This document shows positions 1 to 37,404 of a stretch of DNA of 37,404 nt, in pieces. Under the pieces are notes generated by a model, which had not been told where the DNA came from, ran no database searches, and worked only from the letters and a program-made list of their open reading frames with translations. Numbering within the stretch: position 1 is the stretch's first letter; every line of letters begins with the position of its first letter. The position numbers were made by a program, and so were the translations under genes. The DNA comes from Chitinophagaceae bacterium. Lineage in GTDB: Bacteria; Bacteroidota; Bacteroidia; Chitinophagales; Chitinophagaceae. The stretch covers positions 1 to 37,404 of the forward strand of contig CANGNA010000040.1 in NCBI GenBank assembly GCA_947455215.1, in the 5' to 3' direction.

Positions 1-6
1 CCAATA

Positions 7-465
7 TTACTTAAAAAATTTCCTCAGCACTTCCGCCCTGTAGTCAAATATATTTTCCAGCTTCTTTTTCACAACTATCGTATGTGCAATAGTACCTAAT
101 ATGCCCATGGGCAGTCCGTAGCGCACGTCATCATGCATCAATACACCACCATCCTTTTCAGTGAATGTATGTGTGTGTTCCCATAATGCATAGGGCCCTT
201 TAAGCTGTGTATCTACAAACTTTTTCAACGGTACTACATCACCTATTTTGGTCACCCACTTCATCCTTATACCAAACAAGGGTGTTACCCGGTACTCAAT
301 AAGCATGCCTTTGTATATCGATTGGCCTTCCAGGTTCGTGATCACCTCAAATGCCATGTCGCCGGGCGTTATTTTCTCCAGGTTCATGGGCGTCGAAAAA
401 AACTCCCAGGCCTCCTGCAGTGTCACTGGTAAAAACTGCTCTCTATGTAGTGTGTAAATATTCAT
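7..465 (-). CDS. SRPBCC-fold ligand-binding protein, last gene of the carotenoid cluster
   Basis: A 152-residue protein with the layout of the START/SRPBCC (polyketide cyclase-like) fold. An N-terminal strand holds the motif FLPVTLQEAWEFFSTPMNLE, typical of this superfamily. Beta strands follow, and a C-terminal amphipathic helix (about residues 122-150) ends in a basic tail. No signal peptide or membrane segment is seen, so it is probably cytoplasmic or peripheral. It starts with ATG, only 2 nt after the idi stop codon, so it is almost certainly co-transcribed with crtI, crtB and idi. That context suggests a hydrophobic ligand such as a carotenoid or prenyl compound, but this is inference from position only. 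No catalytic residues can be assigned. The fold call is fairly secure, the substrate unknown. Confidence 0.75.
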   Translation of the reverse strand: MNIYTLHREQFLPVTLQEAWEFFSTPMNLEKITPGDMAFEVITNLEGQSIYKGMLIEYRVTPLFGIRMKWVTKIGDVVPLKKFVDTQLKGPYALWEHTHTFTEKDGGVLMHDDVRYGLPMGILGTIAHTIVVKKKLENIFDYRAEVLRKFFK

Positions 466-467
466 AT

Positions 468-995
468 CTATTTAAATAAATCAAAGAAATGGTCGCGATA
501 ACAGATCTTGAACCATTCTGTGAACCTGTCGGGCTGTAACCGCATTTCCTTATCCAGCACGTCAATATCAACATACCTCCATGCCTTTACTTCATCCGCA
601 TCAGGCTTTGGCGTCTGGTTACTATTACCAATGAACACATAGTCATACTCGTGTTCTATCAACCCGTTGCCCATTGGCGCCTTATAAATAAAAGAAAAAG
701 CCTTTTTCAGCTTGGCTTCCATCCCCATTTCTTCCAGCAATCTGCGGTCGGCAGCCTGCCGTACACTCTCTCCCTGCCTGGGGTGGGTGCAACAGGTATT
801 CGTCCATAAGCCGGGCGAGTGATACTTACCATCTGCACGCTGCTGCAACAACAGTTCGCGTTTATTATTGACAATGAAAACGGAAATGGCCCTGTGCAGC
901 AGCCCTTCTTTATGGGCCTGCAGTTTTTCCATTAGCCCTATTTCATTGTCTTGTTCATCAACCAGTATCACCAGTTCATTACCTGTGTCACTCAT
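468..995 (-). CDS. idi: Isopentenyl-diphosphate delta-isomerase, type I
   Basis: A 175-residue Nudix-fold enzyme that interconverts isopentenyl and dimethylallyl diphosphate, supplying the allylic primer for isoprenoid chains. The active-site Cys lies in NTCCTHP (C68, corresponding to the family Cys67), and the catalytic Glu lies in EHEYD (E116). The Nudix-like segment GESVRQAADRRLLEEMG covers residues 75-91. Length matches the type I bacterial family (about 175-185). The ATG start lies 3 nt downstream of the crtB stop, and the SRPBCC gene follows after 2 nt, so the genes form a tight operon. Here the enzyme would boost precursor flow into carotenoids. It is cytosolic, with no oddity seen. 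Confidence 0.96.
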   Translation of the reverse strand: MSDTGNELVILVDEQDNEIGLMEKLQAHKEGLLHRAISVFIVNNKRELLLQQRADGKYHSPGLWTNTCCTHPRQGESVRQAADRRLLEEMGMEAKLKKAFSFIYKAPMGNGLIEHEYDYVFIGNSNQTPKPDADEVKAWRYVDIDVLDKEMRLQPDRFTEWFKICYRDHFFDLFK

Positions 996-998
996 AAA

Positions 999-1835
999 TT
1001 ATAATATGCTGAAAGAATGTCGCAAATAGGAGGCCATGAGTAATCGTAACTTACCGGGGGTAGAGATACGCACACGCTCCATTAATATTTTTGCCGAAGG
1101 TATGCCTCTTATCTTGTTGAACAATGATGTATAGTAAACGTAAGCAACATATACGCCGAAGCGCGATGTGGTTGGCAACAACTTTATACCATCCAGCGCT
1201 TCGTTAAAGTCCTTCTGTATGTCGTGCTCTATCTGCCTTTTCTGGTGCTCAGAGAAATCGGCAAAGTCAACGCCCGGAAAATATACCCTACCCAGTTGCT
1301 CGTAGTCAGCCTTTACATCGCGCAGGAAGTTTACCTTCTGAAAAGCTGCGCCCAGCTTCATGGCACCGGGCTTTAATTTCTGGTATAGCGCTTCGTCGTT
1401 GTCGGTAAACACCCGCAAACACATTAGTCCCACCACTTCTGCAGAACCAAGTATGTAATTCTCGTACGATGCCTGGTTATGGTCTGCTTGCACAAGATCC
1501 ATTTCCATACTGTTCAGGAAACAGGTGATCAGTTCGGGCTCTATATTAAAGTCGTGAACTGCCTTCTGGAAACTGTTGAGTATCGGGTTCATGCTGATCT
1601 TCCTGTCAATAGCTTTCCAGGTATCTTCTTTGAACTCCCTCAGCAGTTCTTCCTTATTATATTCATGAAACGTGTCTACGATCTCATCTGCGAAACGCAC
1701 AAAGCCATAGATAGAATATATCGGCGCCCTTAATCTCTTATTCAGGCAATAAATACCAATAGAAAAGCTGCTACTATAGGTAGTAGTTGTATGCCTGCTA
1801 CAGGCGAGTGATATATCGTCGAAGTGTTGCTTCAT
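999..1835 (-). CDS. crtB: Phytoene synthase (squalene/phytoene synthase family)
   Basis: A 278-residue trans-isoprenyl-diphosphate condensing enzyme that joins two geranylgeranyl diphosphates head to head to give phytoene. Both Asp-rich magnesium/diphosphate motifs are present: FADEIVD (D50, E51, D54) and NFLRDVKAD (N169-D177). The order and spacing are those of CrtB. The N-terminus SSSFSIGIY, where substrate is positioned, is also typical. It starts with ATG 11 nt after the crtI stop and is followed 3 nt later by idi. Squalene-type relatives (HpnC/HpnD) share the motifs, but adjacency to a phytoene desaturase makes CrtB the clear choice. The product is expected to act at the inner membrane with CrtI. 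Confidence 0.95.
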   Translation of the reverse strand: MKQHFDDISLACSRHTTTTYSSSFSIGIYCLNKRLRAPIYSIYGFVRFADEIVDTFHEYNKEELLREFKEDTWKAIDRKISMNPILNSFQKAVHDFNIEPELITCFLNSMEMDLVQADHNQASYENYILGSAEVVGLMCLRVFTDNDEALYQKLKPGAMKLGAAFQKVNFLRDVKADYEQLGRVYFPGVDFADFSEHQKRQIEHDIQKDFNEALDGIKLLPTTSRFGVYVAYVYYTSLFNKIRGIPSAKILMERVRISTPGKLRLLMASYLRHSFSIL

Positions 1836-1846
1836 TGACCGGATTT

Positions 1847-3316
1847 TTAAAGCACTTTTAATAATTGTTCTGCCGCCAACTGGCCAGACACCAGGGATGG
1901 TGGTACACCAGGCCCGGGCACTGTAAGCTGACCGGAGTAAAACAGGTTCTTCACCTTTTTATTCCTCAGCGATGGTTTGAACACCGCCGTTTGCCGCAGG
2001 GTATTAGCTAAACCATAAGCATTACCCTTGTAAGCATTATAGTCATTTACGAAATCTTTGACGCAATAGCTTTTATTGTACACAATATGGTCGCGCACAG
2101 GCTCCTCACAGTATTTTTCCAGCCGCGCCATCACCATATCGTAATACCGGGCCCTTATCTCAGGCGTATCTTCTATGCCCGGGGCAATAGGTATCAACAC
2201 AAACAGATTCTCCATGCCGGCAGGTGCTACAGCATCATCGGTTTTGGAGGGGCAACACACGTAAAACAAAGGATCGGACGGCCATTGCGGTCTTTCATAT
2301 ATCTCGGCAGCATGCACGTCCAGCGATGTATCGAAGAAGAGATTATGATGTTTCAGCGATTTTACCCGCTTATTCACACCAAGATAGAACAATAAACTCG
2401 AAGGAGCAAATGTGCGTTCTTCCCAATAGGCATCGTTGTAGTTGGTGTATGCCGGATCCAGCAGCTTACTTTCTATATGATTATAGTCCGCCGCACCTAT
2501 CACCCCATCCACAGCATAGTTGCCCTTTGATGTGGTGAGCTGCGTGGCCTTACCGTTGCTGATGTTGATCTGTTGTACTTCGCAATCGGTGACAAATTGC
2601 ACGCCCAGCTCTTGCGCCAGCTCGTGCATGGCTTCAACAATTTTTACCATACCACCCATTGGATACCAGGTACCCTGGGATAAGGCGGCGTGATTCATCA
2701 GGCTATACATGCCCGGTATATTCCTGGCCGTTTCCCCCAGGAACAATACCGGAAACTCCATCAGATCGATGAGGCGGTGATCTTTGAAATACTTACGTAC
2801 CTGCTTGCTTACAGAACTGAACATATTCAGCCCCATAGCACTCATCATCACCTTTGGCGTCATGAACTCGCTCCAGGAAAGGCAAGGTTTATATACCATG
2901 TCGCCCATGGCCACTTCGTACTTATATTTTGCCTCTTCCAGAAATTTGATCAGATTGGCTGTGCTGCCTTTCTCTATACGCTCAAATTCCGCGCAAAGAG
3001 CGTCAAAACTGGCCGGAATATCCAGGAGATCTTCTTTTCCAAAGATCATCCTGAAACCTGGATCCAGTTGTACCAGCTCGTAATAATCGGAGGTCTTTTT
3101 ACCAAAATGCGCAAAAAAGCGGTCGAAGGTATCGGGCATCCAGTACCAACTGGGCCCCATATCGAACTTAAACCCTTCTGCACTAAATGAGCGTGCTCTT
3201 CCGCCCACGGCCGTATTTTTTTCGAACACCGTGACCTTACAGCCATTTTTTGCCAGGAAACATGCTGCCGCCATTCCTGCAAAGCCACTCCCTATAACCG
3301 CTACATTTGCCGTCAA
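1847..3316 (-). CDS. crtI: Phytoene desaturase
   Basis: A 489-residue FAD-dependent carotenoid desaturase that introduces double bonds into phytoene, normally giving lycopene. The N-terminal dinucleotide-binding motif is VAVIGSGFAGM (glycines at residues 9, 11 and 14), with the ribose-binding acid in VFEKN. The C-terminal CrtI signature region LFYSGQLTVPGPGVPPSL lies about 30 residues from the end. Length is normal for CrtI (about 490). The start codon is TTG: no in-frame ATG or GTG lies between it and an upstream stop at 3374-3376, and it places the FAD motif at the usual distance from the N-terminus. It is the first of four tightly spaced genes. A -7 element lies about 26 nt upstream, and the CarH-like regulator lies further upstream on the same strand. 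Confidence 0.95.
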   Translation of the reverse strand: MTANVAVIGSGFAGMAAACFLAKNGCKVTVFEKNTAVGGRARSFSAEGFKFDMGPSWYWMPDTFDRFFAHFGKKTSDYYELVQLDPGFRMIFGKEDLLDIPASFDALCAEFERIEKGSTANLIKFLEEAKYKYEVAMGDMVYKPCLSWSEFMTPKVMMSAMGLNMFSSVSKQVRKYFKDHRLIDLMEFPVLFLGETARNIPGMYSLMNHAALSQGTWYPMGGMVKIVEAMHELAQELGVQFVTDCEVQQINISNGKATQLTTSKGNYAVDGVIGAADYNHIESKLLDPAYTNYNDAYWEERTFAPSSLLFYLGVNKRVKSLKHHNLFFDTSLDVHAAEIYERPQWPSDPLFYVCCPSKTDDAVAPAGMENLFVLIPIAPGIEDTPEIRARYYDMVMARLEKYCEEPVRDHIVYNKSYCVKDFVNDYNAYKGNAYGLANTLRQTAVFKPSLRNKKVKNLFYSGQLTVPGPGVPPSLVSGQLAAEQLLKVL

Positions 3317-3342
3317 ACGTCTATTTTGTTTAAAATATTTCT

Positions 3343-3350
3343 CAAAAATA
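3343..3350 (-). promoter_or_regulatory. Candidate -7 promoter element for the crtI operon
   Basis: The minus strand reads TATTTTTG, an exact match to the Bacteroidota -7 consensus TAnnTTTG, ending 26 nt before the crtI TTG start. No TTG -33 element is found at the expected 19-21 bp, so the promoter may be weak or activator/repressor dependent. TTAAACAAAA lies between this box and the start codon. The same 10-mer occurs just before the start of the regulator gene. Confidence 0.5.
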
Positions 3351-3390
3351 TGAACAATAATAATGCCGAAGTGTTAAAGACCAATAAATT

Positions 3391-4272
3391 TTATAAATGG
3401 TCTAATAGGGCATTGATACCGTTGAGGTAGGCAATATTGTTTGCAGAGAGTTCAAGATCCTCAAACAGGGAACTGTTGCCGGCATAGTATATTGTAGCAA
3501 AGGGAGCAATGGCTGCCATCGTATTCAATTCTTCACTGATCTCGGATGATGGCCTTGGTGCGGTAAAGAAGGTAACAATAAAATCGGGCCTTATATCTTT
3601 CAGCACTGCGTTGATATCTTCGTATGGCACGCTTTGGCCCAGGTAAATGGTGCGATAGCCGCGGCTGCGCAACAGGTAATTGGTTAGCAGTAAGCCCGTC
3701 TCGTGCCATTCATTTGGCGGCAAAAACAGCAAATAGGTCTTACCGCTGTTGAGTGGCAGGGGCAAGGTGTCTATTGCGGCAATTATTTTGCGCCTGATAA
3801 CACAGGATGCAAAATGCTCTTGTATAGGAGAAGCCTTATCTGTGCGCCACAGCAAACCTGTTTTGGCCAAAAATGGATAAACAACATTAGTTATGGTAGA
3901 AAAGAAACCCATTTCGCGGGCGGCCGAGGCAAAGGTATCTTCTATCAACTGCTCGTTATATCCCAGCATACCTTCAGCAAGTTTGCTGATATAGGCAGAA
4001 CATGCCGCATCACCAGCGGGCTGATGGTGCAGGCGAACGATGTGTGCTGCAAAGTCCTCATCGCTGAGGGCAGCTATAGCTGATATCTTAAACCCATTGG
4101 ATGCCAGCGTAGAAATATTAAGCAGCTTGATCAACTGCTCGCTGCTATAGTAGCGCCGGTTGGTAGCCGTGCGTGACGGAATGATAAGGCCGTACCTTTT
4201 TTCCCATATGCGTATGGTATGAGCCTTGATACCCGACAAGCGCTCCAGATCGTGGATTTTATATTCTGTCAA
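3391..4272 (-). CDS. MerR-family regulator with B12-binding domain, CarH/LitR-like photoreceptor
   Basis: A 293-residue regulator. Residues 1-70 are a MerR winged helix: YKIHDLERLSGIKAHTIRIW is the canonical recognition segment, followed by EKRYGL. Residues 85-165 form the helical cap domain and contain W142-x9-E152-H153, the motif that covers adenosylcobalamin in CarH. Residues 178-293 are a cobalamin-binding Rossmann domain with E188-x-H190-xx-G193, where H190 would be the lower axial cobalt ligand. CarH proteins repress carotenoid genes in the dark as AdoCbl-bound tetramers and release DNA in light. Retention of all key residues here suggests the same, acting on the adjacent crtI-crtB-idi genes. 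The start is TTG: it gives the standard MerR N-terminus, and no ATG lies nearby. Light and B12 dependence is inferred from the family. Confidence 0.9.
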   Translation of the reverse strand: MTEYKIHDLERLSGIKAHTIRIWEKRYGLIIPSRTATNRRYYSSEQLIKLLNISTLASNGFKISAIAALSDEDFAAHIVRLHHQPAGDAACSAYISKLAEGMLGYNEQLIEDTFASAAREMGFFSTITNVVYPFLAKTGLLWRTDKASPIQEHFASCVIRRKIIAAIDTLPLPLNSGKTYLLFLPPNEWHETGLLLTNYLLRSRGYRTIYLGQSVPYEDINAVLKDIRPDFIVTFFTAPRPSSEISEELNTMAAIAPFATIYYAGNSSLFEDLELSANNIAYLNGINALLDHL

Positions 4273-4280
4273 AATATTTT

Positions 4281-4310
4281 TGTTTAAGCAAAGTTAAACA
4301 AAATTAAACA
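4281..4310 (-). promoter_or_regulatory. Three tandem 10-bp repeats overlapping -7 elements: likely operator/promoter of the CarH-like gene
   Basis: Read on the minus strand, three consecutive 10-mers follow each other without gaps: TGTTTAATTT (4310-4301), TGTTTAACTT (4300-4291) and TGCTTAAACA (4290-4281). The first two junctions create exact TAnnTTTG elements (TAATTTTG and TAACTTTG, the latter at 4296-4289), so the repeats overlap the promoter. Repeats spaced by one helical turn fit binding by an oligomeric MerR-type protein. The CarH tetramer of Thermus is known to contact three tandem repeats of about 11 bp. Autoregulation is inferred. Confidence 0.6.
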
Positions 4311-4359
4311 GAAGTATACATATACGCCGATTATATTAATTTTCCCTCGCCGATCATGA

Positions 4360-7332
4360 TCATTTGTTCCTGGGCAACCTGAAGGTAAGGCTGATGATCG
4401 TACCCTTTCCGAAGAAAGAGTCTATGTATATTTTACCGTTAAGCCGGCCGGCACGTATGTGCATATTGTTCACTCCATTACCCCTTTTTACACCTTTCAG
4501 ATCGAAGCCCAAGCCATCATCACGGAGTGTGAGTTGTAACACATCCTTACGCTTCATGTTCACGTCCAGTGTCACGTTGTTGGCTTTGGCATATTTCAGG
4601 GCATTGTTCAACGCTTCTTTAAAGATCATGATGAGGTTGCGGCTCATATCCATGGGCAGCTTGTAGGTGCGCCATTTTTCTTCTATGCCCGACACTGAAA
4701 ATTTGATATCTGTATCCTCAAACAGTTCATTACCAAAATCCTGTATCCTTACCAATATCTCGTAGAGGTTATCATTAGATGGTTTTAGCGACCACAGTAT
4801 ATCGCGGGTACCACCATATAACAGGGTTGTATTTTCCTCTATCTGGTTAAGCAACCTGAGTATCTCGGGATCGGGCACTACCTTATTCTTTAAAACGCTG
4901 GTCAGCACATTGATGCGGGTGAGCTTATTGCCTATCTCATCATGAAAATCCTCGGCGGTGCGCATCCTTATCTTAGCCTGCTCTTCGGCACGCAAACGTG
5001 CCATCAGTTTTTGTTTACGCTGCTTGCGCTTGTTATATACCGATTGCATGGCAATACCAATAAGAATACAAATAACAAGGATACCGGTTCTGAACCACCA
5101 TGTTTTATGGAAGGGTGTAATGATCTCGAAAGCATACACCAGCTCGGGGTGCTCTGCCCCACCCGAGCCTAAACACTCCACATGAAAGGTGTACTTGCCC
5201 GGCGGTAAGGCTGAATAGGTAACAGAGTTGGTAGTAGACCATTCGGACCATGGCGCATCAATACCCTCCATGCGGTAACGGTAGAGCACCTGCTCTGCAC
5301 CACTCATGGTTATGGCCTGGAAAGTGAAGGTGATATTATTTTTTTTAAAGGGCAGCTGTAAACCCTGTGGCACGCCATACCAGGGATCGAGCGTGGTATA
5401 GTAAGACCTGTCAATACTGCTCTCGCCCACCAGCTTTACAGACTGCATCACAATGCTGGCCGGCGCTGCCGACACTACGGATGAGTGGGGCTGGTAGTGC
5501 ACGGCACCATTGGTGGTACCAAACCATATACTGCCATCGCCGAGCTTGAGCACAGCGTTGATGTTACTTTCCATACCGGCCACGCCTTGTGCCTTGCCGT
5601 AGAAGGTAACCTGCGGGTTATTGCTTTTACTGAGGCCTATTTTATGAATGCCAAAGCCGGTGCCCACCCAAATGTTGCCGGCACTATCATCGATGATATT
5701 GTAGATAAAATCGGACCGCAACCCGTTGGCCTTATTAATGACCTGGGCTTGCCCGGTGGCCATATCGAAGCGTATGACGCCATTATCGCTGCTGCCCAGC
5801 CACAGGTCGGCCCCCCTACGGACAAAGCAATTGATCTGTGAACTATCGGCTATGGTGCGGGTAATGAATGGCGCAACATTGCCGGCATTATAGAGGAATA
5901 GTCCATCTTTCTCGGTGGTCATCAGCACGCTATCCATGCCTATTGACACAAACGAGACCACATGCGCAGAAGACCGGACGGGAATAGTGCGAAATGTATC
6001 TTGGTCACGCACCAGCACCCCTAATCCAAAGGCTATCCACAACCTGTGTTCCTTATCCTCGTAAAGCTGGGTAATAAAGTTTGACGGGAACCCGTGCTGA
6101 GGTGTAGTATACTGGCGGAATGTCTCATGATCGTATTCGTACAGTCCATTCTCGCGCGTGGCCACCCACAACCGCTGATCGTGCGTGTAGCATAACGACG
6201 TAATAGCAGGTACATTTTTAGAGGGTATATACCGGGGTGTTATCTTACCATTATTGAAAACAAACAGACCAGACTCATACGTACCCAGGAACAGCGAGTC
6301 GCGCTTGTTGGATGAGATGGCCATTATCTGTGCGCTGGGCAGGCCCATAGACTCATCGAGCACGGTGAACAAGGTGCCCGAGAACCTATAAATACCCTGC
6401 CCGTCTGATGACATCCACACGTTCCCCTCGTGATCGGTCATCACGTCGTAGAACATATTGTCGCACAGGCCGTTTTTCTTATTATATATCTGCAACATGT
6501 TGCCTGATATCTTCATGACCCCACTTTTGGTGGCCAGCCATAGGGCTCCGGAGCGGTCCTGGGATAAAGAAGAAACAGTTATGTAGTTGAGGGGCTGACC
6601 GTTCAGTTCAAAAACTTTTATCTGCTTACCGGCCAGGTAGTACAAGCCTGCCGTAGTACCCAACCATATGCCGCCTGTGCCATCGCGGAAAATATTAATA
6701 ATAGCCGGGGCCCTCTGATCGCCGGACATGGCAAACGTAAGCGTTTCCCACTTGCCATTACTGCTATGAAATAGCGTGTCGCCCTGGGCTACCCATATGC
6801 CACCCTGCTCTGCAAGCATGGCTGTTGTTTTGCCTGTAAGCACAGGCGTAGTGTAAGGGCGCAGCTTTTCGCCCGACAGATAATAAACGTTGCCGCTCAC
6901 CCGCCACCATATGGTATCATTTACCACATGTATATCTTGCTGAAAGTTGATGAGCCGTGGAATACTATTATCTAAAACGTAGTTGGTAAAGGTAGCCCCA
7001 TTGAATTTTGTGAGGCCCTTCTGTGTGCCTATCCAAATATTCCCCCTGGCATCCGGCACTACGGCGCTGACCATGTTCATCAGCAGGCCATTCCTCACCG
7101 TATAATTAGTAAAGGTTCGACCATCGTAACGGGATAAACCACCCATGGTGCCTACCCACAGATTGCCAATTTTGTCTTGCGTGAGGCACAGCGCCTGCGA
7201 TTGTATGAGCCCTTCGTCGATGTTCAGGTTCTGAAACGTGTAGCGCTGTGCGTGTACCCGGCTGAATGGCCACACACATAACGCTGATATTACAATGACA
7301 AATAATAAGCCTGTAGACCTGATGAACTTCAT
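4360..7332 (-). CDS. Propeller-type sensor histidine kinase (Reg_prop / Y_Y_Y / HisKA_3-like)
   Basis: A 990-residue membrane sensor kinase. A signal peptide (residues 1-29) precedes two predicted seven-bladed propellers made of repeats such as GNLWVGTMGGLSRYDG and GNIWIGTQKGLTKFNG (about residues 30-640). A Y_Y_Y domain follows (about 665-750, YRYRMEGIDAPWSEW). A single transmembrane helix lies near 752-772, then a short basic coiled coil. The kinase core has phospho-acceptor His797 in FHDEIGNKL, an N-box FKEALNNALKYA near 906-917, and DDGLGFD near 938-944 for ATP. It ends at the ATPase domain: there is no receiver or AraC module as in hybrid systems, and no response regulator gene is next to it. 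It probably senses an extracellular ligand, unidentified. The ATG start gives a good signal peptide. Confidence 0.9.
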   Translation of the reverse strand: MKFIRSTGLLFVIVISALCVWPFSRVHAQRYTFQNLNIDEGLIQSQALCLTQDKIGNLWVGTMGGLSRYDGRTFTNYTVRNGLLMNMVSAVVPDARGNIWIGTQKGLTKFNGATFTNYVLDNSIPRLINFQQDIHVVNDTIWWRVSGNVYYLSGEKLRPYTTPVLTGKTTAMLAEQGGIWVAQGDTLFHSSNGKWETLTFAMSGDQRAPAIINIFRDGTGGIWLGTTAGLYYLAGKQIKVFELNGQPLNYITVSSLSQDRSGALWLATKSGVMKISGNMLQIYNKKNGLCDNMFYDVMTDHEGNVWMSSDGQGIYRFSGTLFTVLDESMGLPSAQIMAISSNKRDSLFLGTYESGLFVFNNGKITPRYIPSKNVPAITSLCYTHDQRLWVATRENGLYEYDHETFRQYTTPQHGFPSNFITQLYEDKEHRLWIAFGLGVLVRDQDTFRTIPVRSSAHVVSFVSIGMDSVLMTTEKDGLFLYNAGNVAPFITRTIADSSQINCFVRRGADLWLGSSDNGVIRFDMATGQAQVINKANGLRSDFIYNIIDDSAGNIWVGTGFGIHKIGLSKSNNPQVTFYGKAQGVAGMESNINAVLKLGDGSIWFGTTNGAVHYQPHSSVVSAAPASIVMQSVKLVGESSIDRSYYTTLDPWYGVPQGLQLPFKKNNITFTFQAITMSGAEQVLYRYRMEGIDAPWSEWSTTNSVTYSALPPGKYTFHVECLGSGGAEHPELVYAFEIITPFHKTWWFRTGILVICILIGIAMQSVYNKRKQRKQKLMARLRAEEQAKIRMRTAEDFHDEIGNKLTRINVLTSVLKNKVVPDPEILRLLNQIEENTTLLYGGTRDILWSLKPSNDNLYEILVRIQDFGNELFEDTDIKFSVSGIEEKWRTYKLPMDMSRNLIMIFKEALNNALKYAKANNVTLDVNMKRKDVLQLTLRDDGLGFDLKGVKRGNGVNNMHIRAGRLNGKIYIDSFFGKGTIISLTFRLPRNK

Positions 7333-7424
7333 TTCTGTGCGTGAAATTAAATGATATAGCGGTTTATTCCATCACCTCTTTGGGGGTGGTGTGATATTTG
7401 GGGTTGGAGGGAACTGCCCGAAGA

Positions 7425-7568
7425 TATTTGCAGTATGTTTTGCAGTTTTCTGCCGATGAAAAAAAATGACGGTTGCCGGCAATTTTACTTTAGATGCAGG
7501 GGCTTATTGTGCTGTTTTGTAAGGTGTTGATGATATAATACTTTTCTTTCTATTTGCAGTATCTGCAA
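7425..7568. repeat. Direct repeat TATTTGCAGTAT with an associated palindrome in the leader of the sensor kinase
   Basis: The 12-mer TATTTGCAGTAT occurs at 7425-7436 and again at 7551-7562. The second copy extends into a perfect inverted repeat, TTGCAG-tat-CTGCAA (7554-7568). Both lie between the candidate kinase promoter and its start codon, in about 330 nt of otherwise featureless sequence. They could be regulator sites or leader RNA structure. No gene is supported between 7333 and 7640. Confidence 0.5.
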
Positions 7569-7668
7569 TTTTGTGCAATTTTTCCGGATCAGGATTTGCG
7601 GGATTTAAGGATAAGGAGGATCTCATTTTTTACCAGGTTTAGGTGTTAGAAAAGGGTTTGTTGCAGGG

Positions 7669-7701
7669 CAAAGATACGATTTGCGAGAGGCGGTTGCCAA
7701 A
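7669..7701 (-). promoter_or_regulatory. Bacteroidota-type promoter reading toward the sensor kinase
   Basis: On the minus strand TTTG (7701-7698) is separated by 21 bp from TATCTTTG (7676-7669), matching both the -33 and the -7 consensus. Leftward transcription would reach the kinase start at 7332 after a leader of roughly 330 nt, because no other gene intervenes. Confidence 0.6.
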
Positions 7702-7752
7702 TAAAGATATGCACAAATTTGGTGCACCCATAATGAGGTTGACAATTGCTTC

Positions 7753-7870
7753 GCCGGTCGGACTAAGCCCAGCCGGGGGGACTATAACAGGCGTTACAAA
7801 CGCCACGCCAAGAGATCCTCGTTACAAACGAGGACCAGTGTGGCAAACGACGACCAGTGTGGACCAGTAT
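7753..7870. repeat. Cluster of REP-like hairpins and short tandem repeats
   Basis: An intergenic block of short palindromes. GCCGGTCGG...CCAGCCGG is an imperfect GC-rich hairpin (about 7753-7777). GGCGTT-aca-AACGCC lies at 7790-7804 and TCCTCGTT-aca-AACGAGGA at 7816-7834. GACCAGT is then repeated at 7833, 7852 and 7862, the first two copies extended to GACCAGTGTGG. The two central hairpins have different stem ends but the same CGTTACAAACG core, as expected for a dispersed palindromic (REP/MITE-like) family. No transposase is nearby. Confidence 0.6.
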
Positions 7871-7943
7871 ATTAACACCCGACGTGAAATTTTCGCCGAA
7901 CTGTGCCTTATGCATGTATCAAAAGAACGGACCGGACATCGCC

Positions 7944-7980
7944 AAAAATAAATAGAGGCGCATGTAGCGCCTCTATTTAT
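7944..7980 (-). terminator. Rho-independent terminator of the small Cys-rich gene
   Basis: A perfect 14-bp stem (7948-7961 with 7967-7980) and a 5-nt loop, followed on the minus strand by a T-rich run. It lies 19 nt past the stop codon of the gene at 8000-8185. The extended A/T arms mean it could also act on the plus strand. Confidence 0.9.
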
Positions 7981-7999
7981 ATGATCGAGCAGGACAAAA

Positions 8000-8185
8000 T
8001 TACTTTGTCTGCTTGTCTTCTTTCTTAGCGTCTTTATCGCATTTGCCGCCTTTCTTGTCTTTGCAGCAAGCAGCACCTTCTTTAGTGCACTTTTCGCCTT
8101 TCTTCTTGCAGCAAGATTTTTCCTGAGCAAATGCAACACCTGTAAACATAGCAGCAGCAGCTACTAACAATGTAAGTTTTTTCAT
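8000..8185 (-). CDS. Small secreted Cys/Lys-rich protein
   Basis: A 61-residue protein with a clear signal peptide (MKKLTLLVAAAAMFTGVAFAQ, cleavage after about residue 20). The mature part is about 40 residues, almost entirely Lys, Cys, Asp, Glu and Gly. Two imperfect copies of CCKxKxGxKC are visible (CCKKKGEKC and CCKDKKGGKC), with one more Cys pattern between. The paired Cys-Cys motifs could bind metal ions or form disulfides in the periplasm; this is inference and no named family is recognised. The ATG start and a perfect terminator just downstream support a real, separately expressed gene. The kinase gene lies further downstream on the same strand but beyond its own promoter. Confidence 0.75.
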   Translation of the reverse strand: MKKLTLLVAAAAMFTGVAFAQEKSCCKKKGEKCTKEGAACCKDKKGGKCDKDAKKEDKQTK

Positions 8186-8336
8186 TTTAGTCGATTTTAT
8201 GACCTAAAGATAAATAATATTTTGAAAAACAGCGAGTAGTGACCGAACAGAATTGTTAAAAATAGTAGCAAATGGTCATTAGCATGGTCCAACCAAAATC
8301 AGGGATATACCTGTAGCTTTCCCCGCAAAAATTAGT

Positions 8337-8344
8337 TAGGTTTG
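8337..8344 (+). promoter_or_regulatory. Candidate -7 element of the amino-acid dehydrogenase gene
   Basis: TAGGTTTG matches TAnnTTTG and lies 20 nt upstream of the ATG at 8365. No clear TTG -33 element is present at the expected spacing. Confidence 0.45.
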
Positions 8345-8364
8345 CGTCCGCTTAAACACACTAT

Positions 8365-9438
8365 ATGCAGCAATCAGTATTAGATACAATGAATGCAATG
8401 GGCCACGAACAGGTAATGTTCTGCACAGACCCTGCAACCGGCCTTAACGCTATTATAGCCATACATAACACCGTTCTGGGTCCATCGCTGGGTGGTACCC
8501 GCCTTTGGAACTACAAGAGCCATGATGAAGCCATAATAGACGCACTGCGCCTGAGCCGTGGTATGACCTATAAATCTGCTATCAGCGGCCTGAACCTGGG
8601 TGGTGGTAAAGCGGTATTGATAGGTGACGCATCGAAGCTGAAGAACGAGGCCTACTGGCGTCGCTACGGCCGTTATGTGAACAACCTGGGTGGTAAGTAC
8701 ATAACTGCTGAAGATGTAAATACTTCATCTAAAGACATGGAGTATATACACATGGAGACCAAGCACGTGACCGGCGTACCTGAATACCTGGGCGGCAGCG
8801 GCGACCCTTCTCCTGTTACTGCTTACGGTGTGTATGTGGGTATGAAGGCCGCCTGCAAAAAAGTATATGGCAGCGACAGCCTGAACGGCAAGAAGGTGCT
8901 GGTACAGGGTGCAGGCAATGTAGGCCGCACACTGATAGACCACATCATAGAAGAAGGTGGCAAGGTGTACATCAGCGACATCAACGAAAGCAACATTAAG
9001 AAGGTAACTGAAAAGCACAGCGGTGTTGAGGTGCTGAACAGCGACAATATCTTTGATATAGACATGGACATTTACGCACCTTGTGCATTGGGTGCCAGCG
9101 TAAATACCGAGAGTATCAACAAAATGAAGTGTGCCATAATAGCCGGCGCTGCCAACAATCAGCTGGCCGATGAAAATGTACACGGCCCTATGCTGGTGGA
9201 AAAAGGCATTACTTATGTGCCTGACTTCCTGATCAATGCAGGTGGTATCATCAACATCAGCGTGGAACTGGAAGGTTATAACCGTAATCGCGCTATCAGC
9301 ATTGTAGATAAGATCTACGATCGTACGCTGGAGAACTTCCGTATTGCTGAAACTGAGAAGATACACAACCAGCTGGCCGCTATGCGCATGGCTGAAAAGC
9401 GCATCAATGATGTAGCTAATCTGAAGAGGGGGTTGTAA
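8365..9438 (+). CDS. Leucine dehydrogenase-type amino-acid dehydrogenase (Glu/Leu/Phe/Val family)
   Basis: A 357-residue NAD-dependent dehydrogenase that reversibly deaminates branched-chain amino acids to 2-oxo acids. The N-terminal catalytic domain contains MTYKSA (K70) and NLGGGKAVL (K82), matching the two active-site lysines of leucine dehydrogenase. The C-terminal Rossmann domain has VQGAGNVGRTL. The length (about 355-365) and these motifs favour leucine or valine dehydrogenase over the longer glutamate dehydrogenases. Exact substrate preference cannot be read from sequence. It is monocistronic: its own -7 element lies upstream and a hairpin terminator follows at 9491. It may link amino-acid catabolism with branched-chain fatty-acid precursors, which are common in this phylum. 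Confidence 0.93.
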   Translation: MQQSVLDTMNAMGHEQVMFCTDPATGLNAIIAIHNTVLGPSLGGTRLWNYKSHDEAIIDALRLSRGMTYKSAISGLNLGGGKAVLIGDASKLKNEAYWRRYGRYVNNLGGKYITAEDVNTSSKDMEYIHMETKHVTGVPEYLGGSGDPSPVTAYGVYVGMKAACKKVYGSDSLNGKKVLVQGAGNVGRTLIDHIIEEGGKVYISDINESNIKKVTEKHSGVEVLNSDNIFDIDMDIYAPCALGASVNTESINKMKCAIIAGAANNQLADENVHGPMLVEKGITYVPDFLINAGGIINISVELEGYNRNRAISIVDKIYDRTLENFRIAETEKIHNQLAAMRMAEKRINDVANLKRGL

Positions 9439-9440
9439 TT

Positions 9441-9471
9441 AGTCGTAAGTAGAAAGTCGTAAGTCGTAAGT
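9441..9471 (+). repeat. Tandem AGTCGTAAGT repeats just after a stop codon
   Basis: AGTCGTAAGT occurs at 9441-9450 and twice overlapping at 9455-9471, immediately after the dehydrogenase stop codon and before its terminator. A related copy occurs at 16485-16495 after another gene. Confidence 0.6.
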
Positions 9472-9490
9472 TCGGCTTAATTAATATATG

Positions 9491-9525
9491 AACCAGGAGG
9501 CGTTGCTTCCCGGTTTTGTTTTTAA
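9491..9525 (+). terminator. Terminator of the amino-acid dehydrogenase gene
   Basis: An interrupted stem (AACC..GGA..GC pairing with GC..TCC..GGTT, 9491-9515) is followed by a T-rich tract (TTTTGTTTTT). Confidence 0.75.
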
Positions 9526-9541
9526 TAGCGCCGGTACTATC

Positions 9542-9549
9542 TATATTTG
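9542..9549 (+). promoter_or_regulatory. Candidate -7 element of the GNAT gene
   Basis: TATATTTG matches TAnnTTTG exactly and ends only 4 nt before the ATG at 9554. A TTTG lies 23 bp upstream (9515-9518), slightly too far. If used, the transcript would be leaderless or nearly so. Confidence 0.45.
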
Positions 9550-9553
9550 AAAG

Positions 9554-10051
9554 ATGGAGTACACCTTCAGCGAGGTAACAAACGAGCATTTACCAATATT
9601 GGCAAGCATTCTCAACTATTATGTCAGCAATACTACCGTCACGTTTCATACAGAGCAGGTAAGCGTTGAAGACATGAAGAGCAAAGTGTTTTTCGACCAG
9701 GCATATTACAGGGCTTTTGTAGTAGCAAAAAACGATGCAGTTATTGGTTACTGTGCCGTATCTCAGTGGAAGAAGCAGGAAGCCTATCGCCATACTGCAG
9801 AGGTAAACATTTACCTTGACCATACCCATACGGGCAAGAATATTGGATCGAAAGCATTGCGCCACCTGGAGCAATTTGCGATCGCAAACAATATCACTAC
9901 CCTGATAGCCGGGCTTTGTAGAGAGAATATACCGAGCAAAAAACTGTTTGAGAAAAATGGTTACGAACATTGCGCTCATTTCAAAAACGTAGGCATAAAG
10001 TTTGGGCGCGTACTTGATGTTATCTATTTACAAAAATCAATACTACGCTAA
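9554..10051 (+). CDS. GNAT-family N-acetyltransferase (phosphinothricin acetyltransferase-like)
   Basis: A 165-residue acetyl-CoA-dependent acyltransferase. The order of elements is that of the PAT subgroup. ILNYYVSNTTVTF near residues 17-29 is the typical N-terminal motif. The central strand AEVNIYLDHTHTGKNIGSKAL contains the acetyl-CoA pyrophosphate loop (residues about 95-99), in an H-x-G-K-x-I-G form of the usual R/Q-x-x-G-x-G/A. A late segment FEKNGYEHCAHFKNVGIKFGR is also family-typical. Natural substrates of such chromosomal genes are often amino-acid analogues and cannot be predicted here. It is a single gene between the dehydrogenase terminator and a repeat-rich spacer. Confidence 0.88.
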   Translation: MEYTFSEVTNEHLPILASILNYYVSNTTVTFHTEQVSVEDMKSKVFFDQAYYRAFVVAKNDAVIGYCAVSQWKKQEAYRHTAEVNIYLDHTHTGKNIGSKALRHLEQFAIANNITTLIAGLCRENIPSKKLFEKNGYEHCAHFKNVGIKFGRVLDVIYLQKSILR

Positions 10052-10130
10052 CAAATTATCGGGACGCACTATTCTTAGGACCCACAATAAATTCGTCGAC
10101 AGCATATAGCCACATGGCCTTGCCGCCGTA

Positions 10131-10185
10131 TATTTTATACCTGGGGCTACGCCCCAGGCTATTGTCTTTCGGGCTTTCAGCCCAA
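10131..10185. repeat. Double-hairpin palindromic repeat in a 290-nt spacer
   Basis: CCTGGGGC-tac-GCCCCAGG (10140-10158) is followed by GGGCT-ttc-AGCCC (10171-10183). Two GC-rich hairpins in an otherwise AT-rich spacer look like a dispersed palindromic element such as those left by REP-associated or IS200-like transposases. No transposase gene is nearby, and the rest of 10052-10290 shows no gene. Confidence 0.6.
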
Positions 10186-10282
10186 CCCAGTTTCCTTAAC
10201 TTAATTACATTGCCCATAGGGACAATGACATGAAATAGCGACTATAGTTGTCGAATTGGTATTAATCGTAAATGTGGCAGGA

Positions 10283-10322
10283 TCCAAAACAAAAAGGACC
10301 GGAATATACTTCCAGTCCTTTT
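10283..10322 (-). terminator. Terminator of the TPR-protein gene
   Basis: AAAAGGAC (10292-10299) pairs with GTCCTTTT (10315-10322). After one mismatch, GGAA (10301-10304) pairs with TTCC (10310-10313). T-rich sequence follows on the minus strand. Confidence 0.85.
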
Positions 10323-10344
10323 CTATAAGTAAATGTGTTTCTGA

Positions 10345-11022
10345 TTAATCTAAAGAGCCCAGCTTAGCCAGTTCTTTGTCCATATCGCGGGCAGCCATGC
10401 TACGTGGATATTCGTCGCGGATCTTCTTGAAAGTTTCCTTGGCGTTGTTCACGTCGTTGGTCATTTCGTAAGCCATGCCCAGGTGATACAGGTACATTGG
10501 CGTTACCAACTGGTCGCCAGCATTGCCGGTTGCCTTTTTCAGGTACTCGATAGCGCTCTTGGCATCACCTTTCTCAATATAGCTAACACCTATTTCACCC
10601 CATGCCTGATAGCCCAGGATAGTGCCTTTACCGTCAAATTTCTTCAGGGCTGTTATCGCCTTGTCGAACTCGCCTTTACGCATATAGCAGATACCTTCGT
10701 AGTACAGCGCCATGTTGCCTGCGGCAGTGCCTTCATACTTCTTCTCTATTTTAGAGAAGCCGAGGTTCTTACCGTCGCCGTTGAGTGCGAGGTCCAGAGA
10801 ATCGACCTGAAAATAAAGCTGTGGCATTACCAAAGCACTTGATGCTTTTTCTTCTGCCGGGCCTTTATACCATTTAGTATAACCGAAATAGCCTATTACC
10901 GCTACCAGGATGATAGTACCTGCAGTAGTGATCGCTTTCCTGTTCTTTTCATAAGTCGCCTGGATATTGTCTATCGGTGTAAAGTCCACTTCGTGCGACG
11001 TGGTAGTTGTAGTATCTGCCAT
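10345..11022 (-). CDS. Membrane-anchored tetratricopeptide-repeat protein (YfgM-like)
   Basis: A 225-residue protein with a Thr-rich cytoplasmic N-terminus, one transmembrane helix (about residues 31-48) and a C-terminal domain of TPR helices. Repeats are visible at about 103-135 (ALYYEGICYMRKGEFDKAIT), 138-165 (AWGEIGVSYIEKGDAKSAIE) and 175-210 (YHLGMAYEMTNDVNNAKETF). This is the layout of YfgM/TPR_21 proteins, which help chaperone exported proteins at the translocon in Proteobacteria. The same role is possible but unproven here. A near-ideal promoter lies upstream and a terminator downstream, so it is monocistronic. Confidence 0.85.
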   Translation of the reverse strand: MADTTTTTSHEVDFTPIDNIQATYEKNRKAITTAGTIILVAVIGYFGYTKWYKGPAEEKASSALVMPQLYFQVDSLDLALNGDGKNLGFSKIEKKYEGTAAGNMALYYEGICYMRKGEFDKAITALKKFDGKGTILGYQAWGEIGVSYIEKGDAKSAIEYLKKATGNAGDQLVTPMYLYHLGMAYEMTNDVNNAKETFKKIRDEYPRSMAARDMDKELAKLGSLD

Positions 11023-11061
11023 GAGTTATTGGAATTCCTATTAATATTTTTTGAAAGTGTG

Positions 11062-11093
11062 CAAAGATAATTATATATACCTATTTGCCCAAA
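11062..11093 (-). promoter_or_regulatory. Near-consensus promoter of the TPR-protein gene
   Basis: On the minus strand TTTG (11093-11090), a 20-bp spacer and TATCTTTG (11069-11062) match the Bacteroidota -33/-7 consensus with correct spacing. The start codon at 11022 would follow a leader of about 35 nt. Confidence 0.8.
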
Positions 11094-11154
11094 CTTCTTT
11101 TGTACAGGTTATTCACCTGCTTTTGTCAAGAAATCAAGGACAATACATAGTATA

Positions 11155-12147
11155 TTAATCGACTATGAACGGATAATTTTCGTCTGTATAGATATCCTTA
11201 TACAGTTCGCTATCATCAGGGTAAGGACTTTCCTCTGCAAAAGTTACACAGGCGTCTACTTCGTTCTTTACCTTTTCGTTTATAGCGTTGATCTCTTCTT
11301 CCGTAGCCATATTGTTTTCCGTCAGTGTCTTCAGCACAGCAACCAGTGGGTCGCGCTCCTTATACTCTTCCAGCTCTTCTTTGGTGCGGTATTTCGCAGG
11401 ATCACTCATGGAGTGGCCTCGGTAACGATATGTCTTGATCTCCAGGAAGGTAGGCCCCCCCCCTTCGCGGGCACGACGCACTGCGCGCTCTATAGCCTTA
11501 TGCACTTCTTCGCAGCTCATGCCATCTACGCTGTCGCCGGGCATATCGTATGCATCGGCCAGCCTGTAAATGTCGAGCACTTTAGAAGTACGCTCCAGCG
11601 ATGTGCCCATTGCGTAGTTATTGTTCTCGCAGATGAAAATAACAGGCAGGTTCCACAATACCGCCATGTTGAATGTTTCGTGAAGCATACCCTGGCGGGC
11701 AGCACCATCGCCAAACATACAAATGGTAGCGCGGTCGCTGTTATTATACCTGTCGGCAAATGCTATACCGGCACCCAGACCTATCTGTGCGCCTACTATA
11801 CCATGACCACCAAAAAACCTTTTTTCTTTAGAGAAGAAGTGCATGCTGCCACCCTTGCCCTTGGTGCAACCTGTAGCCTTGCCGTACAATTCAGCCATAC
11901 ATTCGTTAGCCGTCATACCTTTTGCCAGCGCCAGGCCGTGATCACGGTAGGCGGTTATCAGGTTATCATCTTCACGCAGTGCAGACATCATACCAGCAGC
12001 AACTGCCTCCTGACCTATGTACAGGTGGCAAAAACCGCGTATCTTCTGCATACCATATAACTGACCTGCCTTTTCTTCGAACTTACGCATCAACAGCATT
12101 TGCTCGTACCACTGCAGGTATGTTTTCTTATCGAAATTCGTTTGCAC
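11155..12147 (-). CDS. pdhA: Pyruvate dehydrogenase E1 component, alpha subunit
   Basis: A 330-residue thiamine-diphosphate-dependent subunit that, with an E1 beta partner, decarboxylates pyruvate and reductively acetylates the lipoyl E2. The ThDP motif begins at GDG (residues 146-148) and ends in ENNNYAMGTS about 27 residues later. KGKGGSMHFF and YRYRGHSMSDPAKYR are signature segments of PdhA, the latter being the conserved loop near the active site. The start codon is GTG, giving QTNFDKKTYLQWYEQMLLMR, the normal N-terminus; no ATG lies upstream. No E1 beta or E2 gene is in the window, so the complex is encoded at several loci. 2-oxoisovalerate dehydrogenase alpha is a less likely alternative. 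Confidence 0.93.
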   Translation of the reverse strand: MQTNFDKKTYLQWYEQMLLMRKFEEKAGQLYGMQKIRGFCHLYIGQEAVAAGMMSALREDDNLITAYRDHGLALAKGMTANECMAELYGKATGCTKGKGGSMHFFSKEKRFFGGHGIVGAQIGLGAGIAFADRYNNSDRATICMFGDGAARQGMLHETFNMAVLWNLPVIFICENNNYAMGTSLERTSKVLDIYRLADAYDMPGDSVDGMSCEEVHKAIERAVRRAREGGGPTFLEIKTYRYRGHSMSDPAKYRTKEELEEYKERDPLVAVLKTLTENNMATEEEINAINEKVKNEVDACVTFAEESPYPDDSELYKDIYTDENYPFIVD

Positions 12148-12254
12148 TATTATTCAAAGTTTGTGCGAATTTATAAAAAAAATGGTACGCACAGCTTATA
12201 TATTGATATTATATACCCGTATGTTATCGCACACAGCGGCTAATAAATACTTGT

Positions 12255-12262
12255 TACTTTTG
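12255..12262 (+). promoter_or_regulatory. Candidate -7 element of recF
   Basis: TACTTTTG matches TAnnTTTG and lies 20 nt before the TTG start of recF. No -33 TTG is present at the expected spacing. Confidence 0.45.
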
Positions 12263-12282
12263 CAGCGTCATTATTCTGCCTT

Positions 12283-13368
12283 TTGAAGCACGATCTCCGG
12301 TTACATAAAATATCGCTCATCCAGTTCCGCAACTACAGTTCATCGGTCTTCCAGTTCGATGCCCCGGTAACGTGCATCACTGGTCGGAACGGCAGCGGCA
12401 AGACCAACCTGCTAGATGCGGTATACTACCTGTGCTATACCAAAAGTTATTTCAGCGCCTACCAGCAAAACAGCGTGCAGATGGGTATGGATGGCTTCCG
12501 GGTGACCGGGCTGTTTGACCATGGTGGCGATGAGGAAAAGATAAGCTGTAAATGGAAGGCAGCTAAGAAAGAGGTGTGGAAGAATGAGGTGCTGTACGAA
12601 AAGCTGACCGACCATATAGGCAGGTACTCTGCCGTAATGATAGCGCCTGATGATACCGAACTGATCAATGGTGGCAGTGAACCCCGCCGCAGATGGGTAG
12701 ATAGCATACTTGGACAGGTAGATAAGGTGTACCTGGAGCAGTTGATGGAGTATCAGCGTATACTGCTGCAGCGCAATGCCTGGCTGAAGATGCAGGGCTT
12801 TAAACCATCGCCCAACTATACAGAGCTCGATTTTTACAACAGCCGCCTGGCAGCCAACGGTGCTTATATACACCATTGCCGCAGCAGGTTCCTGGTAGAT
12901 TTTTTGCCGTTACTGAATGAGTTCTATCACCGGCTGAGCGGTGGCGCAGAGGTGCTGGGTGTTACCTACTCCAGCGATCTGAACAGCAAAACCATGGACG
13001 AATGGCTGGTGAATGGGCTGGAACAAGACCTGCGCCTGCAGCGTACCCTACGCGGCATACATAAGGACGATTGGGAGTTCACACTGAACAGCATGCTATT
13101 GAAACAATTTGGCTCCCAGGGCCAGAAAAAAAGCTTCTTGTTCGCACTCAAGCTGGGACAGTATGCATACCTGAGCAAGGCACTCGGCCACCTACCCTTG
13201 CTGTTGCTTGATGATATCTTCGAAAAATTGGACCAAAGCCGCATGGAAGCGCTGCTGAGCATCATACGCGGCGAAGCCTTTGGCCAGGTGATCCTTACAG
13301 ATACCCACCCTGAGCGCATCAGGCAGGCCTTTGGAGAAGGGGCTGAGATCGGGTTTATTCATCTTTAA
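12283..13368 (+). CDS. recF: DNA replication/repair protein RecF
   Basis: A 361-residue SMC-like ATPase that binds gapped or single-strand/double-strand DNA junctions and, with RecO and RecR, loads RecA. The Walker A motif is GRNGSGKT (residues 34-41). The ABC-type signature is SQGQKKSFLFALKLGQ. The Walker B region is LPLLLLDDIFEKLD (D310, D311), followed by the LTDTHPER segment typical of RecF. The start is TTG: no ATG precedes the conserved LHKISLIQFRNY strand, and a -7 element sits 20 nt upstream. It is divergent from pdhA and convergent with the pafA gene. Unlike in many bacteria it is not beside dnaN or gyrB. Confidence 0.95.
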   Translation: MKHDLRLHKISLIQFRNYSSSVFQFDAPVTCITGRNGSGKTNLLDAVYYLCYTKSYFSAYQQNSVQMGMDGFRVTGLFDHGGDEEKISCKWKAAKKEVWKNEVLYEKLTDHIGRYSAVMIAPDDTELINGGSEPRRRWVDSILGQVDKVYLEQLMEYQRILLQRNAWLKMQGFKPSPNYTELDFYNSRLAANGAYIHHCRSRFLVDFLPLLNEFYHRLSGGAEVLGVTYSSDLNSKTMDEWLVNGLEQDLRLQRTLRGIHKDDWEFTLNSMLLKQFGSQGQKKSFLFALKLGQYAYLSKALGHLPLLLLDDIFEKLDQSRMEALLSIIRGEAFGQVILTDTHPERIRQAFGEGAEIGFIHL

Positions 13369-13433
13369 TGTGTCGGCAATTCGACAATTGATTGATCGGT
13401 ATTGGCAAATTGTTGAATTGTTTCATTGTCGAT

Positions 13434-15080
13434 TTATCGTAGTAGTTCAACAATTGGTTTCCCAATGCAGCCATTCGGCATCTGTATGTGCAGGAGAGCG
13501 GCCAGTGTGGCGCTTATGTCTGTCATGTTCACTACGTTGTAGGTTTCGCCCTTAGCTATACCCCACCCGTACCACAGTAATGGGATATGCGTATCGTAAG
13601 GGTTCCATGTGCCGTGGGTAGTGCCTGTTTTACCATGGCCTTCAAACCACGCCGGGTTGGGTATCATCTGGATAGATCCGCTGCGCCCGCGGTTGTAGCC
13701 ATTAATAGCCATGGTGCGGATCGGTTCCGGCGCGGCTGTAGCGTTTAGGTTGTCCAGGTCTATTGCATACGATAGTTCCTGGCGGGTGTTCAGGTATTCT
13801 AAAATGCTGCCTTTTACTTTGCTCTTGTCGAGGCCGTAGGCCTTTATCACAGAGTCGTTGATATAAAGCTGGTAGTTAGCGTAGTGCTTTACCAGGTTGG
13901 GCTGCTTGTAAATGCCAGCCAGGTAGGTATTCACTTCTTTCTTATAGTCGGTAGCCAGGAAGCCCGCAGGCACACCATTGTCTATAAGAAATTGCGGGTT
14001 ATGTGCTGCACCGTGGTCGGCAGATAGGAATAAGGTGTAATTGCCCTTACCAACAGACTTATCCAGGTAATTGAGCAGCTCTGCCAGCTGGGCATCCAGT
14101 TGCAGGTACATATCTTCCACTTCTACAGAGTTGGGTCCAAATTGGTGACCAGCATAATCGGTACAGGAAAGGCTGATGGCCAGGAAATCGGTAGCATCAC
14201 CTTCGCCGAGCTTCTCGCCGTCGCGGCAAGCCATAGCCATTTGCAGTGTCAGGTAGTTGCCACCCGGCATTGCCTTAAAGCCATTGTATTTATCTTTTGC
14301 GCCCAACCCTGCTACAGTGTGCGGGAACACCGGTGCTGTTTCGCCTTTGAATTTGCCTTCGTATTTATTGTCGTCGGCCAGGCTTTGGGTGTATAATTGT
14401 TTAGTGGGGTCAAGCAGGTTCCAGCCTGTCTTTATCAGGCTATCAGCCACATGCCTTTTATTAAACGCTGTCAGCCATGCAGGCGATGTATTCTTATAAT
14501 AAGTGCTGGTGCAAAAGCTGCCCGTGCTGTCGTCCAGCCAGTAGGCGCCATTGGCCAGGTGGCCAGCCGGCAATATGCTGCCCCTATCTTTAATAGCCAC
14601 GCCATATACCCGGCTATTGAAGTTGGTGGCCAGGCGCAGCTCATCGGTGATGGTAGTTACCTGCAGGTTGCGCGGACTCATAGACTTGCCGCCAGTGCGG
14701 CCGCTATTTACTTCCTGCACGCTGCTGTCGTCGGTGCAATACACATATTTATCAGTGTAGTTATCGTACCAGTCGTTAGCGGCTATGCCATGTATAGAAG
14801 GAACCGAACCGGTGTATATACAAGAGTGACCCGGCGCGGTGTACGAGGGCAGGTAGTTGATCATGGTATTCTGGCAATTGAAGCCATCGGCCATTAAGCG
14901 CTTAAATCCGCCCTTGCCATATAGATTATTGAAACGATACAGGTAGTCCCACCTCATCTGATCTACCACAATACCCACTACCAGTTTAGGTCGTTTCACG
15001 GCCGGCTTTTGTTTGGCAAAGCCACCAAATGAGACAGATAAGGCTATGAAAGCCAATAAATAACGTTTCGTTAATAACAT
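13434..15080 (-). CDS. pafA: PafA-type alkaline phosphatase (phosphate-irrepressible phosphomonoesterase)
   Basis: A periplasmic zinc phosphomonoesterase of 548 residues. The catalytic set of the well-studied PafA is present: nucleophile T81 in YTAPGHS, N102, and the K164-x-R166 pair (AIKDRGS) that marks phosphomonoesterases rather than diesterases. Zinc ligands are D40, D308, H312, D355, H356 and H489. The chosen ATG gives the signal peptide MLLTKRYLLAFIALSVSFGGFA; an upstream in-frame ATG at 15146 would add 22 residues and bury the signal, so it was rejected. This enzyme releases phosphate and is often constitutive in Bacteroidota. It is convergent with recF (65-nt gap) and divergent from the oxoamine synthase. 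Confidence 0.94.
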   Translation of the reverse strand: MLLTKRYLLAFIALSVSFGGFAKQKPAVKRPKLVVGIVVDQMRWDYLYRFNNLYGKGGFKRLMADGFNCQNTMINYLPSYTAPGHSCIYTGSVPSIHGIAANDWYDNYTDKYVYCTDDSSVQEVNSGRTGGKSMSPRNLQVTTITDELRLATNFNSRVYGVAIKDRGSILPAGHLANGAYWLDDSTGSFCTSTYYKNTSPAWLTAFNKRHVADSLIKTGWNLLDPTKQLYTQSLADDNKYEGKFKGETAPVFPHTVAGLGAKDKYNGFKAMPGGNYLTLQMAMACRDGEKLGEGDATDFLAISLSCTDYAGHQFGPNSVEVEDMYLQLDAQLAELLNYLDKSVGKGNYTLFLSADHGAAHNPQFLIDNGVPAGFLATDYKKEVNTYLAGIYKQPNLVKHYANYQLYINDSVIKAYGLDKSKVKGSILEYLNTRQELSYAIDLDNLNATAAPEPIRTMAINGYNRGRSGSIQMIPNPAWFEGHGKTGTTHGTWNPYDTHIPLLWYGWGIAKGETYNVVNMTDISATLAALLHIQMPNGCIGKPIVELLR

Positions 15081-15217
15081 ATTGGTGCAAATGTGCATAA
15101 CCCGTGGAGGCGAACCAGTTATATTTTTCTTAATTTCGCCGCGCAAATGTTCGGAATTTTCTCCGTATCAGGAAAGATTTCCGAAGATATAATATTAAAT
15201 TAAACACAGATACATAT

Positions 15218-16468
15218 ATGGACATTTTTGCCAAATTTGCCAACAGGCTCGGGCCTATCGGAGATTATGCTGAGAAAGCGCCAAACTATTTTGCATTTCC
15301 AAAGCTGGAAGGCGAGATAGGCAACCGTATGAAGTTTAACGGTAAGGAGAAGATAGTATGGAGCCTGAACAACTACCTGGGCCTTGCTAATCATCCTGAA
15401 GTACGCAAGGCTGATGCCGATGCTGCTGCCAAATTTGGCCTGGCTTCTCCTATGGGCGCACGTATGATGAGTGGTAACTCTGATTACCACCTGGAACTAG
15501 AGCGCGGCCTTGCTGAGTTTGTAGGCAAGGAAGACGCCATGTTGTTCAACTTTGGTTACCAGGGTATGGTGTCTGCTATAGACACGCTGTGTGGTCGTCA
15601 CGATGTAGTGGTTTATGATGCGGAATCTCACGCATGCATCATAGATGGCCTGCGTATGATACCAAGCCACCGCTATGTATACAAGCACAACGATATTGCC
15701 GATTGCGAAAAGCAACTGGCGCGCGCTACTGAAATGGTAAAGAAAACCGGCGGTGGTATCCTTGTGATCACTGAAGGTGTATTTGGCATGAGCGGTAACC
15801 AGGGTGCTATAAAAGACATTATTGCCCTCCGCGATCAGTACGAATTCCGCCTGTTTGTGGATGATGCACATGGCTTTGGTACTATGGGTAGCCGTGGTGC
15901 AGGTATTGGCGATGAGCAGAATTGTATAGAAGGCATAGATGTGTACTTCTCAACGTTCGCTAAGTCTATGGCCAGCATTGGTGGCTTCCTGGCTGCCGAT
16001 AAGAAGATACTCACATTTATGCGCTACAACATGCGCTCTCAGATATATGCCAAATCACTGCCTATGGCATTTGTGGTGGGCAACCTGAAGCGCCTGGAGC
16101 TGCTCCGCGATAAGCCGGAACTGCGCGAAAAGCTGTGGCACAATGTGCGCAAGCTGCAGGGTGGTTTCCGCGATCGTGGTTTCGACCTGGGTACTACCAA
16201 TACACCGGTAACACCAGTATTTATGAAGGGTGGCCTGTACGATGCTGTTCAGCTGACATGCGATCTACGCGAGAATTATAACATCTTCTGCTCTGTGGTG
16301 GTTTACCCGGTAATACCTAAGGGCCAGATAGAACTGCGCATCATACCTACAGCCGCACATACCGACCAGGATATAGAAGAAACACTGGCCGCATTCGATG
16401 CTGTAAGGCACAAGCTGGAAAACAAGCTGTATCCGCAGGAAATGCCAAACGTAGGTATCACTGCTTAA
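15218..16468 (+). CDS. Alpha-oxoamine synthase (serine palmitoyltransferase / KBL / cysteate acyltransferase family)
   Basis: A 416-residue PLP enzyme of fold type I that condenses an amino acid with an acyl thioester, losing CO2. PLP-binding residues are visible: H138 in ESHAC, DDAHGFG (D215-H218), and the Schiff-base lysine K249 in FSTFAKSMASIGG. The N-terminal core motif WSLNNYLGLANHPEVRKA is typical of the family. Members make sphingoid bases (serine palmitoyltransferase), sulfonolipid bases (cysteate acyltransferase), aminoketobutyrate or biotin precursor. In Bacteroidota, an isolated copy outside a biotin operon most often serves sphingolipid or sulfonolipid synthesis. The exact substrate cannot be read here. 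It starts with ATG and is monocistronic, with its own terminator. Confidence 0.88.
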   Translation: MDIFAKFANRLGPIGDYAEKAPNYFAFPKLEGEIGNRMKFNGKEKIVWSLNNYLGLANHPEVRKADADAAAKFGLASPMGARMMSGNSDYHLELERGLAEFVGKEDAMLFNFGYQGMVSAIDTLCGRHDVVVYDAESHACIIDGLRMIPSHRYVYKHNDIADCEKQLARATEMVKKTGGGILVITEGVFGMSGNQGAIKDIIALRDQYEFRLFVDDAHGFGTMGSRGAGIGDEQNCIEGIDVYFSTFAKSMASIGGFLAADKKILTFMRYNMRSQIYAKSLPMAFVVGNLKRLELLRDKPELREKLWHNVRKLQGGFRDRGFDLGTTNTPVTPVFMKGGLYDAVQLTCDLRENYNIFCSVVVYPVIPKGQIELRIIPTAAHTDQDIEETLAAFDAVRHKLENKLYPQEMPNVGITA

Positions 16469-16484
16469 TCGGTCATCAGTCGAT

Positions 16485-16495
16485 AGTCGTAAGTC
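16485..16495 (+). repeat. AGTCGTAAGTC copy after the oxoamine synthase
   Basis: AGTCGTAAGTC lies 16 nt after the stop codon, in a run of TCG/GTCG-rich sequence. It matches the repeats at 9441-9471 and likewise sits between a stop codon and a terminator. Confidence 0.5.
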
Positions 16496-16512
16496 TGTCG
16501 TATAAATAGTTG

Positions 16513-16547
16513 AAACGGGGTGCTATTGCATCCCGTTTTTGTTTTTT
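16513..16547 (+). terminator. Terminator of the oxoamine synthase gene
   Basis: AAACGGGGTGC pairs with GCATCCCGTTT (one G-T wobble) across a TATT loop, followed by TTGTTTTTT. Confidence 0.88.
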
Positions 16548-16593
16548 GTGCAATTGATTGATATCGGAACGAACTATTTTGATCTGAGCTATC

Positions 16594-16624
16594 AATAAAA
16601 AACGCCCGGATGAACCGGGCGTTT
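16594..16624 (-). terminator. Terminator of the sseB gene
   Basis: AAACGCCCGG (16600-16609) pairs perfectly with CCGGGCGTTT (16615-16624). On the minus strand a run of T follows. It ends 3 nt from the sseB stop codon. Confidence 0.9.
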
Positions 16625-16627
16625 CTG

Positions 16628-17350
16628 CTATTTAGTATAAAATGGTTGGTGATGCTTGTAGAAGAATTCGTCGAAACTATTTCCGGGGATGCGCACCAGG
16701 TCGAACATTTCACCGGGGCGGGTGTTCTGGATGAGCATGCCTATTTCCTGGGCCAACGGGGCAAGGTCACCCTCCCCTTCTACCGCATATATATAATGTG
16801 GCGGCCTGTCTTCCTGCACTTGTATCATACCTACATAGGCTGAAGTGATCATTGGCCTGGTAGCGAACAGCTCGGTGAGTGCCTTCATTGCATCTTCGGG
16901 GTAAGCAGCGGGTATACCCAGCCTTACCTGCTGCGGCTGCGGCAACTGCATGTCTATCGCCCCCGGCTCGAAGATAGAGCCATCCAGCATCTTATCTACC
17001 TCTTCAGGCAAGAACTTCTTACCAAAATCAGAATATGGATTCAGTACCAGTGTCTGGCCTTTCAGCAGCGCCAGCAGCTTATCGCCGGGCAGCTGCATGT
17101 GCAGTAATTGCTCTTTATTTACGCCCTTGTCGTAGATCTTTTCTACAGAAGTAAATACAGGGATCACACCGTCGGGAAAGTTGGCTATTACCACATCGCC
17201 ATCATCATCACTATCCTCCGGCAATGGCGGAGTTGTACGCTGCATGATCACAGCCAGCTCGTCGGTCAATAATCTCTTATAAAATTCAGGACGGTATTGC
17301 GGTTCGGATGTTGCTTTTTCAAGCAGTTGCTCAAGACTCAATTGCTCCAT
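16628..17350 (-). CDS. sseB: SseB family protein (enhanced serine sensitivity)
   Basis: A 240-residue soluble protein with the two-part SseB layout. The N-terminal domain (about 1-130) includes GDVVIANFPDGVIPVFTSVEKIYD and the hallmark LVLNPYSDFGKKFLPEE. The C-terminal domain (about 140-240) includes PQQVRLGIPAAYPEDAMKAL and ends at DEFFYKHHQPFY. The biochemical role of SseB is poorly known; it was named for a serine-sensitivity phenotype in E. coli. An ATG at 17350 was chosen. A GTG at 17362 would add only SEV, so the start is uncertain by four codons. A CCCCCT-tc-AGGGGG hairpin (17392-17405) lies just upstream, and a strong terminator follows the gene. Confidence 0.87.
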   Translation of the reverse strand: MEQLSLEQLLEKATSEPQYRPEFYKRLLTDELAVIMQRTTPPLPEDSDDDGDVVIANFPDGVIPVFTSVEKIYDKGVNKEQLLHMQLPGDKLLALLKGQTLVLNPYSDFGKKFLPEEVDKMLDGSIFEPGAIDMQLPQPQQVRLGIPAAYPEDAMKALTELFATRPMITSAYVGMIQVQEDRPPHYIYAVEGEGDLAPLAQEIGMLIQNTRPGEMFDLVRIPGNSFDEFFYKHHQPFYTK

Positions 17351-17467
17351 TACTTCGGACACTAATGTTGTTTTATTATTTAATTACTTATCCCCCTTCA
17401 GGGGGCGCTAAGATAAGGATTTTACTTGTGCAGCAGTTAACTATTTCAGCCTCGGGCAGCACAAAAA

Positions 17468-17662
17468 TTACTTTTTAGGCTTTACAGCGGGATACACTGT
17501 GCGGTCGTAATTCTTCATGGCTATAGACAATATTCTCAGCCGTTCCATTTCCTCGTCCGTCATGGGTGCAGGGCTTTTCTTCAATATCTGTTCCATTTCT
17601 GTCAGCACCACGCGCAATTGGGCATCCGTTGTAACCAATGGTATTGTTTGTCTTAATTTCAT
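17468..17662 (-). CDS. Small protein resembling the N-terminal domain of HigA antitoxins
   Basis: A 64-residue, highly helical, charged protein. The pattern TTDAQLRVVLTEMEQILKK, then a short spacer, MTDEEMERLRILSIAMKNYD and a closing YP resembles the region that precedes the helix-turn-helix in HigA-type antitoxins. The DNA-binding part is absent because the frame stops after KPKK, and no toxin gene adjoins it. It could be a stand-alone small regulator, a remnant, or an unrelated helical protein. The ATG start lies 30 nt past the stop of the M1 peptidase gene on the same strand, so the two may share a transcript. The coding call is moderately secure, the relationship tentative. Confidence 0.6.
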   Translation of the reverse strand: MKLRQTIPLVTTDAQLRVVLTEMEQILKKSPAPMTDEEMERLRILSIAMKNYDRTVYPAVKPKK

Positions 17663-17692
17663 TTTATATAATATCTTCCTTTACTGGCTGTA

Positions 17693-20668
17693 TTACAGGC
17701 CCAGACGCTTTAGTGCAGGCCTGGTGCCACATAACCAGTTAACGTTCTGGAACATCAGGGTAAATGATATGCTTCTACCGAAGGACTTACTGCCGTAATT
17801 ATCCTTCAGGTAATCTTTAAAATCGCCACTCATCACTATTGGCACATAGAGATACATAAAATCTTTTGCCAAATGCACCGACAAGCCAGCTTCGTACAAG
17901 AAGGTTGTGCTGCGATTGTTGGTATATGTAGGCTTGTAGTTAGGTATCACGCCGGCGTCAACAAAAATGCGCAGTGGCACCATTGGTATGGGCAGGTCTG
18001 TTTCCGCGTTAATGGTAGCCAGATAGTTATCGCTGCGCGCCACGCGGCCGAATACCGGCACCTTAAAGCCACCTTCCTGCACGGACACCTGTTGCGCTGC
18101 TACCTTGCTTTGTGCATTTCGGCCTATGTAAGTACCATCGTACAGGTAATCGTTAATGCCCGAATAAGATGTATTCAGCAAATACCTGTCAGTAGCAGCA
18201 GGATCGTTGCTGATGGCGAAGAACTTGCCAAGATATCCCCTGACGTATAATGCCTTACCGGGCTTATTGTAGTCTATCTTAATCTTACCCTCCAGGCTCA
18301 CTTTCGCGAAGTCGGCTCCCAGCTGGGCTTCAGCACTATAAGAGAAAGGATTGTATGCCCTGTCGTTCTTATGCTTGTAGCGCAACAGGCCGTAGGTGTG
18401 CTGCATAGTTTTGATACCGCCACCGGCCGCAAATGTATCCTCCCAGATATTGTATGCCTTCAGCGTGAATGTACGAGACACAGGGCTAAGGGGATCTTCC
18501 TTCAGGCGGAAAGTAAGTCCCGGTGCCACCTTTGTATAACGGGCATATTCCCGATCGGGCAGGCCCGCATAAGTTTCGTTGTAGTGGAAGGTCTTAGCAT
18601 CGGTTTGCAATACGATCTCCTGGAAGGCAGCTGTAGGATACCACAGATAGCCAACGGAGCCTGCGCCAACGAACTGCCCGTTCATGGTAGATAACATTGG
18701 GGCAAATACAAAGCGGAAGCGGTTCTCAGGTATCGTTGCCACATTTTGTATCAGCAGCCCGGCCATCATCCCATCGTACTGGTTATACCCTACCGACGGG
18801 AACAGGAACACTTTATGGTGTTCCGTAAGGTTCAATCCCATCAATGGCTTTATCCGAAGGCTGAAATTATGAGACAAGCCGTAACGACGATATACATTGT
18901 TAGCCGTCTTGGCATCGGGCATCACGCTGTCTATCTTTATTTTGTCCCAGTTATTTACCGGAAGTGTTACAGTAGCACTGTGGAGGAATGGCGCCGTCCA
19001 AGCTTTAGCCAACAAGGTATCCTGCCTGTATGCCGCTATCAATACCGGCGCAGTTACATTACCATTATTATGCACTTTTACTTCGCTGGTATTATGCGTA
19101 TCATCAGTATGCGCTTTCGTTACTTTAAAGTCCATGCGCTTATCGGTAAAAAAGAACTGATCAAAGAACCATTTGATATCCTTTGTTGTGCTCTGTTCCA
19201 TACATGCCCTGAAATCGGCAGGATACGGATGCCTAAAATGCCAGCGTTCATAATACAGGTGCATGCCCTTCTCAAAATCTGCTTCACCCATATATTGCTC
19301 GAGCGTGCGCAGGAATGCACCTGTTTTGTAGTACACATCCACACCGTAGTTCGTGCGCGTAAACCTGTCTGCCACCTGGTCTATACCCTGGTCGATATTC
19401 ACGGCCATATTCTGCTGGTGTATCACCCGCTCATCTGCACTTATAGATATGCCCTTTACCTTAACGGTATCTCTTAATGCCTTTGTAGTCTTCTTTTCAT
19501 AGAAAGTGTTCAGCCCTTCGTCCATCCATGGATGGTCACGCTCGTTGCTGCCCAGCATACCATAAAACCAGTTGTGGCCGGCTTCATGCACCACAACAGT
19601 TTTCAGCTCACTGCTCGCACTTTTATCAATAATGGTTACCGTAGGGTATTCCATGCCGCCGCCGGCGCGCATGTCGCCGAGTACTGCCTTAATGGTGTTG
19701 TACGGGTACGGGCCTACCCATTTGCCGTAGTGCTTAATGGTCTCGCCCAGATATTCATTTCCCAGCGCCCATTTCTTTTTATACGAAGGCAAAAAGGCAG
19801 TATACGTATACACCAGGTGATCGCTACCGGGCGACACCACGGAATCCTTGCGTACTATCCAGCGCTTGTCTGCAAACCAGGCAAAGTCGTGTATATTATC
19901 TTCGTAAAAATGGAGTGTCTTTGTCTGTGCTACGCTGGCCGGTGTACTGTCTGAACGAACACTCACCGAATCCGGCAAAGGGAGACGGGACAGGCTATCA
20001 AGCCATGCATTCTCTTTCACATCCATACAGTTACCTGTAGCCATTACTACATAGTTCTGCGGTACCGTTATCGTAACATCATAAGAGCCAAATTCGCTGA
20101 AGAACTCTCCCTGATCCAGGTATGAAAGTGGATGCCAGCCTTTATTATCATATACAGCCGGCTTAGGGAACCATTGCGATATAAAGTATGCCTGGTTAGT
20201 ATGCCCCATGCGTGAGAAGACGGTGGGTATCTTTACCCTGAACGGCGTACTGACCTTGATGTGCTGTCCCGGCAGCAACGGCTTTGGCAGATCTATACGG
20301 GCAATATCCGGCGTATTTTCTGCTATATAATGCTCTACCTGCTGCCCATCAATAGAAAAATCAAGGCTATCTATATAGCCTTTTTGCGATGGCTTTGAGT
20401 AGTAGAAGGTCTTGCTACCCTGCCTGTCCTGCTGCTGCGCAAAAGGCGTATGATCGTTTTTATAGGCATTTGGCCACAGGTGGATGTACAAACTCTTCAG
20501 CGTATCGGGTGAGTTATTGGTATAAACAAATTCCTCGCGGGCATGAAGAAAATGCTCCTTATCATCCAGCACTACCTCCATTTTCGTAGCAACATGCTGC
20601 TGCCAGTAGGTTTGTGCCGATGCATTGATAGCCGAAAAAAGTATGAGTGCAGGCAGAAGTGGTTTCAT
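17693..20668 (-). CDS. M1-family zinc metallopeptidase with C-terminal outer-membrane-barrel-like region
   Basis: A 991-residue exported peptidase. The signal peptide is residues 1-19 (MKPLLPALILFSAINASAQ). The M1 N-terminal beta domain covers about 25-215. The catalytic domain contains the substrate-binding GGGMEYP (336-342) and zinc site H361-E362-A-G-H365 with E384 in WMDEGLNTFYE, the exact HExxH-x18-E spacing of M1 aminopeptidases. Beyond about residue 600 the protein becomes a series of short alternating strands rich in Tyr, Gly and aromatic ends (for example VGYLWYPTAAFQEIVLQTDA and TFLYEAGLSVHLAKDFMYLY), which looks like an outer-membrane barrel rather than the usual M1 helical domain. 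That would anchor the peptidase at the cell surface or inner leaflet. The barrel is inferred from pattern only. The small HigA-N-like gene lies 30 nt downstream. Confidence 0.88.
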   Translation of the reverse strand: MKPLLPALILFSAINASAQTYWQQHVATKMEVVLDDKEHFLHAREEFVYTNNSPDTLKSLYIHLWPNAYKNDHTPFAQQQDRQGSKTFYYSKPSQKGYIDSLDFSIDGQQVEHYIAENTPDIARIDLPKPLLPGQHIKVSTPFRVKIPTVFSRMGHTNQAYFISQWFPKPAVYDNKGWHPLSYLDQGEFFSEFGSYDVTITVPQNYVVMATGNCMDVKENAWLDSLSRLPLPDSVSVRSDSTPASVAQTKTLHFYEDNIHDFAWFADKRWIVRKDSVVSPGSDHLVYTYTAFLPSYKKKWALGNEYLGETIKHYGKWVGPYPYNTIKAVLGDMRAGGGMEYPTVTIIDKSASSELKTVVVHEAGHNWFYGMLGSNERDHPWMDEGLNTFYEKKTTKALRDTVKVKGISISADERVIHQQNMAVNIDQGIDQVADRFTRTNYGVDVYYKTGAFLRTLEQYMGEADFEKGMHLYYERWHFRHPYPADFRACMEQSTTKDIKWFFDQFFFTDKRMDFKVTKAHTDDTHNTSEVKVHNNGNVTAPVLIAAYRQDTLLAKAWTAPFLHSATVTLPVNNWDKIKIDSVMPDAKTANNVYRRYGLSHNFSLRIKPLMGLNLTEHHKVFLFPSVGYNQYDGMMAGLLIQNVATIPENRFRFVFAPMLSTMNGQFVGAGSVGYLWYPTAAFQEIVLQTDAKTFHYNETYAGLPDREYARYTKVAPGLTFRLKEDPLSPVSRTFTLKAYNIWEDTFAAGGGIKTMQHTYGLLRYKHKNDRAYNPFSYSAEAQLGADFAKVSLEGKIKIDYNKPGKALYVRGYLGKFFAISNDPAATDRYLLNTSYSGINDYLYDGTYIGRNAQSKVAAQQVSVQEGGFKVPVFGRVARSDNYLATINAETDLPIPMVPLRIFVDAGVIPNYKPTYTNNRSTTFLYEAGLSVHLAKDFMYLYVPIVMSGDFKDYLKDNYGSKSFGRSISFTLMFQNVNWLCGTRPALKRLGL

Positions 20669-20754
20669 TGCGCTAAAATAGTTGATTTGTAGTTAAATGG
20701 CAGGTTTACTAACGCAACATTCCGCAGTTATATTTCATTGGGAAGGGAACGAAA

Positions 20755-20790
20755 CATAAATAAAACAGGCCATACTATTGGTATGGCCTG
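20755..20790 (-). terminator. Terminator of the choice-of-anchor-L protein gene
   Basis: CAGGCCATAC (20766-20775) pairs perfectly with GTATGGCCTG (20781-20790), and TTTTATTTATG follows on the minus strand. It separates this gene from the M1 peptidase gene downstream. Confidence 0.9.
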
Positions 20791-20812
20791 CACATTTATT
20801 TACTAAGGGCAA

Positions 20813-23650
20813 TTACCTGATCAGCGTAACATCGCCTGTCTGTGTCACTTTCTTATTATCACAGTCGAAGATGATAACATAATAATATACGCCCATATCC
20901 TGTGACACACCAGCATAAGTGCCATCCCATGCCGGGTAATTATTAGTTGTTTCAAACACGGTTTGTCCCCAGCGGTTCTGGATGCGGAAGACACTGAACC
21001 TGTGATAGCTATCTAATGTATCATTAACACCACCACCTGTTACAGTACGGCCCTGGTCGGGGAATATAGGACGGAAGACATCGTTCTTACCATCATGGTT
21101 AGGCGTGAACGCAGTAGGCATAGATATGGTACAGCAGCCATCGGTGCTGAAATGAACAGAAGAACTCGCAGTACAACCAAACGGATCGGAAACTGTGAGT
21201 ACCACATCCATTTCTTTCTGGTCGAGCGTAGCCCATGCCTCATGCCCTGTCCTGTTGCGGAATGAATGAGTAGGCGTCCACATATATGAGTATGCCGTAT
21301 TATAAACACGTGCGGCAAAATAAACACTATCCTCAAAACAAGGTACCGCACGGAATGATTTAAACGTAATCGTAGCATCCGGCAATTCGTGCACCTTTAC
21401 GGTGTCGTAAGTAACATCAGAAGGACAGTGACCACCATTGGCCATAGACTGAACCGAGATCACATGAGTACCGGTTGTGTTCCAACTAACAGTATACGGG
21501 CCACCACTATTAGAACTATGTGTCACTACATTAAGTGCAGATGAATTGTCCATCCGTACGCCATCTACCCACCACGTGTATACATAAGAGTCGGAACTAT
21601 GATCAGACAGGCCCAGGTTCACCGTATCTCCAAGACAAGGGTTTTCCTGCGTGTATGGCTGTACCGATGGCATAGTGCTCATATAAATGGTAGCCGCATC
21701 ATCGCCGGCACATCCGGTAACTACATCTTCGGCATGCAGCGTTATCGTGCTGTTTACGTTGGTATCGTTGATAACAGTTATAGAAGGACTGTTCAGGTTA
21801 CTGCCAGGGAATAAAGAAGTGCCTGCAGGTATTGTCCAGGTATATTGAACGGTTGGCGGAACGGAACCAACGAATGTGAATGCCAATGTATCCTTAGGAC
21901 ACGACATGGTGTCTCCAACTATGTTGAACTCCACCTTGGGATTAATAGTGACCTGTAATATAACACGTGGACTTTCGCAGCCACCGACTGTTTGTGTGAC
22001 ATAATAATTGGTAATGCCGGTAGTGGCTGTAGATGGGGTTGGCGCAACTGTACTGCCCACACCACCGGTGGCTGTTGGATACCAGCGTATGCCGGTTCCG
22101 GTTGCAGTAAGCACGGTTGCCGCTACATCCTGACAATAGTGTACAGCATTAACAGTTGGAACAGCGGGCCGCGGGTTTACAGTTACAGGAGCTACAGAAT
22201 AACAGGTACCACCCATTGAGTAGGTAATATTACTGATTCCTGCAGAAGCGCCACCAACAATACCCGCGCTGGTAACAGTAGCAACCGATGTTGTAGCGCT
22301 TGTCCACGTACCACCGCTTGTAGAATGCGTAAGTGTGGTAACACTACCCTCGCACACATTAAATATACCATTGATAGGCGGTAAGCTATAAACAGAAAAT
22401 GTTGTTGCCAATACACAACCCGCAGGCGAGGTGTAAGTAAGCGGCACAGTGCCAACCACAATACCATTGGCCACACCGGTAGATGAGATAGTTGCAACGC
22501 CCGGGGTACCACCCGCCCACGTACCACCCGATGGGTTAGCTGTGAGGCTGAGCGACAGGCCAGTACATACAGATGAAGCACTGGTAAGTACGGGAGTAGG
22601 ATTAACAGTAAGAGATGTGACCTTAAAGCAGCCTGCACCTGTGGTATAAGTGAGATCAACAGTACCAGCTGAAACCCCATGTACATCGCCGGTTAAAGCA
22701 TCGACAGTTGCAATTGCAGTATTGGCCGAGGTCCAGCTACCACCGGAAGGCGTTGCCGTTACTGTAGTATTAGCGCCCTGGCACACTGTAGCCGTATTGG
22801 AGTAAACTGCCGATACGATACTACCCTGCTTGATGAAAACATCAGAATCATATAAAAAGTTACCTGCATCTGCAATAGTTATCTTCAGATGATATGTATT
22901 GCAAGGTATCACGTCATGCACCGCAGTAAATACTTTAGTGAAGCCTTTTATCTTGAAGTTGGCCCCACCTGTGTTGTCATCATAATATGCAGTAAATGGA
23001 GAACCCGGCCCCATGACCGTGCAGTTGGCAAGTGCGGTGCCTGCACCAGTTCCCGGCACACCATTATTTACAGAATTTACGGTAACAGGTATTGTGGTAC
23101 CTGGAACCAGCGCCATGTTTGCCAGGCCGGTGATACCCGGACCGGAAATAAAGAACGCAAAAGCATCGTTATAAGTACCGCAAGTAGAGTTCCTGTATTC
23201 CTCGGAACCGAATATATAATCGAACTTAATGGTATCACCGGTAGGGATGATATCAAATTCCAGTATGCAGGCATCGTGCGTGGCTGCACCGGCCAGCGTG
23301 GTCAGATCAGGGTCGCCCGCTCCACCGAAGTTAGTACTGGAAACAGTTGCGGAATAAGCTCCCGGAACCGAAGATACCTTGCCGGTTGACAATACGATAC
23401 CGCTGTTAATGCCCCATAGCGTAGCTGCTGCCCCTGTGCCCAACAACGTACCAGGCGTAACGGTAAATGTACCATTGGCCAGGCTGTTGCAATTGAGCGT
23501 GGGGCTGGAAATAGTAACGCCACCACCGGTAAGGGCGGTGGCAAGGGCGGTAGCTGTAGAGGTAGATGTCACAGCGATCTGTCCGAAAACAGACCTCGAA
23601 ACCACTGCCAAAAGAACTAAAAGAGTAGACGTTTTAAATTTAAAAGACAT
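20813..23650 (-). CDS. Secreted choice-of-anchor-L / Ig-like protein with gliding-motility-type C-terminal domain
   Basis: A 945-residue exported protein. After a signal peptide (about 1-23) comes a choice-of-anchor-L domain (roughly 45-270; DYIFGSEEYRNSTCGTYNDA and the calcium-type loop region). Three similar Ig-like repeats follow (about 283-510), each with C-x-G...GGxWTS...VATV. Next are an Ig-like/T9SS linker module (HYCQDVAATVLTATG) and PKD-like domains. The C-terminal module, about residues 845-945, starts TAFTPNHDGKNDVFRP and contains FSVFRIQNRWGQTVFET and WDGTYAGV. This is the CHU_C type B signal that directs export by the type IX secretion system. The protein is probably cell-surface or released; adhesion is a reasonable guess. 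Base composition is similar to its neighbours apart from Ala/Thr/Gly-rich repeats. Confidence 0.9.
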   Translation of the reverse strand: MSFKFKTSTLLVLLAVVSRSVFGQIAVTSTSTATALATALTGGGVTISSPTLNCNSLANGTFTVTPGTLLGTGAAATLWGINSGIVLSTGKVSSVPGAYSATVSSTNFGGAGDPDLTTLAGAATHDACILEFDIIPTGDTIKFDYIFGSEEYRNSTCGTYNDAFAFFISGPGITGLANMALVPGTTIPVTVNSVNNGVPGTGAGTALANCTVMGPGSPFTAYYDDNTGGANFKIKGFTKVFTAVHDVIPCNTYHLKITIADAGNFLYDSDVFIKQGSIVSAVYSNTATVCQGANTTVTATPSGGSWTSANTAIATVDALTGDVHGVSAGTVDLTYTTGAGCFKVTSLTVNPTPVLTSASSVCTGLSLSLTANPSGGTWAGGTPGVATISSTGVANGIVVGTVPLTYTSPAGCVLATTFSVYSLPPINGIFNVCEGSVTTLTHSTSGGTWTSATTSVATVTSAGIVGGASAGISNITYSMGGTCYSVAPVTVNPRPAVPTVNAVHYCQDVAATVLTATGTGIRWYPTATGGVGSTVAPTPSTATTGITNYYVTQTVGGCESPRVILQVTINPKVEFNIVGDTMSCPKDTLAFTFVGSVPPTVQYTWTIPAGTSLFPGSNLNSPSITVINDTNVNSTITLHAEDVVTGCAGDDAATIYMSTMPSVQPYTQENPCLGDTVNLGLSDHSSDSYVYTWWVDGVRMDNSSALNVVTHSSNSGGPYTVSWNTTGTHVISVQSMANGGHCPSDVTYDTVKVHELPDATITFKSFRAVPCFEDSVYFAARVYNTAYSYMWTPTHSFRNRTGHEAWATLDQKEMDVVLTVSDPFGCTASSSVHFSTDGCCTISMPTAFTPNHDGKNDVFRPIFPDQGRTVTGGGVNDTLDSYHRFSVFRIQNRWGQTVFETTNNYPAWDGTYAGVSQDMGVYYYVIIFDCDNKKVTQTGDVTLIR

Positions 23651-23669
23651 ATAAGACTTAAAAGTTCAG

Positions 23670-23699
23670 CAAATATATTAAAACTAATATCTACCTCAA
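23670..23699 (-). promoter_or_regulatory. Consensus promoter of the choice-of-anchor-L protein gene
   Basis: On the minus strand TTG (23699-23697), a 19-bp spacer and TATATTTG (23677-23670) match the -33/-7 consensus. The ATG at 23650 follows about 20 nt later. Confidence 0.8.
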
Positions 23700-23902
23700 T
23701 GAAACTGAATTAAATTATGGTTAAAAGGGGTGCATTAACACTATTTGTACATTTCTATGACTTAAAGAAAAAGCCACAGACGTGACATATTGATATTGTT
23801 TGGGTTAAACATATTCGTATTTAAAAATAAACACTTTAGTGTGTAGCTAACACAATAAATTCTATGTGAGCAAATTGCTGAGAAAAATTGCGTGTGTATC
23901 AA

Positions 23903-23910
23903 TATTTTTG
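23903..23910 (+). promoter_or_regulatory. Candidate -7 element of the topoisomerase gene
   Basis: TATTTTTG matches TAnnTTTG and lies 28 nt before the ATG at 23939. TTG triplets lie 12 and 25 bp upstream, neither at the ideal spacing. The rest of 23700-23900 is AT-rich spacer without a gene. Confidence 0.5.
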
Positions 23911-23938
23911 CACGGCTTTATAGCGACTTTTAATACCC

Positions 23939-26455
23939 ATGAGTGAACACGAAGAATTTTCCGGGCAGGGCTCGGTGCTGATCAATGATATGTACCAGAG
24001 CTGGTTCCTGGATTACGCCAGCTACGTGATACTGGAACGTGCAGTACCTGCGGTTGAGGATGGCCTTAAGCCAGTACAGCGCAGGATACTGCATGCCATG
24101 AAAGAAATGGACGATGGTCGGTTCAATAAGGTGGCCAATATCATTGGTCAAACCATGCAATACCATCCCCATGGTGATGCGTCTATCAGTGATGCCATAG
24201 TTGGCATCGGCCAGAAAGACCTGATGATAGAAACGCAGGGTAACTGGGGCGACATCCGTACAGGCGACCCGGCTGCGGCAGCTCGTTATATCGAGGCCCG
24301 CCTGTCTAAATTTGCCCTGGAGGTAGCTTTTAACGGCAAAACCACCGAGTGGCAGCTGAGTTACGATGGCCGAAAGAACGAACCGGTAACGCTTCCGATG
24401 AAGTTCCCGCTGCTGCTGGCACAAGGCACAGATGGTATAGCTGTGGGCTTAAGTACCAAAATATTACCACATAACTTTTGCGAACTACTGGACGCAGCCA
24501 TTAAACATCTGAAAGGCAAAAAGTTTGAACTATACCCCGACTTTCAGCATGGCGGTATGGTAGATGTGAGCAACTACAATGATGGTATGCGCGGCGGCAA
24601 GATAAGGGTGCGTGCACGTATTGAGGAGGCAGATAAGAAGACCTTGCTCATCAAGAGCGTTCCTTATGGTATAACTACATCTACTCTTGTAGACAGTATC
24701 TTAAAGGCCAATGATGCCGGCAAGATCAAGATAAAGAGTGTTACTGATAATACCGCCAAAGATGTAGAGCTGACCGTAGTGCTTGCACCCGGTGTTACTA
24801 CCGACCAGACCATTGATGCCCTGTATGCATTCACGGATTGCGAAATAAGCATATCACCCAATGCATGTGTGGTAATGGGCGACAAGCCGCACTTTATGAG
24901 TGTGAGCGACCTGCTGAGGCACTCTGTGGCGCACACTAAGGCCCTGCTGCTAAAGGAGCTGGAAATAAAGCTATCAGAACTTGAAGACGACTGGCATTAT
25001 TCCTCACTCGAAAAAATATTCATCGAAAAGCGCATCTATCGCGACATAGAAGAAGAAACAACCTGGGAAGGCGTATTAACAGCAATTGACAAAGGTCTGA
25101 AGCCTTACAAAAAGCTCTTCCGTCGCGAAATAACACAGGATGATATCATCAAACTGACAGAGATCCGCATCAAACGCATCTCTAAGTTCGACGCCTTCAA
25201 GGCAGATGAGCACATCCGCGGTGTAGAAAATAATATTGCAGAGACCAAAAGCAACATAGAGAACCTGAACGATTTCTCTATCCGCTACTACGAGAACCTG
25301 CTGAAGAAGTATGGCAAGGGCCGTGAGCGCCAGACAGAGATCCGTCCGTTCGAGACCATCAATGCGACTACCGTGGCCATAGCCAATGCCAAGCTGTATG
25401 TGAACTGGAAAGAAGGCTTTATTGGCACCGGCCTGAAGAAAGATGAGTTCCTGTTCGATTGCTCCGACATCGACAATATTATCATCTTCCGCAAGAATGG
25501 CCGTATGATGATCACCAAGGTGGCAGAGAAAACGTTTGTTGGTAAAGACATCATCCACGTGGCCATCTTCCAGAAAAACGACGAGCGGACCACCTATAAT
25601 ATGATCTACCTGGATGGCAAAACAGGTATTTCTTACGGTAAGCGATTCAACGTTACCGGTATCACGCGGGATAAGGAATACGACCTTACCAAGGGCAACC
25701 CCGAAAGCAAGGTGATCCACTTCTCAGCCAACCCTAATGGTGAGGCCGAAGTAATAACAATAACGCTGAACCCGGGCTGTAAAGCACGTGTAAAGGTATT
25801 TGACTATTACTTTGAAGAACTGGAAATAAAGAGCCGTTCTGCACAGGGCAACCAGGTGACGAAGTACCCGATAAAGAGCACCCGATTTAAAGAAAAAGGC
25901 CGCTCTACCCTGTCGGCACAAAAAATTTGGTACGACGATACGGTGGGTCGCCTGAACAAAGACGAAAAGGGTATGCTACTCGGCCGTTTTGATGATAAAG
26001 ACCGCATTATTGTGTTCTATAAAGATGGCACATACGAGATAACGGATTACGAACTAACCAACCGTTACGACATAGATAACGTGGTATTGATAGAAAAATT
26101 CCATGCACAAAAGCCGGTTACGGCAGTGTATTTCGATGCCAAAACGAAGCAGTTCAATGCCAAACGCTTTATGGTGGAGAGCCAGACTTTAAAGAACAAA
26201 TACAGCTTTATACGCGAAGGAGAAGGCAATTACCTGGAGTTGGTGACCACCGTTGCAGAACCGGTTGTTATTATGCGGAAAGGCAAGAAAAAGAACGAAC
26301 TGACAGAAGAGCAAGTAGCGCTGTATGAGGCGGTAGATATTACAGGCTGGCGTACGGTTGGCACAGCTATTGCGGGGGAAGACATGAAGGAACTCTCACT
26401 GGTACCGACATTAAATGAAGATACCGGAGAGCCTGAAGCACCCACCCTGTTCTGA
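23939..26455 (+). CDS. parC: Topoisomerase IV subunit A (DNA gyrase/topoisomerase IV A family)
   Basis: An 838-residue type IIA topoisomerase subunit that cuts and rejoins DNA to decatenate chromosomes and relax supercoils. Conserved segments occur in order: YVILERAVPAVEDGLKPVQRR (quinolone-pocket side), QYHPHGDASISDAIV, and the active-site tyrosine Y117 in AAARYIEARLSK. The tower and coiled-coil region is followed by a C-terminal beta-pinwheel of ordinary repeats (for example IIIFRKNGRMMITKVAEKTFVGKD). The gyrase GyrA-box motif is not obvious, and the short C-terminus fits ParC of Bacteroidota rather than GyrA. The partner parE is not in the window. The ATG start is preceded by a -7 element. 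Confidence 0.9.
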   Translation: MSEHEEFSGQGSVLINDMYQSWFLDYASYVILERAVPAVEDGLKPVQRRILHAMKEMDDGRFNKVANIIGQTMQYHPHGDASISDAIVGIGQKDLMIETQGNWGDIRTGDPAAAARYIEARLSKFALEVAFNGKTTEWQLSYDGRKNEPVTLPMKFPLLLAQGTDGIAVGLSTKILPHNFCELLDAAIKHLKGKKFELYPDFQHGGMVDVSNYNDGMRGGKIRVRARIEEADKKTLLIKSVPYGITTSTLVDSILKANDAGKIKIKSVTDNTAKDVELTVVLAPGVTTDQTIDALYAFTDCEISISPNACVVMGDKPHFMSVSDLLRHSVAHTKALLLKELEIKLSELEDDWHYSSLEKIFIEKRIYRDIEEETTWEGVLTAIDKGLKPYKKLFRREITQDDIIKLTEIRIKRISKFDAFKADEHIRGVENNIAETKSNIENLNDFSIRYYENLLKKYGKGRERQTEIRPFETINATTVAIANAKLYVNWKEGFIGTGLKKDEFLFDCSDIDNIIIFRKNGRMMITKVAEKTFVGKDIIHVAIFQKNDERTTYNMIYLDGKTGISYGKRFNVTGITRDKEYDLTKGNPESKVIHFSANPNGEAEVITITLNPGCKARVKVFDYYFEELEIKSRSAQGNQVTKYPIKSTRFKEKGRSTLSAQKIWYDDTVGRLNKDEKGMLLGRFDDKDRIIVFYKDGTYEITDYELTNRYDIDNVVLIEKFHAQKPVTAVYFDAKTKQFNAKRFMVESQTLKNKYSFIREGEGNYLELVTTVAEPVVIMRKGKKKNELTEEQVALYEAVDITGWRTVGTAIAGEDMKELSLVPTLNEDTGEPEAPTLF

Positions 26456-26533
26456 TAACAAGGAACCGTGGCAAAGTTTTTTTGTAATTTTTTTTACCTT
26501 CACATATTGATATTTATACGTAGTTAGCGATTA

Positions 26534-27139
26534 ATGAAAAAGATAGAACTTGAAATTGTAGCGTTGTCACATAGTATTACCCAAACCCACTCTTACGCTG
26601 TGGTTTTGGGCGAGGTGAACGGCCTTCGCCGTTTGCCGATAGTGATCGGGGGATTTGAGGCACAAGCTATTGCAGTAGCACTGGAGCGTATGCAGCCCAG
26701 CCGCCCGCTGACACACGATCTGTTTGCCAATTTCATGGCTACCTACGGCGTAGAGCTTACCGAGGTGGTGATATACAAGCTGGAAGAAGGTATTTTCTTT
26801 GCCCGACTGATATGTAACAGCAATGGTGAAGTAACAGAAATAGATTCCCGTACATCTGATGCACTGGCCATGGCAGTACGTGCTGGCTGCCGTATTTATA
26901 CTTACGAGAACATACTGGAAACAGCAGGTCTCTTCCTGGAACAAACTGAGGGCACCAGCGTAACGCCCGAAGGCGACAGCAAGCCAAGCCCGGTGCAAGT
27001 AGGTAACAGCTCTGTAGCCGACAGCGAAATGAAGCGCCTGAGCCTGGATGAGCTGAACACACTGCTGCAGCAGGTACTGGACCAGGAAGATTATGTACGT
27101 GCCATCCGTATACGCGACGAGATCAACAGCAGAAAGTAA
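26534..27139 (+). CDS. Bifunctional nuclease-domain protein with C-terminal UVR motif
   Basis: A 201-residue protein. Residues 1-135 are a bifunctional nuclease (BFN, DUF151) domain: LPIVIGGFEAQAIAVALE and IDSRTSDALAMAVRAGCRIY are its hallmarks. A low-complexity linker follows. Residues about 165-201 form a UvrB/UvrC-type helical hairpin (LDELNTLLQQVLDQEDYVRAIRIRDEI), which in other proteins mediates protein-protein contact. Members with this architecture are common in Bacteroidota. The nuclease activity (single- and double-stranded DNA and RNA) was reported for plant homologues, and the bacterial role is unclear. It starts with ATG 78 nt after the topoisomerase stop and is followed by a strong terminator, so the two genes may share a transcript. 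Confidence 0.92.
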   Translation: MKKIELEIVALSHSITQTHSYAVVLGEVNGLRRLPIVIGGFEAQAIAVALERMQPSRPLTHDLFANFMATYGVELTEVVIYKLEEGIFFARLICNSNGEVTEIDSRTSDALAMAVRAGCRIYTYENILETAGLFLEQTEGTSVTPEGDSKPSPVQVGNSSVADSEMKRLSLDELNTLLQQVLDQEDYVRAIRIRDEINSRK

Positions 27140-27162
27140 TTGTATATCATTCTTTAATACAC

Positions 27163-27197
27163 AAAGAGAGCAGGTTGAATACCTGCTCTCTTTTTCT
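27163..27197 (+). terminator. Terminator of the bifunctional nuclease gene
   Basis: A perfect 13-bp stem (27163-27175 with 27181-27193; core GAGAGCAGGT / ACCTGCTCTC) with a TGAAT loop, followed by TTTTTCTTT. Confidence 0.95.
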
Positions 27198-27236
27198 TTA
27201 AAAAAACACAAAAAACACCGCAACTGCCTGAAAAGG

Positions 27237-27269
27237 CAATGGCGCGTCTGTAATACAAACGCGCCATTG
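27237..27269. repeat. 33-nt near-perfect palindrome
   Basis: CAATGGCGCGT (27237-27247) pairs with ACGCGCCATTG (27259-27269). The centre (TGTA-A-TACA) continues the symmetry with one mismatch, giving 16-nt arms. Its minus-strand centre GTTTGTA is shared with the CGTTACAAACG hairpins near 7790-7834, so it may belong to the same dispersed palindrome family. It stands alone after the nuclease terminator. Confidence 0.6.
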
Positions 27270-27598
27270 GTGACTATTATTGTTTTAGTTCCTCCAGTTA
27301 GGGTCAATCCACTTTATTACATATACAAAAAAAATGCGCCTCGTGGCTGTGGTTCTGACCCTGCAGCGACCTTGATGCGGAAACAAAGCTTAACACTACG
27401 TAACACCTGCTATGTGTGTTACGGATTGGGTGCAAATGCATTACGCGATTAACAATGTCCTTATTATGTATTAATGCACATACATCAAAATGCATGGTTT
27501 ATAACAAAATAGATGATACTTCTCATAATTATATACAAGTTATCAAACTTTTGTATATTTTCACATTATGCTCTCTAATAGCCTTCAAAACAGCTAAT
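27270..27598. other. AT-rich gene-free spacer before the NHL-repeat protein
   Basis: No gene is supported here. The plus strand is open from 27416 in frame with the next gene, but the peptide shows no conserved pattern and a good signal peptide begins only at 27599. CGTAACAC (27399-27406) and GTGTTACG (27416-27423) form an 8-bp inverted repeat, and AGGGTCA/TGACCCT form a wider one (about 27299-27362). Confidence 0.5.
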
Positions 27599-30301
27599 AT
27601 GAAAACTCTGTTTACGGTCCTTTTATCTATAGCCTTTTTCACAACAATTGCTCAACCAGGTCAAGTTAAGACAATAGCTGGCATTGGCGAATATCCTTCA
27701 TCAGGTTGCACAATGACCGCTGGCAACGCATTGTTTACAACGATGGGTATAAGTAGCTTTCAGGAAATAATTCCTGACAAACATGGTAATTTATATATTT
27801 CTGCTTGTGATCTAGTTTATAAATTAAGACCAAATGGCTTTATTAGTGTTTATGCAGGAAATGGGACTTCAGGGTTTGGTGGTGATGGAGGACCTGCAAC
27901 GGCCGCTTCTCTTTATATGCCTGGGGCAATGACCTTTGACAGGCATGGAAATCTATATATATGTGATGGCGCTAATCAAAGGATAAGAAAAGTTGACACT
28001 TTGGGAACAATAACTACAATTGCGGGCAATGGCTCAACCGGAACACCAGGGGGAGACGGAGGGCCGGCAACAGACGCGACGTTGCTAAATGTTTACGGAA
28101 TAACAATTGATACCTCAGGAAATTTCTATTTTATATCCACAGATCAGGTAAAAAAGATTGACACCGCTGGCATAATGACTACAATCGCAGGTGTAGGAAT
28201 GACTTTTTTTAGCTCTGGAGAAGGTATCCCTGCAACAGATGCCTCTTTTCATCTGTTAGTAGGTGTTGCTGCAGATCGTTTTGGGAATATATATACGTCA
28301 GAATATGAGGGTAGTGTTATTAGAAAAATCACTCCCGATGGGATAATTCATAATTATGCAGGCGGTGTAGCTGGATGTGGGGATAACGTTCCTGCCTTAT
28401 CTGTAAATACAGGAAGTTATATAGGAAACATTAAAGTAGATAGTGCCGGCAGTGTTTATTTTATCGATGTTTCAGATTACGTAATAAGAAAGGTAAGCAC
28501 GTCAGGAATAATAAGTACTGTTGCTGCTTCACTTGGTTTCTCCTTTTGCTCTGGTCTTACCCCACGTGTTGTAGATATTACGTATTTACCATCAGGATTT
28601 GGCATTGACGAAAGTGGAAACTTGTATGTGGGTACAGATAGAGATATTGAAAAAGTCACTTTTGACCCCATCGCGTGTGTCGATAGTTTTTGTGTATTTG
28701 TAAACGACCAATGTGGCGGACCAAGGTTTACCATTTCAGCTAATAGTAATTTAACTACATTGTCTGAAAAAACATATTTTGGTGATGGCCAAACAGATTC
28801 ATTCGTATTATTTTATTCTTCCCAATATAGATACTGGTATTTTACACACAACTACTCAACTCCCGGAACTTATACCATAAAGCATATTTTTTATAATAGT
28901 GGAATACCTATTGACTCTGTAAGTTATAGCTATACATATAATTTATGCAAAACAATTAACCTGAGAACATACTTTGATCAAAATAGCAATTGCACTTTCG
29001 ATTCATCGGAAAACTCAAATCTACACCCCCTGCAGGTTATTGTAGATTCCAATGGAATAACAATTGATTCATTTTATATGAGTTCCGGTGCCGACTACAA
29101 TGCAAAGGGAAATGCTGGAGACATTTATTCCTTCAGATTACATCACTTACCTGCAACAATGTATTTGGGTTGTCCAACAACAGGAATAATATATGATACA
29201 TTAGGCTTTCTTCCCTACTCCCCCTCAATAAAATACTTTGCTCTGAACTGCACAAGTCCAGCATCTTCATTTGATTTAGAGGAACATGTTTCATCAAATG
29301 CAGGAAGTACTGGACAAAATATAAATATTTTGACTGCTAATAGCAGATGTGAGTCAGTTGATGGACTATTGACAGTGCATTTCAGCCCCAAATATGCTTT
29401 TAATTATGCTTTTCCTACACCTGACATTATCTCTGGCACAACCCTTAAATGGAATCTTCCGGCATTTTTACCCTATCAACAAAAGTTCATACAAATTTTT
29501 CTACGAAATTCAGGATCCGTATTGATGCCAGGAGATACCGTTCAATCTATACTCGAACTTACCCCTATTGCAGGAGATGCTGATATATCTAATAATTATA
29601 TAGAGAGAATTGACACGGTGCGTTTAGGATATGACCCTAACTGCAAGATGGTAAATCCATCTGGTTATATTTCCGCAGGAACACTATTACATTATTCGAT
29701 AGATTTTGAAAATACAGGTAATGCACCAGCAAAAAATATCTTTGTAATGGACACTCTTTCACGTCATTTGGATATAAACAGCTTAAAACTAATAGGCGCA
29801 ACTCATCCGATGAACATATCAATAATTAAAGACACCACTAACAATATAGTTAAATTTGACTTCCCCAATATAAACTTATTAGATAGTTCCCATCATGGAC
29901 AATGTACAGGGATGATATTCTTTGACGTAAAAACAAAAGAAGATTTAATTGATGGTACACAAATCAAAAACTGGGCAGGCATATTTTTCGACTTTAATCC
30001 TGTAGTAACTACCGATACTGTAATCAATACTATAGGGTATCCAATAGTATCAATTTCTGACTTAGGCCAGCAGTTAGTGTCTGTTTTCCCAAATCCTTCA
30101 AATAACATTATAATAGTCCAAGGAAATACTGACATGTATTCAATTTACACCATAAATGCTATAAATGGAAAAGAGGTATTACATGGAAGTCTAAAATGGA
30201 GAGATTCTGAAATTAATATATCTAAATTGCCTGAGGGTGTTTATTATATTAAACTACAAGGAAGCCACGGAACATATATTCACAAGATCATAAAAATGTA
30301 A
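27599..30301 (+). CDS. Secreted NHL-repeat protein with type A T9SS sorting domain
   Basis: A 900-residue exported protein. The chosen ATG gives the signal peptide MKTLFTVLLSIAFFTTIAQ; the frame is open upstream but without sense. Residues about 20-330 hold NHL-type beta-propeller repeats with the recurring AGNGTSGFGGDGGPAT and GNLYICDGANQRIRKVD motifs. A middle region follows. A DUF11/DUF7619-like conserved-repeat domain is at about 670-810 (YSIDFENTGNAPAKNIFVMDTL and IFFDFNPVV). The last 75 residues are a type A sorting signal (VFPNPSNNIIIV...LPEGVYYIKL) for the type IX secretion system. The gene is markedly AT-rich (two hand-counted 60-nt lines had 22 G+C each), unlike flanking parC and htpG. 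It is probably a surface or released protein of unknown ligand. Confidence 0.88.
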   Translation: MKTLFTVLLSIAFFTTIAQPGQVKTIAGIGEYPSSGCTMTAGNALFTTMGISSFQEIIPDKHGNLYISACDLVYKLRPNGFISVYAGNGTSGFGGDGGPATAASLYMPGAMTFDRHGNLYICDGANQRIRKVDTLGTITTIAGNGSTGTPGGDGGPATDATLLNVYGITIDTSGNFYFISTDQVKKIDTAGIMTTIAGVGMTFFSSGEGIPATDASFHLLVGVAADRFGNIYTSEYEGSVIRKITPDGIIHNYAGGVAGCGDNVPALSVNTGSYIGNIKVDSAGSVYFIDVSDYVIRKVSTSGIISTVAASLGFSFCSGLTPRVVDITYLPSGFGIDESGNLYVGTDRDIEKVTFDPIACVDSFCVFVNDQCGGPRFTISANSNLTTLSEKTYFGDGQTDSFVLFYSSQYRYWYFTHNYSTPGTYTIKHIFYNSGIPIDSVSYSYTYNLCKTINLRTYFDQNSNCTFDSSENSNLHPLQVIVDSNGITIDSFYMSSGADYNAKGNAGDIYSFRLHHLPATMYLGCPTTGIIYDTLGFLPYSPSIKYFALNCTSPASSFDLEEHVSSNAGSTGQNINILTANSRCESVDGLLTVHFSPKYAFNYAFPTPDIISGTTLKWNLPAFLPYQQKFIQIFLRNSGSVLMPGDTVQSILELTPIAGDADISNNYIERIDTVRLGYDPNCKMVNPSGYISAGTLLHYSIDFENTGNAPAKNIFVMDTLSRHLDINSLKLIGATHPMNISIIKDTTNNIVKFDFPNINLLDSSHHGQCTGMIFFDVKTKEDLIDGTQIKNWAGIFFDFNPVVTTDTVINTIGYPIVSISDLGQQLVSVFPNPSNNIIIVQGNTDMYSIYTINAINGKEVLHGSLKWRDSEINISKLPEGVYYIKLQGSHGTYIHKIIKM

Positions 30302-30567
30302 TCAACTTCTTTAAGGCCGGTAAACAAATTCGTTACCAAAATCTCCGCCATATCGACAAGTCCTCCCTATACAAATGCCGTAGCATCCGGTTAAGCTTCC
30401 CCTATGACACTTCGGAGGATGTCACTGTATTCCTAAAACGAACAAGCTCTTTTCATAAATGATTGATGATCGATCAATTAAATACCTCCATAAGGATATG
30501 TTAGTTGCGAACTAGTTTTGTTTCTTGTCACTAACAATATGGAAGAGTGTATTAATTAAATATTTTT
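30302..30567. other. Gene-free spacer with a short startless open frame
   Basis: The plus strand is open without an ATG start from 30301 to the stop at 30460-30462 (53 codons) and is less AT-rich than the NHL gene. The peptide (NFFKAGKQIRYQNL near its start) is not recognised and may be a remnant or chance. No clear promoter or RNA gene is seen in the rest. Confidence 0.35.
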
Positions 30568-30608
30568 GAATAGCTGCGGTGCACTTTAAAAGTGTACCGC
30601 AGCTATTC
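30568..30608 (-). terminator. Large hairpin, likely terminator of htpG
   Basis: GAATAGCTGCGGT (30568-30580) pairs with ACCGCAGCTATTC (30596-30608). Inside, after a G-T mismatch, CACTTT pairs with AAAGTG, about 20 bp in all. It lies 16 nt past the htpG stop. The following minus-strand sequence is AT-rich but not a pure T run, so termination strength is uncertain. Confidence 0.7.
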
Positions 30609-30624
30609 ATTCTCTTCCCCCTTA

Positions 30625-32508
30625 TTATATCATCTCCAGGCTGCGGCTCACAAACGCTGTAAGCTCTGCACCGGTAAGCATGCCCTGCGAAAGTAGTGCC
30701 AGATCGTATGCCTGCTTGGCCAGTTGCGCCTGCACGCCTTCATCCGCCTTCAATATCTTATCTACCAGCTTATGGTTACCGTTGATGGCTACTTTATATT
30801 TATCGGGCAGTGAGCCATAGAAGCTCATGCCTCCGCCACCCATGCGGGCCATATCCTTCATGCGGCGCATGAACTCGTCCATTGTCACTGTTACAGGCAG
30901 TTCAGAAGGATTCATGGCATCTATTTCCACCTGCATGCTGTTATTGCTGATCGCCTTCTCGAATATCTCTTTCACTTTTGTTTTTTGGTCGTCAGTAAGC
31001 ACCAGCGATACCGGCTCATTCTTATCTATCAGCTTGTCTACCACATCAGCATCTACACGCTTCAGCGACGTCTTGTCCAGCTTCTGCTCCAGCTTACTTA
31101 CGAAATGCGGATCAATAGGCGAATCCATTACCATCACATCGTAGCCCTTGCGGGTAGCGCTTTGTATAAAGCTATCCTGCTTTGCAGGCTCCGATGCATA
31201 GAGGTATACTACTGTACCGTCCTTGTCTGTCTGGTTAGCGCTTACTTTTTCTTTATACTCATTAAGCGTATAGAACTCCTTTTTAGTATTAGTGAGCAGC
31301 GCGAAGTCAACGGCCTTATCGTAAAACTTGTCTTCGCTGATCATGCCATACTTAACGAACATGCCGATATCAGACCACTTGTCTTCGTAAGAAGGGCGGT
31401 TGTTCTTGAACAGTTCATGCAGCTTATCGGCCACCTTGCGGGTGATGTAGCTGTTGATCTTCTTCACATTGCTATCGGCCTGCAGGAAGCTGCGGCTTAC
31501 ATTCAGCGGGATATCCGGAGAGTCGATCACACCGTGCAGCAGCATCAGGAATTCCGGCACCACGTCCTTCACCTCGTCGGTAATAAATACCTGGCGGCTG
31601 AAGAGTTTGATCTTATTGCGCTGGAAATCCATATCGTTCTTCACCTTAGGGAAGTACAACACACCGGTCAGGTTAAACGGATAGTCAACATTCAGGTGTA
31701 TCCAGAACAGGGGATCTTCGCTCATGGGGTACAGCTGGCGATAAAAATCCAGGTAATCCTCGTCTTTCAGATCAGATGGGGCTTTTGTCCATATAGGATT
31801 GGTAGTATTCACTACATTCTCTACCTGTATCTCCTTGCGGTTAGGCTTGCCTTCTTCGTCCACACCCTCTTCTATCCAGTCGGGCTTGGTACCGAACACA
31901 ACCGGCACCGGCAGGAATTTACAATACTTATCCAGTATGCCCTGCAGCTTCCACTGGTCCAGGAACTCAGTGCTGTCTGCATTAATATATAAAGTGATCT
32001 CAGTACCACGTGTTGCACGGTCGCCGGCTGAAATTTCGAATTCAGTACTACCGTCGCATATCCAGCGGGCAGGTGCAGCGCCATCCTGGTAAGAGCGTGT
32101 ATTGATCTCTACCTTCTCGGCCACCATGAAAGCAGAATAGAAACCTAGACCAAACTTACCGATCAGCTCATTAGCATCTTTCGCATCCTTGAATTTTTCC
32201 AGGAACTCGGTAGCGCCGGAAAATGCGATCTGGTTGATGTATTTTTTTATCTCATCAGCCGTCATGCCTATGCCGTTATCGCTGATAGTGATTGTCTTTT
32301 TGTCAGCATCAAAGGCTACCTCTACTTTTCCTTGGCCTACTTCGCCATTGTACTGGCCAAGAGCCGCCAGGCGATTGATCTTCTGCACCGCATCTACGGC
32401 ATTACTTACCAGTTCGCGCAGAAATATCTCGTTGTCTGAATACAAGAACTTCTTGATGATCGGGAAAATATTTTCCGTGTGAATGGATATCGTTCCTTTT
32501 TCCTGCAT
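30625..32508 (-). CDS. htpG: Molecular chaperone HtpG (bacterial Hsp90)
   Basis: A 627-residue ATP-dependent chaperone that folds and stabilises client proteins in the cytosol. The N-terminal GHKL ATPase domain shows all three nucleotide motifs: ELVSNAVDA (residues 32-40), DNGIGMT, and GKFGLGFYSAF. The middle domain has the catalytic-loop segment NVSRSFLQAD (DIPLNVSRSFLQ). The C-terminal dimerisation domain ends at the alpha-helical LALLSQGMLTGAELTAFVSRSLEMI. Length fits HtpG of Bacteroidota (about 610-680). The ATG start is secure. It stands alone, with a hairpin after it. A GACA/GTCA-rich segment 65-84 nt upstream could be a heat-shock control element, which is inference. Confidence 0.97.
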   Translation of the reverse strand: MQEKGTISIHTENIFPIIKKFLYSDNEIFLRELVSNAVDAVQKINRLAALGQYNGEVGQGKVEVAFDADKKTITISDNGIGMTADEIKKYINQIAFSGATEFLEKFKDAKDANELIGKFGLGFYSAFMVAEKVEINTRSYQDGAAPARWICDGSTEFEISAGDRATRGTEITLYINADSTEFLDQWKLQGILDKYCKFLPVPVVFGTKPDWIEEGVDEEGKPNRKEIQVENVVNTTNPIWTKAPSDLKDEDYLDFYRQLYPMSEDPLFWIHLNVDYPFNLTGVLYFPKVKNDMDFQRNKIKLFSRQVFITDEVKDVVPEFLMLLHGVIDSPDIPLNVSRSFLQADSNVKKINSYITRKVADKLHELFKNNRPSYEDKWSDIGMFVKYGMISEDKFYDKAVDFALLTNTKKEFYTLNEYKEKVSANQTDKDGTVVYLYASEPAKQDSFIQSATRKGYDVMVMDSPIDPHFVSKLEQKLDKTSLKRVDADVVDKLIDKNEPVSLVLTDDQKTKVKEIFEKAISNNSMQVEIDAMNPSELPVTVTMDEFMRRMKDMARMGGGGMSFYGSLPDKYKVAINGNHKLVDKILKADEGVQAQLAKQAYDLALLSQGMLTGAELTAFVSRSLEMI

Positions 32509-32572
32509 AATATTATTGATTTGAATAGTTTTTACTACTGTTCATCAATAGCCGTTCCAAAGCTCATCCGCC

Positions 32573-32592
32573 GACAAAATGTCAGACAAACA
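32573..32592 (-). promoter_or_regulatory. GACA/GTCA repeat upstream of htpG, possible heat-shock site
   Basis: The plus strand contains GACA AAAT GTCA GACA AACA, so three GACA/GTCA tetramers fall within 16 nt and the central TGTCAGACA is partly symmetrical. Its location upstream of a heat-shock gene suggests a control site. No regulator is identified. Confidence 0.3.
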
Positions 32593-32744
32593 CTTATTGC
32601 ACCGGTCAAAATAAAAAGGGAAGAACTGCGTTTTATATTAAGAATGGTTCATATAGCCTCGCCAAAACGTAACATATTGAAAAAGAACGTTTTCGTAGTT
32701 TTTGAAAAAATGGCGCAATATTTGCAACCCGAATGGTATCTACC

Positions 32745-33536
32745 ATGACAAACCAACAAATGATAAAAATATCATCTGTAATAATTACTCACAACGAAGA
32801 AACAAACATCGAGCGATGTTTGCTATCGCTATTGCCTGTTTCAGACGAAATAATAGTAGTAGATAGCGGCTCTACAGATAAGACCGTAGCCATTGCAGAA
32901 AGTTTAAACGCCAAAGTTTTTTTTCATGTTTTCACCGGCTTTGGTGATCAGAAGGCGTTTGCGGTAGCCAAAGCCAGCAATGACTGGATACTTTCAGTGG
33001 ATGCGGATGAAGTATTGACGCCGGAGTTGCAGCAAAGCATACTGCACATGAAAGAAGACCCTAAGCACAACGGCTACACCATTAATATACTCACCAACTA
33101 TTGCGGCAAATGGATAAGGCATTGCGGTTGGTACCCAAAACATAAATTACGGTTACTGAACAGGAACAAAGGCTATATCAATCACAATCCTGTGCATGAG
33201 GGCTTTGCCATGAATGACGAAAATGAGCCGCTGTGCAACCTGCACGGAGACCTGCTGCACTATAGTTACAATACGATATCAGACCACAGCCGGAAAATAC
33301 AACTGTACTCCGAACTTGCCGCCCGAAACTCTGCCAGTAAAGGCAAAACAGTATCATTGCTTAAGATAATTATATGGCCGCGCTGGGTGTTTGTGTATCA
33401 CTACATCATCCGCATGGGCTTTTTAGATGGTTATTGGGGCTACGTGCTCTGCAAGAACATCTCTTACGAATCGTTCATAAAATATACCAAAACAAGACTC
33501 TACAGCAAGGCTGCGAATGTAATGCCGGCCACTTAA
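32745..33536 (+). CDS. Glycosyltransferase family 2 (WaaE/KdtX-like)
   Basis: A 263-residue GT-A fold enzyme using a nucleotide sugar. It begins with the family strand ISSVIITHNEETNIERCL. EIIVVDSGSTDKT carries the nucleotide-binding Asp (D40), and the metal-binding DAD motif is at 86-88 (VDADEV). A later HEGF segment is typical of the WaaE/KdtX group that adds glucose to lipopolysaccharide cores. The C-terminal part (about 205-245) is hydrophobic and amphipathic, suggesting membrane association. Three in-frame ATGs (32733, 32745, 32760) are possible and the middle one was chosen; the conserved region begins just after the last. The deacetylase gene follows after 19 nt, so both probably act on cell-envelope polysaccharide. 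Confidence 0.87.
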   Translation: MTNQQMIKISSVIITHNEETNIERCLLSLLPVSDEIIVVDSGSTDKTVAIAESLNAKVFFHVFTGFGDQKAFAVAKASNDWILSVDADEVLTPELQQSILHMKEDPKHNGYTINILTNYCGKWIRHCGWYPKHKLRLLNRNKGYINHNPVHEGFAMNDENEPLCNLHGDLLHYSYNTISDHSRKIQLYSELAARNSASKGKTVSLLKIIIWPRWVFVYHYIIRMGFLDGYWGYVLCKNISYESFIKYTKTRLYSKAANVMPAT

Positions 33537-33555
33537 GTTGTATATATTTGTCGGC

Positions 33556-34302
33556 ATGAACCTGAGTTGGCTGCTACCGGAAATAAAGGGCATACCTGTG
33601 CTGATGTATCACCGGGTGTGGCCAGATATGGCCAATAGCCTGACCATTACACCCGAAAAGCTACAGGAGCAATGGGACTGGCTGAAGGCCGAAGGCTACT
33701 CTACCCTTTCTCTCTCTCAATTCCTGGATATTGCTACCGGCAAATTGAGCAACTACCCGGAAAGATCATTGCTCATCACTTTTGATGATGGCTACCTGAA
33801 CAATCTCACATACGTGTATCCGCTATTGCAACAGCTCGATTGGCAGGCTACATTCTTTATTATTGGCGGCACACTTGATGGTACTTATCCCTTAGGCGAA
33901 GGCGTGGACGAGAAAATGACACCAGTTCATCTACGAACACTGGATCCCAATGTTATACAGTTGGCGATGCACGGCTATCAGCACGAGCATTTTAAGCAAA
34001 TAAGCAATGCTGAAATAAAGAACGTACTGGAAACATCTATAAAAATATTTGAACGATCGGGGTTACCGTTTTACAAATCTCTTGCCTATCCTTATGGAGC
34101 TCGACCTAAGGGCAGCAACATGGAACAACTAAAAGAAGCAATGCCGCAGCTGGGCATCACATCGGCATTCCGGATTGGCAACCAGGTGAGCAGAGTGCCT
34201 GTACCGGACATTTACGAGATCCGCAGAATAGATATATGCGGCACTGATTCGATGGATGATTTTAAGGTAAAACTAAAGAAAGGTAAACTGAAACCTTTTT
34301 AG
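33556..34302 (+). CDS. Polysaccharide deacetylase (NodB-homology, CE4 family)
   Basis: A 248-residue carbohydrate deacetylase. NodB motif 1 is TFDDG (D77, D78). Motif 2 is the metal-binding H139-GYQ-H143, and motif 3 is YPYGARP (178-184). The N-terminal VLMYHRV segment is the usual lead-in for this subgroup. No convincing signal peptide is seen, so it may act in the cytoplasm or be anchored by its N-terminus. The ATG at 33556 is preferred over a TTG at 33538, which would add six residues of no conserved character. A TATATTTG element ends 5 nt before this ATG, although co-transcription with the glycosyltransferase is more likely. It converges with the VF530 gene, the two stop codons lying 1 nt apart. 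Confidence 0.87.
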   Translation: MNLSWLLPEIKGIPVLMYHRVWPDMANSLTITPEKLQEQWDWLKAEGYSTLSLSQFLDIATGKLSNYPERSLLITFDDGYLNNLTYVYPLLQQLDWQATFFIIGGTLDGTYPLGEGVDEKMTPVHLRTLDPNVIQLAMHGYQHEHFKQISNAEIKNVLETSIKIFERSGLPFYKSLAYPYGARPKGSNMEQLKEAMPQLGITSAFRIGNQVSRVPVPDIYEIRRIDICGTDSMDDFKVKLKKGKLKPF

Positions 34303-34303
34303 C

Positions 34304-34525
34304 TTATTCATACAGCGTATCGATATACAACTGCTCCACCTTAGCTCTTGCCCACGGTGTTTTACGCAAGAATTTCAAGCTGGAATTCATACTCGGATTG
34401 CTCAAAAAACAATTGATGCGCACCACCTGACCAAGGCGTTCCCAGCCATATAGTTCTACCAACCTGGTAAGAATGTGTTCCAGTGTTTTTCCGTGCAGCG
34501 GATTATTGAGCTGTGTTTCTGCCAT
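34304..34525 (-). CDS. VF530 family DNA-binding protein
   Basis: A 73-residue protein of the VF530 (DUF2132) family. It matches along its whole length, with [23 protein letters not shown] near the start, [24 protein letters not shown] in the centre and EQLYI near the end. The solved VF530 fold is a small four-helix arrangement reported to bind DNA; its function is otherwise unknown. The ATG at 34525 gives [12 protein letters not shown]; an upstream ATG in the same frame would add five residues. It starts 15 nt downstream of the dienelactone hydrolase stop on the same strand, so the two are likely one transcript. Confidence 0.88.
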
Positions 34526-34540
34526 CGCGCAAAAGTACAA

Positions 34541-35374
34541 TTAAAGTCCCAACCCCTTTTTCAGGAATGCAACAGATAAGGTCATGGCCTCTTTTGTTGC
34601 CTGCGGGTCGTGGTGAGGGTTGCTTGGATTGGCAAACGCATGATCGGCTTTAAAGTCTTTTTGTGTATAACTATGCCCGGTAGCCTTTACACGCTTACCG
34701 AATGCAGCAACATCTGTAGCCTTGATAAATTTATCTTCTGTACCATAGATATACAACACATTTGTTTTAAGCGTATTGATGCGCTTCACGTCATCTTCCG
34801 GGAAACCATAGTACATCACACAGGCTACAGCTTCCTTACCGGCTGCCAGCGTACCATTAAAAGACCAGCTGCCGCCCATGCACCAGCCAATTGTAGCTAT
34901 TTGTTTATGGTCGCCAATGTACTTAACAAGACCCTGAGTGATAGCACCACCACGCGCAGGCGTAAGTTCCTGCATCAGTTTTGAAGCAGTTCCCGGATCT
35001 GTTGCTACCTGGCCATCATAAAGGTCAACTGCGTATACATCCACATCTCCAAGCTCATTTTGCAGGTTCTCCGCTTCACGCTTTATGTAATCGTTCAGGC
35101 CCCACCATTCGTGGAAAACCAACAGCACTTTGTCTGTTTTATGTTTTGCTGGCAGGTAATAGGCGCTGCCCTGCTTTTCGCCAGCCGGAAATTGTATCAT
35201 AGAGCCGCTTTGCGATGTATACTCGAAAGGCTCAGGTGCTTCATGAGCGTTCTTAAAATCTGTATTCATAGCCAAGGCCTGCATAGACCCCGGCTTTGCG
35301 CAACAATTTTGTGCATACACACCAGCATTACCGGCCAACAGAGCAATAACAACAAATGCAAGTAGCTTTTTCAT
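34541..35374 (-). CDS. Exported dienelactone hydrolase family protein
   Basis: A 277-residue alpha/beta hydrolase. A signal peptide (MKKLLAFVVIALLAGNAGVYAQ) is followed by a Cys-Cys pair and a linker. The catalytic triad typical of dienelactone hydrolases is visible: nucleophile C165 in GWCMGG, D214 in YGTEDKF, and H245 in ADHAFANP. HEWWGLNDYIK (residues 88-98) is the usual strand after the oxyanion region. Substrates of periplasmic members are unknown; the name comes from chlorocatechol pathways. The frame is open 40 codons upstream of the chosen ATG, but only this start gives a signal peptide. The VF530 gene follows 15 nt later. Confidence 0.88.
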   Translation of the reverse strand: MKKLLAFVVIALLAGNAGVYAQNCCAKPGSMQALAMNTDFKNAHEAPEPFEYTSQSGSMIQFPAGEKQGSAYYLPAKHKTDKVLLVFHEWWGLNDYIKREAENLQNELGDVDVYAVDLYDGQVATDPGTASKLMQELTPARGGAITQGLVKYIGDHKQIATIGWCMGGSWSFNGTLAAGKEAVACVMYYGFPEDDVKRINTLKTNVLYIYGTEDKFIKATDVAAFGKRVKATGHSYTQKDFKADHAFANPSNPHHDPQATKEAMTLSVAFLKKGLGL

Positions 35375-35498
35375 GAGTATCCTATATTTATACACTGCAA
35401 AAGAAACGAAAACCGGAATGATATAGATCAGATAATTCCTATATACCGATGGGTGAAAACAATATCTGTTTTTGCAAACATGTAAATACATCAATTAC

Positions 35499-35506
35499 TA
35501 TCTTTG
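35499..35506 (+). promoter_or_regulatory. Candidate -7 element of mdh
   Basis: TATCTTTG matches TAnnTTTG exactly and lies 42 nt before the ATG at 35549. The nearest TTG upstream is 24 bp away, a little far. Confidence 0.55.
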
Positions 35507-35548
35507 CGCTCTGAAAATTCAATCTTTTAAAATTTAAAATACAAACAG

Positions 35549-36487
35549 ATGAAAATTACAGTAGTAGGTGCTGGTGCAGTAGGTGCAACATGTGCCGACA
35601 ACATTGCCCGCAGGGAACTTTGCCAGGAACTGGTATTACTGGATATCAAGGAAGGCTTTGCAGAAGGTAAGGCGCTGGACATCAGCCAGACCGCTTCTCT
35701 GCTTGGTTTTGATACCCGTGTTATTGGTGTTACCAACGACTATTCAAAAACTGCAGGTTCTGACGTTTGCGTTATCACTTCAGGTATCCCACGCAAGCCA
35801 GGTATGACCCGCGAAGAGCTTATCGGCACTAACGCGCGCATCGTAGAAAATGTTTGCAAAAGCCTGCTGGAGCATTCACCTAATACCATCATCGTAGTTA
35901 TCTCAAACCCAATGGATACTATGACCTACCTGGCGCTGAAAGCTACCGGCCTGCCGAAGAACCGCATCATAGGTATGGGCGGTATACTGGACAGCGCGCG
36001 CTTTAAGTGCTACCTGCAGAAAGAACTGAACTGCTCTCCTAACGACCTGCACGCAACTGTAATTGGCGGCCATGGTGATACTACCATGATCCCACTTACC
36101 CGTCTGGCATCGCTGAACGGTAAGCCGATCAGCGACCTGATAGCAGCTGACAAGCTGAAGCAGATAGCTGCAGACACTATGGTGGGCGGTGCTACATTGA
36201 CAAAGCTGCTGGGTACCAGCGCATGGTATGCACCAGGTGCTGCAGGAGCTGCACTAGTTGAGTCTATCGTTCGCGATCAGAAGAAAGTATTCCCTTGCTG
36301 CGTTAGCCTGGAAGGCGAATATGGCCAGAACGACATATGCCTGGGTGTACCTGTAGTAATAGGTGCTAAAGGGTGGGAGCAGATCATCGACTTTAAGCTG
36401 AACGCTGAAGAAATGGAAGCTTTCAACAAGAGCGCAGAGGCGGTTCGTAATATGAATGGCGTACTGGAAACGCTTGCACAAGCTTAA
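35549..36487 (+). CDS. mdh: Malate dehydrogenase (LDH-like MDH)
   Basis: A 312-residue NAD-dependent enzyme that oxidises malate to oxaloacetate in the TCA cycle. The NAD motif is VVGAGAVGAT (residues 5-14), with D32 after the second strand giving NAD preference. Substrate-binding arginines are R82 and R88 (IPRKPGMTREEL) and R151. The catalytic pair is D148 and H175 (IGGHGDTTM). R82 in the specificity loop points to malate rather than lactate. Length matches the family. It starts with ATG and is transcribed alone from a consensus -7 element, with a terminator 18 nt downstream. It is cytosolic. Confidence 0.96.
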   Translation: MKITVVGAGAVGATCADNIARRELCQELVLLDIKEGFAEGKALDISQTASLLGFDTRVIGVTNDYSKTAGSDVCVITSGIPRKPGMTREELIGTNARIVENVCKSLLEHSPNTIIVVISNPMDTMTYLALKATGLPKNRIIGMGGILDSARFKCYLQKELNCSPNDLHATVIGGHGDTTMIPLTRLASLNGKPISDLIAADKLKQIAADTMVGGATLTKLLGTSAWYAPGAAGAALVESIVRDQKKVFPCCVSLEGEYGQNDICLGVPVVIGAKGWEQIIDFKLNAEEMEAFNKSAEAVRNMNGVLETLAQA

Positions 36488-36505
36488 TTAATACTATCTA
36501 TTGAG

Positions 36506-36540
36506 AAAAAGCGCTCCGGCAACGGGGCGCTTTTTGTTTT
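36506..36540 (+). terminator. Terminator of mdh
   Basis: AAAAAGCGC pairs with GCGCTTTTT around an inner CC/GG and a short loop (36506-36535), and a T-rich run follows. Confidence 0.9.
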
Positions 36541-36543
36541 GAG

Positions 36544-36551
36544 TATATTTG
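36544..36551 (+). promoter_or_regulatory. Candidate -7 element of thiL
   Basis: TATATTTG matches TAnnTTTG exactly and ends 11 nt before the ATG at 36563, so the transcript would have a leader of only a few nucleotides. No -33 element is clear. Confidence 0.55.
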
Positions 36552-36562
36552 CAGCAATTATT

Positions 36563-37404
36563 ATGGAAGATCAAAGCAGAACAGAGATAGGCTCACTTGG
36601 CGAATTTGGCCTGATAGAGCACCTGACAATAAATAACGAAACGCAGCAAGCAAGCACCATAGAAAGTATTGGCGATGACGCAGCTGTAATAGATCAATTC
36701 GGCCGCCAAACCGTCATCAGCACAGATATGCTGGTGGAGGGCGTACACTTCGACCTGATGTATACCCCGCTCAGGCACCTGGGATATAAATCGGTAACAG
36801 TAAACCTGTCTGACATTTGCGCCATGATGGCCACGCCTACGCACATAACCATGAGCATAGGTGTATCGAACAGGTTTTCTGTTGAGGCACTGGAGGAGTT
36901 TTACGAAGGGGTATATGCTGCTTGCCGTAATTATAATGTAGACCTGATAGGTGGTGATACTACAACATCGAACAAAGGATTTGTGATCAGCGTTACAGCC
37001 ATAGGCGAAGTAGCCCCGGGCAAATATGTGACCCGCAGCGGCGCTAAGCCCAATGATCTGATCTGCGTAACAGGCGATCTGGGTGGTGCATACCTTGGCC
37101 TGCAATTGCTGGAGCGCGAGAAGCGGATATTCCTGGAGAATAACGGTGTGCAGCCAGACCTGCAAAACCAGGATGTGCTGGTAGGCCGCATACTGAAGCC
37201 CGAACCACGTACAGACATAGTAGAATGGCTGCAGGATAAGAACATCACGCCCACATCTATGATAGACATCAGCGATGGATTGAGCTCTGAACTGCTGCAC
37301 ATATGCCGCAAGAGCGATGTAGGCTGTGTGCTGTACGAGGACAAGATACCGGTAAGTGACGAAGCAAAAGCAATGGGCATGGAGTTCAACATACCCACAG
37401 TTAC
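36563..37404 (+). CDS. thiL: Thiamine-monophosphate kinase (partial, cut by window end)
   Basis: About 280 codons are seen, with no stop before the window edge; the family is usually 320-350 residues, so most of the gene is present. The enzyme phosphorylates thiamine monophosphate to the diphosphate coenzyme. Conserved segments appear in order: GDDAAV, STDMLVEGVHFDL, LSDICAMMATPTH, IGGDTT, CVTGDLGGAYLG and MIDISDGLSSEL, which together hold the Mg/ATP-binding acids of the PurM-like fold. It starts with ATG after the mdh terminator. The coenzyme it makes serves enzymes such as PdhA, but the two genes are not linked in an operon. Confidence 0.95.
   Translation, partial: MEDQSRTEIGSLGEFGLIEHLTINNETQQASTIESIGDDAAVIDQFGRQTVISTDMLVEGVHFDLMYTPLRHLGYKSVTVNLSDICAMMATPTHITMSIGVSNRFSVEALEEFYEGVYAACRNYNVDLIGGDTTTSNKGFVISVTAIGEVAPGKYVTRSGAKPNDLICVTGDLGGAYLGLQLLEREKRIFLENNGVQPDLQNQDVLVGRILKPEPRTDIVEWLQDKNITPTSMIDISDGLSSELLHICRKSDVGCVLYEDKIPVSDEAKAMGMEFNIPTV

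Follow-up and report, generated by a model that had tools for sequence, protein, structure and literature searches.

The carH-like gene at positions 3391–4272 of the window, that is, the whole stretch of DNA that was analyzed, an entire contig of 37,404 bases (C40 of genome G000), probably encodes a CarH-type repressor that depends on adenosylcobalamin (AdoCbl), is released from DNA by light and governs a photoprotection regulon. The founding member of the green-light B12 photoreceptors, CarH, has been characterized in a few organisms. With less assurance, we lean towards a wider reading, a phylum-wide AdoCbl light regulon of Bacteroidota, in which a CarH branch free of bis-His ligation would use imported B12 and act from a palindrome-type operator, TTGTTTAA-N16/17-TTAAACAA, on genes for carotenoids, photolyases/cryptochromes, pterins and isoprenoid reduction. 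A large branch in a major environmental phylum, without the ligand His and with another operator, would show in nature whether light release requires bis-His ligation. From the repeat one would also obtain a direct list of predicted light- and B12-controlled genes, DNA repair included, and the prediction that bacteria which import B12 rely on their neighbors' B12 for protection from sunlight.

Protein family and carotenoid operon

The open reading frame is on the minus strand and encodes 293 amino acids from a TTG start at 4272, and frame 1 of the plus strand over the same positions has stops throughout. Pfam MerR_1 matched residues 4–70 (7.7e-16) and the four-helix model B12-binding_2 matched residues 96–163 (2.8e-06). 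The Rossmann model B12-binding gave 19.9 bits, under its cut-off of 32.1; after residue 179, however, alternating strands and helices align to CarH B12 domains, so the Rossmann domain is present. The AlphaFold2 model has a mean pLDDT of 91.7, and the structures found first by Foldseek were full-length Thermus CarH (5c8d, 5c8f and 5c8e), followed by 8jbt, the B12 domain of CtMerR. The TM-score over the whole protein was only about 0.55, probably owing to a different orientation of the domains, and was about 0.7–0.8 (target-normalized) when the comparison was limited to B12 domains. The protein thus has the architecture of CarH and class I LitR, in which a MerR domain is joined to a four-helix bundle and a Rossmann domain for B12 binding, with a clear fold match.

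The winged helix named in the preliminary description is therefore confirmed, as is the adjacency of crtI, crtB and idi on the same strand (Table 1). The label "CarH-like" holds for sequence matches in the PDB, the top ones being Thermus CarH/LitR (E about 1e-19), but not for the NCBIfam CarH model NF052513, which gave 91.9 bits where its cut-off is 400.

Downstream of carH, the three carotenoid genes are followed by a gene for a 152-aa protein, at which the contig ends. Its product had no Pfam or NCBIfam match at E 0.001, and we take it to be SRPBCC-like. In the genus relative G004, the operon continues with genes for an FA_hydroxylase, presumably crtZ-like, and a lycopene cyclase. In the window, and in those genus loci that extend to crtI (gaps <70 bp), no ECF-type sigma gene separates carH from crtI, whereas many Bacteroidota loci have one there (L055:3983-4480; many of L239–L306). 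The upstream neighbor of carH, at 4360–7332 on the minus strand, encodes a 990-aa two-component-propeller histidine kinase.

Table 1. Positions of the genes, motifs and predicted sites in the window
Feature	Position	Strand	Basis
152-aa protein, kept in the operon of genus members	7..465	-	ORF
idi, isopentenyl-diphosphate isomerase	468..995	-	TIGR02150, 145.9 bits (cut-off 105.8)
crtB-like phytoene synthase (SQS_PSY)	999..1835	-	PF00494, 2e-40
crtI-like phytoene desaturase	1847..3316	-	NF058655, 732.8 bits (cut-off 640)
Second inverted repeat, carH-crtI gap: minus strand TTGTTCAT-N16-TTAAACAA, 2 mismatches	3326..3357	.	Motif scan
TATTTTTG, -7 box match within the crtI repeat	3343..3350	-	Motif match
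carH-like gene, 293 aa	3391..4272	-	ORF; Pfam/NCBIfam; PDB sequence match; AlphaFold2; Foldseek
E188-W-H190-ET-G193; H190 aligned to the lower cobalt ligand of TtCarH, His177	3694..3711	-	Sequence and alignment
W142-x9-E152-H153	3814..3849	-	Sequence; identical in all 20 aligned sequences
Arg143, at the position of TtCarH His132	3844..3846	-	Alignment to Thermus CarH
MerR winged-helix DNA-binding domain, residues 4–70	4063..4263	-	Pfam MerR_1
Proposed carH operator: minus strand CTGTTTAA-N16-TTAAACAA, 1 mismatch, with an internal TTGTTTAA half-site	4280..4311	.	Motif scan; conserved spacing
TAACTTTG, second -7 box match in the carH operator	4289-4296	-	Motif match
TAATTTTG, -7 box match (TAnnTTTG) inside the carH operator	4299..4306	-	Motif match

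Cobalamin pocket and cofactor supply

Trp142, Glu152, His153 and His190 align to Trp131, Glu141, His142 and His177 of Thermus thermophilus CarH (TtCarH) and are invariant in 20 aligned sequences, those of the window protein and 19 relatives. The same four residues were kept in 90, 91, 88 and 85 of 93 homologous frames, one from the window and the others from 92 loci around further carH matches, and in 80, 80, 80 and 79 of 80 named loci. These 80 were taken from at least 590 confirmed loci, which a single peptide pattern of the DNA-binding domain, favoring this branch, had picked out. The sets of 92 and 80 loci partly overlap (L230 and L231 resemble G001 and G009). In CarH, the residues of Wx9EH are described as capping the adenosyl group (PMC10442372, PMC9304148). 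The intact Wx9EH separates the window protein from CarA, and the lower axial His stands in E188-x-H190-xx-G193, of the form D/ExHx2G/P expected of CarH.

A B12-independent regulator of the CarA type, which needs a partner protein for derepression, exists as a paralogue in myxobacteria (PMC9304148), and the ligands have been lost in some Bacteroidota homologues; for the window protein we nevertheless consider this reading very improbable, as it keeps the whole pocket, including W142, the Trp of Wx9EH that is lost in CarA. The homologues in question are CarH paralogues at L111, L114, L119, L123, L124 and L125, which lack the lower His and parts of Wx9EH, and a Persicobacter plasmid copy, which has a His at the His132 position and has lost EH and the lower His. 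The six paralogues without the lower His look as if CarA-like regulators independent of B12 had arisen separately in Bacteroidota.

The preliminary description had both cobalamin motifs intact. Both motifs that it named are indeed present, but the classic fingerprint is longer, D/ExHx2G/P-x41-SxT/V-x22-27-GG (PMC9304148), and its GG is A264-G265 in the window protein and its Ser is replaced by F235 or T234, depending on the alignment. A signature put forward for B12 domains that respond to light consists of GxxW, EH, GxxH and GxxxP (PMC11796333). Three of its four elements are exact in the window protein (G139-W142, E152-H153 and G212-P216), and GxxH reads N187-E-W-H190. NxxH occupies this place in 17 of the 93 frames (window included) and in 20 of the 80 named loci (of at least 590). 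The further claim, that the named residues mediate release by light, leaves out His132, which in TtCarH becomes the upper cobalt ligand once lit, giving a bis-His complex (PMC10442372). This His after the Trp is absent from the window protein, which has Arg143, and was found in only 3 of the 93 frames (window included) and 0 of the 80 named loci (of at least 590). At the positions of TtCarH Arg176 and Asp201, which we take to be the residue numbers of the dimer salt bridge, the window protein has Trp189 and Ser214. An Arg-Asp salt bridge has been described in the dimer interface of Thermus CarH (PMC9304148). With Arg143 and Trp189/Ser214 in place, the oligomer and release chemistry of Thermus is therefore not simply transferable. 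The light-controlled carotenoid system proposed in the preliminary description is the best-supported reading, given the conserved repeat at carH, crtI, photolyase and pterin genes.

The idea that Arg143 abolishes the response to light was not accepted: in CtMerR, the B12 domain also has Arg at the His132 position, and by SEC-MALS and native MS it is a tetramer in the dark and a monomer once lit; its crystal without bis-His ligation is an anaerobic crystal (PMC11796333). The loss of His132 was also rejected as a novelty of Bacteroidota, since among seven aligned homologues from outside the phylum (two from Thermus and one each from Azoarcus, Comamonas, Eleftheria, Caballeronia and Allorhizobium) only the two from Thermus have the His. 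Takano reportedly called His132 "semi-conserved" in 2016. The His after the Trp has been ascribed to "many" myxobacterial CarH proteins (PMC9304148) and is carried by only two of the seven aligned homologues, so it is unnecessary for membership of the CarH group.

As for the cofactor, the genome of the window has a PduO-type ATP:cobalamin adenosyltransferase, as do 116 of the 119 searched genomes (own included), and a methylmalonyl-CoA mutase. The preliminary description saw no B12 synthesis gene in the window; genome-wide, CbiC, the one corrin-ring gene searched, had no match. One cobalamin riboswitch was found in the genome, before a DUF4465 gene and with a DUF5074 gene two genes on; this locus (L156, C6:14000-25000) also holds a further gene for a protein with a secretion tag, and we take its genes to resemble surface B12-capture genes. 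With the adenosyltransferase, riboswitch and mutase found and CbiC not, AdoCbl made from salvaged B12 is plausible, and the cell probably imports B12 and converts it to AdoCbl.

The inverted repeat as a proposed operator

Among relatives, an inverted repeat, TTGTTTAA-N16-TTAAACAA, is shared by the regions upstream of carH and the gaps that separate carH from crtI. In the window alone, its two copies are weak evidence, as 7 of 100 shuffles gave at least as many; the copy in the carH-crtI gap is perfect in G006 and has one mismatch in G005 and G009. Among the 80 named carH loci (of at least 590), which come from across the phylum, a spacer of 16 with at most one mismatch was found in 56, with 0 in a reversed-pattern control, whereas a spacer of 15 gave 0, a spacer of 17 gave 7 and other spacers from 0 to 30 gave at most 3. 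Everted and direct arrangements of the half-sites reached at most 11 of these 80 loci (of at least 590). When two mismatches were allowed, 67 of the 80 loci (of at least 590) had the repeat, compared with 1 for the control; the repeat typically stood ahead of carH or in the gap to the following gene. At the same stringency, 17 of the 80 (of at least 590) had a copy immediately upstream of carH, compared with 1 for the control, and many others had it after carH. In the 92 loci from relatives' genomes, spacers of 16 and 17 occurred in 36 and 25 loci, respectively. Named carriers of both carH and the repeat are Algoriphagus, Pontibacter, Dyadobacter and Marivirga; at loci with an intervening ECF-type sigma gene, such as that of Algoriphagus, copies of the repeat typically precede the sigma gene. 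A first impression of 10-bp direct repeats upstream of carH was dropped, because the conserved element in the relatives is the inverted repeat with its fixed 16-bp spacer.

In most known CarH operators, three or four 11-bp direct repeats with the core TnnACA stand in tandem, and some operators are less regular; inverted repeats are described in the same sources for the CarA/CarH site of M. xanthus only, and the plasticity of CarH operators is noted (PMC8156234, PMC9304148). Tandem direct repeats of the scanned half-site, TTGTTTAA at spacer 3 (an 11-bp period), were found in 0 of the 80 named loci (of at least 590). The half-site TTAAACAA includes TnnACA, the core of the known CarH repeats, so we regard the half-site as CarH-type and the arrangement as different.

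The repeat was enriched genome-wide only in relatives that carry carH, which a search at E 1e-10 found in 76 of 119 genomes (own included). At up to one mismatch, the genome of the window holds 11 copies against 1 in the reversed control. Summed over the 11 genomes of the genus, there are 65 sites against 3 control sites, every genome exceeding its own control, and 65 carH-bearing genomes outside the genus hold 111 against 44 (Wilcoxon p 4e-5), whereas 43 genomes without a carH match hold 23 against 27 (p 0.72), all three comparisons being uncorrected for phylogeny. The repeat might instead belong to another regulator, with CarH governing only its own operon through other sites. The inverted arrangement, unlike the direct repeats known for CarH, would fit this, as would G077 (75% complete), which has no carH match, yet three repeat sites, one of them at folE. 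We consider it quite unlikely, as it sits poorly with the repeat in 67 of the 80 named carH loci (of at least 590; up to two mismatches), with an enrichment confined to genomes where carH was found and with the CarH core TnnACA in TTAAACAA. We therefore prefer CarH itself as the protein that would bind these repeats.

The direction of control is suggested by the promoter elements. TAnnTTTG, which we take to be the Bacteroidota -7 box consensus, matches within both repeats of the window (Table 1). Across 76 sites, it was counted 34 times at repeat offsets -5, 5, 8, 15 and 16, against an expected 0.047 per offset; these favored offsets lie inside the repeat or over its left edge, and smaller peaks 40–59 bases on (four offsets) account for 18 counts. 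Such -7 boxes within the repeat suit repression by occlusion. Ordinary MerR proteins also work from inverted-repeat sites (PMC8156234), as would be expected if the protein were a MerR-like activator acting from a palindromic site; this is the least probable reading of all, given that the -7 boxes inside the repeat suit occlusion and that the CarH/LitR members described in the available sources are repressors.

Predicted regulon and relation to known light regulators

At up to three mismatches, the genome of the window has 55 sites against 49 in the control; the full set was therefore rejected as a regulon, and only the best sites are meaningful. Four copies are perfect. One is flanked by a photolyase-related gene (PF04244, 1e-54) and a gene for cryptochrome-DASH (TIGR02765, 478 bits), one lies 46 bp before the gene for GTP cyclohydrolase I (folE), which is followed by a short-chain reductase gene, one 9 bp upstream of a DUF2805/TIGR03643 gene and one 7 bp upstream of a gene for a secreted hydrolase-like protein. 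Of the seven copies with one mismatch, one is that of carH, one stands before a geranylgeranyl-reductase-family gene, three are at secretion-tag genes, one stands before a cytochrome gene and one overlaps the start of an unassigned frame; three of the seven (C16, C47 and C88) overlap predicted frame starts. At five of the 11 sites, the gene that follows has no known light role; four of these genes encode secretion-tag proteins and one a cytochrome.

The gene neighbors of further sites were sampled in 40 stretches, comprising 23 of 30 sites among the matches listed for six genus genomes and 18 elsewhere; six carH-crtI sites and G001:C443 were excluded, and the sites of G002, G003, G004 and G010 were not covered. 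In these six other species of the genus, 12 of the 23 copies directly precede a homologue of a gene that has a copy of the repeat in the genome of the window, or of its operon partner (33–82% identity), and three more precede a gene for pyruvoyl-tetrahydropterin synthase (PTPS), one of which was the source of the PTPS query. Regulon-type genes were counted at 18 of the 23 in all; three of these were the sources of the SOUL, PTPS and photolyase queries, and without them the count is 15 of 20. A FolE-like frame (40% identity) near the sites of L200 and L206 was left outside this count. Outside the genus, only 4 of the 18 sites examined, among the matches listed, precede a regulon-type gene, so most such sites are probably chance occurrences. 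Independently of the motif, carH itself adjoins a folE, PTPS or DASH-like cryptochrome gene in L228, L233 and L236. The predicted target set overlaps the light-inducible genes of Pseudomonas LitR, for which PhrB, FolE, CryB and folM have been reported (PMC9758184).

It is also conceivable that the protein binds AdoCbl but mainly senses the level of B12 or redox, light release being weak or absent since the His132 switch is missing. The Arg at this position would agree with this, and so would a probable dependence on salvage, CbiC not having been found. The Thermus H132A variant was mostly tetrameric in light in one study, although it disassembled in an earlier report (PMC10442372). We regard this reading as unlikely, because light turns the tetrameric B12 domain of CtMerR, with Arg in the same place, into a monomer (PMC11796333), and because the genes linked to the repeat are light-linked (two of the photolyase family, carotenoid genes and folE) and overlap the Pseudomonas LitR set (PMC9758184).

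For the preferred reading, a light-released CarH-type repressor, we suggest the following course. AdoCbl would be made from salvaged cobalamin, and in the dark CarH would oligomerize and bind TTGTTTAA-N16-TTAAACAA over the -7 boxes of the carH and crtI promoters, as well as the copies elsewhere. Light would cleave the Co-C bond, the adenosyl group would exit the W142/E152/H153 pocket, and the lit oligomer would disassemble without bis-His ligation (compare the B12 domain of CtMerR), releasing the DNA. This release would induce carotenoid synthesis, cryptochrome-DASH and the photolyase-related protein, together with GTP cyclohydrolase I and the short-chain reductase, the geranylgeranyl-reductase-family enzyme and the TIGR03643 protein.

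The closest relatives of the window protein are CarH and CtMerR. With CarH/class I LitR of Thermus thermophilus it shares the MerR domain, four-helix bundle and Rossmann B12 domain, the Trp, Glu-His and lower His, and an adjoining carotenoid gene. It differs in the Arg for His132, the Trp/Ser at Arg176-Asp201, AG for GG, a predicted inverted-repeat operator in place of tandem 11-bp direct repeats and a wider predicted target set. CtMerR comes from Chloracidobacterium thermophilum, which we take to belong to a phylum other than Bacteroidota. It has the Arg at the His132 position, the light signature and the MerR architecture in common with the window protein, but its DNA-binding domain has diverged and it has GxxH where the window protein has NxxH (8JBS/8JBT; PMC11796333). 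The class II LitR proteins of Pseudomonas (PplR and PmlR2) likewise target photolyase/cryptochrome genes, folE and folM; however, they have the four-helix domain only, without the Rossmann B12 domain of the window protein, PmlR2 is controlled by a LOV protein, and their operator is of the TGTACA-N12 type (PMC9758184). MliR of Bizionia was set aside as a relative by its description, as "cobalamin" has 0 occurrences in the available text, where carotenoids come up in passing (PMC9478572). Among the open-access matches listed (subscription journals being outside this scope), no paper concerned a CarH regulon or operator in Bacteroidota, as judged by title or abstract opening. Streptomyces LitR works with the sigma factor LitS. 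The ECF-type sigma gene at many Bacteroidota carH-crtI loci is a likeness to that system, whereas in the window the repeat stands directly before crtI with no intervening sigma gene.

Some neighbors of the repeat are worth noting. In two species of the genus, it lies 155–156 bp before a gene for a multihaem cytochrome, which is followed by a large iron-sulphur gene (position 6638 of L151, contig C55 of the window's genome, and position 3469 of L195); we take the pair to be alternative-complex-III-like, and from the spacing in the two species, respiration genes may share the regulator. PTPS genes adjoin the repeat in L191, L197, L202 and L217, with GTP cyclohydrolase I (L191, by Pfam) or a similar-looking frame (L202 and L217) behind, which possibly points to a light-induced pterin pathway. 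Genes for SOUL haem-binding proteins stand directly at the repeat in L188 and L217.
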